A model generated the notes under the pieces. That model saw only the letters and a program-made list of their open reading frames with translations. It had not been told where the DNA came from and searched no databases. A stretch of 64,000 nucleotides of DNA from Wenyingzhuangia marina (GTDB lineage: Bacteria > Bacteroidota > Bacteroidia > Flavobacteriales > Flavobacteriaceae), in assembly GCF_900130035.1 (NCBI RefSeq), contig NZ_FQXQ01000002.1, forward strand, positions 248,001 to 312,000, written 5' to 3'. Numbering within the stretch: position 1 is the first letter of the stretch; every line of letters begins with the position of its first letter. This document shows positions 1 to 64,000 of the stretch, piece by piece. Made by a program: the position numbers and the translations under genes.

Positions 1-636
1 ATTATTTTTAGCAATAAAATCTTCCATAGCATTTCTAGTTGCTGAACCTTGTTCACGATAAATTAACGGTGCATTTTCAAACAGACTTTTTTTATTTTTA
101 AACTTCTTTATGTCTAGCTGTTTGCTTCCAACAAAATAAAGCTTATTTTTCATCAGTTCAACATTATGAACTTTTAATTTACTTGGTAGTACAGAAACCA
201 GTGCAAAATCAACTTCATTTAACTCCAAGCTTTCTATAACTTTAGCTTTATTGGTTACATCAATAATAAGTTCTACCCCAGAATTCTGTTTCATAAACTC
301 CGATAAAAAATAAGGCATCACGTACTTTCCAGTAGAAACAATTGATATTTTTAACCTTCCAGAAAGCACTCCTTGATAAGACAAAGTTTTATAATTAATT
401 GCATGAACTTCATTTAAAATCTTCTCAGCAGCCACAGCAATTTCTTTTCCAAACTCTGTAACATAAAGTTTTCTACCTACCACTTCTGTAAGTGGAATTG
501 GAAATTGGTCTTGAAAATTTTTTAACTGTATAGATACGGCTGGTTGGGTCAGATGAAGTTCTTCTGAAGCCTTAGTAATGCTCTTTAATTCAGATATTTT
601 CAAAAATATTTGAAGTTGATGCAAAGTATAATTCAT
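1..636 (-). CDS. LysR-family transcriptional regulator (3' end cut by window edge)
   Basis: The minus strand reads open for 212 codons from an ATG at 636-634 to the window edge. The N-terminus is a typical LysR winged helix-turn-helix (residues about 1-60, with LTQPAVSIQLKNF), followed by most of a LysR substrate-binding domain that includes REQGSATR, close to the REPGSGTR motif common in this family. It is divergent from the small gene at 739 and the dabB/dabA genes, with a 102-bp shared promoter region. LysR regulators of the CbbR type often control inorganic-carbon genes, so it probably controls the DAB operon; that role is inferred from position. The C-terminus is missing, so no effector can be suggested. 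Confidence 0.9.
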   Translation of the reverse strand, partial: MNYTLHQLQIFLKISELKSITKASEELHLTQPAVSIQLKNFQDQFPIPLTEVVGRKLYVTEFGKEIAVAAEKILNEVHAINYKTLSYQGVLSGRLKISIVSTGKYVMPYFLSEFMKQNSGVELIIDVTNKAKVIESLELNEVDFALVSVLPSKLKVHNVELMKNKLYFVGSKQLDIKKFKNKKSLFENAPLIYREQGSATRNAMEDFIAKNN

Positions 637-738
637 AAATATTTTTTATACATATAATAACAAATATAAATAAAAATTTATGAACTATATGTTTAATATT
701 TGCATGAGAATTAAAAACATAATCTTTAAAAACTTACA

Positions 739-1047
739 ATGGAAACAAAAGGATTAATACAAGTTGAAAAAAAAACACAAAAAATTCAAATAGTAAAAGG
801 AGATTTTACTCCATCTGAAGCATCTCAAGTAATCATGTCTTTAATTGATGAAAAAATTAATTTTCATAAAATTCAAAGACTTCAAAAATGGGAACAAAAC
901 CATCAATTTGACACTAACAATTTAGACAATAGAATAAACCAACTGATTAAAGAAAAAGAAATTGCCAAAACATTTATTACAAAATCTGAAAACCTTAACT
1001 GTAATATGAGTATAAATGGCACTATTGAAATAAGTATAGAAGAGTAA
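739..1047 (+). CDS. Small protein of unknown function, first gene of the dab operon
   Basis: This 102-residue protein was not recognised. It has no signal peptide and no membrane segment, is rich in Lys, Glu, Asn and Gln, and has a likely helical middle (about residues 25-80). The first third contains KGDFTPSEASQVIMSLIDEKINFHKIQRL. It lies between the divergent LysR gene and dabB, 127 bp before dabB, in the same orientation, so it may be co-transcribed. A cytoplasmic accessory or regulatory role for the DAB complex is possible but is only inferred from position. Coding potential is supported by the good ATG, the absence of an overlapping alternative and the compact arrangement. Confidence 0.7.
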   Translation: METKGLIQVEKKTQKIQIVKGDFTPSEASQVIMSLIDEKINFHKIQRLQKWEQNHQFDTNNLDNRINQLIKEKEIAKTFITKSENLNCNMSINGTIEISIEE

Positions 1048-1174
1048 ATCTACAAAAGATACCTATTCCCCTCTTATATTTTATTTCATATCAGAACAGT
1101 CTTTTTAAAGCTAAAAACAACAATAGCTAATACACAAGTAAGTCAATATATTAAATATTATTAAACCTAAAATA

Positions 1175-2605
1175 ATGATTTCAAAACATACACAGTTCGA
1201 AACTACCTTAAACATTATCACAAAAATTCAGTGGCTATTGTTTATAGGTATGCTTTCCTACCTACTAATTAATTATCCAAATATTCCTGAATGGCACTAC
1301 GGAAATGTTTTAAGAATAAATGGTTTTACCCTACTTATTTGGACAGTTGTAACATTTTTTAGTGCACTCATAAGCAGCTATGGAAAAAATTATCTTAAAG
1401 GCTTTAAGTATCATTCTAAATTTATAGCATTAAGTTTAGGATTCACCTTGTCTATTATGGTATTTGTTATGGCAAACCACATAGGGGGATTAATAGTTTT
1501 TTGGATGTTGATGGGTTTCTTTATGTCTAAATTGATTGGTATAAATGCTTCATGGGGAGAAGCTAAAGAAGCTTTAAAATACACACTAAAATATTTTTTA
1601 ACAGGTAGTCTATTTTTATCTATAGGATTGATATTATTAGCTTTTTATACCAAGGAAATTACCTTAAATGGTATAATTTCAAAAGTGAACGAAATACCTT
1701 ATTACATTACCCTAATATCTGGACTTTGTATTATTACTGCAGCCATCATCCAGTCAGCTATATATCCTTTTCATCGTTGGTTACTTTCTGCAATGACAGC
1801 ACCAACACCAGCATCAGCCTTAATGCATGCAGGATTTGTAAACGGATCTGGAATATTATTGACTTTATTATCTCCTATTTTATTTGCTTCAAACACCTTA
1901 ATCATCTTATTTATAATTGGAGGATTAACTGCTGTTATAGCTCAATTTACTAAACTTTTACAAGTCAATGTAAAACAAAAATTAGCCTGTTCAACCATCG
2001 CACAAATGGGCTTTATGATTATGCAATGTGGTTTAGGTTTTTTTAATGCAGCTGTAGTTCATTTAATCCTACATGGTTTTTATAAAGCTTATCTGTTCTT
2101 ATCATCCGGAGAAAATATAGCACATTCTAAACCACAAAATCAATCAAACATAACAATTAAGCCATTACAAATTATTGTAGTTCTTCTTTATAGCGCTGTA
2201 GGAACATTTCTTTTTGGTTATTTAACAGGAAAAGGCATTCATTTAAATAGTGGTTTGTTTTTAACTCTTATTGTAGCTATTACTGTTGGGCAGGTGACTT
2301 ATAATATTGTAAAAGAGCCTAGCTTAAGTGTTTTTCAAAAAACTGTTTTACCACCGGTTTTGTTTATCTCAGGAATGGTAGCCTATGCTTTAATGTATAA
2401 TGGAGTAACAACATTAATGAGTGATATGCCTCTAGTTGCTGTACCTCTATCGGTATCTCCAATAGAAATAACTTTTGGGATCATATTTCTAATAGGGTTC
2501 TTTATCATGAAATTAGGTATTTACAGAAACCATCCTTGGATCTATGCTAAATTGCTAAACATCTCTCAGCCCAATAAAAAAACTGTCTTAATGTATAAAT
2601 CGTAA
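1175..2605 (+). CDS. dabB: DabB: proton-conducting membrane subunit of a DAB inorganic-carbon uptake system
   Basis: The 476-residue product is a polytopic membrane protein of the NuoL/MrpA-like proton-conducting family. It has about a dozen hydrophobic segments and the family core HRWLLSAMTAPTPASALMHAG (roughly residues 200-220) followed by HGFYKAYLFLSSG (roughly 305-317). It ends 5 bp before a DUF2309 (DabA) gene, which separates it from respiratory complex I subunits: DabB-DabA pairs form energy-coupled CO2-hydrating complexes in the inner membrane (known from DAB work in Halothiobacillus). The inferred role is to supply the cation gradient that drives DabA. There are no other nuo genes nearby. 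Confidence 0.9.
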   Translation: MISKHTQFETTLNIITKIQWLLFIGMLSYLLINYPNIPEWHYGNVLRINGFTLLIWTVVTFFSALISSYGKNYLKGFKYHSKFIALSLGFTLSIMVFVMANHIGGLIVFWMLMGFFMSKLIGINASWGEAKEALKYTLKYFLTGSLFLSIGLILLAFYTKEITLNGIISKVNEIPYYITLISGLCIITAAIIQSAIYPFHRWLLSAMTAPTPASALMHAGFVNGSGILLTLLSPILFASNTLIILFIIGGLTAVIAQFTKLLQVNVKQKLACSTIAQMGFMIMQCGLGFFNAAVVHLILHGFYKAYLFLSSGENIAHSKPQNQSNITIKPLQIIVVLLYSAVGTFLFGYLTGKGIHLNSGLFLTLIVAITVGQVTYNIVKEPSLSVFQKTVLPPVLFISGMVAYALMYNGVTTLMSDMPLVAVPLSVSPIEITFGIIFLIGFFIMKLGIYRNHPWIYAKLLNISQPNKKTVLMYKS

Positions 2606-2610
2606 TCATC

Positions 2611-5007
2611 ATGATAAATCAAATCATTCAAAAAAGTATAGAAGAAGCTTCTCAAGTTATTGGAAAAACATGGCCCTTACATGCTTTTGTTACGTCCAAT
2701 CCATTATCAGGCTATGAGCAAAAATCCTTTAAAGAGGCTACCAAACAAGCCGAAAAACTCTTGAATGCTAAAGTATTTCCTGAAGCAGCAATATTTAGCG
2801 AGGCCTTACAAAAGAAATATATTGATAGAAAAGAATTAATAGCATTACTTAAAGAAAATCAATTGCTAGATACTCCAGAGGAATATTTAGAACAAATGGC
2901 ATTATATAAAAAGAATGCAAAAATTAATAATCATAATGTTTTAGACAACATCACAGCAAAGTGGCTAGCTGCTTTTATGGACGAAGGCTTGGCTGAGTGG
3001 GAAATGCCTAATAGACAAGAAGGGTTTTATAAAGCATGGAGAAAACTTGCTATATATGATAACGAAATCCCTAAAACAACTATTGCAGACATTCCAAAAA
3101 CCAGTAACGAAGCTCTTGAAATAGTCTTAAAAGATTATGAAGAAGAGGATTACATAAAAATATTCACTTTTCACTTAGCTGCCTTACCTGGATGGACTGG
3201 ATACATAAACTATAGAATTTCTTCTGAATCTAAATGGCAAGAAGAATACCCAATATCACTTAATGATTATTTGGCAGTAAGATTATGGATTGCAAAAAAA
3301 ATAAAGGCAAGCATTTTCCCTAAAAACGAAGGAATAACAACTCCATCCTCTATTTCCAAAATACAATATATTTGGTTAAAAGCATGGGAAAAAAGTTGGC
3401 AAAATGAACTCAAATTACTTTTAGAGGGACAACAAACAGCTTTACAAGATTCTGATGATGAAACAACAAACAGCTTAGAAGCTCAAATGGTTTTTTGTAT
3501 AGATACCAGATCAGAATTAATAAGGAGACATATTGAAAACAAAGGACAATATGAAACTTTTGGATATGCCGGTTTTTTTGGAATCGCCATGGATTATGAA
3601 GATATGAATAATGGCCTAACTAAAAAATCTTGCCCTCCTATTGTCAATTCTGCTTATCATGTTTCAGAAAAACCAAAAGCAAATCATTCTGAAAAAGTAA
3701 TTAAATACAAGCAACATAAGGAGACTCTTAAATTTAAAGACTACTTCTTAAAAAGAATGAAAAACATGTTACCTTCTGCTTTTGGATATGTAGAAGGATC
3801 TGGATTATTTTATGGAATATCATTAACTGCAAGAACCCTATTACCAAGCCAACTTTACAAGGTAAATAAAGAGCAAACAACTACTCACGAAACATTGTGT
3901 GAACCAGAAATTAAAAAGACTTGCAGTACAGATCATCTAGATCTTGATATTCCTTTAGCAGAAAAAGTATCTATTGTAAAGTCTGCTTTTGATTTGATGG
4001 GGTGGCAAAAATTCGCTCCCATAGTACTTTTTGTCGGTCATGGAAGTCATTCAGCAAACAATCCATTTGGCTCAAGTTTAGATTGTGGAGCTTGTGCAGC
4101 AAGTCCAGGTAGACATAATGCCAGAATGCTTGCAAAATTGGCAAACCTAAAAGAAGTGAGAGAGGCTCTAAAAGATCATCATCATTTTAACATTCCTGAT
4201 AACACTATTTTTATAGGAAGCGAACACAATACAACAACAGATGAAATTGTATTATTCGACTCGGAAGTTCCAGCATCTCATAAAAATGAATTACAAAACT
4301 TAAAAATAGATTTAAAAAAGGCACAAGAAACAGCTACTCAGGAAAGATTAGGCATAGCTAATAATAGTGTAAAATTTGCTCATAAAAAAGCAAACAACTG
4401 GGGGGAAACTAGACCTGAATGGGGGTTGGCTAAAAATGCTGGATTTATTGTAGGACCAAGAAGCTTAACCCAAAACCACAACTTAGGCGGAAGATGTTTT
4501 TTACACTCTTATAACTGGGAATCAGATAAAACAGGTAAAGCCTTAGAAGGTATTATGCAAGGAGCTATGGTAGTAACACAATGGATTAACAATCACTATT
4601 ATTTTTCAACTGTTGATAACAATGTTTTTGGTGGAGGAACTAAAATCACTCATAATATCACTGGAAAATTTGGAGTAGTACAAGGTAATGGTGGTGATAT
4701 TAAAATGGGGCTACCCCTACAATCCTTAATGCAATCAGATTCTGAAATGCATCACCAGCCACTGAGATTATCAGTTGTTATTCATGCTCCACTAGATAGG
4801 GTTATTAATATTCTTGAAAGAAACGAAAAAATTAAAAGTTTATTAGATAATGAATGGATTTATTTAATGATTATGGATCCACTTACTGATAACACTATAT
4901 ATACTTACAGTAAAAACATGAACTGGAAAACTGCCAATAAAAAGGCTAGTAAAAAAGAAGCTACAAAAAGTATTATCGTTGAAAGTGAAGTTGAAGTTAC
5001 CATGTAA
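2611..5007 (+). CDS. dabA: DabA: DUF2309 zinc subunit of a DAB inorganic-carbon uptake system
   Basis: The 798-residue protein is a full-length DUF2309/UPF0753 protein. The beta-carbonic-anhydrase-like zinc ligands known for DabA can be placed: Cys296 and Asp298 in FCIDTRSE, His477 in VGHGSH and Cys492 in LDCGACAASPGRH. The 15-residue spacing between the last two equals that in the characterised protein. DabA is thought to hydrate CO2 vectorially to bicarbonate on the cytoplasmic face, powered through DabB. The gene begins 5 bp after dabB and is followed by a strong terminator. No Rubisco or carboxysome gene is visible, so the system would feed heterotrophic carboxylases; this last point is inference. 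Confidence 0.93.
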   Translation: MINQIIQKSIEEASQVIGKTWPLHAFVTSNPLSGYEQKSFKEATKQAEKLLNAKVFPEAAIFSEALQKKYIDRKELIALLKENQLLDTPEEYLEQMALYKKNAKINNHNVLDNITAKWLAAFMDEGLAEWEMPNRQEGFYKAWRKLAIYDNEIPKTTIADIPKTSNEALEIVLKDYEEEDYIKIFTFHLAALPGWTGYINYRISSESKWQEEYPISLNDYLAVRLWIAKKIKASIFPKNEGITTPSSISKIQYIWLKAWEKSWQNELKLLLEGQQTALQDSDDETTNSLEAQMVFCIDTRSELIRRHIENKGQYETFGYAGFFGIAMDYEDMNNGLTKKSCPPIVNSAYHVSEKPKANHSEKVIKYKQHKETLKFKDYFLKRMKNMLPSAFGYVEGSGLFYGISLTARTLLPSQLYKVNKEQTTTHETLCEPEIKKTCSTDHLDLDIPLAEKVSIVKSAFDLMGWQKFAPIVLFVGHGSHSANNPFGSSLDCGACAASPGRHNARMLAKLANLKEVREALKDHHHFNIPDNTIFIGSEHNTTTDEIVLFDSEVPASHKNELQNLKIDLKKAQETATQERLGIANNSVKFAHKKANNWGETRPEWGLAKNAGFIVGPRSLTQNHNLGGRCFLHSYNWESDKTGKALEGIMQGAMVVTQWINNHYYFSTVDNNVFGGGTKITHNITGKFGVVQGNGGDIKMGLPLQSLMQSDSEMHHQPLRLSVVIHAPLDRVINILERNEKIKSLLDNEWIYLMIMDPLTDNTIYTYSKNMNWKTANKKASKKEATKSIIVESEVEVTM

Positions 5008-5381
5008 AAACCATTAACTTCTCTTTAAGAATATCACATATTCATCATCCAAAAAAAGCCTTTCAAATCTTTGAAAGGCTTTTTTTCTATATAGAGAACC
5101 ACCAATTTGCAAAAAAAATGATTCTATTTCTATAAAAATATTATTATCAGCCATGTTTTACTATTAACATTTAACAACTAAAAAAACAAGGACTATTGCT
5201 AAATTACTTATAATCAACATAAACTTATATTCTATATTCCATTTCATTAAAAGCTTATAACTTAATATTTTTTTACTTCTTTAACTTCTGTTTATTTTGA
5301 TAAATTAGAAAATAAAAAGCTAATTTTAGGATATAACATTTTTATAAGAAATACTATATATTAAATTAATAGTGAAAAGTA
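5008..5381. other. Intergenic region between dabA and the PAS kinase
   Basis: This 374-bp stretch carries the dabA terminator in its first quarter. The rest is AT-rich without an open reading frame that looks coding. It must hold the promoter of the kinase gene at 5382, but no convincing TTTG-N19-TAnnTTTG pair could be placed. Confidence 0.6.
5052..5087 (+). terminator. Rho-independent terminator after dabA
   Basis: AAAGCCTTTCAAA and TTTGAAAGGCTTT form a near-perfect stem followed by a T run. It lies 45 bp after the dabA stop and closes the dab operon. The A run on the left could let it work in both directions. Confidence 0.85.
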
Positions 5382-8300
5382 ATGAGTAAAATGGGAACAA
5401 ATAAAAATACTGAGAATAATTTAAAAAGACTCAATGCTATTTTTCAAAGTATTCCCATACCTAGTTATACCTGGGTAAAAAATAAAAATGATTTTGAATT
5501 GATGGATTTCAATACAGCTTCATTGAATGTTGAAGGAGATACTCTTAAAGATTGTTTACACACAAAAGCTTCTGTCTTTTATAAAGACCAACCAAATATA
5601 TTAGCTGATTTAAAAAAATGTTTTAAAGAGAAATCCACTTTTGAAAACAAATTAAATATTAAATACACCTATATCCATCCTGATGCTGTTTTAATACAAA
5701 CGGAAGTAATTAAAAGCAATAAAAATTTAGTTACTCACACAGCAACAGATTACATAAATTACCAAACAGTTTTTATTGAAAATAGCCCTGCTGCTATCGC
5801 AATGTTTGATAATGATATGAGATACTTATCTGTAAGCAATAAATGGGTTGAAGATTACAAATTATCAGGACAACAAATAATAGGCAGATCTCATTATGAT
5901 GTTTTTCCTGAAATAAGTCAAGAGTGGAAAGATATTCATCAACATTGTTTACAAGGAAATATTGAGAAAAAAGAGGAAGATTCTTTTAAAAGACTTGATG
6001 GAAGTATTGACTGGATAAAATGGGAAGTACGACCTTGGTATAATATTGCACAAGAAGTTGGTGGTATTGTAATGCTTACAGAAAATATTACTCAACGTAA
6101 AATAGCAGAAGAAGAACTAAGAAACAGCGAGTCAAAATTAATTGAAGCACAGAAAGCAGCCAAAATAGGAAGTTGGGAAACAGATTTAACTACCCTAAAT
6201 GTTATTTGGTCAGAAGAAACTTTTAATATTTTTGAATTAGATTTTGAATCCTTTAATCCTACCCATCAATCCTTTTTAAGCTTTGTTCATCCAGAAGATA
6301 AACAAATAGTAGAAAAAGTATTTAATGACTCTTTAATAAACTCTAAGGGTTATAACTCTATTGAACACAGAATTATAACCTCTAAAGGAAATTTAAAATA
6401 TGTTGAAGAACGATGGAAAGTTATAAAGAATGTTAATGGAGAAATTAATAGTGTTTTTGGTACATGCCAAGACATTACCGAAAGAAAATTAATTGAAGAA
6501 GAATTAATTTCTGCTAAAAAAAGAATAGAAATAAGTGAAAATAGGTTACAACTATCATTAGATGCTGCTCAAATTGGTATTTGGGAATGGAATCTTGCAG
6601 ACAATTCTATTATTTGGGATAGTAAGATGTATAAAATATATGGGGTTTCTAAAAAAAACATAGAACATAAATTTGAAGCATGGACAAATTTTTTACACCC
6701 TGATGATAAAGAAAAAACAATAAAAGAAATATTTGAAGCTGTTAACAATCAAAATAAATTAAACACTTCTTTTAGAATTATTAAAGAAAATGGAGCAATT
6801 GTACATATTAAAGCAGATGCACTGGCTATAAGTAATTCGGAAGGTAAACCAATTAAAATGATTGGTTTAAATAAAGATATTACGGAACAAAAAGAGTTAG
6901 AGAACAAATTAAAACAGTACAAACATTTTTTTCAAAATAGCAACGATTTTTTAAATATTTCAAACAAAGATGGGGACTGCGAAATTGTGAACCCACAAAT
7001 GATTAAAACCTTAGGCTATTCCGAAAAAGAATTTCTAAACAATTCCTTTTACGATACCATTCATCCTAATGAAATTATTATTTCAAAAAATGAAGTTGAT
7101 AGACTTTCCTCTGGAGAGATTACCAATAATTTCCAAATTAGGCAACGTAAAAAAAATGGAGAATATATATGGATAGAATGGAATGTATTTCCAGATGAAG
7201 AAACAGGAAAATTTTATTCTATTGGACGTGATATTACTGAAAGTAAAAAAGCTACTGAATTAATAAATTATCAATTTTATAACGCCCCAGATATTATTCT
7301 TATTGTAAATAAGAACTTTAAAATTGAAAGAATAAACAGAGGAAGACAATATACAAAGGAAGAACTAATCGGTAGGGATTGTATAGAAGTACTTCCTGTA
7401 GAAAGTAGAGAAATTGCTAAAAAGGCAATTATTAAATGTTTTGAAACTGGTGAAAATCAAGAGATTGAAAATATTATAGAAACAGGAGCTTGGGTACGTT
7501 CTCGTTTTGTACCAATGACTATTGATGGAGAAACTAGACAAATCATAATTTTTGCCACCGATATTTCAACAGAAAAACAAGCAAAAATTAAATTATTAAA
7601 AAGCGAAGAAAAATACAGAAACATCACTGAAAATATTACTGATGGAATTATAGTGATGGATAAAGATTTTAAAGTTACTTATAGAAGTCCTACAAATAAA
7701 AAAATTACGGGCTATGCTGACAAAGAACTTAAAGATCTAGACTTTATGAGCATGATTCATGAAGAAGATAGACCTAAAGCTTTAGAAGATTTAAAAAGAC
7801 TACCCAAAATTACAAATAAGTTTGAGGTTTTTAAACTACGTTTACAACATAAAAAAGGACATTGGATATGGATAGAAGGAACTATTATAAACATGAAAAA
7901 AAACAATAGTAACAATGCTATTGTTATTAGTTTTAAAGATGTTACTGAACGTATAAAATCTGAGGAAAAACTAGCATTATCAGCCTTAATTATTAACTCT
8001 TCAGATGATGCTATTATTAGTAATACTAATAATAATTTCATTACCTCATGGAACCATGGAGCTGAAAAAATATTTGGATATTCCTCTGAAGAAATTATTG
8101 GAAAATCAGTATACAAATTAATTCCTAAGAATTTTTATTATGAAGAAGATATCCTTTCTGAAAATATAAAATTAGGACAATCCGTAGACCATTTTGAAAC
8201 GTTAAGAGTAAAGAAAGATGGTACTATTATTAATGTATCTTTAAAAATCTCTCCTATTGTTGATGAATTTGGAAAAGTCATAGGAGCATCTAAAATTATC

Positions 8301-9035
8301 CGTGATATCACCTCTAGAAAAAAGCTAGAACAAGAACGAAAAACAATTATTGATGATTTGGTACAAAGAAATAGAGATTTAGAGCAATTTTCTTATATCG
8401 TTTCACACAATCTTCGTGCTCCAGTAGCCAATATTATAGGTATTAGTAGTTTATTAGAACACTCAGAGTTAATTTCTAAAGACAATGAATTATTATTAGG
8501 TTTAAGCAAATCCGTTCATGGATTAGATGTTGTAATTAAAGACTTAAATCAAATTTTACAAATGAAAAGAGAAGTTAATGAAAATAAAGATTTAATTAAC
8601 TTTACAGGAGTATTATCAGAAATTAAATTAAGTATTTCTAATTTAATTTCGCAAGAAAATGTTAAATTCATCATTGATTTTTCAGCAAAAAATGAATTCT
8701 TTACCATCAAAAGTTATTTGTATAGTATATTTTATAATTTAATAAGTAACAGTATTAAGTATAAACATTCTAATAGAAATCCAATTATAGAAATTAAAAG
8801 TAATTTAACTGAAAATGGATTTGAAATTGTTTATAAAGACAATGGTCTTGGAATAGATTTAGAAAAAAAAGGAGAACAAGTTTTTGGATTATATAAAAGA
8901 TTTCATTTTCACACAGACGGTAAAGGAATGGGGTTATACATGGTTAAAACACAAGTAGAAACATTAGGCGGACATATTTCTATAAAAAGTAAAGTTAATG
9001 TAGGAACAGAGTTCAAAATAGAATTTAAAAATTAA
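5382..9035 (+). CDS. Eight-PAS cytoplasmic sensor histidine kinase
   Basis: The 1217-residue protein has eight consecutive PAS/PAC modules, each ending in a DIT-type motif (NITQRK, DITERK, DITEQK, DITESK, DISTEK, DVTERI, DITSRK; the first module is degenerate). They are followed by a HisKA-like segment with phospho-acceptor His1009 in SHNLRAPVANI and a HATPase domain (NLISNSIKY N-box, DNGLGI and GKGMGLYM boxes). No signal peptide or membrane helix is visible, so it should sense a cytoplasmic or diffusible signal. The start could be Met1 or Met4. The single-domain response regulator 17 bp downstream is the obvious partner. The stimulus cannot be read from sequence. Confidence 0.93.
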   Translation: MSKMGTNKNTENNLKRLNAIFQSIPIPSYTWVKNKNDFELMDFNTASLNVEGDTLKDCLHTKASVFYKDQPNILADLKKCFKEKSTFENKLNIKYTYIHPDAVLIQTEVIKSNKNLVTHTATDYINYQTVFIENSPAAIAMFDNDMRYLSVSNKWVEDYKLSGQQIIGRSHYDVFPEISQEWKDIHQHCLQGNIEKKEEDSFKRLDGSIDWIKWEVRPWYNIAQEVGGIVMLTENITQRKIAEEELRNSESKLIEAQKAAKIGSWETDLTTLNVIWSEETFNIFELDFESFNPTHQSFLSFVHPEDKQIVEKVFNDSLINSKGYNSIEHRIITSKGNLKYVEERWKVIKNVNGEINSVFGTCQDITERKLIEEELISAKKRIEISENRLQLSLDAAQIGIWEWNLADNSIIWDSKMYKIYGVSKKNIEHKFEAWTNFLHPDDKEKTIKEIFEAVNNQNKLNTSFRIIKENGAIVHIKADALAISNSEGKPIKMIGLNKDITEQKELENKLKQYKHFFQNSNDFLNISNKDGDCEIVNPQMIKTLGYSEKEFLNNSFYDTIHPNEIIISKNEVDRLSSGEITNNFQIRQRKKNGEYIWIEWNVFPDEETGKFYSIGRDITESKKATELINYQFYNAPDIILIVNKNFKIERINRGRQYTKEELIGRDCIEVLPVESREIAKKAIIKCFETGENQEIENIIETGAWVRSRFVPMTIDGETRQIIIFATDISTEKQAKIKLLKSEEKYRNITENITDGIIVMDKDFKVTYRSPTNKKITGYADKELKDLDFMSMIHEEDRPKALEDLKRLPKITNKFEVFKLRLQHKKGHWIWIEGTIINMKKNNSNNAIVISFKDVTERIKSEEKLALSALIINSSDDAIISNTNNNFITSWNHGAEKIFGYSSEEIIGKSVYKLIPKNFYYEEDILSENIKLGQSVDHFETLRVKKDGTIINVSLKISPIVDEFGKVIGASKIIRDITSRKKLEQERKTIIDDLVQRNRDLEQFSYIVSHNLRAPVANIIGISSLLEHSELISKDNELLLGLSKSVHGLDVVIKDLNQILQMKREVNENKDLINFTGVLSEIKLSISNLISQENVKFIIDFSAKNEFFTIKSYLYSIFYNLISNSIKYKHSNRNPIIEIKSNLTENGFEIVYKDNGLGIDLEKKGEQVFGLYKRFHFHTDGKGMGLYMVKTQVETLGGHISIKSKVNVGTEFKIEFKN

Positions 9036-9052
9036 AAAAATCAACAAGAGTA

Positions 9053-9427
9053 ATGAATATGTCTTTTATATTAATAGATGATGACAACATTAGTAATTTT
9101 ATTAATGAAAGAATAATCCGCATAGAATATCCGGAAGCAGAAGTTACCCATTATACAAATCCTGTAAAAGGTCTTGAATTTATATTAAATCATTTAACAA
9201 AAAAATCTTTCTTGTTTCTTGATATTAATATGCCCGAGATGACAGGATGGGAATTTATAGAGCAAATAAATCAGGCAGAACTAAGTGTTAAGCAAAATTT
9301 ACAAATCTACATGCTATCTTCATCTGTGGAACCTTCTGATTTAGAAAAGGTAAAAACCAATGAAAATATTATTGGGTTTATAGAAAAACCTTTAACAACT
9401 ACTTTTTTAGCATCTCTTAGAAATTAA
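9053..9427 (+). CDS. Single-domain response regulator (CheY-like receiver)
   Basis: The 124-residue protein consists only of a receiver domain: acidic pocket Asp9-Asp11 (LIDDDN), phospho-acceptor Asp57 in FLDINMPEMTGWEF, the conserved Ser in MLSSS and the Lys of EKPL near the end. There is no DNA-binding or enzymatic output domain. It starts 17 bp after the eight-PAS kinase and is probably its phosphorylation partner, acting by protein-protein contact or as a phosphorelay intermediate. Such kinase plus free receiver pairs are common in Flavobacteriaceae. ATG at 9053 is used; ATG at 9059 is also possible. Confidence 0.9.
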   Translation: MNMSFILIDDDNISNFINERIIRIEYPEAEVTHYTNPVKGLEFILNHLTKKSFLFLDINMPEMTGWEFIEQINQAELSVKQNLQIYMLSSSVEPSDLEKVKTNENIIGFIEKPLTTTFLASLRN

Positions 9428-9489
9428 TACTTCCCTCCTTGCATGATTTAGTTATCACCCTAGCGTACTGTTAACCGCATTGCTTTGTG

Positions 9490-9497
9490 TATCTTTG
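9490..9497 (+). promoter_or_regulatory. Candidate -7 box of the rlmF promoter
   Basis: TATCTTTG matches the Bacteroidota -7 consensus TAnnTTTG and lies 66 bp before the rlmF ATG. The -33 position, 19 bp upstream, reads ACTG, a weak match to TTTG. Confidence 0.4.
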
Positions 9498-9563
9498 CTA
9501 GCAACTTAAACCTTTTAAGATTATTTATTACTTAAATAATATAATCTTTTGAAATAAAAAATC

Positions 9564-10502
9564 ATGTCTAAAGAGAAACCAAAACGCATTAAAAATAAAA
9601 TTCATTCTCGTAATAAAAACAAAGAACGATATGATTTAAAGGCTTTAATTGCTGTCAATCCAGAATTGAAAAACTACATTAAACCTAATATTAAAGGAGA
9701 AGATACTGTAGATTTTTCAAATCCAATAGCTATAAAATTACTTAACAAATCCTTACTACAGTACTATTATGGTATAAAAAACTGGGACTTTTCTGATGAT
9801 TATTTGTGTCCATCAATCCCGAACAAAGCAGATTACATTCACCACATGGCTGATGTTTTAGTAGAAAGTAATTTTGGTCAATTACCTTCTGGAAATAAGA
9901 TTACTTGTTATGATATTGGAATGGGGGCAACCTGTATTTATCCCATTATTGGAGTTACAGAATACAACTGGAATTTTATAGGTTCTGACATTGATGAAAA
10001 TGCTATCATCTCCGCTCAATCAATAGTTAGTAAAAATGATGCTTTAAAAAACAAGATTACTTGTAGATTACAAGGAACTAAGAAAGACTTTTTTTACGGA
10101 ATTATAGACAAAGAAGAAAAAGTAGATCTTTCTATATGTAATCCGCCTTTATATGCTTCTTTAGAAGATGCTATAAAAGGAACTCATAAAAAAAATGCTC
10201 CTTACAGAGTTTCAGAAATTAAAGAAGAACTTATTTATGATGGTGGAGAAACCGGTTTTTTACAGAAATATGTAAAAGAAAGTAAAAAATTTGCTGAAAA
10301 CTGTTTTTGGTTTTCTGCCCTAGTTAGCAAACAATCTAACCAAAAAGGAATGGTTGAATTCTTGGGAGAATTAGGAGCCACACAAACAAAAATCATCCCA
10401 ATGGGAGTCGGGAACAAATCAAGCCAAATTATTGCTTGGACTTTTCTTAGCAAAGAAGCACAAATCGCTTGGAAAAAATTAAGATGGACAAGTAAAAAGT
10501 AA
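9564..10502 (+). CDS. rlmF: 23S rRNA (adenine(1618)-N(6))-methyltransferase
   Basis: The 312-residue protein has the RlmF architecture: a basic N-terminus, the conserved block NKADYIHHMADVL (about residues 89-101), a SAM-binding motif YDIGMGATCIYPIIG and the N6-adenine methyltransferase catalytic motif CNPPLYAS. It should methylate A1618 (E. coli numbering) of 23S rRNA. It is probably monocistronic, with its own TATCTTTG promoter box upstream. Length and motifs are normal for the family. Confidence 0.93.
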   Translation: MSKEKPKRIKNKIHSRNKNKERYDLKALIAVNPELKNYIKPNIKGEDTVDFSNPIAIKLLNKSLLQYYYGIKNWDFSDDYLCPSIPNKADYIHHMADVLVESNFGQLPSGNKITCYDIGMGATCIYPIIGVTEYNWNFIGSDIDENAIISAQSIVSKNDALKNKITCRLQGTKKDFFYGIIDKEEKVDLSICNPPLYASLEDAIKGTHKKNAPYRVSEIKEELIYDGGETGFLQKYVKESKKFAENCFWFSALVSKQSNQKGMVEFLGELGATQTKIIPMGVGNKSSQIIAWTFLSKEAQIAWKKLRWTSKK

Positions 10503-10567
10503 TTCCCTCTTGATAATAATTATATTTTCACTAACTCTTCAAAAAGAGCACTTTACCCAAATACAAC

Positions 10568-11572
10568 ATGAATATTTATCAACAAATTGAAGCAGAAATA
10601 CAAGCTGCTTCTCATATCGTGATAACAGCACACAAATCTGCCGATGGAGATTCTATAGGATCTTCTTTAGGTTTGTTATATTTTATAGAAAAATTAGGAA
10701 AATCAGCTGTGATTTGTCACCCTGATAAAGCTCCTGATTTTTTATATTGGATGGATACTTCTTCTATTTTATTGATGGAAGAAACCCCTGAAAAAGTAAC
10801 CAATGCTTTTGAAGAAGCTGATTTAATTTTCTGCTTAGATTACAATGCAACCAATCGTGTTGGACCAGAAATGCAAGTATTACTAGAACAAGCTACTTGT
10901 AAAAAAATCATGATTGATCACCATTTAAACCCTGAAGAATTTCCTTTCTTAACCGTTTCAGAAACAACAGTATGCTCTACTTCCCAACTCATTGTAGAAC
11001 TGATTGAACAATCTGGACATGGAGATTTGTTAGATGAAAAAATTGGAACGCCTTTATACTTAGGAATTTTAACAGATACTGGTAGTTTTAGATTCAATTC
11101 TGTACAACCAAGAACTCATGAAATTTTAGCTAAAATACTAGCTGCCGGAGTAGAACACCATCTTATTCACGAAAAATTAAATGACAATAATACAGAAAGT
11201 CGTTTACGCTTACAAGGATATGCTATGAGTGAAAAATTAGAAATTTTGTACGACTACAACGTGGCTATTATCTCTTTATCTAAAGAAGAATTGGCCAAAT
11301 ACAATTATAAAAAAGGAGATACTGATAGTTTGGCTAATTTAATATTGTCTATCAAAGGAATGAAAGCTGCCATTGTTTTTACCGAAAGAGACGGAATCAT
11401 GAAAATATCTTTCCGATCTAAGGGAACCGAAAACCCTGTAAATGTTTTGGCAACAGAACATTTTAATGGTGGCGGACATGCAAATGCTTCTGGTGGAATG
11501 AGTGAATTAACTGTAACAAAAACCTTAAACAAACTAAAGGACTTAATTCCTAAATATTTTCCAAAAAACTAA
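10568..11572 (+). CDS. nrnA: DHH-family bifunctional oligoribonuclease / pAp phosphatase
   Basis: The 334-residue protein carries the DHH phosphoesterase motifs: ADGDSIGS near residue 26, CLDYN, IDHHLNP (the DHH signature), GILTDTGSF, and the C-terminal DHHA1 motif GGGHANASGG. NrnA-type enzymes degrade nano-RNAs and 3'-phosphoadenosine 5'-phosphate, and Bacteroidota usually rely on them because they lack Orn. It is followed 38 bp later by a small conserved-looking gene in the same direction and a shared terminator, suggesting a two-gene unit. The exact substrate preference cannot be told from sequence. Confidence 0.9.
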   Translation: MNIYQQIEAEIQAASHIVITAHKSADGDSIGSSLGLLYFIEKLGKSAVICHPDKAPDFLYWMDTSSILLMEETPEKVTNAFEEADLIFCLDYNATNRVGPEMQVLLEQATCKKIMIDHHLNPEEFPFLTVSETTVCSTSQLIVELIEQSGHGDLLDEKIGTPLYLGILTDTGSFRFNSVQPRTHEILAKILAAGVEHHLIHEKLNDNNTESRLRLQGYAMSEKLEILYDYNVAIISLSKEELAKYNYKKGDTDSLANLILSIKGMKAAIVFTERDGIMKISFRSKGTENPVNVLATEHFNGGGHANASGGMSELTVTKTLNKLKDLIPKYFPKN

Positions 11573-11610
11573 TAAAACTAGCGAGTGGCTAATAAAAAAC
11601 ACATAAAATT

Positions 11611-11934
11611 ATGACACAAAAAGAATTTTTAGCCCAAAATGTATACAATACACAACCCACTTATACTGTAGAAAATGATCCTGATACGTTGTATTTTTCT
11701 GAAGAAGGTTTTTCAGAAATTTTAAATAAAGCAGAACATTATGGAATTGCCATTTATGATATCAAATCGGCATTAAATGGAGAAGCTGGAACTTCTGCAC
11801 ATCACGAAACTTTTAAGAAAAAAGCCACGGATCCCACTTGGTACAAAGGCGTTTTTAAAACCTTAAAAAACAAACAAAAAGGATTTTTATATGCTGCTAC
11901 TTATAAAGTTTCTAAAAAATTATTGAATAGATAA
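11611..11934 (+). CDS. Small protein of unknown function downstream of nrnA
   Basis: The 107-residue soluble protein was not recognised. It has no signal peptide or membrane segment and ends in a basic helix (KVSKKLLNR). It begins 38 bp after nrnA and precedes a strong terminator, so both are probably transcribed together. The good start, length and terminator context make it a likely real gene. Confidence 0.75.
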   Translation: MTQKEFLAQNVYNTQPTYTVENDPDTLYFSEEGFSEILNKAEHYGIAIYDIKSALNGEAGTSAHHETFKKKATDPTWYKGVFKTLKNKQKGFLYAATYKVSKKLLNR

Positions 11935-12285
11935 GTTCAAAACAGAATCAAACTAAAACGCCCTTTGTAATGATCACAAAGGGCGTTGTTTATTTAATAA
12001 AATTTTCCATTTTCTGTTTATAAACTATTTCAAATAATACGGTTTAGTTAAAACTAAAGTGTATATGTACTTGAAAAAAATCTTAACAATAAAGATATAA
12101 ATAATACTATTTAAAATTTATTTTAAAAACACACAATTATAATAGATCTCTTAAATACTTTTAAAGAATAAAGGCATAATACTTGTAATATCTTTTTAAA
12201 TAAATTTGACTAACTAAAAACAAATGTTAAAAACACATTTATATTTGTTTTTTAATATATTTACTAAAATTTTAAATAAGCATAC
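11935..12285. other. Intergenic region before the secreted GH43
   Basis: This 351-bp stretch holds the nrnA terminator, then AT-rich DNA with no likely gene. TATATTTG at 12240-12247 matches the -7 consensus and lies 38 bp before the GH43 start, but no -33 TTTG is found at the usual distance. Confidence 0.5.
11957..11993 (+). terminator. Terminator after the nrnA unit
   Basis: AACGCCCTTTGT pairs perfectly with ACAAAGGGCGTT around an 8-nt loop, followed by a short T-rich tail. It lies 22 bp after the small gene. Confidence 0.85.
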
Positions 12286-13290
12286 ATGAAATTTCTTAAA
12301 ATGTTTTGGCTACTAAGTGTAGTTTTATTGTTTTCAAATCATGGTTATTCTCAAGACCAAAAATTTAATAATCCTATTGCAGAGCAACGTGCAGATCCAT
12401 GGGTATTTAAAACGGATGATGGTATTTATTACTTAATTGCAACCGTTCCTAATTATGATAAAATCGTAATCAGAAAAGCCACAAGTATTAATGGATTAAA
12501 AGATGCACAGGAAAAAACTGTTTGGACAAAACATAAAAAAGGTGTGATGGGTCATCATATTTGGGCTCCAGAACTACACAAGATTGACGGAAAATGGTAT
12601 ATCTATTTTGCGGCAGGAGAAGCTGAAAATGTTTGGAACATAAGAATGTGGGCTCTATCAAATTCATCAAAAAATCCAATGGAAGGGGAATGGAAAGAAG
12701 AAGGGCAAATTAAAACAGAACTAGAATCTTTTTCTTTAGATGCCACTACTTTTGAACACAAAGGAAAAAGATATTTAATTTGGGCACAAAACCTTAATAA
12801 TGGAGCAGATGGAACTTCATTAGTTATGTCAGAAATGAAAAACCCTACTACTTTAAAAGGTAAAGAAGTAGTAATTACTGATCCTGAATTTAGTTGGGAA
12901 AGAGTTAAATATAATGTTAACGAAGGGCCTGCAGTTATTAAGAAAAATGGTAAAATATTTGTAACATATTCAGCCAGTGCTACTAATGATAATTATGCAG
13001 TAGGTCTATTGTGGATTGATGAAAATGAAGATTTATTAGATCCTAATAATTGGCATAAATCTCCATCACCAGTTTTTTATTCTAACGCTGATGTAAAAAG
13101 ATATGGACCAGGTCATAATTCTTTTACAACTTCTGAAGATGGAAAAACAGATATTATGATTTACCATGCAAGAGATTATAGAGAAATTGAAGGAGCTGAA
13201 TTATCAGATCCAAACCGTGCTACCAGAGCAAGAGCCATAAAATGGACAAAAAGTGGATTTCCTGATTTTATACAAAGACAAGGAGATTAA
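12286..13290 (+). CDS. Secreted GH43 glycosidase, probable exo-arabinanase/arabinofuranosidase type
   Basis: The 334-residue protein has a clear signal peptide (about residues 1-22, ending GYSQ) and a single five-bladed propeller domain of GH43 type. The three catalytic acids can be placed: Asp37 in QRADPW (base), Asp152 in SLDATTF (pKa modulator) and Glu213 in VNEGPA (acid). HHIWAPELH is the usual WAPE motif. The pattern resembles GH43 exo-acting arabinofuranosidases (subfamily 26-like); that subfamily guess is from memory of the family. No CBM is present. The gene stands alone, with terminators on both sides, so it probably trims arabinose-containing side chains outside the cytoplasm. Confidence 0.87.
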   Translation: MKFLKMFWLLSVVLLFSNHGYSQDQKFNNPIAEQRADPWVFKTDDGIYYLIATVPNYDKIVIRKATSINGLKDAQEKTVWTKHKKGVMGHHIWAPELHKIDGKWYIYFAAGEAENVWNIRMWALSNSSKNPMEGEWKEEGQIKTELESFSLDATTFEHKGKRYLIWAQNLNNGADGTSLVMSEMKNPTTLKGKEVVITDPEFSWERVKYNVNEGPAVIKKNGKIFVTYSASATNDNYAVGLLWIDENEDLLDPNNWHKSPSPVFYSNADVKRYGPGHNSFTTSEDGKTDIMIYHARDYREIEGAELSDPNRATRARAIKWTKSGFPDFIQRQGD

Positions 13291-13310
13291 TTAAAAAATA
13301 AACTCTACAA

Positions 13311-13347
13311 AAAATCCGATCATAGTACTATGATCGGATTTTTTTTA
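13311..13347. terminator. Terminator between GH43 and the TonB receptor gene (convergent)
   Basis: AAAATCCGATCATAG pairs with CTATGATCGGATTTT around a very short loop, followed by a T run on the plus strand and an A run on the left. It can serve both converging genes. Confidence 0.88.
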
Positions 13348-13361
13348 ATGTATAATATTTA

Positions 13362-15704
13362 TTAAAACTTTAAAGTAACTCCTACTAAAAAGTTTCTAGT
13401 CGCTTGTGGGTAATATCCGGCACCATCTAAAGTGGTAACAGCATTCGGATCTGACCAATCATCATCATAGGTGTAATAATATCCTCTATCTACATATCGT
13501 TCATTAAAAATATTGTTTATCAAAGCTGAGAATACGATCGAATTAAAAATTTCAGAAGTTTCTATAGCATAGGTAACATTTATATCACTCTTGTAATAAT
13601 CATTTAATACATCAGCTGTTGTTACTTTACTATCTAAATTACTCATGTATTGTTTTCCTACATATTTTGATAAATATGAAATTTGAAAATTATTAGTTGG
13701 TTGATAAGTAAAAACACTACCAAAAATAACATCTGGTGAAAATGAAATATTAGTATTTCCCAAGTTTTGTAAAACTCCATCAATACTAGCAATAAAATCT
13801 CTGTTTTTATTAGTACTTATTGCTGCATTTGGTTTAAATGATAGTTCTTTGGATATCTGAATACTTGCATCAACCTCTAAACCTAATCTATAACTTTTAC
13901 CTGAAGTAGCTCTAATAGGAGATCCTACTCCATCAATAGCTCCTGTTAACACTAATTGATTCTTATAGTCCATATAAAAAAGGTTGGTATTTACTTTAAC
14001 TATTTTATTATTGGCTCTCCATCCTAATTCATAATCATAAAGGGTTTCGTGAGTACTAACGCCTCCTTCAAAATCATTCCTATTAGGTTCTCTATTCGCT
14101 ACTGCAACAGAGGTATAAAAACTATTTTGAGGGTTCATTTTATAAGTAAATCCAAATTTTGGATTAAAGAAATTAAAATTTGCATCTACATCAATTGGAA
14201 CAATATCAGAAGTAATTCCTTTTGTTTTATAGTTTACAAAACGTCCTTGTAAATCTGCATAAGCAGATAATTGTTCAGTTAAGCTAAACGTTGCTTTGGC
14301 AAAAAGCGAAAAATCTGTTTTTTTAGCATCAGATTCATAGTACTTATCCCTAATGTTTGTATTAGCAGCTAAATCACTTCCCCAAGTTACTTCTCCAAAA
14401 TGATTTCCTGAATAATTTGAATAAGAAACTCCAGTAATAAAATTGACATCCTTGGTTTTATAATTGGTGTTAAAATTAGCTACATAAAAGTCATTATCTA
14501 ACCAACGTCTAACAATTGCATCACTACCATCAACTATTAAATTATTAAAATCAGCTGCATCTTCTCCTGCTTTATATTGTTCAAAAAAACCAGCACCTTT
14601 GGTATAGTTTAAAGCAACATTTGTTGACCAGTTATCGTTTAATTTTTCATTCCAATGCAATTGATAATGGTTTTGAGCATAATCATCCACTTCATTATCA
14701 TAGGTATAAGGATTTTGTCTCCTATCATCTTCTAATTGTTTGGCTGTTAATCCTTCCCAAGCCTGGTATGTTTTTTCTTTACCTCCAAATGTAATCGCTT
14801 TAATCAACGTATTTTCATCTGTATAACTTGCTTGTAAATAAAACGATTTTAAATCTGCATAGGCTCTATCTACATAACCATCAGAATAAATATTAGACAA
14901 CCGTCCTGCAATTTCTATATGATCATTTAATTTTCCTGTACTAAATTTCACGGTATGCTTTCTAGTATTATAAGATCCAAAAGAATTTGATATTTCTCCC
15001 GAAGCTTCGTCAGAAACCGCATCTGTTAAAATATTAATACTGGCTCCAAAAGCTCCAGAACCATTGGTTGATGTTCCTACTCCACGTTGTAATTGTAAAT
15101 TTTGAGTTGAAGAAGCAAAATCTCCTAAATTCACCCAAAAAGTCCCATGACTTTCTGCATCGTTATAAGGAATTCCATTTACCGTAACATTGATACGTTC
15201 TCCGTTAGAACCACGAACACTCATATAAGTATATCCTACTCCTGCTCCAGCATCTGATGAAGAAACTACCGATGGCATATAATTTAATAAAACAGGAATA
15301 TCTTGTCCCAAATTACGTTTTTCTAATTCTTTTTTAGAAATATTAGAAAAAGTTACTGGTACGTCTGAGTTTACCCTAACTGCTGATACCAAAACCTCAT
15401 CTAATACTGTTGAACTTAGTTCTAGAACAAACGGAATAAAAATGTTTTTAGATAATTTAATCTCTTTAGAAACGGTGTTATACCCTAAATAAGAAACTTG
15501 AAGAGTATAGTCTCCATTAGGTAACTGAGTCGTAAATTCTCCATTTACATCTGTTAACACTCCTTTAGTAGTTTCTAAAACCAAAACAGTAGCTCCCAAT
15601 AAAGCTTCTTTATTTTGATTGGTTACATTTCCTGAAAGTGTATAACGCTGGGCGTTTGCAAAAATACTTGCAAACAAGAATAAAAAAATAGATGTTTTTT
15701 TCAT
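13362..15704 (-). CDS. TonB-dependent outer-membrane receptor, predicted thiamine (or precursor) uptake
   Basis: The 780-residue protein has a signal peptide (residues 1-18, ending ANAQ), a carboxypeptidase-regulatory-like domain (about 22-105), a TonB plug (about 110-230, with VRGSNGERINVTVNGIPYND) and a beta-barrel ending in the outer-membrane signature LVGVTLKF. It lacks a SusD partner and is too short for a SusC. A TPP riboswitch lies in its 5' leader, and thiamine-binding, PnuC-type and kinase genes lie just upstream on the same strand. Riboswitch-controlled TonB receptors of this kind in Bacteroidota are predicted thiamine transporters. Substrate is inferred from the riboswitch and neighbours, not from the receptor itself. 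Confidence 0.9.
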   Translation of the reverse strand: MKKTSIFLFLFASIFANAQRYTLSGNVTNQNKEALLGATVLVLETTKGVLTDVNGEFTTQLPNGDYTLQVSYLGYNTVSKEIKLSKNIFIPFVLELSSTVLDEVLVSAVRVNSDVPVTFSNISKKELEKRNLGQDIPVLLNYMPSVVSSSDAGAGVGYTYMSVRGSNGERINVTVNGIPYNDAESHGTFWVNLGDFASSTQNLQLQRGVGTSTNGSGAFGASINILTDAVSDEASGEISNSFGSYNTRKHTVKFSTGKLNDHIEIAGRLSNIYSDGYVDRAYADLKSFYLQASYTDENTLIKAITFGGKEKTYQAWEGLTAKQLEDDRRQNPYTYDNEVDDYAQNHYQLHWNEKLNDNWSTNVALNYTKGAGFFEQYKAGEDAADFNNLIVDGSDAIVRRWLDNDFYVANFNTNYKTKDVNFITGVSYSNYSGNHFGEVTWGSDLAANTNIRDKYYESDAKKTDFSLFAKATFSLTEQLSAYADLQGRFVNYKTKGITSDIVPIDVDANFNFFNPKFGFTYKMNPQNSFYTSVAVANREPNRNDFEGGVSTHETLYDYELGWRANNKIVKVNTNLFYMDYKNQLVLTGAIDGVGSPIRATSGKSYRLGLEVDASIQISKELSFKPNAAISTNKNRDFIASIDGVLQNLGNTNISFSPDVIFGSVFTYQPTNNFQISYLSKYVGKQYMSNLDSKVTTADVLNDYYKSDINVTYAIETSEIFNSIVFSALINNIFNERYVDRGYYYTYDDDWSDPNAVTTLDGAGYYPQATRNFLVGVTLKF

Positions 15705-15770
15705 TTTAAAAATTTTAAAACGAATAAAAAGAGGTAATTATTCCTGTAGTTATTTTGAATAATTTGTTGT

Positions 15771-15793
15771 GAATATCATTATTTATGATATTC
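15771..15793 (-). promoter_or_regulatory. Hairpin directly after the TPP aptamer (possible expression platform)
   Basis: GAATATCAT and ATGATATTC form a perfect 9-bp stem with a 5-nt loop immediately 3' of the aptamer in the transcript and about 66 nt before the receptor start codon. There is no T tract, so it is not a standard terminator; it may belong to the switching element or stabilise the leader. Confidence 0.5.
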
Positions 15794-15796
15794 TTT

Positions 15797-15937
15797 TCCC
15801 TAAACAGCATTGCCTGTTCTAGGTTCGTTGGGTATGATCTCAGCCATTATTTAGTTCTAAATTCTACAGTTTAAAATTCATGGTTTAACAACCTAAATTC
15901 ACACTCCAAAACAAATGAACTATAATTAGCACCCCTT
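15797..15937 (-). ncRNA. TPP (THI-box) riboswitch in the leader of the TonB receptor gene
   Basis: Read on the minus strand, the conserved elements occur in order: GGGGTGCTA (P1/P2 side, 15935-15927), a long variable P3 arm, GGCTGAGATCATACCC (CTGAGA at 15843-15838; ACCC at 15833-15830), GAACCT, then an ACAGGCAATGCTGT helix (P4/P5 region) and closing TTTAGGGA (to 15797). This matches the TPP aptamer consensus. The extended P3 arm of about 70 nt is unusual but known as a variable region. It should lower expression of the receptor when thiamine pyrophosphate is plentiful. Confidence 0.88.
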
Positions 15938-15950
15938 TATGAGAACGCTG

Positions 15951-15958
15951 CAAAAATA
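15951..15958 (-). promoter_or_regulatory. Candidate -7 box for the riboswitch-TonB receptor transcript
   Basis: The minus strand reads TATTTTTG, matching TAnnTTTG, about 14 nt before the first conserved aptamer base. This would give the receptor a transcript separate from the upstream arfB gene. The -33 position is not well conserved. Confidence 0.42.
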
Positions 15959-16000
15959 CGCTCTATTTTATGAACTAAAAACCTAAAAGTGAATTATTAT

Positions 16001-16405
16001 TTAATCGTGATTTGGCTTTTTTCTTAAACTTTTCTTCTCTGCATTTCGTTGTTTACTGTCTATCCTTTTTTGAATAGCTGATATGCTCGGTTTGGTAGGT
16101 CTTCGCTTTTTGGGGCGAACTAAATTTTGACTTAATAGTTCCAAAAACTTCTTAATAATAAGGTCTTTATTTTTATGCTGTGACCTACTTTCATCACAAA
16201 ATAAAATCAGAATATTTTCTTTGGTTAATCTTGAGGATAATTTCTCTATCAATAATTCTTTTTCCTTATCAGAAAGTGCATTAGAGTTTGATAAATCAAA
16301 AGTCAGTTCTACTTTAGAGGAAACTTTATTTACATGTTGTCCCCCTGCTCCAGAACTTCTGGTAGCTTTAAAGTTTAACTCTTTTATAATTTCTTCTTTA
16401 TTCAT
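16001..16405 (-). CDS. arfB: ArfB/YaeJ-type peptidyl-tRNA hydrolase (ribosome rescue factor)
   Basis: The 134-residue protein is a stand-alone RF-1 catalytic domain. The GGQ motif is at residues 21-23 in RSSGAGGQHVNKVSSKVEL, followed by the domain's SRSQHKNKD region and a highly basic C-terminal tail (residues about 107-134) that, in ArfB, inserts into the empty mRNA channel of stalled ribosomes. It releases nascent peptides from non-stop ribosomes. It starts 17 bp after the NadR-like kinase gene on the same strand and is probably co-transcribed with the thiamine genes; no functional link to thiamine is apparent. Confidence 0.92.
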   Translation of the reverse strand: MNKEEIIKELNFKATRSSGAGGQHVNKVSSKVELTFDLSNSNALSDKEKELLIEKLSSRLTKENILILFCDESRSQHKNKDLIIKKFLELLSQNLVRPKKRRPTKPSISAIQKRIDSKQRNAEKKSLRKKPNHD

Positions 16406-16422
16406 CCTATTGATTTACTTTT

Positions 16423-16980
16423 TTATAACAATTTATTTATTTCTGTAATTGCTTTTTTTAAACGGGTTTCTTTGTCTCCTTTTAAAGTAATGTAAGGTTT
16501 TTTATATTTTTTTAAAGTATTTTCAAAAGCTAAAAACATTTCTTCAGCTTGTTCTGGTCTATCTCTTAAATCATCAGCCTCCCAAGGAACATCTATATAA
16601 GTTAGTAGATACAAATTATATTGATTATCTATAGCTGCATTTTTAACACATTCATCTACAAAACCACTATAATACTCTTCTGAATAAACTTTAGTTTCAA
16701 GCAAATTTGTATCACAAATCAAAATTTTGTTTGCTTTTTTCGCCAAAGTATTTTCTAGTTTCATCTGACCAATAGCAATAGGAACAATGTCTTTTATTTC
16801 GCAAACTTTATGCTCTTTATCCCACTTTTCTTGTAAATAATCTCTAGAAAACTCTGGTACCCAAACTGTATTATAATATTCAGCTAGCTGACGAGAAAGT
16901 GTTGTTTTTCCTGTAGATTCTGGTCCAAACAGCACAATTTTAATTAGTTTATTGGGTTCTTGTCTAAGCTTTTTTTCCAT
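16423..16980 (-). CDS. NadR-like P-loop kinase, predicted thiamine kinase partner of the PnuC-type transporter
   Basis: The 185-residue protein resembles the C-terminal ribosylnicotinamide-kinase domain of NadR: Walker A GPESTGKTT at residues 19-27, then PEFSRDYL, ICDTNLLE and DVPWEADDLRDRP, which form the substrate and lid regions. There is no N-terminal nucleotidyl-transferase or helix-turn-helix domain. Its start overlaps the transporter gene by 37 bp. In PnuC systems the cytoplasmic kinase traps the imported vitamin by phosphorylation. Because the neighbourhood is thiamine-related, thiamine phosphorylation is more likely here than nicotinamide riboside; that substrate is inference. Confidence 0.82.
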   Translation of the reverse strand: MEKKLRQEPNKLIKIVLFGPESTGKTTLSRQLAEYYNTVWVPEFSRDYLQEKWDKEHKVCEIKDIVPIAIGQMKLENTLAKKANKILICDTNLLETKVYSEEYYSGFVDECVKNAAIDNQYNLYLLTYIDVPWEADDLRDRPEQAEEMFLAFENTLKKYKKPYITLKGDKETRLKKAITEINKLL

Positions 16981-17573
16981 GCTAAATAACCTTGTACGGC
17001 TAGTATTGTAAAAATAAGATATTGTAAGGATAACATTCCTAAACCTCTGTAAGCATACAAAGGAACTGTAATTAAATCAGCAAAAATCCACAAGGTCCAA
17101 TTTTCTATTTTTTTCTTGGCCATGTACCACATTCCCGTAAAGAAAATTCCAGAAGTAAAAATATCTATATAATTCTCTGGTTTAATTTCATATCCAAAAT
17201 ATTTATACACTTCATAGGTAATAACCATAGTTATGATTACTAGTAGAACTCCTATTATTTTTTCTGCAACAGTAGTTCTAGAAATAGGAACTACTGTTTC
17301 GTTATTTTTCTTTCTTGACCAGTTCCACCATCCATAAATACTCATGACTGAATAGTAAAAATTCATCATCATATCTCCAAAATACTGAGCTTTGTAAAGT
17401 AAATAAACGGTAATCACCGTGGCGACCAAGCCTACTGGATACACCAAAATATTTTCCTTTTTAGAATATACCACACTGGCAATTCCAAACACAAATGCAA
17501 TGGCTTCTAAAACAATATCGCCAACAGGAGTATGTTCATAGGCACTTAAAAAAAAATTAAAAATGTGGTTCAT
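16944..17573 (-). CDS. pnuT: PnuC-family vitamin transporter, predicted thiamine transporter PnuT
   Basis: The 209-residue protein has about seven membrane helices and the PnuC-type motif GWWNWSRKK near residue 80. PnuC proteins move unphosphorylated vitamins by facilitated diffusion coupled to cytoplasmic phosphorylation. The start overlaps the YkoF-like gene by 17 bp and the 3' end overlaps the NadR-like kinase gene by 37 bp, indicating one translationally coupled operon. Thiamine rather than nicotinamide riboside is inferred from the thiamine-binding neighbour and the nearby TPP riboswitch. Confidence 0.85.
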   Translation of the reverse strand: MNHIFNFFLSAYEHTPVGDIVLEAIAFVFGIASVVYSKKENILVYPVGLVATVITVYLLYKAQYFGDMMMNFYYSVMSIYGWWNWSRKKNNETVVPISRTTVAEKIIGVLLVIITMVITYEVYKYFGYEIKPENYIDIFTSGIFFTGMWYMAKKKIENWTLWIFADLITVPLYAYRGLGMLSLQYLIFTILAVQGYLAWKKSLDKNPIN

Positions 17574-17817
17574 AGTTACTTCTATCAGACTTTACCATTT
17601 TTAAATTCACCACAACATTTTCTTGATTTTCAAATGATATTCTAATCTCCTCTGTTAAGAATGGCATTACTTTATCATAATCTCCATAAACTTGAGTACT
17701 CATTGGATTTTCTAATACTGTAAATTCTGAGGCTCTTAATCTTTTTATAAAATTGATAATGTGTTCTTCAAAATTATCGTGTAGTGGTAATAAGGTTAAC
17801 TCTATGGAAACTTTCAT
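17557..17817 (-). CDS. YkoF/MTH1187-like thiamine-binding protein
   Basis: The 86-residue protein fits the short thiamine-binding (DUF77, YkoF-like) family: a ferredoxin-like fold starting with MKVSIELTLLPL, a central PMSTQVYGDYDKVM segment and a C-terminal VVVNLKMVKSDRS strand. It has no signal peptide, so it should bind thiamine or hydroxymethylpyrimidine in the cytoplasm. It is the first gene of the minus-strand run ykoF-like, pnuT, kinase, arfB. No TPP aptamer is visible upstream of it in 17818-17999. Confidence 0.82.
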   Translation of the reverse strand: MKVSIELTLLPLHDNFEEHIINFIKRLRASEFTVLENPMSTQVYGDYDKVMPFLTEEIRISFENQENVVVNLKMVKSDRSNYEPHF

Positions 17818-17999
17818 ATTTATTGATTATTTGAGGGTAAAAATAGGCATCATTTTTTTAGTGGGTAAAAAAATAGACATCGAATTTAAAAATACTATGA
17901 ACCACTAAAGTAATCTTACTGTTTTACTTTGTTTATTAAAAGAACTAAACTAGTTTTATAGCAACATTAACATTTTAACTTTTAGCACATTTAAGCCCC

Positions 18000-19289
18000 A
18001 TGAAAAAGAGTATTATTTTATATTTATTATTATTTCTTTCCATATCTGGTCATGCACAAAAAAATCAAATTAAGGATGATCTAAACTTGTTACCAGAAGT
18101 AACCTACCAACAAATTTCAAATACTACAGACTACAATTCTAATTATGTTTTAAAAGTAAAGCAGCCTATTGATCATAATGATCCTAGTAAAGGTTTTTTT
18201 AACCAAAAAGTATATTTATCTCACAAAAGTTTTGATCAACCAACAGTACTTGTTACTGCTGGATATCAGGCTAACAATAATGGTATTTATGAGTTAACTG
18301 ATTTATTAAAAGCCAACCAAATTTTAGTTGAACATAGATTTTTTGGAGAAAGTATGCCAGATAGTCTAAACTATAAATACTTAAATTTAGAACAAGCTAC
18401 TGCAGATTTACATCATATAAAAGAACTTTTTAAAGATATTTATCCTAAAAAATGGATTAGTACAGGAATTAGTAAAGGTGGAGCAACAACTATTTTTTAT
18501 CGATATTTTTATCCTAATGACGTTGATGTTAGCGTGCCTTATGTAGCTCCTATAAATAATACTTTTGAAGAACCTAGAATTTATGAATTCTTAAATACTG
18601 TTGGTACTGATGAATGTCGTCAAAAAATTAAAGACTTTCAAATTCAAATATTAAAAAACCGTGACAAAATATTACCTCTTTTAAAATTCTACAGCATGGG
18701 TGTTGGTGCTAAATATTCTTATTTAACTATTGGAGAAGCTTTTGAATATGCAGTTATGGAGTATCCTTTTTCTTTTTGGCAATGGGGTGCTAGTTGTGAT
18801 GAAATTCCATCTAAAAAAGCATCTATAGAAGATATTACCAAATACTTTATTGAAGTTTGTGATTTAACTTTTTTTAGTGATCAGTCTATAGAAAAATACA
18901 ATTCTCACTATTACCAAGCAGCAACCGAAATGGGATATTATGGTTATGAAACTAGTGAATTTAAAGATTTATTGGTTGACTTACCAACAGATAAAAATCC
19001 AATGGCTTTATTTTTTACTTTTAAAATGGAAGAACCTTTTAATGGAGAAATATTAGAAAAAACAAACAAATGGTTAAAGAAAAAAGGAAATCACATTATA
19101 TATATTTATGGAGGAAATGATACTTGGACTGCAAGCGCTGTTCCTTTTAGTAGTAAAGTAGACTCCAAATGGTTTATTTTAAAAGATAAACATCATGGTA
19201 ATGCAAGAATTAAAGGAATGAATACTTCTGAAAAAGAAGCGTTTATTTCTACACTTGAAAAATGGTTATCAATTAAAATTGAACATTAA
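18000..19289 (+). CDS. Secreted S37-type (PS-10) serine aminopeptidase
   Basis: The 429-residue protein has a signal peptide (residues 1-19, ending GHAQ) and an alpha/beta-hydrolase fold. The nucleophile Ser158 sits in STGISKGGATT. A likely catalytic Asp is in YGGNDTW and a His in KDKHHGNARI near the C-terminus. VEHRFFGES is characteristic of the S28/S37 peptidase group, whose members release tripeptides or cleave after proline. It is flanked by the divergent thiamine genes and followed by its own terminator, so it is probably monocistronic. Confidence 0.85.
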   Translation: MKKSIILYLLLFLSISGHAQKNQIKDDLNLLPEVTYQQISNTTDYNSNYVLKVKQPIDHNDPSKGFFNQKVYLSHKSFDQPTVLVTAGYQANNNGIYELTDLLKANQILVEHRFFGESMPDSLNYKYLNLEQATADLHHIKELFKDIYPKKWISTGISKGGATTIFYRYFYPNDVDVSVPYVAPINNTFEEPRIYEFLNTVGTDECRQKIKDFQIQILKNRDKILPLLKFYSMGVGAKYSYLTIGEAFEYAVMEYPFSFWQWGASCDEIPSKKASIEDITKYFIEVCDLTFFSDQSIEKYNSHYYQAATEMGYYGYETSEFKDLLVDLPTDKNPMALFFTFKMEEPFNGEILEKTNKWLKKKGNHIIYIYGGNDTWTASAVPFSSKVDSKWFILKDKHHGNARIKGMNTSEKEAFISTLEKWLSIKIEH

Positions 19290-19314
19290 ATAACACTTTT
19301 TTTTAAATTTTCGA

Positions 19315-19340
19315 AGGGACTATTATAGTCCCTTTTTTTT
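19315..19340 (+). terminator. Terminator after the S37 peptidase
   Basis: AAGGGACTATTATAGTCCCTT is a short GC-containing stem followed by eight T residues, 25 bp after the stop codon. Confidence 0.85.
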
Positions 19341-19451
19341 ATGTCCCATACATACAATTTTCATGTGTTTTCAGTACGACTTTACTCTTTTTTAAATCAT
19401 TTAGAACCTACTTTTGATAGTCGTTTTAGCAAATTATATAAAAGTCACCTA

Positions 19452-19492
19452 ACGGTACAGGATGGAAAACAATCGTCATTCTTTTATTTTTA
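19452..19492 (+). promoter_or_regulatory. Candidate activator site and promoter of the six-gene carbohydrate operon
   Basis: ACGGTACAGGATGGAAA (19452-19468) is followed 16 bp later by TATTTTTA (19485-19492), one base from the TAnnTTTG -7 box. A 15/17 identical element with exactly the same spacing to a -7 box occurs in the rhamnose operon promoter at 43650. No -33 TTTG is present, which suits an activator-dependent promoter. Confidence 0.55.
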
Positions 19493-19538
19493 AAATCAGG
19501 AGAAAATCCTCGTTATTAAGTATTAAAAACATCAAACT

Positions 19539-21677
19539 ATGAAAAAAGGAATCCTTGGTCTTTTAGTTTTAGGAATTATTGCTTGTACAAATTCTAAAAA
19601 AGAAGATGCACTAATTAACAGAAAAGAAGTAGTTACCCGTAACAATGTTGTAATTAAAGAAGCCGATACATTGGCTTCACTTTCAGTTGGAAACGGAAAT
19701 TTTACTTTTACTACTGATATTACTGGATTACAAACCTTTTGGGCGGAATATGACAATGGTGTTTCCTTAGGAACCATGTCTAACTGGGGATGGCATACTT
19801 TACCCAACACAGAAAATTATACTTGGGATGAAACCCTTAAATATTTTGAGGTTGAAGGAAGAAAAGTTCCTTATCGCCATCAAATAAAAGACAATGAAAG
19901 AGCTAAAGAAGCTTGTGATTATTTTAGAGAAAACCCGCATAAAATTCATTTAGGATTGATTGGTTTTGATTTACATTTTGCTGATGGAACCAAAGCAATT
20001 CTTTCTGATATTAAAAATCCAACACACGAATTAGATTTATGGACTGGTAAAATCACTTCAGATTTCACTTTTGATAACCAACCTGTTCATGTAGAAGTTT
20101 ACTCGCATCAAGAAAATGATTTGGTAGCTGTAAATGTTAAGTCCCCTTTAATTAAAAAAGGACAACTTTCTGTAGAATGGAATTTTCCAGCACCAAAAAT
20201 TGCGCATACAGGTAGCGGAATTGATATGCAAAATATTGATACTCATAAGAGTGATATCATAGATCAAAACAATAATAACATCACTCTAAAAAGACAACTT
20301 GACAACGATGATTACTTTGTAGAAATTGATTGGCAAGGAACTTCAGAAATAACTCAAACAGACAAACATCAATTTAAATTATCAAACAAAAACGAAGATC
20401 AAATTCAGTTTTCTTGTCAGTTTTCTCCTGATGAAATTACTAACAATGTCCCAACTTTTAAAAGTACCGAAGAAAATAGTAAAACAGCTTATCACAGTTA
20501 TTGGTCTAAAGGTGGATTTGTAGATTTTGGAGCTTGTACAGATGAAAGAGCTCCTGAACTAGAAAGAAGAGTGATTTTATCACAATACTTAACTAAAATT
20601 CAAAGCACAGGAGATTTACCTCCGGCAGAAACAGGTTTAACATTTAATAGTTGGTTTGGAAAATTTCACTTAGAAATGCATTGGTGGCATGTAGCACATT
20701 TTGCACAATGGCAACGTGGTGATTTAATAGAACAACAATTAGACTATTATTTTGATATGTTAGAAAGTTCTAGACAAACGGCTCTAGATCAAGGATACGA
20801 AGGAGTAAGATGGCCAAAAATGATTGGTCCTGATGGACAAAACAGTCCATCATCTGTAGGATCTTATTTAATTTGGCAACAACCGCATATTATTTGGTTG
20901 GCAGAACAAATGTATCGTCAAAACAAATCCCCTGAAACTCTAAAAAAATACGAAAAATTAATTGTAGAAACAGCAAACTTTATGGCTGATTTCCCAATTT
21001 GGAATGAAGAAAAAAAACAATTTGACCTTGCTCCTCCATTAATTCCCGCACAAGAGCATTGGGAAAGAACTACAACTTATAATCCTCCTTTTGAGTTAGC
21101 ACAATGGTATTGGGGATTAACCACTGCACAAAATTGGTTAAAAAGATTAGAGAAACCTAAGAATGAAAAATGGGAAAAAGTTAGACTAAATCTTGCCACT
21201 CCAGATCAAGCAGAAGGATTGTATTTAGGAATTCAAGGAGCTACAGAGTCTTATAATGATGTTGAATTAATGAGAGACCATCCAATGGTTTTAGGAGCTT
21301 ATGGTATTTTACCTCATTGGGATAAAATTGATCCTAAAGTAATGGAAGCTACTTTAGAAGTGATTGCTAAAAAATGGGATTGGCCTAACACTTGGGGATG
21401 GGATTATCCTATGTCTTCTATGTCTGCTGTTCGTTTAGGGAAACCTGCAATGGCCTTAGATTTATTATTAAAAGACGTTCAGAAAAACACCTATCTTAAA
21501 AATGGTCATAATTATCAGGATGATCGTTTGCGAATTTATTTACCAGGAAATGGAGGTTTGTTACAAACTGTTGCCATGATGTGTGCGGGTTGGGATGGAT
21601 GTTCTGTAGAAAACCCAGGTTTTCCTAAAAATGGAAAATGGAATGTAAAATGGGAAAACTTAGAACCTGTTTTTTAA
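19539..21677 (+). CDS. Lipoprotein with a six-hairpin (alpha/alpha-barrel) glycosidase-like domain
   Basis: The 712-residue protein has a lipoprotein signal with Cys16 in LGIIACTNS. The first 300 residues look like a beta-sandwich, as in GH65/GH95-type enzymes. The second half is Trp-rich and helical (FNSWFGKFHLEMHWWHVAHF, YEGVRWPKM, WGWDYPMSSMSAVRLG), typical of (alpha/alpha)6-barrel glycosidases. I cannot assign a GH family; Glu and Asp candidates occur in KFHLEMHWWH and VRWPKMIGPDG. It is the first gene of an operon with a DUF4450-type protein, a dienelactone-hydrolase-like protein, a GH43-like protein and CutC. It probably acts on oligosaccharides at the cell surface or in the periplasm. 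Confidence 0.8.
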   Translation: MKKGILGLLVLGIIACTNSKKEDALINRKEVVTRNNVVIKEADTLASLSVGNGNFTFTTDITGLQTFWAEYDNGVSLGTMSNWGWHTLPNTENYTWDETLKYFEVEGRKVPYRHQIKDNERAKEACDYFRENPHKIHLGLIGFDLHFADGTKAILSDIKNPTHELDLWTGKITSDFTFDNQPVHVEVYSHQENDLVAVNVKSPLIKKGQLSVEWNFPAPKIAHTGSGIDMQNIDTHKSDIIDQNNNNITLKRQLDNDDYFVEIDWQGTSEITQTDKHQFKLSNKNEDQIQFSCQFSPDEITNNVPTFKSTEENSKTAYHSYWSKGGFVDFGACTDERAPELERRVILSQYLTKIQSTGDLPPAETGLTFNSWFGKFHLEMHWWHVAHFAQWQRGDLIEQQLDYYFDMLESSRQTALDQGYEGVRWPKMIGPDGQNSPSSVGSYLIWQQPHIIWLAEQMYRQNKSPETLKKYEKLIVETANFMADFPIWNEEKKQFDLAPPLIPAQEHWERTTTYNPPFELAQWYWGLTTAQNWLKRLEKPKNEKWEKVRLNLATPDQAEGLYLGIQGATESYNDVELMRDHPMVLGAYGILPHWDKIDPKVMEATLEVIAKKWDWPNTWGWDYPMSSMSAVRLGKPAMALDLLLKDVQKNTYLKNGHNYQDDRLRIYLPGNGGLLQTVAMMCAGWDGCSVENPGFPKNGKWNVKWENLEPVF

Positions 21678-21710
21678 ACAAGTCCATTAGTTTCACCTTA
21701 AAATCATTTT

Positions 21711-24700
21711 ATGAAAAAGTACCTTATACTACTCCTATCAGTATCAATATTTACAAGTTGCCATACAGAAACAAATGAAAACATTAGTGTTCAAAAAACT
21801 TGGCACCATCAAACTCGTGAACTCCGTTACCATCCCGAAGGAAATGAGTTTGTTATTATAAACGGAGAAAAAAGATTCAACCGTGCTTTATACGGAACCA
21901 ATACTGGTTTTAGAGTAGAAGCTGGGGATTTGCCTGAATTTGGCTTGTATATGACTCGTTATGGTGGAACGCTAAAGTTAGGATTAGCAAATAATGATAC
22001 TTCCATTTGGCTAATTGATGCTGAAAACATAAAAATGACCTATGGTGCTGGTGCTATAAAATACAGCATTATAGATTCTATTTTAAAAGATGGAAAATTA
22101 GAGTTAGAATTACTAGCCTTACAAGAGGCTGATGGAATGATTTTAAAAGTAAACTCCAATAACATTCCTGAGGATGTAAAGTTGGTTTGGACTTTTGGTG
22201 GAGCCACAGGAAAAAGATTTTCTAGAGAAGGGGATTTAGGAGCAGATCCTGAATCTAACTTTTATTTAAAAGCGGAAAACTGTATTAATAATGATATTTA
22301 TTTAAACGAAGGGGCTTTTAATTTATATTATAGTAAAGGCAGAGAAACCCCTAAAAACGCTAAACCTAATAATGATGAAATCAACAATAATAAACTCATC
22401 ACAAGAAAGAGAATTGCAGGAATTGTTACTACAAATAGTTCTTTAAAAATTGGAGATGCTCATCATTTAGAAACGCCTAATGAATTACTAAACTCAAAAG
22501 AATCTGATGCTCCAGTTGTCGTAGGTAGTCTTGAGTTTAATCATTCAACTGAAAATTATTTTATGCTCTATAATCCTGATACAGGAGTTCCTGCTACGCA
22601 TAAATCAATGCAGAGTTTATATACTAAAACTGATAAAATTCGTGAAAAAATTGCGAATAAATTTTGGATGAATACTCCAGACAAATATCTAAATGCTGCT
22701 GGAGCTCAATTGGCAACTGCTGCGGATGCTATTTGGGATAATGAGTCTTATTTTATGCATGGAGCTGTGGCTTGGAGAATGCCTTTACCAGGTTGGAGAG
22801 GTGCTTATGCTGCCGATTGGTTAGGAAATCACGATAGAGCCAAAGCACATTTTAGAGGTTATTTTGCTGCTCAATATACAGATCCTAAAAGTGGACCTGT
22901 GGTAGCCGATCCTAAAACTCATTTATCCAGAAATAAAGAAGAAAAAGGAACTTCTATTTTTACTTCTGGATACATCAGTAGAAACCCGAATAAACAAAGT
23001 AAACCTCATCATTACGACATGAACTTGGTGTTTATCAACCAGTTGTTGTGGCATTTTAAATGGACAGGTGATACAGATTTTTTAAAGGAAAGTTGGCCAG
23101 TAATAGAAAGACATTTAGAATGGGAAAAAAGAAATTTTGATCCTGACAACGATGGACTTTACAATGCTTATGCAGCTATTTGGGCAAGTGATGCTTTACA
23201 ATACAGTGGTGGTGCGGTTACCCATGCATCTGCTTACAATTATAGCGCTAACAAACAAGCGGCAGAATTGGCAAAACTTATTGATGAAAATCCTGCTCCT
23301 TATCAAAAGGAAGCTGAAAAAATTTTAAAAGCCATCAACAAACGTTTGTGGCTAGAAAACAAGGGAACTTATGCCGAATATCAAGATTTATTAGGAAAAA
23401 AATTAGTCCACCCTACTCCTGCATTATGGACTATTTATCACGCTATTGATGAAGGAATCAGCAATCCTTTTCAAGCTTATCAAGCAACAAAATATGTAGA
23501 TAACAACATTCCACATATTCCTGTTTACACCAATGATAAAACACAAGAAAACTTATACACTTTATCAACCAGTAATTGGATGCCTTACACTTGGTCTATT
23601 AACAATGTAGCCATGGCCGAAGTTTTACACACTGCCCTAGCCTATTGGAAATCGGGAAGAAATAATGAAGCTTTTAAGTTGATGAAAGGAACCATGTACG
23701 ATTATATGTATATGGGAAGTTCTCCAGGAAATTTTGGGCAATTATCCCATTTTGATGCTTTTAGAGGAGAATTGTATCGTGATTTTGCTGATCCTGTTGG
23801 GGTAGCTTCTAGAGCTTTTGTAGAAGGTTTGTTTGGGGTAAAAGCAGATATTATCAATAAAAAAATAGAAATTACTCCTGGTTGGCCAAAAGATTGGCAA
23901 TTTGCTATAATGAAAACTCAAGACATTGGCATTGATTACAAACAAAATAAAAATACTGATGTATACAACATCACCACAAACTTTAAAACTGACATCAGTT
24001 TAGAATTAATTTTAAAAGTAAGAAGAGAAAAGATTGAGAACGTAAGTGTCAATGGAAAAAAGGTTGAATGGCAAAACAAAGAAGATGCTGTGGGGCAACC
24101 ACAAATTCTAATCAAAACACCTATAGATTCAATTTTTGACATTCAAATTACATGGAGTGGTGCTGACTTCTCCTCTCCAAAAAGTAAGTACACAGTAACT
24201 CCAGATGAAATCATAAAAATTCCTTTTAATAAGGCTAAAATCGTAAATTTATTTAATCCACAAGATGTTTTTTCAACCATAGAAAAACACACAAATGATA
24301 TTCAATTAAAGTTAAAATCATCAACTGGAAACAAAACTTTATTTGTGCAATTAGAACAAGGAAAGTACAAATGGTGGCAACCTATTCAGTTAAATATCAT
24401 TTCAGCTATTCAAATCATCAAAAAAGAAAAAGGAATTGAAAACGATTTTCAAATAGCAGTAAAAAATAATACTCATAAATTGATTAATGGAACTATTGAA
24501 ATTAATCAGTATCAAGAAAAAATAAACATCAACAACAATAGTCTATCTAAGAATATTAAAATTCCAAACAATAATTTATTACCAGGAACCAACCTTGTAA
24601 ACATTAAAACTAAAGATATTCAATATCAAAAAACATATTTAAATTGGAATGTAAAACCCAATACCAATACCGTTTTTGAAACCATCAACCTAAAAAATTA

Positions 24701-25385
24701 TTATAATGATAGGATTGTTAATATTTTTGAAGAACAATATTTTTCACCTCGTTCTCCATATCCAACTTTAAGTATTCCTGTACAGGGAATTGGAGATTGG
24801 TGTTCTTATAAAGAGCACGAAGAAATTGATGATTCTGGCTTAATGACAAAGGCAAGAAAAGACAATCAGATTGTGTCTCCACAAGGAATTCCTTTTAACA
24901 TTTTAGGAGAGCCTACGGATAATATTATATTTACTTCTCAATGGGATAATTATCCTGAATCTGTAAACATTCCTTTACAAGGAAAAGCCAAACATGTTTA
25001 TTTGTTAATGGCTGGTTCTGCACATCATATGCAAACTAGAATGATTAATGGAATAGTAACGGTTAACTACATCGATGGAAGTTCAGACAAATTAGAACTT
25101 ATCAGTCCAGAAAATTGGTGGCCAATAGAACAAGATTATTATCAAGATGATTTTGCTTTTGACACAGGAAAACCGCAACCTCCCCGTTTGTATTTAAAAA
25201 CGGGAGAATGGCATATGGATTCTTATGAAGTACTAAAAAAGAATGGAACGAATAAAATTGAAGGAGGTGCAGCACAATTGTTAGATCTGCCTTTAAACAA
25301 CCAAAAAGAATTAAAATCACTAATCCTAGAAACCTATTCTAATGATTTAGTTGTAGGATTGATGGGGGCTACTTTGGTTAGATAA
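21711..25385 (+). CDS. Large DUF4450-type lipoprotein with six-hairpin glycosidase-like domain
   Basis: The 1224-residue protein has a lipoprotein signal (Cys17 in SIFTSCHTE). Its start, TRELRYHPEGNEFVIINGEKRFNRALYG split across a beta-rich domain, matches what I recall as DUF4450. The middle (about residues 320-690) is an (alpha/alpha)6-barrel region with YAADWLGNHDRAKAHF, FDPDNDGLYNAYAAIWASDA, WMPYTWSINNVAMAEVLHTALAYW and GELYRDFADPVG. The last 450 residues are beta-rich. It starts 33 bp after the previous gene. A glycoside hydrolase role on a rhamnose- or uronate-containing glycan is plausible from the shared promoter motif with the rha operon, but the reaction is not known to me. Confidence 0.8.
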   Translation: MKKYLILLLSVSIFTSCHTETNENISVQKTWHHQTRELRYHPEGNEFVIINGEKRFNRALYGTNTGFRVEAGDLPEFGLYMTRYGGTLKLGLANNDTSIWLIDAENIKMTYGAGAIKYSIIDSILKDGKLELELLALQEADGMILKVNSNNIPEDVKLVWTFGGATGKRFSREGDLGADPESNFYLKAENCINNDIYLNEGAFNLYYSKGRETPKNAKPNNDEINNNKLITRKRIAGIVTTNSSLKIGDAHHLETPNELLNSKESDAPVVVGSLEFNHSTENYFMLYNPDTGVPATHKSMQSLYTKTDKIREKIANKFWMNTPDKYLNAAGAQLATAADAIWDNESYFMHGAVAWRMPLPGWRGAYAADWLGNHDRAKAHFRGYFAAQYTDPKSGPVVADPKTHLSRNKEEKGTSIFTSGYISRNPNKQSKPHHYDMNLVFINQLLWHFKWTGDTDFLKESWPVIERHLEWEKRNFDPDNDGLYNAYAAIWASDALQYSGGAVTHASAYNYSANKQAAELAKLIDENPAPYQKEAEKILKAINKRLWLENKGTYAEYQDLLGKKLVHPTPALWTIYHAIDEGISNPFQAYQATKYVDNNIPHIPVYTNDKTQENLYTLSTSNWMPYTWSINNVAMAEVLHTALAYWKSGRNNEAFKLMKGTMYDYMYMGSSPGNFGQLSHFDAFRGELYRDFADPVGVASRAFVEGLFGVKADIINKKIEITPGWPKDWQFAIMKTQDIGIDYKQNKNTDVYNITTNFKTDISLELILKVRREKIENVSVNGKKVEWQNKEDAVGQPQILIKTPIDSIFDIQITWSGADFSSPKSKYTVTPDEIIKIPFNKAKIVNLFNPQDVFSTIEKHTNDIQLKLKSSTGNKTLFVQLEQGKYKWWQPIQLNIISAIQIIKKEKGIENDFQIAVKNNTHKLINGTIEINQYQEKININNNSLSKNIKIPNNNLLPGTNLVNIKTKDIQYQKTYLNWNVKPNTNTVFETINLKNYYNDRIVNIFEEQYFSPRSPYPTLSIPVQGIGDWCSYKEHEEIDDSGLMTKARKDNQIVSPQGIPFNILGEPTDNIIFTSQWDNYPESVNIPLQGKAKHVYLLMAGSAHHMQTRMINGIVTVNYIDGSSDKLELISPENWWPIEQDYYQDDFAFDTGKPQPPRLYLKTGEWHMDSYEVLKKNGTNKIEGGAAQLLDLPLNNQKELKSLILETYSNDLVVGLMGATLVR

Positions 25386-25459
25386 AATTTTAATCTGATG
25401 AAACACATTTATTTTGACACCCTCTTTTAATTAGGTATTTTAATAGAAAAATAAAATCT

Positions 25460-26359
25460 ATGAGTTCCCTTAAAAAAGAAGATATCAATCAAGAAGTATT
25501 TGATTTGTATGATGCTTACGCACATAACAAAATCAATCGTTCTCAGTTTTTAGAAAAGTTATCATTGTATGCTGTTGGTGGAATTACCATGAGCTCATTA
25601 CTTAGTTTTATTTCTCCCAACTATACCGATACGATGACTGTGGCAAAAGACGATCCTAATATCAACGCTAATTATATCACTTATCCTTCTCCTAAAGGAG
25701 GTGGTACCATTAAAGGATTGCTTTCTATGCCTAAAAAACATAATAAAAAATTACCGGGTGTGATTGTGGTTCATGAAAACAGGGGATTAAATCCTTATGT
25801 AGAAGATGTAGGTCGTAGAACGGCTTTAGAAAATTTTATCAGTCTTGCTCCTGATGCATTAAGTCCGCTAGGTGGTTATCCTGGGAATGATGATGAAGGT
25901 AGGGCATTACAACAAAAACGTGATAAATATGAAATGTTAGAAGATTTTATAGCCGCTTATCATTATTTAAAAGGACATCCTAATTGTAATGGAAATATAG
26001 GGGTTGTTGGTTTTTGTTTTGGTGGATGGATCTCTAATATGATGGCTGTAAAAATCCCAACACTTTTAGCATCTGTTCCTTTTTATGGAGGACAACCTTC
26101 AGCTGAAGACTCAACATTGATTAAAGCTCCTTTGTTATTACATTATGCGGAATTAGACAAACGTGTAAATGCTGGTTGGCCAGCATATGAAATTAATTTA
26201 AAAGCTAATAATTTAGAACATAAAGCTTATTTTTATCCTAAAGTTCATCATGGTTTTCATAATAACACTACTCCACGCTATGATGAAGAATCCGCTATAT
26301 TAGCATGGAAAAGGACTATTGATTTTTTTAATGAAAAACTGAAACAAACCAACTCATGA
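25460..26359 (+). CDS. Dienelactone hydrolase family protein
   Basis: The 299-residue protein has an alpha/beta-hydrolase domain (about residues 70-295) with the dienelactone-hydrolase nucleophile Cys186 in VGFCFGG, Asp233 in YAELDKRV and His264 in KVHHGFHN, plus VVHENRGLNPYVEDVGRR near residue 103. An N-terminal extension of about 65 residues includes a hydrophobic stretch (YAVGGITMSSLLSFI), possibly a Tat-less anchor. Its stop overlaps the start of the next gene by 4 bp (ATGA), so they are translationally coupled. Within a glycan operon an esterase or lactonase role, for example on aldonolactones or acylated sugars, is possible; this is inference. Confidence 0.85.
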   Translation: MSSLKKEDINQEVFDLYDAYAHNKINRSQFLEKLSLYAVGGITMSSLLSFISPNYTDTMTVAKDDPNINANYITYPSPKGGGTIKGLLSMPKKHNKKLPGVIVVHENRGLNPYVEDVGRRTALENFISLAPDALSPLGGYPGNDDEGRALQQKRDKYEMLEDFIAAYHYLKGHPNCNGNIGVVGFCFGGWISNMMAVKIPTLLASVPFYGGQPSAEDSTLIKAPLLLHYAELDKRVNAGWPAYEINLKANNLEHKAYFYPKVHHGFHNNTTPRYDEESAILAWKRTIDFFNEKLKQTNS

Positions 26360-27363
26360 AAATAAAACTCATTTTAACTATTACTCTTTTCCTATTTTTC
26401 TTTTTTCAATCAGCAAATTGTTTAAGTCAGAACAAAAAAAAGATAAAAAAAAACATTCCATTAGATAGTATTAGACTTAGCGATCCCGCTATATTGGCCG
26501 ATGCTAAAACTAAGATGTACTATATGACAGGAACAGGAGGTTTTTTATGGAAAAGTAAAGATTTAGCTTTATGGGAAGGTCCATATAGAGTTGCTAAAAC
26601 AGATCCTAACTCATGGATGGGGACTAGACCCATGATATGGGCTGCAGAATTACATCAATATAAAAACAAATACTACTATTTTGCTACGTTTACAAATAAA
26701 CGAGTAAAAATAGATACCGTAGGAGAAAATATTATTGACAGAAGAGCCAGCCATGTATTGGTGAGTGATAAAGCAGAAGGTCCTTATACCCCTATGAATG
26801 ACAAAACCTACTTACCTGCTAACATGCCTACTCTAGATGGAACTTTTTGGATAGATACTGACAACAAACCTTATATGGTATATTGTTACGAGTGGTTGCA
26901 AAATGAAAATGGTACCATAGAAAAAATAGAGCTAAAACCAGATTTAAGTGGTAGTATTGGAAAAGGGAAATTATTATTTAAAGCAAGTGATTCCCCATGG
27001 AGTAAACAGAAAAATAATGATGGTACTATTGGACCGAATAAAGTAACCGATGGATGCTACTTATTTAGAACGGGAACTGGACGTTTAGGAATGATTTGGA
27101 CTAGCTGGATTCATGATGTATATGTTCAAGGAGTTGCTTACTCAAAAAGTGGAACTTTAGACGGTCCTTGGATCCAAGAAAAAGAACCTATTACTCCTCC
27201 TAATTTTGGTCATGGAATGATTTTTAAAACTTTTGAAGGAAAAACTTTAATGGCCATTCATAGTCACTCCGTTGTAAAAGGTAATTACCATAGAGTCCCT
27301 CATTTATTTGAAATAGATTTGTCTGGAGATAAATTAAAGGTGGTAAAACCCTATAAACCTTAA
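26356..27363 (+). CDS. Secreted GH43-like propeller protein with an atypical catalytic-acid position
   Basis: The 335-residue protein has a signal peptide (ending around residue 25, CLSQ) and a GH43-type five-bladed propeller. Asp43 in RLSDPAIL (base) and Asp161 in PTLDGTFW (modulator) are in place, as is WAAELH (the WAPE equivalent). The position where GH43 enzymes have Glu in an EGP motif reads VTDGCYLF, with Asp232. Either Asp serves as acid, the acid lies elsewhere, or this is a divergent subfamily. It is coupled to the dienelactone-hydrolase-like gene by a 4-bp overlap and followed 8 bp later by cutC. Confidence 0.8.
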   Translation: MKIKLILTITLFLFFFFQSANCLSQNKKKIKKNIPLDSIRLSDPAILADAKTKMYYMTGTGGFLWKSKDLALWEGPYRVAKTDPNSWMGTRPMIWAAELHQYKNKYYYFATFTNKRVKIDTVGENIIDRRASHVLVSDKAEGPYTPMNDKTYLPANMPTLDGTFWIDTDNKPYMVYCYEWLQNENGTIEKIELKPDLSGSIGKGKLLFKASDSPWSKQKNNDGTIGPNKVTDGCYLFRTGTGRLGMIWTSWIHDVYVQGVAYSKSGTLDGPWIQEKEPITPPNFGHGMIFKTFEGKTLMAIHSHSVVKGNYHRVPHLFEIDLSGDKLKVVKPYKP

Positions 27364-27371
27364 AAATATTA

Positions 27372-28106
27372 ATGAATACCCTTGAAATATGTTGTTATTC
27401 TGCTACTTCAGCCATTAAAGCAGCAGAAGCCGGAGCTAATAGAATTGAACTTTGTGAAAATTTTACTGAAGGAGGTACTACGCCATCCTACGGAACTATA
27501 AAATATGTCTTAGATCGAGTGAAAATACCTGTAAACGTAATTCTTCGTCCAAGAGGTGGTGATTTTTTATACAACAACGCAGAGTTTGAAGTTATGAAAC
27601 AAGATGTTCTAAAAATTAAAAAACTTGGAGCTAACGGAGTTGTTTTTGGAATGTTAACAGCTTCTGGCGATATTAATATTAAACAAGTTAAAGAAATTAA
27701 AGAATTAGCCTCTCCTTTAGAATGTACTTTTCATAGAGCTTTTGACATGTGTAATGATATGTTTAAAGCTTTGCAGCAACTTAAAGAAATTGGCATTCAA
27801 AAAGTATTAACCTCTGGTGGAAAAAACACCGCTTATGAAGGCATAGATGTTTTAGAGCAACTTGTAGTATTGGCTAAAAATGATATTATTATCATGCCTG
27901 GAAGTGGAATCAATGATAAAAATATTAAAGAAATCTACATAAAAACAAAAGCTAAAGAATACCATGCCTCTTGTAAAACATTTGAAAAAAGTGATATGAC
28001 TTATTTTAATCCTAACATTCAAATGGGAAAAAATAAAAGCATTAATGAATATCAACAGATTTCTGTTAATACTTCACAGATAAAAAAGATTTTAACACTT
28101 CTGTAA
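27372..28106 (+). CDS. cutC: CutC family protein
   Basis: The 244-residue TIM-barrel protein has the CutC motifs LEICCYSATSAIKAAEAGANRIELCEN, NVILRPRGGDF, FHRAFDM, LTSGG and MPGSGIN. The family was named for copper homeostasis, but that role is doubtful and its biochemical function is not settled. It is the last gene of the operon that begins at 19539, 8 bp after the GH43-like gene and directly before a terminator. Its place in a glycan operon argues for a role in carbohydrate metabolism rather than copper, which is an inference from context. Confidence 0.9.
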   Translation: MNTLEICCYSATSAIKAAEAGANRIELCENFTEGGTTPSYGTIKYVLDRVKIPVNVILRPRGGDFLYNNAEFEVMKQDVLKIKKLGANGVVFGMLTASGDINIKQVKEIKELASPLECTFHRAFDMCNDMFKALQQLKEIGIQKVLTSGGKNTAYEGIDVLEQLVVLAKNDIIIMPGSGINDKNIKEIYIKTKAKEYHASCKTFEKSDMTYFNPNIQMGKNKSINEYQQISVNTSQIKKILTLL

Positions 28107-28111
28107 AATAA

Positions 28112-28139
28112 AAATGTGCACTTTTTAAAGTGCACATTT
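28112..28139 (+). terminator. Terminator of the 19539-28106 operon
   Basis: AAATGTGCACTTT and AAAGTGCACATTT form a perfect 13-bp stem with a 1- to 2-nt loop (hinge within TTTT), 5 bp after the cutC stop. The T tract is short. Confidence 0.75.
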
Positions 28140-28291
28140 CAAATAGTTCTTAAATAAGAAATAGTTAGTTTTAGTTAATCCATTACCAATAACTGATAAT
28201 ATTTCAGCATATATATAAAAACACAAACTAAAACAAAATTAATTTCACATTATTTTAATAAAAAAATAACAAAAACTTAAATACACTATCT

Positions 28292-28331
28292 AAACATCAA
28301 TAAAAAACAGTCTCAATTTTTATTGATGTTT
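28292..28331. repeat. 15-bp perfect inverted repeat just before the gene at 28352
   Basis: AAACATCAATAAAAA (28292-28306) and TTTTTATTGATGTTT (28317-28331) pair perfectly around a 10-nt loop. The right arm ends 20 bp before the start codon at 28352. It may be a second terminator for the upstream operon or a regulatory hairpin or operator for the downstream gene. Confidence 0.75.
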
Positions 28332-28351
28332 TATTATATCTTCGTAGTACT

Positions 28352-28828
28352 ATGAAAGCAGCTACTATAAAACCAATCAAAACAGCCTTAGATAATATTA
28401 GTAGAACAGAACTCATTCATATTATTTTAAGGTTATCTAAATTCAAAAAAGAGAATAAAGAACTTTTAAGTTATTTGCTTTTTGAATCTAACAACGAACA
28501 AGATTATATTCAGGATATTAAAGTAGAAATGGATGAAGCCTTTAAAGCAATTAATACTAGTTCTTATTTCTACATCAAAAAAAGTGTTCGTAAAATTCTA
28601 AAATCAGTTAAAACCTATATCCGCTACTCTAACGTAAAAGAAACAGAAGTTGAACTACTACTCTATTTTTGTAAAAAACTACGATCTATGAGACCCTCTA
28701 TGACTAAAAATCAATTATTAATTAACTTATACACAAGAGAAATTAAAAACATAGAAAAAAAGATTGGCACTCTTCATGAAGATTTACAACATGATTATAC
28801 TTATTTATTAGATAATTTAAAGTCATAA
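28352..28828 (+). CDS. Helical protein of unknown function
   Basis: The 158-residue soluble protein was not recognised. It is Lys-rich and predicted to be mostly alpha-helical, with no signal peptide or membrane segment. A central basic stretch (SSYFYIKKSVRKILKSVKTYIRYS, split by hydrophobic residues) could bind nucleic acid, but no known DNA-binding fold is evident. It converges with the DUF4421-like gene, and their stop codons overlap by 6 bp (28823-28828), leaving no room for a terminator between them. Confidence 0.75.
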   Translation: MKAATIKPIKTALDNISRTELIHIILRLSKFKKENKELLSYLLFESNNEQDYIQDIKVEMDEAFKAINTSSYFYIKKSVRKILKSVKTYIRYSNVKETEVELLLYFCKKLRSMRPSMTKNQLLINLYTREIKNIEKKIGTLHEDLQHDYTYLLDNLKS

Positions 28829-29812
28829 ACCAATTTTTTGAAATAATCTTTCAAGGCCTTTAAAAGCTTTAAATCTATATCCTAAATGAATAGAAGCAAA
28901 TATTCTGGAATCTACCAAATCTATATTAGAATATTCTGGATAATTGGTTGAGGTTATCAATACACTTATACCATAATAAAACTTACTTGAATTATAGCCC
29001 AAACCTAAACGAGTTCTTAACCCTATGTTATGAATTAATATATCATCTCTATCAACTCCACCATTAATATTATCGTGAATATTTTTCACATATTTAAGTC
29101 CAACACTTGGGGTTATTTGACCAAATAAATATTTATTTTTATCTAAAATCAAATTATAGATGTACCCCCCCATTAAGCTTATGTTGTAACTTTCATCATT
29201 TAATACAAAATAATCATCTGAAGGTTTTTCAATTATAGAGTAATGATACTTTACCAAAGCCATCCATGTACCTTTAGACTTTATTTGTCTTTCAGTATTT
29301 GAAAAAATAGCTCTATAACCAAATTTATTACTAAAATAATACCTGGTTTCTCCACCTATTTCTAATGTGTTTAAGTTTGAGACTTGTAAATAAGCATCTT
29401 CACCTTTTATCCAATCTTCATTATATTCAGAAGTATTTTTTATATAAAAACCCTTGGTGTGATAATAATAAAATTGCTGATAAAGTTTTGGAAAATAAAT
29501 TCTAAGTCTGTAATGTCTAAATTTTGCAGGTCCTTTAAGATCAAAATCATTTTTTAAAAAATCAGGAGAAAAACCAACTTTAATTCCCAATATATTATAA
29601 TTAAGAGAAAAAGCCAGTTTACCTACTTCATTTTGTCTTAAAGAATAATTATTTAAACTATTAAGATTGGTTACTTCTAATGCCTGCTCTTCTAACTCTA
29701 AAGAAGTTTTAATATTTATTCTATGTGAATAATTCTCCACATATAAAGTATCCTTTTTCTGACCGAAAGCAGAAACTGAAATTACTAAGATAAGCTGTCT
29801 TAGTAGTTTCAT
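28823..29812 (-). CDS. DUF4421-like outer-membrane protein
   Basis: The 329-residue protein has a short signal peptide (residues 1-18, ending SAFGQ) and alternating hydrophobic strands (for example FSLNYNILGIKVGFSPDFL and HRLRIYF-like stretches) typical of a small outer-membrane beta-barrel. The overall pattern resembles DUF4421 proteins of Flavobacteriia, whose function is unknown. Its ATG follows the hemF stop codon directly (TAAATG on the minus strand), so it is translationally coupled to hemF. A link with haem metabolism is possible but not shown. Confidence 0.75.
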   Translation of the reverse strand: MKLLRQLILVISVSAFGQKKDTLYVENYSHRINIKTSLELEEQALEVTNLNSLNNYSLRQNEVGKLAFSLNYNILGIKVGFSPDFLKNDFDLKGPAKFRHYRLRIYFPKLYQQFYYYHTKGFYIKNTSEYNEDWIKGEDAYLQVSNLNTLEIGGETRYYFSNKFGYRAIFSNTERQIKSKGTWMALVKYHYSIIEKPSDDYFVLNDESYNISLMGGYIYNLILDKNKYLFGQITPSVGLKYVKNIHDNINGGVDRDDILIHNIGLRTRLGLGYNSSKFYYGISVLITSTNYPEYSNIDLVDSRIFASIHLGYRFKAFKGLERLFQKIGL

Positions 29813-30715
29813 TTATAACCAAGATTTTGGATTCATTAATACTTTTAATAATCTTTCCTCTTCTGAGTCTTTTTCAGGTTCATGACAATAATGCCATTGC
29901 ACATGAGGAGGCAAACTCATTAAAATAGATTCTATTCTACCATTGGTTTTTAAACCAAATAAAGTACCTCTGTCGTGAACTAAGTTAAACTCAACATAAC
30001 GTCCTCTACGTACTTCTTGCCAATCTCTTTGTTCTTTGATATATGTCAACCCTTTTCTTTTCTCAACAATAGGCACATAACTTTCTAAAAAGCTATTTCC
30101 AACTTCTGTTACAAAATTGTACCATTGATGCAATGACATTTCTTCTGTGGGCTTTAAATAGTCAAAAAACAAACCTCCTATTCCACGCGCTTCATTTCTA
30201 TGAGCATTCCAGAAATACTCATCACATTTCTTTTTGTACAAAGGGTAAAATTCAGTATTGTGTTTATCACAAGCATTTTTACAAACTGTATGGAAGTGAA
30301 TAGCATCTTCATCAAACAAATAATAAGGTGTTAAATCTTGTCCTCCACCAAACCATTGTGTTACCACATTTCCTACCTCATCATACATTTCAAAATAACG
30401 CCAATTAGCATGAACCGTAGGTACCATTGGACTTTTAGGATGAATGACCAAACTCAACCCACAAGCATAAAAATTACCTGCTTCTACTCCAAATTGTTTG
30501 CGTAAAGCCATTGGTAACTCTCCATGTACAGAAGAAATATTAACTCCTCCTTTTTCAAACACTTGTCCATTAGAAATTACACGAGTTCTTCCTCCTCCTC
30601 CTTCTGGTCTATCCCACAAATCTTCTACAAATTTTGCTTCACCATCAGCAGCTTCTAGACTAGCACAGATAGTATCTTGTAAATTTTGTATGTATTGATA
30701 AAATTGTTCTTTCAT
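29813..30715 (-). CDS. hemF: Oxygen-dependent coproporphyrinogen III oxidase
   Basis: From ATG 30715-30713 the protein is 300 residues, the usual HemF length; the longer reading frame to 30760 would add a hydrophobic stretch not found in the family. HemF motifs are clear: WDRPEGGGGRTRVISNG, SVHGELP, GLSLVIHPKSPMVPTVHANWRYFE, QWFGGGQDLTPYYLF, RGIGGLFFDY and GRYVEFNLVHDRGTLFGL. It converts coproporphyrinogen III to protoporphyrinogen IX using oxygen. It is the penultimate gene of the hemACDBLEF run, 126 bp after hemE. Confidence 0.95.
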   Translation of the reverse strand: MKEQFYQYIQNLQDTICASLEAADGEAKFVEDLWDRPEGGGGRTRVISNGQVFEKGGVNISSVHGELPMALRKQFGVEAGNFYACGLSLVIHPKSPMVPTVHANWRYFEMYDEVGNVVTQWFGGGQDLTPYYLFDEDAIHFHTVCKNACDKHNTEFYPLYKKKCDEYFWNAHRNEARGIGGLFFDYLKPTEEMSLHQWYNFVTEVGNSFLESYVPIVEKRKGLTYIKEQRDWQEVRRGRYVEFNLVHDRGTLFGLKTNGRIESILMSLPPHVQWHYCHEPEKDSEEERLLKVLMNPKSWL

Positions 30716-30725
30716 TTTTTTCATT

Positions 30726-30821
30726 AGTAAAAAGATTAAACGTAGAAGGTATAAAGACAACTCTCAAAAAAAGAGTTAAGAATATAGAAATCATTTCTAC
30801 AACTTATATCCTTTTACTTTT
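30726..30821. repeat. Inverted-repeat spacer module between hemE and hemF
   Basis: The left arm AGTAAAAAG (30726-30734) and the right arm CCTTTTACTTTT (30810-30821) frame 75 bp. The right arm is identical over 12 bases to arms found 3' of hemL and hemB. In the transcript it follows the hemE stop by about 20 nt. Confidence 0.55.
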
Positions 30822-30841
30822 AATCCTTCTACATTTTACAA

Positions 30842-31867
30842 TTAAGCATTGTATTCCTTAACTGCATCAATAAATGCTTTGGCATTGTCTAAACCAATAT
30901 TTGGTAAAATACCATGCCCTAAGTTTACTATGTATTTGTCTTTTCCAAAAGCATCAATCATAGTGGTTACTTGCTTCTTTATTTCTGCTGGTGGCGAGAA
31001 CAAACGTGTAGGATCAAAATTACCTTGCAGTGTGATATTTCCTCCTGTTAATTTTCTTGCCCATTCTGGAGTAATGGTCCAATCTACTCCTAACGCAGAA
31101 GCATTTGATTTAGACATCTCTTCTAAGGCAAACCAACATCCTTTTCCAAAAGCAATTACTGGAGCATCATCTTTTAAAGCTTCAATAATTTGATTGATGT
31201 ATTTCCAAGAAAACTCTTGATAATCTACCGGTGATAACATTCCTCCCCAAGAGTCAAATACCTGAACAGCATTTACTCCCGCTTCTACTTTCTTTTTAAG
31301 ATAAGCAATAGTTGTATCTGTAATTTTTTGTAACAATGCATGAGCAGCCAAAGGTTGTGTAAAACAAAACTCTTTAGCTTTATCAAAATTCTTTGATCCT
31401 TGACCTTGAATACAGTAACACAAAATAGTCCATGGAGAACCTGCAAAACCTATTAATGGAATTTCATCATTCAACATTTCTTTGGTTAATTTAATGGCAT
31501 CCATTACATATCCTAAAGTCTCATCAATATCTGGAACAATTACTTTTTCCACATCTTGCATGGTACGAATAGGGTTTGGTAACCATGGTCCTATGCCCGC
31601 TTTCATTTCCACTTCAATATTCATCGCTTGCGGAATCACCAAAATATCTGAAAACAAAATAGCGGCATCCATTCCGTATCTACGAATCGGTTGTACTGTA
31701 ATTTCTGCTGCCAACTCAGGTGTTTGACAACGTGTAAAGAAATCGTACTTCTTTTTTATCTCTTGAAACTCTGGCAAGTATCTTCCTGCTTGTCTCATCA
31801 TCCAAACTGGAGGTCTCTCAACAGTTTCTCCTTTTAAGGCTCTTAAGTATAGGTCGTTTTTTATCAT
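30842..31867 (-). CDS. hemE: Uroporphyrinogen decarboxylase
   Basis: The start at 31867 gives 341 residues beginning [14 protein letters not shown], the normal HemE start; the frame is open 16 codons further upstream but that extension is not conserved-looking. Diagnostic motifs: [48 protein letters not shown] and NLGHGILPN. It decarboxylates uroporphyrinogen III to coproporphyrinogen III. It sits in the hem operon, separated from hemL by the four-helix-bundle gene. Confidence 0.96.
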
Positions 31868-31887
31868 ATCTAGTAAAATGATTGTAA

Positions 31888-32301
31888 GTAAAAAGTAACA
31901 AGACTTTTCATCCAATCTCTATTTTAATGTTCGTCTAAAATTATATAACATCTTCTGAATTTGCTTTATCTTAAATAATAAAGTTTCAAAATCTTCTTCT
32001 TTTATAAACTCTAATTCAAAAGCAATAATTAATTGAGTCTCTATTTCGTATGCAGATCCCAAAGCAATGGTAATAAATCTTGCTAAATCTTTACTTGTTT
32101 CTCTTCCACAGCCTTCAGCAATATTTGAAGGTATAGAAACAACCGCTCTATTCAGTTGACTTGTTAATCCATAAATTTCAGATTTAGGAAAAGATTTTGT
32201 TACTAAATAAACTTCTTTACAAAAGTCTTTAGATATTTTCCATATTTTTAACTCTCTAAAATTATGCATTTAAAAACGTCTTTTTACCTTTTACTTTTTA
32301 C
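31888..32301. repeat. Inverted-repeat module enclosing the four-helix-bundle gene
   Basis: GTAAAAAGTAA at 31888-31898 is the exact reverse complement of TTACTTTTTAC at 32291-32301, so an 11-bp perfect inverted repeat brackets the gene at 31919-32269. The right arm extends to a 15-mer (CCTTTTACTTTTTAC, 32287-32301) repeated exactly at 33685-33699. It looks like a small cassette of about 414 bp. Confidence 0.6.
31919..32269 (-). CDS. Four-helix-bundle protein (23S rRNA intervening-sequence type) inside the hem operon
   Basis: The 116-residue protein belongs to the S23/IVP four-helix-bundle family: MHNFRELKIWKISKDFCKEVY, SQLNRAVVSIPSNIAEGCGRE and LGSAYEIETQLIIAF are its hallmarks. Members were first seen in 23S rRNA intervening sequences and are distantly related to the Avd proteins of diversity-generating retroelements; their cellular role is unclear. 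No rRNA, reverse transcriptase or variable repeat is nearby. The gene lies between hemL (43 bp upstream) and hemE (51 bp downstream) in the same direction, flanked by 11-bp inverted repeats, which suggests insertion into the operon. Confidence 0.92.
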   Translation of the reverse strand: MHNFRELKIWKISKDFCKEVYLVTKSFPKSEIYGLTSQLNRAVVSIPSNIAEGCGRETSKDLARFITIALGSAYEIETQLIIAFELEFIKEEDFETLLFKIKQIQKMLYNFRRTLK

Positions 32302-32312
32302 CCTTTTACATA

Positions 32313-33599
32313 TTACTCAGCTATAACAGCCATAGATTTCTCTATCGCTATTTCTAATTTCTTTAATTCTTTTATTGTTATGGTTGAAGATAAGAACCAA
32401 GCTTCGAATTGTGAAGGTGGTAAAAACACCCCATTTTCAATCATTGCCCAAAAGAATTTAGCAAATTTTGCAGTATCAGAAGTTTGAGCATCTGCAAAGT
32501 TTTTTACTTCTTTATTGGTAAAAAATGGATTGATCATAGAACCAAATCTATTCACTACTAAATCAACACCGTATTTTTTAGCAGAAGACAACAACATGTT
32601 CTCTAATTTTTCAGCAACAGTATTGAACTTATCATATGGATTTTGATTTTTCAACTCTGTCAATGTAGAAATTCCCGCTGCCATTGCAATTGGATTTCCT
32701 GACAAAGTTCCTGCTTGATACATTCCCCCTAAAGGCGCAACGTTTTCCATAATTTCATTACAAGCCCCGTAAGCTCCCACAGGAAAACCACCTCCAATTA
32801 CTTTTCCTAAACAAGTAATATCAGCTTCTACTCCAACCAATTCTTGTGCACCACCAAATTTAGAACGGAAACCAGTCATCACCTCATCACAAATTAGTAA
32901 TGCATTTTTTTCTTTGGTTAAAGCTCTTAAACCTTTTATGAATTCATCACTTGGCTGCACCACTCCCATATTTCCTGTTACTGGTTCTAAAATAACCGCA
33001 GCAATATCATCATGTTTTTCAAAATGAGCTTTTACACTTTCTAAATTATTGTATTCAGAAATTAACGTATTTTCTACCGCTTGAGAAGGCACTCCTTTAG
33101 AACCTGGCAAGCTTAAAGTTGCCAATCCAGAACCTGCTGCTACCAACATGGCATCCATATGTCCGTGGTAACAACCCGAAAACTTTACAATTTTATCTTT
33201 TCCTGTATGTGCTCTTGCCAAACGAATTGCACTTAACACTGCTTCGGTACCAGAGTTTACAAAACGAACTTTATCCATTCCAGGAAAAGCATCACAAACT
33301 ATTTTAGCCAATTTAATTTCGGCATTGGTAGAAGCACCAAAAGAAGTTCCCTTTTTTATAGCTTTGGTTACTGCTTTTTCGACTTTTTTATTTCTGTGGC
33401 CTAAAATCATAGGTCCATAAGACAATACCAAATCTATGTATTTATTTCCATCCACGTCTTTGATATAAGCTCCTTTTGCCTTATCTATAAACAATGGATT
33501 TCCACCTACTGAAGCAAATGCTCTCACTGGAGAATTCACAGCTCCCACAAGATTTTCACATCCTTTTTTGTATAGTTTTTCTGAATTGTTAAAGTTCAT
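32313..33599 (-). CDS. hemL: Glutamate-1-semialdehyde 2,1-aminomutase
   Basis: The 428-residue PLP enzyme has NSPVRAF at the N-terminus, VRFVNSGTEAVLSAIRLARAHTG split over the cofactor region, SGCYHGHMDAML, LLICDEVMTGFR, and the Schiff-base Lys266 in TCLGKVIGGGFPVGAYG. It converts glutamate-1-semialdehyde to 5-aminolevulinate and completes the C5 pathway with hemA in the same operon. The spacers on both sides carry the same CCTTTTACTTTTTAC repeat. Confidence 0.96.
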   Translation of the reverse strand: MNFNNSEKLYKKGCENLVGAVNSPVRAFASVGGNPLFIDKAKGAYIKDVDGNKYIDLVLSYGPMILGHRNKKVEKAVTKAIKKGTSFGASTNAEIKLAKIVCDAFPGMDKVRFVNSGTEAVLSAIRLARAHTGKDKIVKFSGCYHGHMDAMLVAAGSGLATLSLPGSKGVPSQAVENTLISEYNNLESVKAHFEKHDDIAAVILEPVTGNMGVVQPSDEFIKGLRALTKEKNALLICDEVMTGFRSKFGGAQELVGVEADITCLGKVIGGGFPVGAYGACNEIMENVAPLGGMYQAGTLSGNPIAMAAGISTLTELKNQNPYDKFNTVAEKLENMLLSSAKKYGVDLVVNRFGSMINPFFTNKEVKNFADAQTSDTAKFAKFFWAMIENGVFLPPSQFEAWFLSSTITIKELKKLEIAIEKSMAVIAE

Positions 33600-33625
33600 T
33601 TTTATTTAATGTATAATGATTTAAG

Positions 33626-33699
33626 GTAAAAGGTAAAAAGATATTTATGTTTATTGAAACTTAAAGTATCCTTAATCTTAAAATCCTTTTACTTTTTAC
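33626..33699. repeat. Inverted-repeat spacer module between hemB and hemL
   Basis: The left arm GGTAAAAGGTAAAAAG (33625-33640 region) and the right arm CCTTTTACTTTTTAC (33685-33699) frame about 45 bp. The right arm is an exact 15-mer match to 32287-32301 and overlaps the hemB stop codon (33689-33691). No gene is enclosed, in contrast to the module downstream of hemL. Confidence 0.55.
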
Positions 33700-34654
33700 T
33701 TAATATTTTAGCTACTTCTTTGGCAAAATAGGTGATGATAATATCTGCTCCTGCTCTTTTCATAGACAATAAAGACTCCATCATTACACGTTCACCATCA
33801 ATCCAACCTTTTTCTGCCGCTGCTTTTACCATAGCATATTCTCCACTTACGTTGTAACAAGCAATCGGTCTATCAAAATCTTCTTTTAAATCTCTAATAA
33901 TATCTAAATAAGATAAAGCAGGTTTTACCATTAAAATGTCTGCTCCTTCTTCATCATCAAAAGAGGCTTCTCTATGCCCTTCTAATCTGTTTGATGGATC
34001 CATTTGATAGGTTCTTCTATCTCCAAATGTTGGAGCAGAATCTGCAGCATCTCTAAAAGGTCCATAAAATGCTGAGGCATATTTAACGGAATATCCCATA
34101 ATTGGAATATTTGGAAAACCATTATTATCCAATGCTTCTCTCATGGTTGCAATGGTTCCGTCCATCATTCCTGATGGAGCTACCATATCTACTCCTGCCT
34201 TTGCATGAGAAATGGTTTGTTTAGCAAGATTGATTAAAGTAGCATCATTATCTACATCATTCTCGTGAATAACTCCACAATGTCCATGACTTGTATATTC
34301 ACAAAAACAAACATCTGTAATGACATATAAACTAGGATAATTCTTTTTGATGAAACGAACCGCTTGTTGCATAATTCCGTTATCATTCCACGTTTCAGTT
34401 CCTTCATCATCTTTTTCTGATGGAATTCCAAACAACAAAACAGCTGGAATATTTAAAGCTACAACTTCATCCAATTCCTTTGAAATTCTGTCTAGCGAAA
34501 AACGAAAAATCCCAGGCATAGAAACAATTTCTTTTTCTATGTTTTCTCCTTCTTCTATAAATAAAGGATAAATTAAATCATCTACGGTAAGATTATTTTC
34601 TTTTACCAATCTTCTAATTCCTTCGGATTTTCTTAATCGTCTTGTTCTATTCAT
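33689..34654 (-). CDS. hemB: Porphobilinogen synthase (delta-aminolevulinate dehydratase)
   Basis: The 321-residue protein has the substrate Schiff-base lysines Lys191 ([18 protein letters not shown]) and Lys244 ([12 protein letters not shown]), and the zinc-type cysteine cluster Cys116, Cys118 and Cys126 in [14 protein letters not shown], so it should be a Zn-dependent HemB. It condenses two 5-aminolevulinate molecules. Its last codons and stop overlap the 15-bp spacer repeat at 33685-33699. Confidence 0.96.
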
Positions 34655-34680
34655 AACTTAGTAGTTAGTACATAGTACAC

Positions 34681-34746
34681 AGTACAAAGACTATCGTAGC
34701 TACGTAATTTATTACTTCTTAGTACTCTGTAATTAAACTTTGTACT
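34681..34746. repeat. Inverted repeat in the hemD-hemB spacer
   Basis: AGTACAAAG (34681-34689) and CTTTGTACT (34738-34746) are perfect inverted copies; the right arm touches the hemD stop codon. A second palindrome, CGTAGCTACG, lies at about 34695-34704, and GTAC is repeated several times just left of the arm. The design resembles the other hem spacers although the sequence differs. Confidence 0.55.
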
Positions 34747-35407
34747 ATATTATTTCTTTTAATTTCTGAATGACAGACTCTACCGTAGTATCTTCTGCCA
34801 TATATACTTCATTAAAACTATTTAAAGCTTCTGTAGCTGTAGTTACTCCTATACATACAACAGGTTTATTGACAACTGAATTCTTTTTTAAATAACTTAT
34901 GATTCCTGTAGGGCTAAAAAACAATATAATATCAAAATCTTCTTTTATTTTTTGGGGAACTAATGTTGTTTGATACACAATATATTCTGTAACCAAAACA
35001 CCATTTTCTGCCATAATGGTTGGTAAAACAGTATTTCTTATATTTCCACAAAACCAATTAACTTCTTTTATATTAAGTTCATGATTTGCAATTTTATCAA
35101 CTAAAAGATCTGATAATTCTTGAGCATTACTAGCTACAACTTCTACTTTTACTCCATGTTTCTCTAATAATTTCTGTGTTTTACTTCCTACACAAAAAAC
35201 AGTATTAAATAAATCTGCTTTGTTTTTATGAACTTCAAATACAGACTTTACACTATTAACACTTGTAAAAATGGCATTTTCTATCTTCTGATCTAATACA
35301 AACCCTTCTCCAAAAGAAATATCAATCATAGATACTTCTTTCACATCAAACCCTTTTAATAAGTCTTGTTGATGATTGGTTAATATTTTAGTAGATAGAA
35401 TTTTCAT
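34745..35407 (-). CDS. hemD: Uroporphyrinogen-III synthase
   Basis: The 220-residue protein fits the weakly conserved HemD family. It has two Rossmann-like halves, with motifs IFTSVNSVKSVFE (about residues 46-58), CVGSKTQKLLEKHG, and ILFFSPTGIISYLKKN followed by CIGVTTATEAL in the second half. It closes and inverts ring D of hydroxymethylbilane. Its position between hemC and hemB settles the call. Confidence 0.9.
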   Translation of the reverse strand: MKILSTKILTNHQQDLLKGFDVKEVSMIDISFGEGFVLDQKIENAIFTSVNSVKSVFEVHKNKADLFNTVFCVGSKTQKLLEKHGVKVEVVASNAQELSDLLVDKIANHELNIKEVNWFCGNIRNTVLPTIMAENGVLVTEYIVYQTTLVPQKIKEDFDIILFFSPTGIISYLKKNSVVNKPVVCIGVTTATEALNSFNEVYMAEDTTVESVIQKLKEII

Positions 35408-35456
35408 TTATTCTCTATACAATTTTTTATTACTCAAAATCACTCAAAGTGACTTT

Positions 35457-36377
35457 TTATTTTTTAATTACTTTTTTGATTTCAGCCATTAAAACATCCC
35501 CTCCATTTGCTAAAATTTCTTGAGCACATTGCTCTCCTAAACCTTTAGCATCTTTTAAATCGGCAATTTTAAAAACACCCTTTTGTTCTTTACCGTCAAT
35601 AGCACTTAACAAACCTTTAAAAGTTACTTTATCTGCAACAATTTCTGCATTACCACCAATAGGAGCTGTACATCCACCTTCTAAAGTTCTCATAAAATCT
35701 CGCTCAATTCCCACACACAAAGCTGTTTCTTTATGATGAATTTTAGCACAAGCTTCTAGAACCTCATTATCCGATTCTAAAGCTGTAACCATAATAGCTC
35801 CTTGAGCAGGTGCCGGAATCATCCAATCTAACACCAAATGATTTTCTGGCAACAAATTAATACGCTCTAAACCTGCTTTAGCAAAAATGGCTCCATTCCA
35901 ATTATTATCTTGTAACTTTTGTAAACGAGTATTTACATTTCCACGCAAATCTGTTAAAGTATGTGCTGGATATTTGTGTAACCACTGAGCTGTTCTACGT
36001 AAACTACCTGTAGCAATAACTGCACCATCTGCAACCAAATCTTCTTCTGTTCCTTTATAAACAACTACATCATGTACATCTGCACGTTCTAAAACAGCTG
36101 CCTGTACAATGGTTTCTGGTAATTGTGTAGGTACATCTTTTAAAGAATGAACTGCAATATCTATTTGTCCACGCAACATGGCAACGTCTAATGTTTTGGT
36201 AAAAACCCCCATGCTTCCAATTTGATGCAAGGGAATGTCTAAAATTTCATCACCAATAGATGACAATTCAACTATTTCTGTTTGATATCCTAGATCTTGT
36301 AATTTACCTTGTACCAAATAGGCTTGCCATAACGCTAACTCACTATTTCTTGTACCTATTCTGATGACTTTACTCAT
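35457..36377 (-). CDS. hemC: Hydroxymethylbilane synthase (porphobilinogen deaminase)
   Basis: The 306-residue protein has the family motifs IRIGTRNSELALWQA, HSLKDVPTQLP with the catalytic Asp81, GSLRRTAQ, LRGNVNTRL, and Cys236 in LEGGCTAPIGG, which binds the dipyrromethane cofactor. It polymerises four porphobilinogens. It starts 10 bp after hemA, so the two are surely co-transcribed. Confidence 0.96.
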   Translation of the reverse strand: MSKVIRIGTRNSELALWQAYLVQGKLQDLGYQTEIVELSSIGDEILDIPLHQIGSMGVFTKTLDVAMLRGQIDIAVHSLKDVPTQLPETIVQAAVLERADVHDVVVYKGTEEDLVADGAVIATGSLRRTAQWLHKYPAHTLTDLRGNVNTRLQKLQDNNWNGAIFAKAGLERINLLPENHLVLDWMIPAPAQGAIMVTALESDNEVLEACAKIHHKETALCVGIERDFMRTLEGGCTAPIGGNAEIVADKVTFKGLLSAIDGKEQKGVFKIADLKDAKGLGEQCAQEILANGGDVLMAEIKKVIKK

Positions 36378-36387
36378 TATAGAGTTT

Positions 36388-37632
36388 TTATAGAGAAGTA
36401 TTAAATATTTTACTCACCACATCAATACTTTGATTGACAGATGTATTTTCATCTTTTAAATGCTTTACAAACTGCGTGGTGATTTTTTGAATCATTCTAG
36501 AAGTAATAATTTCTGCATGTTCTTCATTAAAACCTTCTAAACGTTTTTTATGTAAATCCAGCTCATCATGTTGAATAGCTAACAAAGATTCTTTTAATGC
36601 ATTTACTGCAGGCGTAAATTTTCGATGCATTACCCACTCGTTAAAATCTTGTTTGTGCTTGTTTATAATCAACATTGCCTTTGGAACTTCAGCAGTACGT
36701 TTTTCTAAGGTTTTGTCTGTAATTTTAGATAACTGATCTACATTTACCAACGTAACATTTTCATATGATTTTACATCCTTATGAACGTTTTCTGGCATTG
36801 ATAAATCTAAAATTAATATTGATTTATCTTTACTAATATTTTTAGTAGTAATAGTTGGCATATCAGAACCTGTAGATACTATTAAAATATCTGCATCTTC
36901 AATTTCTACCTCTAAATTTTCAAATGTATTAATTGCAATATTCTGATGAACTTCTGAAAATTCAATTGCCTTAGAGTGTGTTCTGTTTATTAAATGAATA
37001 TTATTGTTTTCTGTATATTCAAGTAAATTTTTACAAGCATTTTTACCAATTTCTCCTAACCCATAAACCAACACACGTTTAGAATTGTAGTTCTCTACAT
37101 TTTCAATAATATATTGAGTAGCAGCATAAGCCACCGAAGTAGTTCCAGAACTAAGTTCCGTTTGGTTTTTTACTTCTTTACTTGCCTGCAACACAGAGTT
37201 CATCAACCTTTCTAAATAAGTATTAATGGTTCCGTATTTTTGAGCTATTTGATACGCTTGTTTAAGTTGCCCTACAATTTCGTAATCTCCTAAAATTTGA
37301 CTTTCTAAACCTGTTCCTATTTTGAATAAATGCAAAATAGCTTCTGATGATTTATAAATATTAGAAAACTTAACAAAATCTTCTACGGTACCATTAGAGT
37401 GTTCGCATAACAAACTAATTAATTCAAAAGGATGTTTTGCAAAACCAGTAATTTCTGTTCTGTTACAAGTAGAAACCACCATTACTCCATCAATTCCTTT
37501 AGACTTAGCATCTTTTAGTAAAGCAATTTGTTTTTGCTTAGACAAACTAAAAGCGCTACGTGTCTCCACATCCGCCTTTTTATAACTAACTCCAATGTTA
37601 TAGAGTTTGGTTCCTATTTCATCTTTATTCAT
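36388..37632 (-). CDS. hemA: Glutamyl-tRNA reductase, first gene of the hem operon
   Basis: ATG at 37632 gives 414 residues beginning MNKDEIGTKLYNIGVSYKKA; the frame is open to 37671 but the extra 13 residues are hydrophobic and unlike the family. Catalytic Cys56 lies in VVSTCNRTE. An NADPH-binding Rossmann motif (VYGLGEIGKNACKNLL) and the C-terminal dimerisation helix region follow. It reduces glutamyl-tRNA(Glu) to glutamate-1-semialdehyde, the committed step of C5 haem synthesis. It is divergent from the AraC regulator at 37903. Confidence 0.95.
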   Translation of the reverse strand: MNKDEIGTKLYNIGVSYKKADVETRSAFSLSKQKQIALLKDAKSKGIDGVMVVSTCNRTEITGFAKHPFELISLLCEHSNGTVEDFVKFSNIYKSSEAILHLFKIGTGLESQILGDYEIVGQLKQAYQIAQKYGTINTYLERLMNSVLQASKEVKNQTELSSGTTSVAYAATQYIIENVENYNSKRVLVYGLGEIGKNACKNLLEYTENNNIHLINRTHSKAIEFSEVHQNIAINTFENLEVEIEDADILIVSTGSDMPTITTKNISKDKSILILDLSMPENVHKDVKSYENVTLVNVDQLSKITDKTLEKRTAEVPKAMLIINKHKQDFNEWVMHRKFTPAVNALKESLLAIQHDELDLHKKRLEGFNEEHAEIITSRMIQKITTQFVKHLKDENTSVNQSIDVVSKIFNTSL

Positions 37633-37651
37633 ATGTTGACATACCATAAGT

Positions 37652-37697
37652 ATCGACAAAAGTACCACCATTATTTTTTTAAAAACATCGACAAAAG
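37652..37697. promoter_or_regulatory. Duplicated 11-bp element in the hemA promoter region
   Basis: ATCGACAAAAG occurs at 37652-37662 and again at 37687-37697, 35 bp apart, within 65 bp upstream of hemA. The first copy overlaps CAAAAGTA, which on the minus strand reads TACTTTTG and matches the -7 consensus TAnnTTTG about 25 bp before the hemA ATG. It may be a paired regulator site or a duplicated promoter element. Confidence 0.5.
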
Positions 37698-37902
37698 GAC
37701 TATAAACAACTCCATAAGGTAAAGCCTGTAATTTAAAACATCTCTAAATAACCTAAAAACCTAGAACTTATATCGATCCTATGATAAAAATCACATACCT
37801 ATGCTATTAATAAAAGTGTATTAAAAAAACATATTTCTCAATGTAATTAAGAGTAATTAACTTAATTTTGTACTGATTAAAACAAAAAATAGCGTTAAAA
37901 AA

Positions 37903-38808
37903 ATGATTCATTTTGATCCAAACAAATACAAAAACATCGATAAAAGTACTGCTACTTTTTTAAATGAATCTCAGGACTTTAGCATCCTACAAATCACCAA
38001 TCATGAAACTGATATTCAGTATTATAAACATAGTGATGATAGAAATTATATTTATGTTTTTTTTAATTTAAACGACTCATGCAAAGTTGCATTTAACATG
38101 GAGCATTGTGCTGTTAATTTAGAAAAAGACACTTCATGCATGGTTTATTTTAAAGAAACCGAAATGAATTTACTTTTTGAATTACCTACCAATAGCAATT
38201 TAATTGTATTATTAATTCCTGTTCAATATTTTCATTCTTTATTTACAGCAGAAAACAATTACCTTTTTAATTATGACAACTTCATTGTTGGAAAACCTAT
38301 TATAGAAAAAAAAGATACCAACACAGCTTTACAAGTAGTATTGCATCAATTGGCTACAAAACCAAAAAACACACCGCTACATACTTTATTCATTAAAGGA
38401 AAAGTATACGAATTACTAAGTCTTTACTTTAGCAATGCTGATGAAAATACCGATGAAAAATGTCCTTTTATGGCTAATGAAGATACCATTAACCAATTAA
38501 GACAGGTAAAAAACATCATCATTGATCAAATGGCTGATCCTCCATCTTTGGAAGAACTATCTAAAACAGTTGGATTGAATATTAAAAAACTAAAACAAGG
38601 ATTTAAGGAAGTTTATGGAGCTCCTGTTTTTACTTTTTTACTGAATTATAAATTAGAGTATTCTAAAAAATTATTAATAGAAAACCTCTTAAACGTAAAT
38701 GAAATTGGAAACAAAATAGGCTACAGTAACTCTAGTCATTTTATAGCTGCTTTTAAACGTAAATTTGGAGTTACTCCCAAACAATTCACCAAACAAATCA
38801 ACACTTAA
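37903..38808 (+). CDS. AraC-family transcriptional regulator divergent from hemA
   Basis: The 301-residue protein has an AraC/XylS DNA-binding domain at the C-terminus (about residues 200-300): SLEELSKTVGLNIKKLKQGFKEVYGAPVFTFL and EIGNKIGYSNSSHFIAAFKRKFGVTPKQF. The N-terminal 190 residues may be a ligand-sensing domain without a recognised family. Its stop codon overlaps the next ATG by one base, and hemH follows, so it is the first gene of the rightward hem unit. TAATTTTG at 37863-37870 is a possible -7 box. Control of haem genes is inferred from position. Confidence 0.9.
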   Translation: MIHFDPNKYKNIDKSTATFLNESQDFSILQITNHETDIQYYKHSDDRNYIYVFFNLNDSCKVAFNMEHCAVNLEKDTSCMVYFKETEMNLLFELPTNSNLIVLLIPVQYFHSLFTAENNYLFNYDNFIVGKPIIEKKDTNTALQVVLHQLATKPKNTPLHTLFIKGKVYELLSLYFSNADENTDEKCPFMANEDTINQLRQVKNIIIDQMADPPSLEELSKTVGLNIKKLKQGFKEVYGAPVFTFLLNYKLEYSKKLLIENLLNVNEIGNKIGYSNSSHFIAAFKRKFGVTPKQFTKQINT

Positions 38809-39329
38809 TGGAACAGCTAAAACACAATAAAACTGTAAATAACAATATGGATTTTCCGTTAATTGTTATTGGTGAAGAATTGAGAACACCACAAAACGTG
38901 GGAATGGGCTTAAGAGTTTCTGAGGCTTTTGGTGTAAAAAAGTTTTACTTAAACGATAATTCTCCAAATACAGAAAACAGACTGGTACAACGAACCGCTA
39001 GAAACACTGACAAAAACATTAATATCATTAGCTATCATGATATCATTTCATTAATATCCGCTTTAAAAAAAGAGGACTATTTTATTATTGCCTTAGAAAT
39101 TACAGACAAAAGCAAAAACATACAACAATACAATTTTACAAACCATAAAAAAATAGCTTTGTTAATTGGTTCCGAAAGATTTGGAATTAACCAAGAAGCA
39201 TTAAATCTTTGTGATGAAAGCATCCACATTCCTATGTACGGAAAAAACTCTTCTATGAATGTAATTAACAGCCTTAGTGTGAGTTTGTATGAAATCACAA
39301 AACAACTAACACATAAAAGTAATTTATAA
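38808..39329 (+). CDS. TrmH/SpoU-family RNA 2'-O-methyltransferase
   Basis: The 173-residue protein has the three SpoU motifs: TPQNVGMGLRVSEAFG (motif 1), IALLIGSERFGI (motif 2) and IHIPMYGKNSSMNVINSLSVSLYEI (motif 3), forming the trefoil knot that binds SAM. The RNA target cannot be predicted. It overlaps the AraC gene and hemH by one base each (TAATG), so all three are translationally coupled. An alternative start is MDFPLI 39 bp downstream, closer to the conserved core. Confidence 0.9.
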   Translation: MEQLKHNKTVNNNMDFPLIVIGEELRTPQNVGMGLRVSEAFGVKKFYLNDNSPNTENRLVQRTARNTDKNINIISYHDIISLISALKKEDYFIIALEITDKSKNIQQYNFTNHKKIALLIGSERFGINQEALNLCDESIHIPMYGKNSSMNVINSLSVSLYEITKQLTHKSNL

Positions 39330-40345
39330 TGAAAGGAATATTACTTGTAAACTTAGGCTCTCCTAACAGCACATCTGTAAAAGATGTAAGAAATTATTTA
39401 GATGAATTTTTAATGGACGAACGTGTAATTGATGTTCCTTTTTTAACAAGATGCTTATTGGTAAAAGGAATTATTCTAAACACAAGACCCAAACAATCTG
39501 CCGAAGCCTATAGCAAGGTATGGACTAATGAAGGGTCTCCGTTAATTGTTATTTCAGAAAAATTCACCAATAAAGTAAAAGAACACGTAAAAGCTCCAGT
39601 GGCTTTGGCGATGAGATATGGAAAACCATCTATAGAAACAGGAATTACTGAATTAGCAAATCAAGGAGTTACAGACATTTTATTAGTCCCTCTATATCCT
39701 CAATTTGCCATGGCAACAACAGAAACCATTGTTGTTTTGGCTGAAAGAATTATTAGAGACAAGTTTCCAAAAATTAAATTAAGTTCTTTTCCTGCTTTTT
39801 ATAACAAACAAGATTATATTGATGTGTTGTCTAAAAGTATTCAGGAGACTTTAGAAAAAGAAGAATACGATCATTTATTGTTCTCTTATCATGGTGTTCC
39901 AGAAAGACATATTAAAAACTCAGATATAACCGGAAACCATTGTTCATTAAATGGTGAATGTTGTAATACAAAATCTGAAGCTCATGAATTTTGCTACAGA
40001 CACCAATGTTACGCAACCACTCAAGGGGTGGTTGAAAAACTAAATTTAAAACCTGGTTTTTACAGTACATCTTTTCAATCAAGACTAGGAAAAGATCCAT
40101 GGCTACAACCTTATACTGATGTTACCATTAATGATAGAGCTCAAAACGGAATTAAAAAACTAGCAGTAGTCACTCCAGCTTTTGTTGCCGATTGTTTAGA
40201 AACTATTGAAGAAATTGGGATGGAAGCCAAGCATGAGTTTGAAGAAAATACTGGAGAAAAATTCACCACTATTCCATGTTTAAACGATAGAGAAGACTGG
40301 GTAGCCGTAGTGAGTAACTGGTTAAATGAATGGCTTAACAAATAA
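39329..40345 (+). CDS. hemH: Ferrochelatase
   Basis: The 338-residue protein starts with the family signature GILLVNLGSPNSTSVKDVRNYLDEFL split over the first strand, and has SAEAYSKVW, PLYPQFAMATTET, the catalytic His in LLFSYHGVPERH and a conserved Glu in VADCLETIEEIG. It inserts ferrous iron into protoporphyrin IX. The tight one-base overlap with the methyltransferase gene and the hemJ-like gene 6 bp later place it in a hem operon. Confidence 0.95.
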   Translation: MKGILLVNLGSPNSTSVKDVRNYLDEFLMDERVIDVPFLTRCLLVKGIILNTRPKQSAEAYSKVWTNEGSPLIVISEKFTNKVKEHVKAPVALAMRYGKPSIETGITELANQGVTDILLVPLYPQFAMATTETIVVLAERIIRDKFPKIKLSSFPAFYNKQDYIDVLSKSIQETLEKEEYDHLLFSYHGVPERHIKNSDITGNHCSLNGECCNTKSEAHEFCYRHQCYATTQGVVEKLNLKPGFYSTSFQSRLGKDPWLQPYTDVTINDRAQNGIKKLAVVTPAFVADCLETIEEIGMEAKHEFEENTGEKFTTIPCLNDREDWVAVVSNWLNEWLNK

Positions 40346-40351
40346 AATATT

Positions 40352-40903
40352 ATGGAATATTTATACGTAAAATCTCTACACATTATTTTTGTAGTTACTT
40401 GGTTTGCTGGATTATTTTACATGGTTCGTCTTTTTATTTATCACACTGAAGCCGAAGAAAAAGAAGAACCTGTTAGAGCTATTTTACAAAAGCAATACAA
40501 GTTGATGGAAAAAAGATTGTGGTATATTATCACATGGCCATCAGCTATTTTAGCCAGTTTATTTGCTTTTTATTTATTGTATTTAATGCCATATTACCTG
40601 GAACAACCATGGATGTGGGTAAAACTATCTTTTGTATTAGCTCTATATTTATACCATTATATTTGTCATAGAATTTTTGAGCAATTGCAAAACAATGTAT
40701 GTAAATATAGCACCATGCAATTACGATTATGGAATGAAGTTGCTACAATTATTCTCTTTGCTGTTGTATTTTTAGTAGTACTAAAAAATGCCATTGGTTG
40801 GATATGGGGAGTTGCAGGAATATTACTCTTTTCTATTACCTTAATGATGATGGTAAAACTTTACAAAAAAATGAGAGCTAAAAAGAATTGGGAAAAAGAA
40901 TAA
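40352..40903 (+). CDS. hemJ: HemJ-type protoporphyrinogen oxidase (CopD-like membrane protein)
   Basis: The 183-residue integral membrane protein has four to five helices and the HemJ-like start KSLHIIFVVTWFAGLFYMVRLFIYH, which contains the conserved His near residue 10, and ITWPSAILASLFAFYLLY. It is followed by WMWVKLSFVLALYLYHYICH. HemJ replaces HemG/HemY in many bacteria and oxidises protoporphyrinogen IX. Its position 6 bp after ferrochelatase, and the lack of any hemG or hemY in the otherwise complete hem cluster, support the call. Confidence 0.88.
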   Translation: MEYLYVKSLHIIFVVTWFAGLFYMVRLFIYHTEAEEKEEPVRAILQKQYKLMEKRLWYIITWPSAILASLFAFYLLYLMPYYLEQPWMWVKLSFVLALYLYHYICHRIFEQLQNNVCKYSTMQLRLWNEVATIILFAVVFLVVLKNAIGWIWGVAGILLFSITLMMMVKLYKKMRAKKNWEKE

Positions 40904-40908
40904 CAATA

Positions 40909-40943
40909 AAAAAGACATCAAAAAATTTTGATGTCTTTTTTAT
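40909..40943. terminator. Bidirectional terminator between hemJ and the GT2 gene
   Basis: AAAGACATCAAAA and TTTTGATGTCTTT form a strong stem with an A run on the left and a T run on the right, between convergent genes. It overlaps the 3' end of the glycosyltransferase gene. Confidence 0.85.
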
Positions 40944-42073
40944 TTTAAGAAGATTACTTCTCCCCTACCATCCATAGAATTACTACCTATTAAAAAGTTG
41001 GTATTCTGTGGGAGGATTTTAAATAAAACCTTACTAAATCTGTGAGTCCCTATTTGATTAATAATTTCTTTATAAGTCAAACCTCCTTCTTCAAACCAAA
41101 TTTCCTCAATTTCATACTCGGTAATATATTCTTCTAATTTTATCAATTCTTGATCTGGAACTTGAATAATTTTTTTTTGTAATTGCAAATTAGACGTAAC
41201 ATCTCTATCCCCTACAAAAAGGATTCTACTTGTATCATTAACAATAATTGGTGCGTTACTAAGTTGCATATATTTTATCAAAAACAATACCTTAATTCCA
41301 GCTTTCATTAGGAAATGATCTAAACCAGTATATCTAAAATGTTTTTTATAAAAAATATTCATAGCTCCATAAAAATGTCTTAAATACTTTACATCTTTAC
41401 GAGTACTCTCCCCTTTATAGTGAATAACAACAGATTTCCCATAATAATAATTAGTATACCCCGCTTTTGTTAGTTTATAACTGAGGTCAATATCTTCCCC
41501 ATACATAAAATAATCCTCATCAAAACCACCTACTTCAAGGTAACGTTGTCTTTTAATCAACATAAAAGCTCCAACCAAAACCTCAACTTTACCAATTCCA
41601 TCTTTTGTTAAATAGTTAGAATAATACCCACTATGATTAGAACCTATCATTCTTTCAAAAGATGTTTTGGGTCTTGGCAAACCTCGTTTACTTTCTGGTA
41701 AAAAAGATCCAGTTCCATCTATCAGTCTTACTCCTAAAGCTCCTAAATCATTCTGTTGATCAGCGAAAGATAAAATTTCATCAAAAAGTGATTCTCCTAT
41801 TACAGTATCAGGATTTAAAATCAATACATATTCACCTTTTGCAATGGCAACTCCTTGATTATTGGCTTTGGAAAAACCTACATTCTCTGTGTTTTCTATT
41901 AAAACAACTTCAGGAAAAAGATCCTTAACCATTTCACAACTTGTGTCTTTAGAAACATTATCGACCACTATAATTTCTCCCTCAATATCTCGAAGCGCTT
42001 TTTTTACACTATACAAGCATAGCTCTAAAAAATAACGGACATTATAATTTACAATAACAACAGATACTTTCAT
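40940..42073 (-). CDS. Family 2 glycosyltransferase
   Basis: The 377-residue cytoplasmic protein has a GT-A fold: VSVVIVNYNVRYFLELCLYSV at the N-terminus, EIIVVDNVSKDTS, NVGFSKANNQG, the DXD-equivalent LNPDTVIG, and GGFDEDYFMYGEDIDLSYKL with the catalytic acid region (EDIDL). The pattern is that of rhamnosyl- or N-acetylglucosaminyl-type GT2 enzymes of envelope polysaccharide synthesis. The last 90 residues are an extra domain of unknown role. It is probably monocistronic. Confidence 0.9.
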   Translation of the reverse strand: MKVSVVIVNYNVRYFLELCLYSVKKALRDIEGEIIVVDNVSKDTSCEMVKDLFPEVVLIENTENVGFSKANNQGVAIAKGEYVLILNPDTVIGESLFDEILSFADQQNDLGALGVRLIDGTGSFLPESKRGLPRPKTSFERMIGSNHSGYYSNYLTKDGIGKVEVLVGAFMLIKRQRYLEVGGFDEDYFMYGEDIDLSYKLTKAGYTNYYYGKSVVIHYKGESTRKDVKYLRHFYGAMNIFYKKHFRYTGLDHFLMKAGIKVLFLIKYMQLSNAPIIVNDTSRILFVGDRDVTSNLQLQKKIIQVPDQELIKLEEYITEYEIEEIWFEEGGLTYKEIINQIGTHRFSKVLFKILPQNTNFLIGSNSMDGRGEVIFLK

Positions 42074-42532
42074 TGATTTTAATTAGATATATAAATCTTT
42101 TATTAACCATCGAAGATAAAAAATATATTCACTTAATCTTCTATTGATATACATGATTAAATGACATAAAATATCTTAATTACCCTATGCTAAAAATATA
42201 AACAAGATTACATTTCTGTTGTCTCGATTAAAATAACCATTAATATTATAAATGGTGAGTATATTAATAAACCTGTAAAAGTATTTATGTAAGAACAATA
42301 AACTATCCTGCATTACTTCAATATAAGAAATATAGCTTATATTAAATAGTTCTTTTGAATTCTATAATATTTTGTTTTGAAGTATAATTTAACTTAATTT
42401 GTATTAAGAATTAAGCAATAATACGTTATAAAATTCAATAATTTATTAACTATTAATCAATATTATTTTTGTTTAATTAGATAATCAACATTTATTTACT
42501 TCTAGTTCCTTTAACCAAACACAACCATTAAA
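42074..42532. other. Intergenic region between divergent GT2 and GntR genes
   Basis: This 459-bp AT-rich stretch shows no likely gene or structured RNA. TATTTTTG at 42464-42471 is a possible -7 box for the GntR gene, 62 bp before its ATG, without a matching -33 box. No palindromic operator was found. Confidence 0.5.
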
Positions 42533-43579
42533 ATGGGAATGACCAAATTTATTACCATTGATGAAAATTCAAGGGTACCAAAATACCAACAAATAGTAGA
42601 CTCTATCATTCACAACATATCAATAGGGAATTTTGTAATAGATCAAAAAATTCCTTCAATAAACATGTTTAGTGAAGAATTTTATTTGTCTAGAGATACT
42701 GTAGAAAAAGCTTATAGCATTTTAAAGCAACGCAACATTATTTCTTCTATTAGAGGTAAAGGTTATTATATTACAAGAACCAAACTAATATCAAAAGTTA
42801 ATATCCTGTTTTTAGTTAACAAACTAAGCACGTATAAAACTAGGATTTATGATTCTTTTATCAACACTATAGGAGCAAATTCACATGTGGATATTCACGT
42901 ATATCACTGTGACGAATCTGTCTTTTTAAGTTTGTTAAATAAATATAAATCTAGTTATGATTATTATGTAATCATGCCACATTTTAAAACTGACAACTTA
43001 AGACATATTAGTTTTACAGATGAGGTATATAATGCCATTCAAAAAATACCCAAAGAAAAATTAGTTGTATTAGACAATACCAAACTTGGTGCTGATGGTG
43101 ACATCATTGAAGTTTATCAAGACTTTGAAAACGACATTTATGATGCATTGAATAAAGGAATAAATAAAATAAAACAATATGAACATATTATATTAGTATA
43201 TCCTTCAAAATCTGTATACCCATATCCTAGAAGAATTTTACATGGGTTCAGAAAATTTTGTGTAGAAAACAAACTAGATTTTGAAATTCTTGACGAGGTT
43301 TATGATGATATTATTTTAAAAAGAGGAGATTTATTTGTCACCATAGAGGAATCAGACCTTGTTAAATTAATCAAACAAATTAGAGAAGATGAATATGTTT
43401 TAGGAAAAGAAATAGGAGTTATCTCCTATAACGACACACCTTTAAAAGAACTTCTTGGCATCACAGTAATGTCTACCGATTTTAAGATTATGGGGGAAAC
43501 TGCTGCTAAAATGATATTAAACAAAGAAAAAGGAAAAGTAAAAATTCCTTTTAACTTTATTGATAGAAAATCAATTTAA
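42533..43579 (+). CDS. GntR-family regulator with sugar-binding-protein-like domain, next to the rha operon
   Basis: The 348-residue protein has a GntR winged helix (about residues 15-80: PKYQQIVDSIIHNIS, IPSINMFSEEFYLSRDTVEKAYSIL) and a C-terminal periplasmic-binding-protein-like domain (about 90-340) of the LacI sensor type. It is a paralogue of the protein encoded at 52808-53848: both contain YHCDES, YDYYVIMPHFK, IYQDFEND and end in an RKSI tail. It lies directly upstream of the rhamnose operon with its own terminator, so it is the best local candidate for the rhamnose-responsive regulator. Confidence 0.9.
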   Translation: MGMTKFITIDENSRVPKYQQIVDSIIHNISIGNFVIDQKIPSINMFSEEFYLSRDTVEKAYSILKQRNIISSIRGKGYYITRTKLISKVNILFLVNKLSTYKTRIYDSFINTIGANSHVDIHVYHCDESVFLSLLNKYKSSYDYYVIMPHFKTDNLRHISFTDEVYNAIQKIPKEKLVVLDNTKLGADGDIIEVYQDFENDIYDALNKGINKIKQYEHIILVYPSKSVYPYPRRILHGFRKFCVENKLDFEILDEVYDDIILKRGDLFVTIEESDLVKLIKQIREDEYVLGKEIGVISYNDTPLKELLGITVMSTDFKIMGETAAKMILNKEKGKVKIPFNFIDRKSI

Positions 43580-43589
43580 AAAACATCAA

Positions 43590-43627
43590 AAAACCAATTT
43601 AATATATATTAAATTGGTTTTTTTTTA
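43590..43627 (+). terminator. Terminator after the GntR gene
   Basis: AAACCAATTTAATAT and ATATTAAATTGGTTT form a long perfect stem followed by nine T residues. It separates the regulator from the rha operon. Confidence 0.88.
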
Positions 43628-43649
43628 AAATTAATTTAACTCCAACAGT

Positions 43650-43690
43650 ACAGTACAGGATAGAAACACTGTACTCATATCATACTTTTG
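43650..43690 (+). promoter_or_regulatory. Candidate activator site and promoter of the rhamnose operon
   Basis: ACAGTACAGGATAGAAA (43650-43666) is 16 bp upstream of TACTTTTG (43683-43690), a perfect TAnnTTTG -7 box, 37 bp before the rhaEW ATG. AGTACAG (43652-43658) and CTGTACT (43669-43675) form a 7-bp inverted repeat across the -33 position, where the usual TTTG is missing. The same 17-mer with the same spacing occurs at 19452. Confidence 0.65.
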
Positions 43691-43726
43691 GATCATTACA
43701 TAATATTATTACATCAAAAATTAAAA

Positions 43727-45832
43727 ATGGGAAATCAGACTAAAAACTTCAAATACGTTGACTATCTGTGGGACAATGAGAAAGCAAATGCTTTGGGAGA
43801 TGATCAAGTAGCTTTATTCTTATACCGTTCTAATATATTAGGAGCAGACCTAAGAATAACCAATTACGGTGGTGGTAACACTAGCTGTAAAACAATTGAA
43901 ACAGATCCTTTAACAAATGAAGAAGTTGAAGTAATGTGGGTAAAAGGTTCTGGTGGAGACATTGGAACTTTAGATAGAGCTGGTATTGCTGGTTTATACA
44001 CAAAGAGATTAAGAGATTTAAAAAATGTATACGGTGGTTTAGAAGATGAAGATCGTATGGTTGGTTTATTTGATCACTGTATTTACGATTTAGACAGTAA
44101 AGCCCCATCAATTGATACACCTTTACATGGTTTATTACCATTTGCTCATATAGATCACTTACACCCTGATGCTTTAATTGCTGTTGCTGCAGCAAAAGAC
44201 AGTGAAAAAGTTACCAAAGAAATTTGGGGTGACACTATGGGATGGGTGCCTTGGCAACGTCCAGGTTTTGATTTAGGTTTACAGTTAGAAAAATGTTTGG
44301 CTGATAATCCTGGAATTAGAGGTATTGTTCTGGGTTCTCACGGTTTATTTACTTGGGGAGACACGTCTTATGAATGTTATATGAACAGTTTAGAAGTTAT
44401 TGAAATGGCTTCTGAATATATTGAGAAAAAAATCGCTGAAAAAGGAAGTGTTTTTGGCGGTCAAAAAATTGAAAGTTTACCAAAAGATGAGCGTTTAGAA
44501 AAAGCAGCTCAAATTATGCCAGTCTTAAGAGGTTTATGTTCTTCTGAAAACAGAATGATTGGACACTTTGCTGATTCTGATACTATTATGGAATACATCA
44601 ATAGTAACGATTTAGAAAGATTAGCTCCTATGGGAACTTCTTGTCCAGACCACTTCTTAAGAACTAAAATTCAACCTTTAGTTTTAACATTAGATAAAAA
44701 TGAAGATTTATCTGATACCGAAGCAATCTTAAAAAAATTAGAACCTGCATTTGAAGCTTATAGAGCTGAATATACAGAATACTATAATACTTGTAAAAAA
44801 GATAACAGCCCTGCTATTCGTGATGCAAATCCAGTAATTATTATTTATCCAGGAGTGGGTATGTTTAGTTTCGCTAAAAACAAACAAACAACACGTGTAG
44901 CTAATGAATTCTATGTAAACGCTATTAACGTTATGCGTGGTGCTGAAGCAATTACTGAATATACTTCTTTGCCAAGACAAGAAGCTTTTGATATTGAGTA
45001 CTGGTTATTAGAAGAAGCTAAATTGCAACGTATGCCAAAAGAACAACCATTGTCTCGTAAAGTTGCTTTAGTAACAGGAGCCGGTGGAGGAATTGGTAAG
45101 GCAATTGCGGATAAATTAGCTGCTGAAGGTGCTAATATTGTTTTAACTGATATTAACGAACAAAGCTTAATAGAAGCTAATGCTACTTATAAAAGAGACA
45201 TTGCCACTTATGCTATTTGTGATGTAACTAGCCCAGAATCTATTGCTTCTGCTTACAAAAAAGCTTGTATAGAGTTTGGAGGTGTTGACATTGTTGTACA
45301 CAGTGCTGGGTTAGCAATTTCTAAATCTTTAGAAGATACTACAGATAAAGACTGGAATATTTTACAAAGTATTTTAGTTAAAGGTCAGTTTGATTTAGCA
45401 AAGCAGTTTTCTGCAATTACTCGTAAACAAGGATTAGGAGGAGACTACATTTCTATTGCAAGTAAAAACGGATTGGTTGCCGGACCAAACAACGTTGCAT
45501 ACGGAACAGCTAAAGCTGCACAACAACACATGGTACGTTTATTAGCTGCTGAATTGGCTAAAGATAAAGTACGTGTAAATACAATAAACCCTGATGGAGT
45601 TATTGTTGGTAGTAAAATTTGGGAAGGTGCTTGGGCTGAAGGTAGAGCCAAAGCCAACGGAATTACCGTTGAAGAATTACCAGCATTTTACGCTAAAAGA
45701 AATTTATTGAATGAAATTATTACCCCTGCAGATATTGCAAATGGAGTTTTCACTTTTGTTGGAATTCTTGATAAATCTACAGGAAATATCATCAATGTAG
45801 ATGGTGGTATGGCTAACGCTTTCGTAAGATAA
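43727..45832 (+). CDS. rhaEW: Bifunctional L-rhamnulose-1-phosphate aldolase / L-lactaldehyde dehydrogenase
   Basis: ATG at 43727 gives 701 residues (MGNQTKNFKYVDYLW); an upstream in-frame ATG at 43688 lies inside the promoter -7 box and is rejected. The N-terminal half is a class II aldolase (YGGGNTSCK, WVKGSGGD, FAHIDHLHPDALIAV, GSHGLFTWG). The C-terminal third is a short-chain dehydrogenase with VTGAGGGIGKAIA and the YGTAK catalytic motif. This fusion is known in rhamnose pathways that cleave rhamnulose-1-phosphate to DHAP and L-lactaldehyde and oxidise the latter. First gene of the rha operon. Confidence 0.93.
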   Translation: MGNQTKNFKYVDYLWDNEKANALGDDQVALFLYRSNILGADLRITNYGGGNTSCKTIETDPLTNEEVEVMWVKGSGGDIGTLDRAGIAGLYTKRLRDLKNVYGGLEDEDRMVGLFDHCIYDLDSKAPSIDTPLHGLLPFAHIDHLHPDALIAVAAAKDSEKVTKEIWGDTMGWVPWQRPGFDLGLQLEKCLADNPGIRGIVLGSHGLFTWGDTSYECYMNSLEVIEMASEYIEKKIAEKGSVFGGQKIESLPKDERLEKAAQIMPVLRGLCSSENRMIGHFADSDTIMEYINSNDLERLAPMGTSCPDHFLRTKIQPLVLTLDKNEDLSDTEAILKKLEPAFEAYRAEYTEYYNTCKKDNSPAIRDANPVIIIYPGVGMFSFAKNKQTTRVANEFYVNAINVMRGAEAITEYTSLPRQEAFDIEYWLLEEAKLQRMPKEQPLSRKVALVTGAGGGIGKAIADKLAAEGANIVLTDINEQSLIEANATYKRDIATYAICDVTSPESIASAYKKACIEFGGVDIVVHSAGLAISKSLEDTTDKDWNILQSILVKGQFDLAKQFSAITRKQGLGGDYISIASKNGLVAGPNNVAYGTAKAAQQHMVRLLAAELAKDKVRVNTINPDGVIVGSKIWEGAWAEGRAKANGITVEELPAFYAKRNLLNEIITPADIANGVFTFVGILDKSTGNIINVDGGMANAFVR

Positions 45833-45849
45833 TTACAATATTTACTTTC

Positions 45850-45892
45850 TAAAACTCCCATAGAGGTTACACCATTATGGGAGTTTTTTTTC
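45850..45892 (+). terminator. Hairpin with T tract between rhaEW and rhaI
   Basis: AAAACTCCCATA and TATGGGAGTTTT pair perfectly around a 13-nt loop and are followed by a T run, 18 bp after the rhaEW stop and 14 bp before rhaI. It has all marks of an intrinsic terminator inside an apparent operon, so it may give partial read-through and lower expression of the distal genes. Confidence 0.8.
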
Positions 45893-45905
45893 AAAAAACA
45901 ATAAA

Positions 45906-47186
45906 ATGAAATTACAAAATCAACAAATTCTAGATGTAAATAAAAAGATTCTTGAAGAACATAACGATAATTTTGAATTTTTAGCAAACAAACTAACTAA
46001 AAACGGTTATGATGTAAATGCTATTTTATCAAAGTTATCTGAATTTCAAGTAGCAATTCCTAGCTGGGCTTTAGGTGCAGGAGGAACTCGTTTTGGACGT
46101 TTTGGTTTTTATGGTGAACCAACTACACTTGAACAAAAAATAGAAGATGTTGGAATTTTACATGCCTTAACTCAAACTGCTGGGGCTGTATCTTTACACA
46201 TTCCTTGGGATGTACCACAAGACTACAATGCTGTTAGCGAATTAGCTTCTTCTTTAGATATTAAATTTGATGCAGTAAACTCTAACACATTTCAAGATCA
46301 AAAAGATGCTAAGGAATCTTATAAATACGGTTCTTTAAGTAACACTAGTCAAGCAGTACGTGAACAAGCTATTCAACACAATATTGATGTGATTAAAATT
46401 GGAGAAAAATTAGGATCTAAAGCTTTAACAGTTTGGTTGGCTGATGGTTCTTCTTTCCCAGGTCAAAATAACTTTCAAACAGCTTTTCAAAATACTCAAG
46501 ATAGTTTAAAAACAATTTATAAGGATATTCCTGAAGATTGGAAAATGTTAATTGAGTACAAGCCTTACGAACCAAACTTTTATAGTACTGTCATTCAAGA
46601 TTGGGGTGCTTCATTAATGTTAGCTAACGAATGTGGAGACAAAGCTTATACTTTGGTTGATTTAGGTCACCATTTGCCAAATAGCAACATAGAACAAATT
46701 GTTTCTATTTTAAGTTTAAAAGGTAAATTAGGAGGTTTCCATTTTAATGATAGTAAATACGGAGACGATGATTTAACTGTTGGTAGTATCAAACCTTATG
46801 CTTTATTCTTAATCTTTAACGAATTGGTATACGGAATGGCTAATAACCCTCAAAATCCAGATTTGGCTTGGATGATTGATGCAAGTCATAACATTAAAGA
46901 TCCTTTAGAAGATTTAATCCAATCTTTAGAAGCAATACAAGAAGCATTTGCAAGAGCGTTATTGGTTGATCAAGCTGCTTTAAAAGCTGCTCAATTAGAC
47001 AATGATGTAGTTAAATGTCAAGAAATATTACAAGGGGCTTACAGAACAGATGTTCGTCCTTTAATTGAAAAAGCTAGATTAAACAGAGGTGGTGCTATTA
47101 GTCCTATTAAAGCATACCGAGAATTAGATGTAAGAAATTATTTAATTAAAGAAAGAGGTAGAAATACAGTAGCAACTGGTCTATAA
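45906..47186 (+). CDS. rhaI: L-rhamnose isomerase (RhaI type)
   Basis: The 426-residue TIM-barrel protein is of the Pseudomonas-type RhaI family rather than the E. coli RhaA type: IPSWALGAGGTRFGRFG near residue 50, LHIPWDVPQDY, the metal-binding residues in MLIEYKPYEP, LVDLGHH and GFHFNDSKYGDDDL, and WMIDASHNIKDPLEDLI. It interconverts L-rhamnose and L-rhamnulose. It lies between rhaEW and the kinase gene, 9 bp before the latter. Confidence 0.93.
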   Translation: MKLQNQQILDVNKKILEEHNDNFEFLANKLTKNGYDVNAILSKLSEFQVAIPSWALGAGGTRFGRFGFYGEPTTLEQKIEDVGILHALTQTAGAVSLHIPWDVPQDYNAVSELASSLDIKFDAVNSNTFQDQKDAKESYKYGSLSNTSQAVREQAIQHNIDVIKIGEKLGSKALTVWLADGSSFPGQNNFQTAFQNTQDSLKTIYKDIPEDWKMLIEYKPYEPNFYSTVIQDWGASLMLANECGDKAYTLVDLGHHLPNSNIEQIVSILSLKGKLGGFHFNDSKYGDDDLTVGSIKPYALFLIFNELVYGMANNPQNPDLAWMIDASHNIKDPLEDLIQSLEAIQEAFARALLVDQAALKAAQLDNDVVKCQEILQGAYRTDVRPLIEKARLNRGGAISPIKAYRELDVRNYLIKERGRNTVATGL

Positions 47187-47195
47187 TCTATTTAC

Positions 47196-48572
47196 ATGAA
47201 ACAAAAAGTAACTGCAGTCTTCGACATCGGAAAAACGAATAAAAAATTCTTTCTCTTTGATAAAAAATACAAAGAAGTTTATAGAGAATATGCTCGTTTT
47301 GATGAAATAACTGACGAAGACGGTTATCCTACAGAAAACTTACCTGAATTACAAAAATGGTTGAAAGAATTATTTCACCGTATTTTAGATTCAGAAGAGT
47401 ATAATGTAAAAGCAATCAATTTTTCAACCTATGGGGCTAGTTTTGTTCATTTAGATGAAAACGGAGAGTTATTAACTCCCCTATACAACTACACCAAACC
47501 TATGGATGAAGATTTGATTGCTTCATTTTACGAGAAATATGGACCTGAAGAAGAATTTACAAAGAATACAGGTTCTCCAAATTCAGGAATGCTAAACTCT
47601 GGTATGCAACTATATTGGATAAAACATACTAAGCCAGAAATCTATAAAAAGATTAAGTTTTCTTTACACTTACCCCAGTACATGAGTTATTTATTTACAG
47701 ACATTGCCTTAAGTGAATACACAAGTATTGGTTGCCATACAGGATTATGGGATTACGAAAAGAAAGACTATCACGAATGGGTTTATAAAGAAGGAATAAA
47801 CACTAAACTTCCTCAAATAGTATCTACAGAAACTAGTATTAATATGAATTACAATGGTAAACGTATTAAAATTGGTGTAGGTATTCATGATAGCTCTGCT
47901 GCCCTATTACCATATGTAAGAAGCTCTAAAAAGAAATTTGTCTTAGTATCTACAGGAACTTGGAGTGTGTCTTTAAATCCATTTACTCAAACAAATTTAA
48001 CTAAAGATGAAATACTTAGTGGTTGTTTAAATTATATGAGAATTAATGGTAAAGCAGTTAAAGCCGCTCGTTTATTACTTGGTAGTGAATACAAATCTCA
48101 AGCACATAAGTTAACCGAAATTTACGGTGTTCCTCAAGAAAATCATAAAACGGTAGCTTTTGATTACGATTTGTATACAAAACTACTAGAAAATTTTTCT
48201 TACTGTTTTAAATGGAATGTAATAGAAAACAAAAAAGCACCTGAAGAAACAATTCTGAAACATAAAACTTTTGAAGAAGCTTATCATCAATTAATGATGG
48301 AGTTGGTATTGATTCAAGTAGAAAACATCAAAATAGCAACCGGTGAAGATCCTGAAATCAAAAGATTATTTGTTGATGGTGGATTTAGTGATAATGATAT
48401 TTTTATCAAACTATTATCTCATCACTTTAGAGGGATGAAATTAAGATCTACCAATTCATCATTAGGATCGGCATTAGGGGCTGCCATTGCTATTTCAGAT
48501 TCAAAATTAAATTCAAAGTTTTTAAAAACTAATTATTCATTAAAAAAACACGTGCCATTTATAATTACGTAA
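47196..48572 (+). CDS. rhaB: FGGY-family rhamnulokinase
   Basis: The 458-residue protein has the sugar-kinase fold: TAVFDIGKTNKKFFLFD (phosphate-1), INFSTYGASFVHLDENG, GVGIHDSSAALLPY (the catalytic Asp region), LVSTGTWSVSLNPF and RLFVDGGFSDNDIFIKLLS. FGGY kinases phosphorylate various sugars; the rha operon context points to L-rhamnulose. It starts 9 bp after rhaI and precedes the permease gene by 29 bp. Confidence 0.9.
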   Translation: MKQKVTAVFDIGKTNKKFFLFDKKYKEVYREYARFDEITDEDGYPTENLPELQKWLKELFHRILDSEEYNVKAINFSTYGASFVHLDENGELLTPLYNYTKPMDEDLIASFYEKYGPEEEFTKNTGSPNSGMLNSGMQLYWIKHTKPEIYKKIKFSLHLPQYMSYLFTDIALSEYTSIGCHTGLWDYEKKDYHEWVYKEGINTKLPQIVSTETSINMNYNGKRIKIGVGIHDSSAALLPYVRSSKKKFVLVSTGTWSVSLNPFTQTNLTKDEILSGCLNYMRINGKAVKAARLLLGSEYKSQAHKLTEIYGVPQENHKTVAFDYDLYTKLLENFSYCFKWNVIENKKAPEETILKHKTFEEAYHQLMMELVLIQVENIKIATGEDPEIKRLFVDGGFSDNDIFIKLLSHHFRGMKLRSTNSSLGSALGAAIAISDSKLNSKFLKTNYSLKKHVPFIIT

Positions 48573-48601
48573 TTTTTTAAAATAAAAATCAAACTATTAC
48601 T

Positions 48602-50014
48602 ATGAGTCAAACTAATATCAACGAGATACAGGAAATTGAAGAAATTGCGGGTGGGGAATTCGAAAGAGAACCCGTTCCTCAATCCAAGTTAAAAAGTTGG
48701 AAAAGTTTTATCGGAATGTACGCAGGTGAACACGCTGCAGGTACTGAATTTGTGATTGGACCTTTATTTTTAACCACTGGTGTAAGTGCTTTTGATTTAA
48801 TTATTGGACTGATGCTAGGAAATCTTTTAGCTGTATTAAGTTGGCGTTTTTTAACAGCCGAAGTTGCGGTTAAAAACAGATTGACTCTATATTACCAATT
48901 AGAAAAAATTTGTGGTAAAAAATTAGTAACCGGATATAATTTAGCTAACGGAATTTTGTTTTGTTTTTTAGCCGGATCTATGATTACAGTATCTGCAACA
49001 GCAGTAGGAATTCCTTTTAATATGGAAATGCCTACACTTACAGATACCATGCCTAATGGAATGACCTGGATTGTTATTGTACTAGCCATTGGAGCAGTTA
49101 TTTCGTTAATTGCATCTAAAGGCTATGATACTGTTTCTAAAGCAGCAAACTGGATGTCTCCAGTAATTGTATTAGGATTTGTAGCTTGTGGTGTAGTTGC
49201 TTTAGGTCAATTAGAGGTACATAGTTTTTCTGATTTTTGGAACATATGGGGTGAAGGTTCAGAACCTTTTCCTGGTCAAATAAAATATACGTTTTGGCAT
49301 ATTGTAATTTGGTCTTGGTTTGCAAATGGTGCAATGCACATTGGTATGTCTGACTTATCAGTATTCCGTTTTGCAAAAGAAGCTAAAGCTGGTTGGGCAA
49401 CTGCTGCTGGTATGTATGTAGGTCATTATATGGCTTGGATTGCTGCTGCATTAATCTATGCTGTCTATATTAAAACTCCTGAAGCACAAGCTTTGTTAGG
49501 TAATAATTTAGCCCCATCTGTAGCTCCAGGTCCTTTGGCCTATAATACCATTGGTATTTTTGGAATCTTAGTTGTGGTTTTGGCTGGATGGACAACTGCA
49601 AACCCTACAATTTACAGAGCTGGTTTAGCATTTCAAGCTATTATGCCTAAACTATCTACTTTTTGGGTTACTATTATTGCAGGTACAGTAGCAACTGTTG
49701 CAGGATTATTCCCTGCTTTTGCAATGAAATTATTAGATTTTGTTGCTTTCTATGGATTTATTTTAGCACCATTTGGAGCAGTAATTGTATTTGAACATTT
49801 CTTTGCTAAAAAGTTTGGAGTTACTAAAAACTATGCTGAAGTAGCTGGAATAAAATTTAACAAATCTGTATTATTAGCATGGGCTATTAGTTTTGGATTG
49901 TTCTACTTTATTTCTGTTAAATTTGATATATTCTTATCATTTGTAACGTTACCAACATGGATTTTATGTGGAATACTTTACTTAGTATTTAGTAAAGTAT
50001 TTCAGAAAAAATAA
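48602..50014 (+). CDS. NCS1-type permease, predicted L-rhamnose transporter
   Basis: The 470-residue protein has about 12 membrane helices and resembles the nucleobase:cation symporter-1 (purine-cytosine permease) family: the pattern FIGMYAGEHAAGTEFVIGP in helix 1 and LAGWTTANPTIYRAGLAFQ further on. The acidic N-terminal 30 residues are cytoplasmic. It is the last gene of the rha operon, where other bacteria have RhaT or ABC transporters. Rhamnose uptake is inferred from context; NCS1 members are usually known for nucleobases and related compounds. Confidence 0.85.
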   Translation: MSQTNINEIQEIEEIAGGEFEREPVPQSKLKSWKSFIGMYAGEHAAGTEFVIGPLFLTTGVSAFDLIIGLMLGNLLAVLSWRFLTAEVAVKNRLTLYYQLEKICGKKLVTGYNLANGILFCFLAGSMITVSATAVGIPFNMEMPTLTDTMPNGMTWIVIVLAIGAVISLIASKGYDTVSKAANWMSPVIVLGFVACGVVALGQLEVHSFSDFWNIWGEGSEPFPGQIKYTFWHIVIWSWFANGAMHIGMSDLSVFRFAKEAKAGWATAAGMYVGHYMAWIAAALIYAVYIKTPEAQALLGNNLAPSVAPGPLAYNTIGIFGILVVVLAGWTTANPTIYRAGLAFQAIMPKLSTFWVTIIAGTVATVAGLFPAFAMKLLDFVAFYGFILAPFGAVIVFEHFFAKKFGVTKNYAEVAGIKFNKSVLLAWAISFGLFYFISVKFDIFLSFVTLPTWILCGILYLVFSKVFQKK

Positions 50015-50037
50015 TAAACATATTTAAGTTTAAACCT

Positions 50038-50081
50038 AAAAAAAAGGGATTTCAAAATTAATTTTGAAATCCCTTTTTTTT
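50038..50081. terminator. Bidirectional terminator between the rha operon and the broken LacI gene
   Basis: GGGATTTCAAAATT and AATTTTGAAATCCC are perfect 14-bp inverted arms with A and T runs outside, between convergent genes. Confidence 0.9.
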
Positions 50082-50095
50082 AGTTATGTATATGT

Positions 50096-51157
50096 CTATA
50101 AAATATCGTTTGAATCCTGTAAATTTTCCTTGATAATAATTTCAACTGGAATATCAATGTTTAGCGAGACAGTTTGATCTTGAGTAATTTTTTGGAAAAT
50201 TTTCATCAAAGATTGGTAACCTTGTAACTCTGGTTTTTGATTAATTAAATATTGAATACGTTCTTCTTTTAAATAATCTATATTTTTTTTATTTAAATCA
50301 AAGCCTAAAATCTTCACATTATTATAACTTTTATCACTTAAAAATTTTGCAAAAATATAAGACCTAGAATTGGTTACAAATACACCTTTTTTTGTTTTTA
50401 AACTTAATAGGTTGTCTAATATTTTATTCTCTTCTAATTTAGCATCAATTGTATGTACTACTGAATGTATTTTAAGATTGGGGTTTTTTGATATTAAAAA
50501 GTTTTTAAATCCCAGCTCTCTTTCTTTTTGATTTCCTTGAAACTCTGATTTTTCTACCAATGTAAGCGCTATATAAATACCATCATCATCAATAGTATTG
50601 TACAATAGTCTCCCTGCAACCTCACCTGCTTTGGTAGAGTTTTGATAAATAAAACTAGTATTTAATACTTTATCGTTTTTACCATCAATAAACACAAGTG
50701 GTTTATTTTCTTTATTTGCATATTGAACTAATTTATTAGACAACTCCTCAAACAAACTTACTGTGATAATTCCATCATAATTTTGACCTAATATTTAATC
50801 TACTATTTTTTTATAGTGATTCTTGTCATCAGAACTAAAATCAATAAACTCAAGCTCTACTCCAAAATCACTTAATTCATTTAAAGCTTTTTTAACTCCC
50901 ATTCTTGGAAGATTCCAATAACTTATACCATTAATAACTTGAGGTAAAACTACGGCAATACTAACTTTTTTACCTGCAGAAAGTTTTAATCTACTAGCAA
51001 TATTATTTTTAACATAACCTGTTTGTTTAACAATCTCTAAAACTCTTTGTTTTGTTTTAGGAGAAACCCCTGTTCGATTATTTAATACTCTATCAACAGT
51101 ACCTATAGAGGTATTTGATAGTTTCGCTATTTCTTTTATTCCTACCTGTTTTACCAT
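50096..51157 (-). pseudogene. LacI-family regulator interrupted by an in-frame stop codon
   Basis: On the minus strand one continuous frame runs from ATG 51157 to a stop at 50096 with a single internal TAA at 50797-50795 (codon 121). The N-terminal part (120 residues) has a LacI helix-turn-helix (IKEIAKLSNTSIGTVDRVLN) and the linker region. After the stop the same frame continues ILGQNYDGIITVSLF and into the rest of a LacI-type sensor domain (VFIDGKN, AGRLLYNTI, GVFVTNSRSY, ILGFDLNKKN), giving about 353 codons, a normal LacI length. The stop is therefore a nonsense change, not a frameshift. A TTG at 50755 could allow re-initiation of the C-terminal part, without DNA binding. It lies just downstream of uxaC and was probably its regulator. 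Confidence 0.88.
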
Positions 51158-51205
51158 CTTAGATCATAAGATTAATCTTTTACCAAAAGTCAAAATTTAT
51201 AAACA

Positions 51206-51243
51206 AAAAAGGCCTGCTAAATATATTATATAGCAAGCCTTTA
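51206..51243 (-). terminator. Terminator after uxaC
   Basis: On the minus strand AAAGGCTTGCTA pairs with TAGCAGGCCTTT (one mismatch) and is followed by a T run. It separates uxaC from the broken LacI gene. Confidence 0.8.
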
Positions 51244-51261
51244 AGTTAAAAATATAATAGA

Positions 51262-52656
51262 TTAAAAGTTTAAATAACCTTTAACATTGTTATAACAAAT
51301 ATCTTGAACTATTTTTGTTAACCAAGGCATATCGTTTGGTAGCTCTCCACTTTGAATTTTTTCTCCAAAATAGTTACATAACAATCGTCTAAAGTATTCA
51401 TGTCTTGGGTAAGATAAGAAACTTCTAGAATCTGTTAACATTCCAATAAAACAAGAGATTAATCCTAAACTAGATAATGCATCAAAATGATCTTCTATTC
51501 CTTTCTTTTGATCTAAAAACCACCAAGAAGCACCATATTGAACTTTACCTTTCATAGTTCCTTCATTAAAGTTTCCTATCATAGAAGCAAAAACGTAATT
51601 GTCTGCAGGATTTAAATTGTAAATAATTGTTTTACCTAATTTATCTTCTTTATTTAAATGGTTTAAGAATTTAGATAAACTTTGTGCTTGTGGAAAATCT
51701 CCAATAGAATCCCAACCTGTATCAGGTCCTAAAATTCTTAATTTTCTTGAATTATTATTTCTTAAAGCTCCTAAATGTAATTGTTGAACCCAACCTTTTT
51801 CATGGTATTTTTCAAATAAAATGACCAAAATAGCTGATTTATACTCTTCAATTTCTTCTGCTGTTAAAGCTTTACCATCTTTTCTTTTCTTAAAAGTTGC
51901 ATCTACTGATTTTAAATCAAAATCTGCTGCACAAATGTTTTCTAAACCATGATCAGAAACTCTACACCCTTTTTCATCAAAAAAGTTTACTCTTTCTCCA
52001 ATAAAATCAATTAAATCATAAACAGAGCTAATGTCTTTTTTATAAATTTCTTCTGATTTTTCCATATATTTAATAAAACCATCACTTTCAATATTCATAA
52101 ACCCATCAGGTCTAAAAGTAGCGGTTACTTTAAAAGAATTTCCTTGTGCTTTTATAGCATCATGGTGTTCTAAAGTATCTAAAGGATCATCTGTAGTACA
52201 AATATGTTCAACATTCATCTTCTTTATTAATCCTTGAGTACTAAACTCTGGCAAACGTAACTTAGCAGATGTTTGCTCGTATATACTTGCATGATTTTTT
52301 TCTGTAAGTAACTCATCAATATCAAAATAACGTTTCATTTCTAAATGAGTCCAGTGATAAAGAGGATTTAACACAGCATAAGGAACGGTAGAAGCCCATT
52401 GCTTAAATTTTTCTTCATCAGAAGTATTCCCTGTAATATATTTTTCATCAACTCCTAAAGTTCTCATCGCTCTCCATTTATAGTGGTCTCCTTTTAACCA
52501 GGCTTGAGAAATATTTTGAAATGAGGTGTTTTTTGCTATTTCATCTGGAGGTAAATGACAGTGATAATCTATAATTGGTAAATCTTTTACTGCATTATAC
52601 AACTCAACTGCTTTATCATTTTGAAGTAAAAACTGATCATTAATGAAGTTCTTCAT
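51262..52656 (-). CDS. uxaC: Glucuronate/galacturonate isomerase
   Basis: The 464-residue amidohydrolase-fold protein has the UxaC signatures PIIDYHCHLPPDEIA (metal-binding HCH) near residue 30, DHYKWRAMRTLGV, HICTTDDPLDTLEHH, LHLGALRNNN, MLTDSRSFLSYPRHEYFRRLLC and WYNN-like endings (DICYNNVKGYLNF). It converts glucuronate or galacturonate to fructuronate or tagaturonate, the first step of uronate catabolism. It has its own promoter with a LacI-type operator at the start site. Downstream uxaB, kdgK or kdgA genes are not in the window. Confidence 0.95.
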   Translation of the reverse strand: MKNFINDQFLLQNDKAVELYNAVKDLPIIDYHCHLPPDEIAKNTSFQNISQAWLKGDHYKWRAMRTLGVDEKYITGNTSDEEKFKQWASTVPYAVLNPLYHWTHLEMKRYFDIDELLTEKNHASIYEQTSAKLRLPEFSTQGLIKKMNVEHICTTDDPLDTLEHHDAIKAQGNSFKVTATFRPDGFMNIESDGFIKYMEKSEEIYKKDISSVYDLIDFIGERVNFFDEKGCRVSDHGLENICAADFDLKSVDATFKKRKDGKALTAEEIEEYKSAILVILFEKYHEKGWVQQLHLGALRNNNSRKLRILGPDTGWDSIGDFPQAQSLSKFLNHLNKEDKLGKTIIYNLNPADNYVFASMIGNFNEGTMKGKVQYGASWWFLDQKKGIEDHFDALSSLGLISCFIGMLTDSRSFLSYPRHEYFRRLLCNYFGEKIQSGELPNDMPWLTKIVQDICYNNVKGYLNF

Positions 52657-52688
52657 TTTCTATATTATTTATTTCGAAATTACTAATC

Positions 52689-52700
52689 GTTAACGTTAAC
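52689..52700. promoter_or_regulatory. LacI-type operator at the uxaC transcription start
   Basis: GTTAACGTTAAC is a perfect 12-bp palindrome with a central CG, the usual form of a LacI-family operator. It directly follows the -7 box of the uxaC promoter, so a bound repressor would block transcription. Confidence 0.7.
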
Positions 52701-52730
52701 AAATGTATTTTATTTTATTCATAATTCAAA
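52700..52730 (-). promoter_or_regulatory. uxaC promoter
   Basis: On the minus strand TTTG (52730-52727) and TACATTTG (52707-52700) are separated by 19 bp, matching the Bacteroidota -33/-7 consensus. The predicted start lies near 52694, about 38 bp before the uxaC ATG, inside the palindromic operator. Confidence 0.7.
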
Positions 52731-52773
52731 TAAATATGTATAGGAATCATTAATTTTGTCTGTTCTTTAAAGA

Positions 52774-52809
52774 TAAAAAAACGCTCAATTCTAATTGAGC
52801 GTTTTTTTT
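52774..52809. terminator. Terminator after the second GntR gene
   Basis: AACGCTCAATT and AATTGAGCGTT form a perfect stem with flanking A and T runs. Read on the minus strand it ends the GntR transcript, immediately after its stop codon. Confidence 0.85.
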
Positions 52810-53848
52810 AAATAGATTTTCTATTTATAAAGCTGAAAGTATTTTTAATTTTACCTTTTTTTCTTTCCATAAGCATTTTAGCCGCTGTTTTCCCCATTTT
52901 TTTGAAATCTGTAGATATTACAGCAATCCCTAATAATCTTTTTAAAGGAGTTTCATTATAAGATAAAACACCTATGTCTTTTCCTATTTTTAATTTATTA
53001 TCGTTAATAGCGTCAATTACATTCACCAAATCATCATCATCTATAATAAACTGCAACTCTCCTTTTTGTAAATTTAAATTATCTGTGCTTGAAACTTCAT
53101 AATCCATATTGTGCTCAATACAGAATTTCTTACAACCTCTATAAATTTTATGCTGATAAGAAAACTGCTCGTTTTCTGGAATTCTTACAATCATTTTTTT
53201 ATGATTGATTATTTTATCCTTACCATTTAACAGTGCGTTATAAACATCGTTTTCAAAATCTTGATAAATCTCTATAATATCACCATCAACAGATAAATCA
53301 TTATTATCTAAAATCACCAATTGATTTCTAGGAATTTTTTTGATAACCTCTACAGCTTTATCTGAAAAAGAAAATTCTTTTGCATGATTACTTTTAAAAT
53401 GAGGCATTATTACATAATAATCATAATTACCAATATTCTTTTCTAATAGTTTTAAAAAATGTGATTCATCACAGTGGTAAATCTCAATATCAATATTAAA
53501 ATCATCTCCCAACTCATCTATAAAAGAATTATAAACTCTTGATTTATAATCATTCATCTTATTCATTAAATACAGAATATTTTTCTTTACCGAAATTTCT
53601 GTACTTTGTACATAAGTTGTTTTTCCTTTATTAGCTGCTATTATATTTTTACTTTTTAATACTTTATATGCTTTTTCAACAGTGTCTCTAGAAACTTTAT
53701 ATTCTTTGCTGAATACATTAATAGAAGGTAGTGTTTGATTTTTTTTTATATTTCCTTTAGAAATGTTATCAATAAAACAATCTACTATTTGTTGATACTT
53801 AAATTTATTGGGGTCTGTATCAAATTTTAAATCTTTTAACATATTCAT
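52808..53848 (-). CDS. Second GntR-family regulator, paralogue of the one beside the rha operon
   Basis: The 346-residue protein has a GntR winged helix (KYQQIVDCFIDNISKG, LPSINVFSKEYKVSRDTVEKAYKVL) and a sugar-sensor domain like that at 42533. Side-by-side reading shows the same landmarks in order (YHCDES, YDYYVIMPHFK, IYQDFEND, GKDIGVLSYNETPLKRLLGI, and a terminal NRKSI), about half of the residues being identical by eye. It lies between uxaC and the pectate lyase gene. It probably senses a pectin-derived sugar; the ligand is unknown. An alternative start is Met3. Confidence 0.9.
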   Translation of the reverse strand: MNMLKDLKFDTDPNKFKYQQIVDCFIDNISKGNIKKNQTLPSINVFSKEYKVSRDTVEKAYKVLKSKNIIAANKGKTTYVQSTEISVKKNILYLMNKMNDYKSRVYNSFIDELGDDFNIDIEIYHCDESHFLKLLEKNIGNYDYYVIMPHFKSNHAKEFSFSDKAVEVIKKIPRNQLVILDNNDLSVDGDIIEIYQDFENDVYNALLNGKDKIINHKKMIVRIPENEQFSYQHKIYRGCKKFCIEHNMDYEVSSTDNLNLQKGELQFIIDDDDLVNVIDAINDNKLKIGKDIGVLSYNETPLKRLLGIAVISTDFKKMGKTAAKMLMERKKGKIKNTFSFINRKSI

Positions 53849-54059
53849 TTTTCAGGGGATTATTAGCTACTTTTAATTCGATCGCAATTTAAAAAAAAGG
53901 AATCAATTATTAGACCAAACAACAGCTACAACTATAAAACCAATCAGTTGTTTTTTATTAAACCATATAACAAATTAATAGATTTTTTACAATTAAAACT
54001 TTCAAAATTGATCATTGGTCAATTCTCCATGAATGAAATTAAATACACTTATAAAAAAA

Positions 54060-57047
54060 TTACTCGATAATTACTTTTAAAGTGTTATTTAAATTATCTC
54101 CGATAATATGAAGAATATAAATTCCTGATTTTATTCTATTAGATCTTTCTAAAATAAATTGATATTTATTTTTTGCTTCTAACTCTTGCTTAAACACAAC
54201 TTTACCTGCAATATCTTTTAAAATAGCTGTGATATAATTTTTATTATATGATGGTATATTAATATTGATTTGTTCTTTTACTGGGTTAGGATATACTTTT
54301 ACCAAACTACTATTTTTAGTGATTTTTTTATTACTTAATGATACATTTTGATATAGTTCTAAAACTTCCGTTTCATTTAAGGCATAATTAAATATTTTAA
54401 GTTCATCTATCATTCCTTTATATGGTGCAGGAGCTGTACCAGCCAACAATTCATATTCACCTATATTTCCTAATATCAAATCACTTACTTCAGCAATTCC
54501 AGTTACGCCTGTCTCATCTATTTCATTTGAAAAAACTCCGTTTATGTATAATCTTAATTTATGATTTTTGACATCTCTCATGACCACAATATTCTCCCAT
54601 TCGCCAGTAAAAACTGGAATGGCACTTGATGATAGTTCTTTTTTAATTACATTATCGTCTATAGCAAAACGTAGTTGACTGTCTTTGAATTCAATATTAT
54701 ATCTTTTTCCTGTAGTTCCTAAACTTACATTCGTTTTAAAAGAACCTTTACATAATAGATAAGCACTATTAGATACCGTAGGCATTAATTCTGGTCCAGC
54801 TTTCATCCAAACAGAAATCGTAAAAGAACTATTATTTAAAAATATTTGATCTTTATTTGGAATGTTTACGATATAACTATTATTAGGAGAAGTAGAAAAA
54901 TCTATAGCATTTCCAGATTTTCCAGTAACTCTAACATCTGCATTATCATAATTATCATCTAAAACACCAATATTGTTATAACTTGTTTTATCATCAATAT
55001 CTCCTCCATCAAAAACGGATTCGTTAAAAGGCCAATATCCTACCATTTCTTCAGGAACATTTGCTATGGTTTTAAAATTCCAAACATCACCTTTTGTTGT
55101 ACCTTTATCATTAGTTGCATCAACTCTCCAATAATAATAAGTGTTTGATAATAAATTTTTCAGTTCATATGATGAATTACTATAAACAACTTCTGATAAT
55201 TTAGTAAGATTATTTTCTTCTGTTCCAATATAAATAGTAAAAGTTGATGTGTTATCACTACCAGCCCATTTTAAAGTTGCTTTTCCATCAAATAGTTCAA
55301 CATAATCATATCCTAAACTAGGAGATATTATGGATGCTTTAGAAGGTGCTGTTGGAATTTGTGGAGTGATTACTGATGAAACCTTACTATAGACTGAAGA
55401 ACCTGAACTATTTATTGCTTTAACTCTATAATAATATTTAGTATTAGGTATTAAATCAACTTCATTATAACTTGTTATATTAGCATTTAGATTTGCAATA
55501 ACTATAAAATCTATACCATTGGTAGAACGTTCTAAAATGTATGCTTCTTCCTTATCAGTATTATCATTCCATTGAACTGTTAAAGTACTGTTAGGAGGCG
55601 TTTCTGTAGACATCTGATTCGAAAAACTAACACTTGATGGAGGTATAATAAAATCTGGAGGCGTTATATTTACCAATCCGTTAATATAAACCTCAATATT
55701 CAAATAGGGTGCATTTGTAGCACTTACTGCCAAAGCATCACTATTATCGTTTTTATTTAATCCATTATTTTCTTCCCAATCATCAGGCATTCCATCATTA
55801 TCTGAATCTAAAGGAGCTGGAGCTGCATATACATGACCTACTCCTCCATTAATAAAAGGCAAATCTGTTTCTCTATATACATAAAAAGCTTTTAAACCTT
55901 TAGATTTTAAATCGTCAATCATTAAACTATCAACCTGATCTCTTTTTGGATATGATGCACCAACACTTTGTATTATTTTTTCAAAAGCTTGTTGAGCAGT
56001 TAGTAGTGGATTTTTCATCGGATAATCATATGGAGTTGACAATATAGTTGACATATCACCTGTAGGATATCCATCTGTATCAGCTGTTACTAATGTTCCA
56101 TTTAAAGTTCCATCTCTATTATTATCATAATAGTTTCCAGATCCATATAAATAAAAATTTGAGTTACCTCTACTAAAAGGTGTATTTCTAGTAGTACTAG
56201 TATTAGGCCCACCTATAAAATAATTATTAATAATATTAACATTAGAAACACCATCAGAATCTCCCATAATGTAAGCTTCCCCAGATTCTGTATGCCCGTA
56301 AGTATTTCCATAATTTCCCCAATTGTAAACTACATTATTTACAAATTCATTAATTCCTTTAACTTTTGGATTTCTAGTTTTATTTCCAGTATATAAATTA
56401 CCTATAAGACTTACTTTTCCTCCTGAAGGCTGAATTAATCCTCCTGCAGAGTGATTATGGCGATGTAAACCTTGACCAATAATTGAATTTTGAATGGTAA
56501 TATTATCTGGCTTTCTACCTTTACCATCCCAATTTATTGAAAAGACTTCATCTGTTCCCCATGAGAATGTCATATGATCAAAAATCATATTTTCTCCATT
56601 AGACAAGCCAGAAGCATCTTGATTTTTTGCTGCTCCACCAAAACGAATTCTAATATAACGAGCAATAGTATTACTAGCTCCCGAAAAAGTTACTCTAGGA
56701 CCATACAAAACTATTCCTTCTCCAGTTGCTGTCTGACCTGCAATGGTTGTATTGTTTGCTACTACAATTTGAGACTGTAAATTAATGATTCCTCCTACTT
56801 TAAAAATAACAAATCTACCAGGTTGACTTACGGCATCTCTAAAAGATCCTGGTCCACTATCGTTTAAATTAGTTACCAAATAAATTTCTGGATCTACATA
56901 TCCTCTTGCTCCAGTGGTATATTTTCCAAAACCTGTTGCTTCAGGAAATGCCAATGTTTGTGCTTTTAAATTCTCAAAAGAAATAAAAAACACTAAAATG
57001 ATATAAAATTTAAATCCATAATTTAAAAGTGATATTTTCTTTTTCAT
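54060..57047 (-). CDS. T9SS-secreted PL1-type pectate lyase with FN3 and LamG-like domains
   Basis: The 995-residue protein has a signal peptide (about 1-29, ending LKAQ), a right-handed beta-helix pectate lyase domain (about 30-400; LAFPEATGFGKYTTGARG, TTIAGQTATGEGI, NMIFDHMTFSWGTDEVFS, HRHNHSAGGLIQP), a calcium-type loop DSDNDGMPDDWE (near 420), two fibronectin type III domains (about 470-665), a LamG/concanavalin-like domain (about 680-890) and a C-terminal type IX sorting domain (VKVYPNPVKEQINI onward). It should cleave polygalacturonate or a related uronan at the cell surface or outside. It is monocistronic, with a LacI-like palindrome upstream. Confidence 0.9.
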   Translation of the reverse strand: MKKKISLLNYGFKFYIILVFFISFENLKAQTLAFPEATGFGKYTTGARGYVDPEIYLVTNLNDSGPGSFRDAVSQPGRFVIFKVGGIINLQSQIVVANNTTIAGQTATGEGIVLYGPRVTFSGASNTIARYIRIRFGGAAKNQDASGLSNGENMIFDHMTFSWGTDEVFSINWDGKGRKPDNITIQNSIIGQGLHRHNHSAGGLIQPSGGKVSLIGNLYTGNKTRNPKVKGINEFVNNVVYNWGNYGNTYGHTESGEAYIMGDSDGVSNVNIINNYFIGGPNTSTTRNTPFSRGNSNFYLYGSGNYYDNNRDGTLNGTLVTADTDGYPTGDMSTILSTPYDYPMKNPLLTAQQAFEKIIQSVGASYPKRDQVDSLMIDDLKSKGLKAFYVYRETDLPFINGGVGHVYAAPAPLDSDNDGMPDDWEENNGLNKNDNSDALAVSATNAPYLNIEVYINGLVNITPPDFIIPPSSVSFSNQMSTETPPNSTLTVQWNDNTDKEEAYILERSTNGIDFIVIANLNANITSYNEVDLIPNTKYYYRVKAINSSGSSVYSKVSSVITPQIPTAPSKASIISPSLGYDYVELFDGKATLKWAGSDNTSTFTIYIGTEENNLTKLSEVVYSNSSYELKNLLSNTYYYWRVDATNDKGTTKGDVWNFKTIANVPEEMVGYWPFNESVFDGGDIDDKTSYNNIGVLDDNYDNADVRVTGKSGNAIDFSTSPNNSYIVNIPNKDQIFLNNSSFTISVWMKAGPELMPTVSNSAYLLCKGSFKTNVSLGTTGKRYNIEFKDSQLRFAIDDNVIKKELSSSAIPVFTGEWENIVVMRDVKNHKLRLYINGVFSNEIDETGVTGIAEVSDLILGNIGEYELLAGTAPAPYKGMIDELKIFNYALNETEVLELYQNVSLSNKKITKNSSLVKVYPNPVKEQININIPSYNKNYITAILKDIAGKVVFKQELEAKNKYQFILERSNRIKSGIYILHIIGDNLNNTLKVIIE

Positions 57048-57159
57048 AAAAAGTAATATTTTAGTTTTTACAGTAATTAATAAATCATCCTACACTATAT
57101 TATTAATATCATCAATTATAAATTTAAAAAACATAATATTCATAATAAAAACAACAAAA

Positions 57160-57173
57160 TGTTATCGATTACA
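57160..57173. promoter_or_regulatory. LacI-type palindrome upstream of the pectate lyase gene
   Basis: TGTTATCGATTACA is palindromic apart from one base pair and has a central CG (ATCGAT core). It lies 113 bp before the lyase start codon. The type matches LacI-family operators, but the sequence differs from the uxaC operator. Confidence 0.5.
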
Positions 57174-57248
57174 CAAAAACAATAATACTAAATATTAAAG
57201 AAATTACAACTATTAAAAACAAACTATTATAAAATTATCCTAAACAAA

Positions 57249-57281
57249 AAAAAGCTCTTGAAATATATCTAAGAGCTTTTT
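57249..57281 (-). terminator. Terminator after the DUF2264 gene
   Basis: AAAAAGCTCTT and AAGAGCTTTTT pair perfectly around an 11-nt loop. On the minus strand a T run follows. It shows that the pectate lyase gene has its own promoter. Confidence 0.85.
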
Positions 57282-57298
57282 GTTATAATTTATAAATA

Positions 57299-59329
57299 TC
57301 AAAACTTAACTTCATTGGTTTCTCCATTTCTATATTTAATGGTAACCCTGTTTTCTTTTGTTGTTGAAATAATACTTTTTATAGGAACCAATTCTTTAGA
57401 TTTCCATTTTTCTCCAGCCTTTTTCCATAGCATTAACGTCGCATAAATTTTTGAGTCTTTTATTTCTTTATACTCATCCACCACAACATTTAATACTTTA
57501 CTGTTATTACTCTCTGGATGTAAACCTGTAGCAGAAACTACTTCAGTATTTTCCCAACCTAAAATTGGAATGATTGCTAATTGATATACGCCATTATCTA
57601 TAATAGTTACTTCATAACCTTTAACCTTTTTATGTGTGGTTACTATTTCTTTATCCAATTTTGGTAGTGCATAATGCCCCAAACGCATTTCTATAAGTTT
57701 GTCACTTATGTTTTTATCTACTCTTAAAATCCCATTTTCCAATGGAATATCTGCTAAATTAAATCTGATACTTTCATCCGTTTCTAACTTTACATCTCTG
57801 TAATAAATACCTTCTTCAAATTTTTTAAAAGTGTACAACCTAAAGGCTTCCCATTTATTTTGATGATTTTTCACAACATAATTCATCGCTACTTCACCAT
57901 TTTCTCCATCAGCTTGCCATGGAAAAGCACTATTATAAGATAAGCGATTATAGTTTTCTGTAGAACGAAATTTTTGCCAATCGTCTTTTACTTTTTCATG
58001 ACACCAAGCTCTTATCTCTGAAGCTCCAATATTAGGATAATCTGTAATTAAAATTTCTGATTTTCCTTGGTATTTATTGTAAACTTTTCCTTTTTCTAAT
58101 TCATCATCCCAAGCACCATTATTTTCTTTGGCCGTCCAAAATGAACTATCATCTGGTACTAACAAACCGAAAAATGCTTTTCCCATCCAATATACACTTC
58201 CTCTACAGCTATATACTTGCACTGCTGGCTCAAAAGCTCCATAAAAACCTAAAGTTGGAACATTATCTTTCATAAAATCAGGATGTGTAAAAAACTGTTT
58301 AATAACTCCTGATGAAATTCTTCTCATCCAACCATAATTCACATTTTTATCATCCTGAAACCCCATTAACGGAAATGGAACAATAGCTCCTGTTCTGTAG
58401 CTAATGCTTCTACCATACATAATCATTTTTCCATCTTTACTAAACAAGTATGGATAATTATCTTTTAATCCATCAAAATTTGATTCGAATTTTGCTGCAA
58501 TCTCAGGGTAATATTCTTTTCCAAAATATTCAGACCAAAGCATTCCATACATCTGAAAAGCCCACATACTGTAATAATCATAAGCAGGACTGTCATTATA
58601 CCATCCATTTCCTCGATAAGCCAATAAAGATTTTTCTAAATATTTGACCAATAAGTCTTCATTTACTTGATAACCTTGTTCTTTAAAAAAACTCAAAACA
58701 AAAATGTTAAAGAATTTCCAATTAGAATCAACAGTAGGTCCATCACCGTAGCTAAGCATAATTCTAGCCAATTCATCTTTTTGTTCTTTTGGCAAAGGTT
58801 CCCATAAAACTTCTGGGTTTACCAACATTGATAATGCTAAAGCTCCAAATTCAACTAAATTCTGACTAGGTCCTCCATTTTTAGCCCTAGGAACAATGTA
58901 TGATTTACTTGTAGGATCTATTAATTTCCCTATCTGATAACGATAATAGTCTGCAACCTTAATATTATTGATTACCAAATCAGGTCTTTCCTTTAATATA
59001 GGAGAAGCTATAAAAAGTGTTCTACACAATCCTTCTAATTTCTCTGTCGGCACTCTACCTTCATTATGCGGATAACTTTTTCCTGGTTGCTTAGGAAATT
59101 TCATCGGATCATCCAATGTTTTAATATAACTAAAAGCTCCCTCTAACAAATACATTGCAGCATCTTTCCAATGTTGCTTTGTCATTCCTGTATAAGGACT
59201 TAACTCATAATTTGGATTTTCTATTTTAAAAACAGAATTATTGTTTTTACTCGACAATACCTCATTGCTCTGTGCATTTGTATATAAACACAATAAAAAA
59301 ACACTTAGGGTTGCAAATTTCTTAATCAT
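57299..59329 (-). CDS. Secreted DUF2264 (GH154-like) protein
   Basis: ATG at 59329 gives 676 residues with a normal signal peptide (MIKKFATLSVFLLCLYTNAQ); the longer frame to 59365 would overlap the GH16 gene and spoil the signal. The first 380 residues form a helical (alpha/alpha)-barrel domain with the DUF2264 pattern (GRVPTEKLEGLCRTLF, LVEFGALALSML, YRGNGWYNDSPAYDYYSMWAFQMYGMLWSEYFG, MIMYGRSISYRTG). The rest is beta-rich. DUF2264 proteins include, as I recall, beta-glucuronidases of GH154. The start lies one base after the GH16 stop, so the two are coupled. A glucuronidase acting on pectic side chains is plausible. Confidence 0.83.
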   Translation of the reverse strand: MIKKFATLSVFLLCLYTNAQSNEVLSSKNNNSVFKIENPNYELSPYTGMTKQHWKDAAMYLLEGAFSYIKTLDDPMKFPKQPGKSYPHNEGRVPTEKLEGLCRTLFIASPILKERPDLVINNIKVADYYRYQIGKLIDPTSKSYIVPRAKNGGPSQNLVEFGALALSMLVNPEVLWEPLPKEQKDELARIMLSYGDGPTVDSNWKFFNIFVLSFFKEQGYQVNEDLLVKYLEKSLLAYRGNGWYNDSPAYDYYSMWAFQMYGMLWSEYFGKEYYPEIAAKFESNFDGLKDNYPYLFSKDGKMIMYGRSISYRTGAIVPFPLMGFQDDKNVNYGWMRRISSGVIKQFFTHPDFMKDNVPTLGFYGAFEPAVQVYSCRGSVYWMGKAFFGLLVPDDSSFWTAKENNGAWDDELEKGKVYNKYQGKSEILITDYPNIGASEIRAWCHEKVKDDWQKFRSTENYNRLSYNSAFPWQADGENGEVAMNYVVKNHQNKWEAFRLYTFKKFEEGIYYRDVKLETDESIRFNLADIPLENGILRVDKNISDKLIEMRLGHYALPKLDKEIVTTHKKVKGYEVTIIDNGVYQLAIIPILGWENTEVVSATGLHPESNNSKVLNVVVDEYKEIKDSKIYATLMLWKKAGEKWKSKELVPIKSIISTTKENRVTIKYRNGETNEVKF

Positions 59330-59330
59330 T

Positions 59331-60188
59331 TTATTCTTGTTTTTGATAAACTCTAACATAGTCAATTATATATTTTGATGGAAATTTTACATCAGAAAAA
59401 TCTCCGCCATTTACCCCTCCCACAGCTAAATTTAATAGTAAATATTGTGGCTTATGGAATGGATTTTTATGATTTGTTAAATTATAAGTTTCCTTCAAAT
59501 CAACTTCATTCAACAATTGATCATCAACATATAGTTTAATAGAGCTTTTATCCCACTCCATTTTCCACACATGAAACTCATTTACCCAATTTTCATTATT
59601 AAATTTTGAAATTGGATATTTGTTAGCTCTCCAAACAGGTTTCCATTTACTATTAGATTCCCATGCCACATTGGCTAACAAATCTCCTTTGTAAAACTCC
59701 ATAATATCAATTTCTCCATTAGTAGGCCAATTTGGCTCCAGCCCAAGTGTCCAAAAAGCTGGCCACAATCCTATTTGGGTTGGGATTTTAGCACGCATTA
59801 TAAATATACCATAAGTAAATTCTTGCTTGTTTTTACTTATTAAACAACTCGAAGTAATATGAATTAAATCTCTATTTTTTCGCCAATCTTTATCCTCTAT
59901 AGTGGTAAAGTCAGGATTCATTTTATTTTCATTTCTAGCCTCAATAACAAGATATCCATCTTTACAAAATGCATTTTCTTTTTGATACCATTGATTTTCC
60001 TGATTTCTTACAAAACCAGTTTCATAATCCCAATTTTGATCATTTGGTCTTCCATCTTTTTTAAACTCGTCACTCCAAACCAACTGATATCCTTTTATTT
60101 TTGGAATCACTTCTTTTTTTAAGCTTGAGCAACTTACTATACACAACACACATATAAAAATATTAAAAAGAGCTTTGCATTTTTTCAT
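59331..60188 (-). CDS. GH16 lipoprotein (beta-glucanase/galactanase fold)
   Basis: The 285-residue protein has a lipoprotein signal (Cys20 in CIVSCSS) and a single GH16 jelly-roll domain: LVWSDEFKKDG, the catalytic motif GEIDIMEF with Glu159, Asp161 and Glu164 (the E-x-D-x-x-E form with beta-bulge), LWPAFWTLG, and YIIDYVRVYQ at the end. GH16 enzymes with this motif act on beta-1,3/1,4-glucans or galactans; the substrate here is uncertain. In a pectin-type cluster a galactan side chain is possible. It is coupled to the DUF2264 gene. Confidence 0.9.
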   Translation of the reverse strand: MKKCKALFNIFICVLCIVSCSSLKKEVIPKIKGYQLVWSDEFKKDGRPNDQNWDYETGFVRNQENQWYQKENAFCKDGYLVIEARNENKMNPDFTTIEDKDWRKNRDLIHITSSCLISKNKQEFTYGIFIMRAKIPTQIGLWPAFWTLGLEPNWPTNGEIDIMEFYKGDLLANVAWESNSKWKPVWRANKYPISKFNNENWVNEFHVWKMEWDKSSIKLYVDDQLLNEVDLKETYNLTNHKNPFHKPQYLLLNLAVGGVNGGDFSDVKFPSKYIIDYVRVYQKQE

Positions 60189-60278
60189 TTTCTATAAGAT
60201 AGAATTTTAATTAAAAGTGATACCCTACAAATTTCAATTAAATAACGATTCTTACAAGGTTTATTTTAATAAAAAAAA

Positions 60279-60310
60279 GGGTGTAAATCCTTATAAATAG
60301 ATTTACACCC
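60279..60310 (-). terminator. Terminator after the GH105 gene
   Basis: GGGTGTAAATC and GATTTACACCC pair perfectly around a 10-nt loop; a run of T follows on the minus strand. Confidence 0.88.
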
Positions 60311-60339
60311 TAAATTATATAATTTATAAAATTAGGTTT

Positions 60340-61488
60340 TTACTCTACAAAACGAGCCATTTCAGAAGCTGCTAAAAGAAAAGCTCCTACTCCAAAATCA
60401 GCTGTAGAGTTAATATCTACTACTTGACCAGGAATTGCTTTTTCACCTATTGGCTGAACATACCCTACTGCTCCATTTTCTTGTAATGCAACAGTTGTTA
60501 AATAATTCCATGATTTTTGCACTACTGGTAAATAAGTATCTTTATCTAAAATACCATTGTTAATTCCCCATAAATAACCATAAGTAAAAAATGAAGTTCC
60601 GCTTGTTTCCGGTCCTGGAGCATGTTCTAGATCTAAAATACTACGCGTCCAATAACCTTCATTTTGTTGAGCTTTTGCTAAAGCAGCAGCCATATCTTTA
60701 AAACGGTTTATATACTTTTGTTTGTGTTTTGCTGTATCAGGTAAGTCTTGAATAATTTTTGCATATCCTGCAAAAATCCATCCATCTCCCCTTGCCCAAA
60801 AATCTTTCTTTCCATTTACACTTTTGTGTTTAGGATATATGTATTTAGCATCTCTATAATATAAATCAGCCTCTTCATCATACATAATACTATTCGCATA
60901 AGTTAAATACTCCTCTAACTTTTCTAAGTACAATTCGTTCCCAGTTACGTTATATAACTTTGTCATCACAGGCATTACCATATATAAACCATCAACCCAC
61001 CACCAATAATCGTTATTAGGAGTACTCATTTGATATTCCATAACCTCTTTTGCACGAGCGATTTTTTTAGGATCATTTTTACCGGTAAAATTGTATAAAT
61101 CTATATAAGTCTGAAAACAAATTTGCCAATCTCCAAACAACACGTGCTTATCGTTTTCTCCATAATTATATCTCCATTCTGACTTGTTATTAGATTTAGC
61201 TCCCATCCATTCATTTTGCTCTGCCCAAGCCATAGAGTAATCTAGAAAAGATTGATTTTTAGTAACCTTATAAGCTTCCATGTTTCCTGTGTGGTAAGCT
61301 GCACGATTCCAAAAAGCATTCCCATGTTTAGGGTGGGTATTTTGCCAATGATTGTTTACTTTGTTAATAATACCTACCACTTCTTTTTTGGAATGATTTA
61401 TTCCTGTTGATTTTTTTAATGATTTACAACCAACCAAAAAAACTGTTATTAAAGCAAAAAGAATACTGAATGAATGTTTTAATTTCAT
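60340..61488 (-). CDS. GH105 unsaturated rhamnogalacturonyl hydrolase (lipoprotein)
   Basis: The 382-residue protein has a lipoprotein signal (Cys21 in FLVGCKS) and an (alpha/alpha)6 barrel of the YteR/GH105 type. Asp166 in WVDGLYM matches the catalytic Asp motif of YteR, and FWARGDGWIFAGYAK (Asp235) is the second family signature. GH105 enzymes remove the unsaturated uronic acid left by polysaccharide lyases, typically from rhamnogalacturonan (also from ulvan) oligosaccharides. It has its own promoter and terminator, so it is monocistronic. Confidence 0.92.
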   Translation of the reverse strand: MKLKHSFSILFALITVFLVGCKSLKKSTGINHSKKEVVGIINKVNNHWQNTHPKHGNAFWNRAAYHTGNMEAYKVTKNQSFLDYSMAWAEQNEWMGAKSNNKSEWRYNYGENDKHVLFGDWQICFQTYIDLYNFTGKNDPKKIARAKEVMEYQMSTPNNDYWWWVDGLYMVMPVMTKLYNVTGNELYLEKLEEYLTYANSIMYDEEADLYYRDAKYIYPKHKSVNGKKDFWARGDGWIFAGYAKIIQDLPDTAKHKQKYINRFKDMAAALAKAQQNEGYWTRSILDLEHAPGPETSGTSFFTYGYLWGINNGILDKDTYLPVVQKSWNYLTTVALQENGAVGYVQPIGEKAIPGQVVDINSTADFGVGAFLLAASEMARFVE

Positions 61489-61538
61489 AATTATTTAAAA
61501 AATTATAGTTTTTGTTTATTCCTAATAAAAGACTGACT

Positions 61539-61569
61539 CAAATGTAATCATAACACTTAACCACCCAAA
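61539..61569 (-). promoter_or_regulatory. GH105 promoter
   Basis: On the minus strand TTTG (61569-61566) and TACATTTG (61546-61539) are separated by 19 bp. The -7 box is identical to that of uxaC. The predicted start is near 61533, about 45 bp before the gene; no LacI-type palindrome is present here. Confidence 0.7.
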
Positions 61570-61834
61570 GCTACAAATAAATATAAGTTTTTAGGATACA
61601 TTAGGGGAGATTATAATATCTCTAAAGGGGAATAATGGTATTTTACATTAAAATCAACTTTTATTGAGGGGTTTATATCATTTTTAGAAATAAAAACTAT
61701 TAATTTTTATCCACTAATGGAATTTTATCTCCACAAAATTACCACTCAACGATATTAATCAACCAATAAGCGAATAAGACTATATAAATACAAAATCAGT
61801 CTTAATTTAGTGGTAGCGACTTTTTCATAGCGAT

Positions 61835-61908
61835 TTCTTCTCAAATGTTTTTTAACATTTAGAAGAGAAGTGTTTAGTAAAACTCATAGCAATTTTTTGT
61901 TACTAAAC
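61835..61908. repeat. Hairpins and imperfect direct repeat downstream of prfA
   Basis: TCTTCT-AAATGTT and AACATTT-AGAAGA (about 61836-61866, one bulge) form one hairpin; GTTTAGTAA (61872-61880) and TTACTAAAC (61900-61908) form another. TCATAGCGATTT (61825) recurs as TCATAGCAATTT (61884). The region could encode a small structured RNA or be the remnant of a small element. Confidence 0.5.
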
Positions 61909-61910
61909 GC

Positions 61911-61942
61911 AAAAGCCCTTTACTTTCGTAAAGGGCTTTTAA
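61911..61942. terminator. Terminator after prfA
   Basis: AAAAGCCCTTTA and TAAAGGGCTTTT pair perfectly around a 6-nt loop, 17 bp after the prfA stop on the minus strand. T residues follow on both strands. Confidence 0.88.
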
Positions 61943-61958
61943 ATTTTATGTTTAGTTA

Positions 61959-63038
61959 TTAAAGATTAGCTTCTCCTAATTCTTTTAACTTTTCAGTATT
62001 CTCTGTTAATTTTAATTCATCAATAATTTTATGAATATCTCCGTCTATAATTTTTGATAAATCATACAAAGTTAAACCAATTCTGTGTTCTGTTACACGA
62101 CCTTGTGGATAATTATAAGTTCTAATTTTGGCTGATCTATCTCCAGAACTCACCATCGTTTTACGTTGAGCCGCATCTGCCTCTAACTTTTTAGCCAACT
62201 CCATTTCGTAAATACGAGAACGTAAAACTTTCATGGCTTTGTCTTTATTTTTATGTTGAGATTTTTGATCCTGACACTGAGCTACAATTCCTGTAGGTAT
62301 GTGTGTTAAACGAACCGCTGAATACGTTGTGTTTACAGATTGACCTCCTGGTCCTGATGAACAGAAATAATCTACACGTACGTCTGAATTATTAATTTGC
62401 ACATCAAATTCTTCTGCTTCTGGTAACACCATTACAGTTGCTGCAGATGTATGAACACGTCCTTGGGTTTCAGTTTGCGGAACACGTTGTACACGGTGCA
62501 CACCAGACTCAAACTTTAAATCTCCATAAACATCCTCACCTGTTACACTAAAAATAATTTCTTTGAACCCCCCAGAAGTTCCATCAGCAATATCTTCCAC
62601 TTCAGTTTTCCAACCTCTAGAAGCGGCATACTTAGTATACATTCTATATAAATCTCCAGCAAAAATACTTGCTTCATCACCACCAGTACCAGCTCTAATC
62701 TCTACAATAACATTTTTACCATCTGCAGGGTCTTTTGGAATTAACATGAACTTAATATCATCTTCTAATTGAGGAATTCTTTCATTTCCTTCTTCAAGTT
62801 CCATTTTAGCCATCTCTACCATTTCAGCATCAGAACCATCTGCAATAATTTCTTTAGCTTCATTGATATTAGAAAGCAAATTTTCATATTCGTTTGCTTT
62901 TTCTACGACTTTACTTAAGTCTTTATATTCTTTATTAAGTTTAGCATATCGCTTTTGATCAGAAATAATATCTGGTTGAATAATCAAATCTGATACTTCA
63001 TCAAAACGTTGCTTAACAATTCTTAACTTATCTAACAT
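61959..63038 (-). CDS. prfA: Peptide chain release factor 1
   Basis: The 359-residue protein has the GGQ peptidyl-hydrolase motif at residues 231-233 ([16 protein letters not shown]) and the RF1-type tripeptide P-Q-T at 187-189 ([18 protein letters not shown]), which recognises UAG and [25 protein letters not shown] and the C-terminal [14 protein letters not shown] are typical. Length is normal for RF1. Confidence 0.97.
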
Positions 63039-63058
63039 GTTACATTTTTTGTAGACTG

Positions 63059-63066
63059 CAAAATTA
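63059..63066 (-). promoter_or_regulatory. Candidate -7 box of prfA
   Basis: The minus strand reads TAATTTTG, matching TAnnTTTG, 20 bp before the prfA ATG. The expected -33 position reads TTCG, a weak match. Confidence 0.4.
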
Positions 63067-63126
63067 CAATTTAAAATTGAAATGCCGAAGTTTATTCATA
63101 CACGTAAAGTAAGGAAAAGGCATAAA

Positions 63127-63158
63127 AAAAAATCCCAAAACAAAAGTCTTGGGATTTA
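63127..63158 (-). terminator. Terminator after the DUF4293 gene
   Basis: AAATCCCAA and TTGGGATTT (with a few extra paired bases) form a stem; on the minus strand a run of nine T follows. It separates the DUF4293 gene from prfA. Confidence 0.8.
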
Positions 63159-63187
63159 GTCGCACTAAATAAACTAAGATGTTAAGC

Positions 63188-63622
63188 TTATCGTAACCTA
63201 TCTACAGATTTTACAAGATCTTCATCTTTCTTAATTGCCTTGTTTGCCATGACTAGCAAAACAATATTGACAATCGGAAAATAAATCCCAATACCTTTCT
63301 CAGAAATTTGCATTTCTCCAGATAATTTTAGAGATACGTACATCAATACACTTAATAAATAGAAGTTGATCAGAATATTTAATCTGTTAACCACAAATTG
63401 ATTTTGTCTTTTTTTATAACTAAAAATAGCTATTAAAGAAAAAATTGCAGCCAATATAAAAAATATTCCTACTGATTTTAAAAGAACTGAGTTATTCATA
63501 ATGGTGTTTGTTAAAAACAAACGACCATCTTCATTTAAAGTAAAAAAAGAAACGAAATTGGTCAACACTCCTGCAATAATAAATACAGATAATAAATACA
63601 ATGTTTGAATTCTTTGAATCAT
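63188..63622 (-). CDS. DUF4293 membrane protein
   Basis: The 144-residue protein has four membrane helices and starts MIQRIQTLYLLSVFIIAG, the typical DUF4293 opening in Bacteroidota. The C-terminal tail is charged (NKAIKKDEDLVKSVDRLR). The function of the family is unknown. It is divergent from rho, an arrangement I recall as common in Flavobacteriia. Confidence 0.87.
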   Translation of the reverse strand: MIQRIQTLYLLSVFIIAGVLTNFVSFFTLNEDGRLFLTNTIMNNSVLLKSVGIFFILAAIFSLIAIFSYKKRQNQFVVNRLNILINFYLLSVLMYVSLKLSGEMQISEKGIGIYFPIVNIVLLVMANKAIKKDEDLVKSVDRLR

Positions 63623-63674
63623 ACTTTTTAAAATAACGATTACAAATTTACATTTTCTTTTTATTTATAAAGAC

Positions 63675-63704
63675 TTTGTCAGATAAAAAAAAAAACTATA
63701 TTTG
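63675..63704 (+). promoter_or_regulatory. rho promoter
   Basis: TTTG (63675-63678) and TATATTTG (63697-63704) are separated by 18 bp and match the Bacteroidota consensus. The predicted start leaves a leader of about 130 nt before the rho ATG, long enough for the autoregulation by Rho that is known in other bacteria. Confidence 0.65.
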
Positions 63705-63839
63705 TCTTATCTAATTAAACAATTATAGCAGAAACACTTACCTGTTATATTATTTTCAATTTTAAAACAAACAATTTTCTCTTAATAACATAATATGTCC
63801 CATTTTAAGAGATTTTAATATTCATTATACACATTTTAA

Positions 63840-64000
63840 ATGTTCGAAATTTCTCAATTAAAAGCAAAAACACTTGCAGATTTGCAGGAAATTGCAAAAA
63901 CAATTGGATTAAAAAAAACTAGCCAACTAAAAAAGTTGGATTTGATTTACAAAATTCTAGATGAGCAAGCTGCTCACGAAGCTGCAAAACAAGTTACTAC
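63840..64000 (+). CDS. rho: Transcription termination factor Rho (5' part, cut by window edge)
   Basis: An ATG at 63840 opens a frame of 53 codons to the window edge, MFEISQLKAKTLADLQEIAK followed by TIGLKKTSQLKKLDLIYKILDEQAAHEAA. This is the Rho N-terminal (SAP-like) helical domain. Rho is the RNA helicase that ends transcription of untranslated RNA. Only the first 53 residues are visible; the RNA-binding and ATPase domains lie outside. Flavobacterial Rho proteins usually have a long insert after this domain. Confidence 0.85.
   Translation, partial: MFEISQLKAKTLADLQEIAKTIGLKKTSQLKKLDLIYKILDEQAAHEAAKQVT

Follow-up and report, generated by a model that had tools for sequence, protein, structure and literature searches.

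We found that the gene for a LacI-family regulator adjoining uxaC in Wenyingzhuangia marina is interrupted by one in-frame stop codon. We consider it probable that this is a recent nonsense inactivation of the repressor of uxaC: a regulator that would have repressed uxaC until released by a ligand has presumably lost its activity, and uxaC is predicted to be expressed now without inducer.

The lacI frame and its stop codon

The regulator pseudogene occupies positions 50096..51157, on the minus strand, of the window (the whole stretch of 64,000 nucleotides that was analysed). Translation gives a frame that starts with ATG and runs for 353 codons, or 354 with the terminal stop, and the sole internal stop is a TAA at codon 121 (50797-50795, that is, 50795..50797 of the window). 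The part open before the stop (50795..51157, minus strand) encodes 120 residues, comprising the HTH (residues 7-51), the hinge and ~53 residues from the start of the sensor domain, and 233 of the 353 residues are missing from the translated product. The part past the stop (codons 122-353; 50096..50794, minus strand) is open, with no frameshift and no further stop. With codon 121 read as X, the product matches the LacI HTH (PF00356, residues 7-51) with 47.1 bits against a cut-off of 27; when the stop is read through, the Peripla_BP_4 sensor (PF13407, residues 68-322) is matched with 104.6 bits, above the Pfam cut-off. The product thus retains the N-terminal HTH of the LacI/GalR family, and the C-terminal sensor and dimerisation core is recognizable only through read-through; the Pfam matches, together with a PDB match (below), make the boundary between the domains clear. 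An earlier note had described a 353-residue LacI frame with one in-frame TAA and the frame kept on both sides, cut past its DNA-binding domain; its coordinates and residue count proved correct, and the truncation was borne out.

Two further Wenyingzhuangia species have intact orthologs that match the frame in a gap-free alignment of 353/353 residues, so that the broken lacI is not a chance frame but a genuine gene carrying a single lesion. The gene has the make-up of a pseudogene, a disabling lesion inside a full-length homologous frame with intact orthologs elsewhere. The ortholog of W. gilva chi5 (G002; L038 8001-9062) is 75% identical and that of a further Wenyingzhuangia genome (G003; L039 16147-17208) is 66% identical, and both adjoin uxaC. 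Codon 121 is a sense codon in both relatives, Lys in W. gilva and Pro in G003, and is thus not a conserved position. Mean local identity to this genome is 86.9% for W. gilva and 81.7% for G003, and the highest genome identity reported for W. gilva is with W. marina (PMC10971456).

The earlier note had also suggested a phase-like change, for which the sequence offers no basis. The lesion is a base substitution in non-repetitive sequence, the frame is equal on both sides of it, and there is no repeat or inversion that would allow reversal; an A7 run upstream of the stop leaves the frame unaltered. Phase variation of lacI is, therefore, not supported.

The stop rests on one assembly, and a sequencing or assembly error, in which case lacI would really be intact and uxaC under normal control, would need only a single substitution. 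An intact gene, too, would be free of a second lesion and of any significant excess of amino-acid changes, as found here, and the preserved operator and promoter (below) agree with this explanation too. We nevertheless regard an error as unlikely. Because the frame is equal on both sides, it would have to be a substitution error, and such errors are seldom seen in the consensus of a finished draft genome. The stop sits on a 708-kb contig of a 3.24 Mb genome that is 99.97% complete in 11 contigs. When 400 kb of this genome was surveyed for lesions against a 347-kb contig of W. gilva, none of the ~95 near-full orthologs was frameshifted here, and no long gene apart from lacI had a stop in its middle, the other stops flagged being at extreme gene ends or in short, probably spurious frames. 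The assembly around lacI thus looks sound. In W. gilva, a frameshift interrupts the counterpart of a 334-residue gene of this genome (L070-L087, G002:C28, ~334760-335756). A second, independent loss, in the genome G355, was considered and rejected, since the single TAG flagged there turned out to be the natural terminator once the locus was read.

The predicted promoter and operator of uxaC, and the flanking genes

The predicted sole target of LacI is uxaC, which encodes glucuronate isomerase (PF02614; 51262..52656, minus strand). Upstream of it we predict a Bacteroidota promoter (52700..52730, minus strand) composed of TTTG (52730-52727), a 19 bp spacer and TACATTTG (52707-52700), an arrangement matching the published consensus TTTG/TAnnTTTG (PMC6847099). 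At the last base of TACATTTG begins the predicted operator GTTAACGTTAAC, a perfect 12-bp palindrome (52689..52700, unstranded) whose centre precedes the uxaC start codon by 38 bp. The putative site has what is expected of a LacI/GalR operator, namely a palindrome with a central CG on the promoter of the target gene, and, as it reaches into the last base of the -7 element, it would cover the uxaC transcription start, the classical position for a repressor.

GTTAACGTTAAC is identical in the three Wenyingzhuangia species, the flanking sequence being less conserved, and each of the three genomes has exactly one exact copy, at uxaC (chance expectation ~0.4 per genome). In all three, lacI directly follows uxaC, on the same strand, with a terminator-like hairpin in between. 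In this genome the uxaC-lacI gap (51158..51261, minus strand) contains the terminator-like hairpin AAGGCTTGCT...AGCAGGCCTTTTTT and no operator, and the hairpin points to a separate promoter for lacI. No operator was found upstream of lacI, the pectate lyase gene, the second GntR gene or the permease gene. Further LacI targets in this genome were rejected, since the only other candidates were ten one-mismatch sites, each within coding sequence. The broken LacI would, on this distribution, have controlled only uxaC here, and with its single exact operator at uxaC the latter is predicted to be constitutive. The earlier note had proposed derepression of uxaC and perhaps of the pectate lyase. The choice of uxaC as target is upheld by a predicted operator on its promoter that is kept across genera, and constitutive expression would be the expected consequence; control of the pectate lyase is not supported, given that the sole exact genomic copy of the operator is at uxaC.

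Two clusters flank lacI-uxaC in the window (42533-50014 and 52808-61488), one of rhamnose genes and one of pectate lyase/DUF2264/GH16/GH88 genes. The same two clusters are seen around the pair in W. gilva, as far as fetched. In G003 (L039), lacI-uxaC has the glycosyltransferase gene as its immediate neighbour on one side and a sulfatase-rich cluster on the other. Cargo may, thus, have been gained or lost around a fixed lacI-uxaC pair. The window also encodes two GntR-family regulators with a Peripla_BP_3 domain, one beside the rhamnose genes (42533-43579, plus strand) and one beside uxaC and the pectate lyase gene (52808-53848, minus strand); the pair is ~51% alike (window GntR against the W. 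gilva copy of the other). The latter regulator is a better candidate than LacI for control of the pectate lyase.

Regulator and operator in other genomes

A search for close LacI homologs in 400 genomes of the family identified 22 that carry the regulator; the comparison genomes were picked by kinship and are not fully independent. In the resulting tree the uxaC-linked LacI forms one clade (support 100/100, 21 rows), apart from the LacI of uxuAB and other paralogs. Exact GTTAACGTTAAC occurs in 20/22 genomes with this clade versus 5/33 without it (Fisher p 2e-8), and in 17/22 of the Flavobacteriaceae genomes with the clade it lies <=8 kb from LacI. The exceptions are G080, with a one-mismatch site at uxaC, G124 and G364, with the exact site elsewhere, and G149 and G183, with none. 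An exact match in G005 was discarded, as it lay inside a coding sequence. We found no relevant paper on an operator role of GTTAACGTTAAC or on a LacI/uxaC regulon in Bacteroidetes in a search that left subscription journals and regulon databases outside its scope.

Adjacency of uxaC and lacI is seen in the three Wenyingzhuangia species, and uxaC was found within the 20 kb fetched in 8/14 other LacI-bearing genomes. In 14 neighbourhoods, CG-centred palindromes of the form TCGTTAACGTTAACGA were noted upstream of the susC-like gene of the LacI-linked cluster and in the gaps between divergent genes, such as the one separating uxaC from a DUF1080-type gene. We think it somewhat more plausible than its opposite that the regulon of this LacI clade is wider elsewhere, taking in PUL genes in addition to uxaC, and that it shrank to one gene in Wenyingzhuangia, where it is now being lost and leaves an orphan operator. 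W. marina would then present a regulon collapse just after the death of the regulator.

The earlier note had placed the regulator in a 'uronate region'. The label calls for caution, since uxuA and uxuB lie on another contig beside an intact LacI of their own (L049 10726-11766) with a different predicted operator. A conserved palindrome, CGTGTnCGnACACG, is found upstream of uxuB and the uxuAB LacI in four Wenyingzhuangia genomes (L049 10627-10640 region; L050, L051, L052), and is a candidate operator of the uxuAB LacI. This protein resembles the broken one in belonging to the LacI family, in its association with uronate catabolism and in the recognition helix SIGTVDRV, but falls in a separate clade, is only ~33% identical, is paired with CGTGTnCGnACACG and is intact. 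With its own intact LacI and a different predicted site, uxuAB should, therefore, still be controlled here.

The LacI-uxaC pair is missing from three other Wenyingzhuangia species, in which the LacI of the other, uxuAB type adjoins a different uxaC (48-51% identical; G001:C5:67224-68612, G004:C211:103557-104945 and G006:C16:81975-83363). In two of these genomes, G001 and G006, this LacI sits with the distant uxaC (~50% identical) and a TRAP transporter. Probably uxaC was replaced along with its regulator within the genus.

Age, consequences and likeness to known repressors

The absence of a second lesion, together with the absence of a significant excess of amino-acid changes, makes the loss of lacI look young. 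About 5.8% of random substitutions in codons 122-353 would make a stop, and, under an assumed indel share of 10%, neutral divergence accumulated since the loss has a 95% upper bound of ~0.03 per site. Synonymous changes on the branch to the split from W. gilva (~0.25-0.6 per site) far exceed this bound, dS between this genome and W. gilva being 0.4-1.1. The undamaged codons 122-353 and the bound on divergence thus support a recent change, which the earlier note had raised as a possibility.

Counts of amino-acid changes unique to this genome and to W. gilva do not differ significantly, either in codons 1-120 (10 versus 7) or in codons 122-353 (22 versus 14, p 0.24). Relaxed selection on the dead part was, therefore, rejected on these relative-rate counts. 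In the maximum-likelihood tree the end branch is 0.21 here versus 0.11 in W. gilva, which is suggestive only, and synonymous sites are near saturation. Between the two intact relatives, G002 and G003, dN is 0.20 for LacI as compared with 0.03 for uxaC, 0.04 for hemH and 0.09 for the neighbouring glycosyltransferase. The difference between LacI and uxaC would speak for weak constraint on a regulator that evolves fast even where it is intact.

We propose that the intact LacI of the relatives presumably binds as a dimer to GTTAACGTTAAC, across the junction of the -7 element and the presumed uxaC transcription start, where it would block transcription until released by binding a uronate-derived ligand. 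The stop at codon 121 would leave the DNA-binding head with only part of the sensor attached, a product that could not form a normal dimer and is probably degraded. Expression of uxaC would then no longer require inducer, and uxuA and uxuB would stay under their own intact LacI. Two considerations count against this scheme: LacI proteins can also activate transcription, and the uxaC operator might be bound by a LacI paralog encoded in this genome.

LacI might also be functional despite the stop, if ribosomes read through the TAA or re-initiate beyond it, or if the 120-residue head holds the operator by itself. The HTH is intact, and the frame past the stop has evolved mostly conservatively, but recency accounts for the latter. 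No in-frame ATG follows soon after the stop, the next usable start being a TTG at 50755; we know of no TAA read-through signal in Bacteroidota, and LacI heads bind well only as dimers. We hold continued function to be very improbable.

A selected loss, in which constitutive uxaC is advantageous, for instance in a uronate-rich algal habitat, fits a catabolic target and a recent lesion. However, nothing separates selection from neutral decay, and constitutive expression of uxaC by itself would not necessarily increase flux, as uxuA and uxuB keep their own regulator. The apparently weak constraint on LacI also argues against a selective cause, which we judge improbable. With only one gene in the regulon, the cost of losing LacI is probably small, and the loss may be no more than neutral decay, which explains it equally well; the adaptation put forward in the earlier note is, thus, not supported.

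On the preferred reading, the lesion is a real, recent and ordinary pseudogenisation of a one-gene local repressor, and pseudogenised local repressors are common. The case is a clean example of a regulator that is lost with its binding site still intact, and since the operator can be read from ~20 other genomes the prediction is sharp: one gene, one site and one regulator. The predicted site assignments, GTTAACGTTAAC to this LacI clade and CGTGTnCGnACACG to the uxuAB LacI, are usable for annotating uronate regulation in marine Flavobacteriaceae.

Close counterparts of the broken copy are the orthologs of W. gilva and G003, which likewise adjoin uxaC and have the same single predicted operator on it; they are intact, whereas the copy here is cut. 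Among known structures, PDB 3gbv, a putative LacI-family regulator to which the entry title assigns no function, aligns with the sensor domain of the intact ortholog (residues 58-347, E 2e-31). With the LacI/GalR repressors LacI, PurR and CcpA (PF00356 plus Peripla_BP) the protein shares the architecture of an HTH followed by a sensor resembling periplasmic binding proteins, and also, as predicted, a palindromic operator with a central CG at a neighbouring catabolic gene's promoter. Unlike these repressors, the copy here is cut at residue 121, and its predicted operator, GTTAACGTTAAC, is that of the uxaC-linked Flavobacteriaceae clade.
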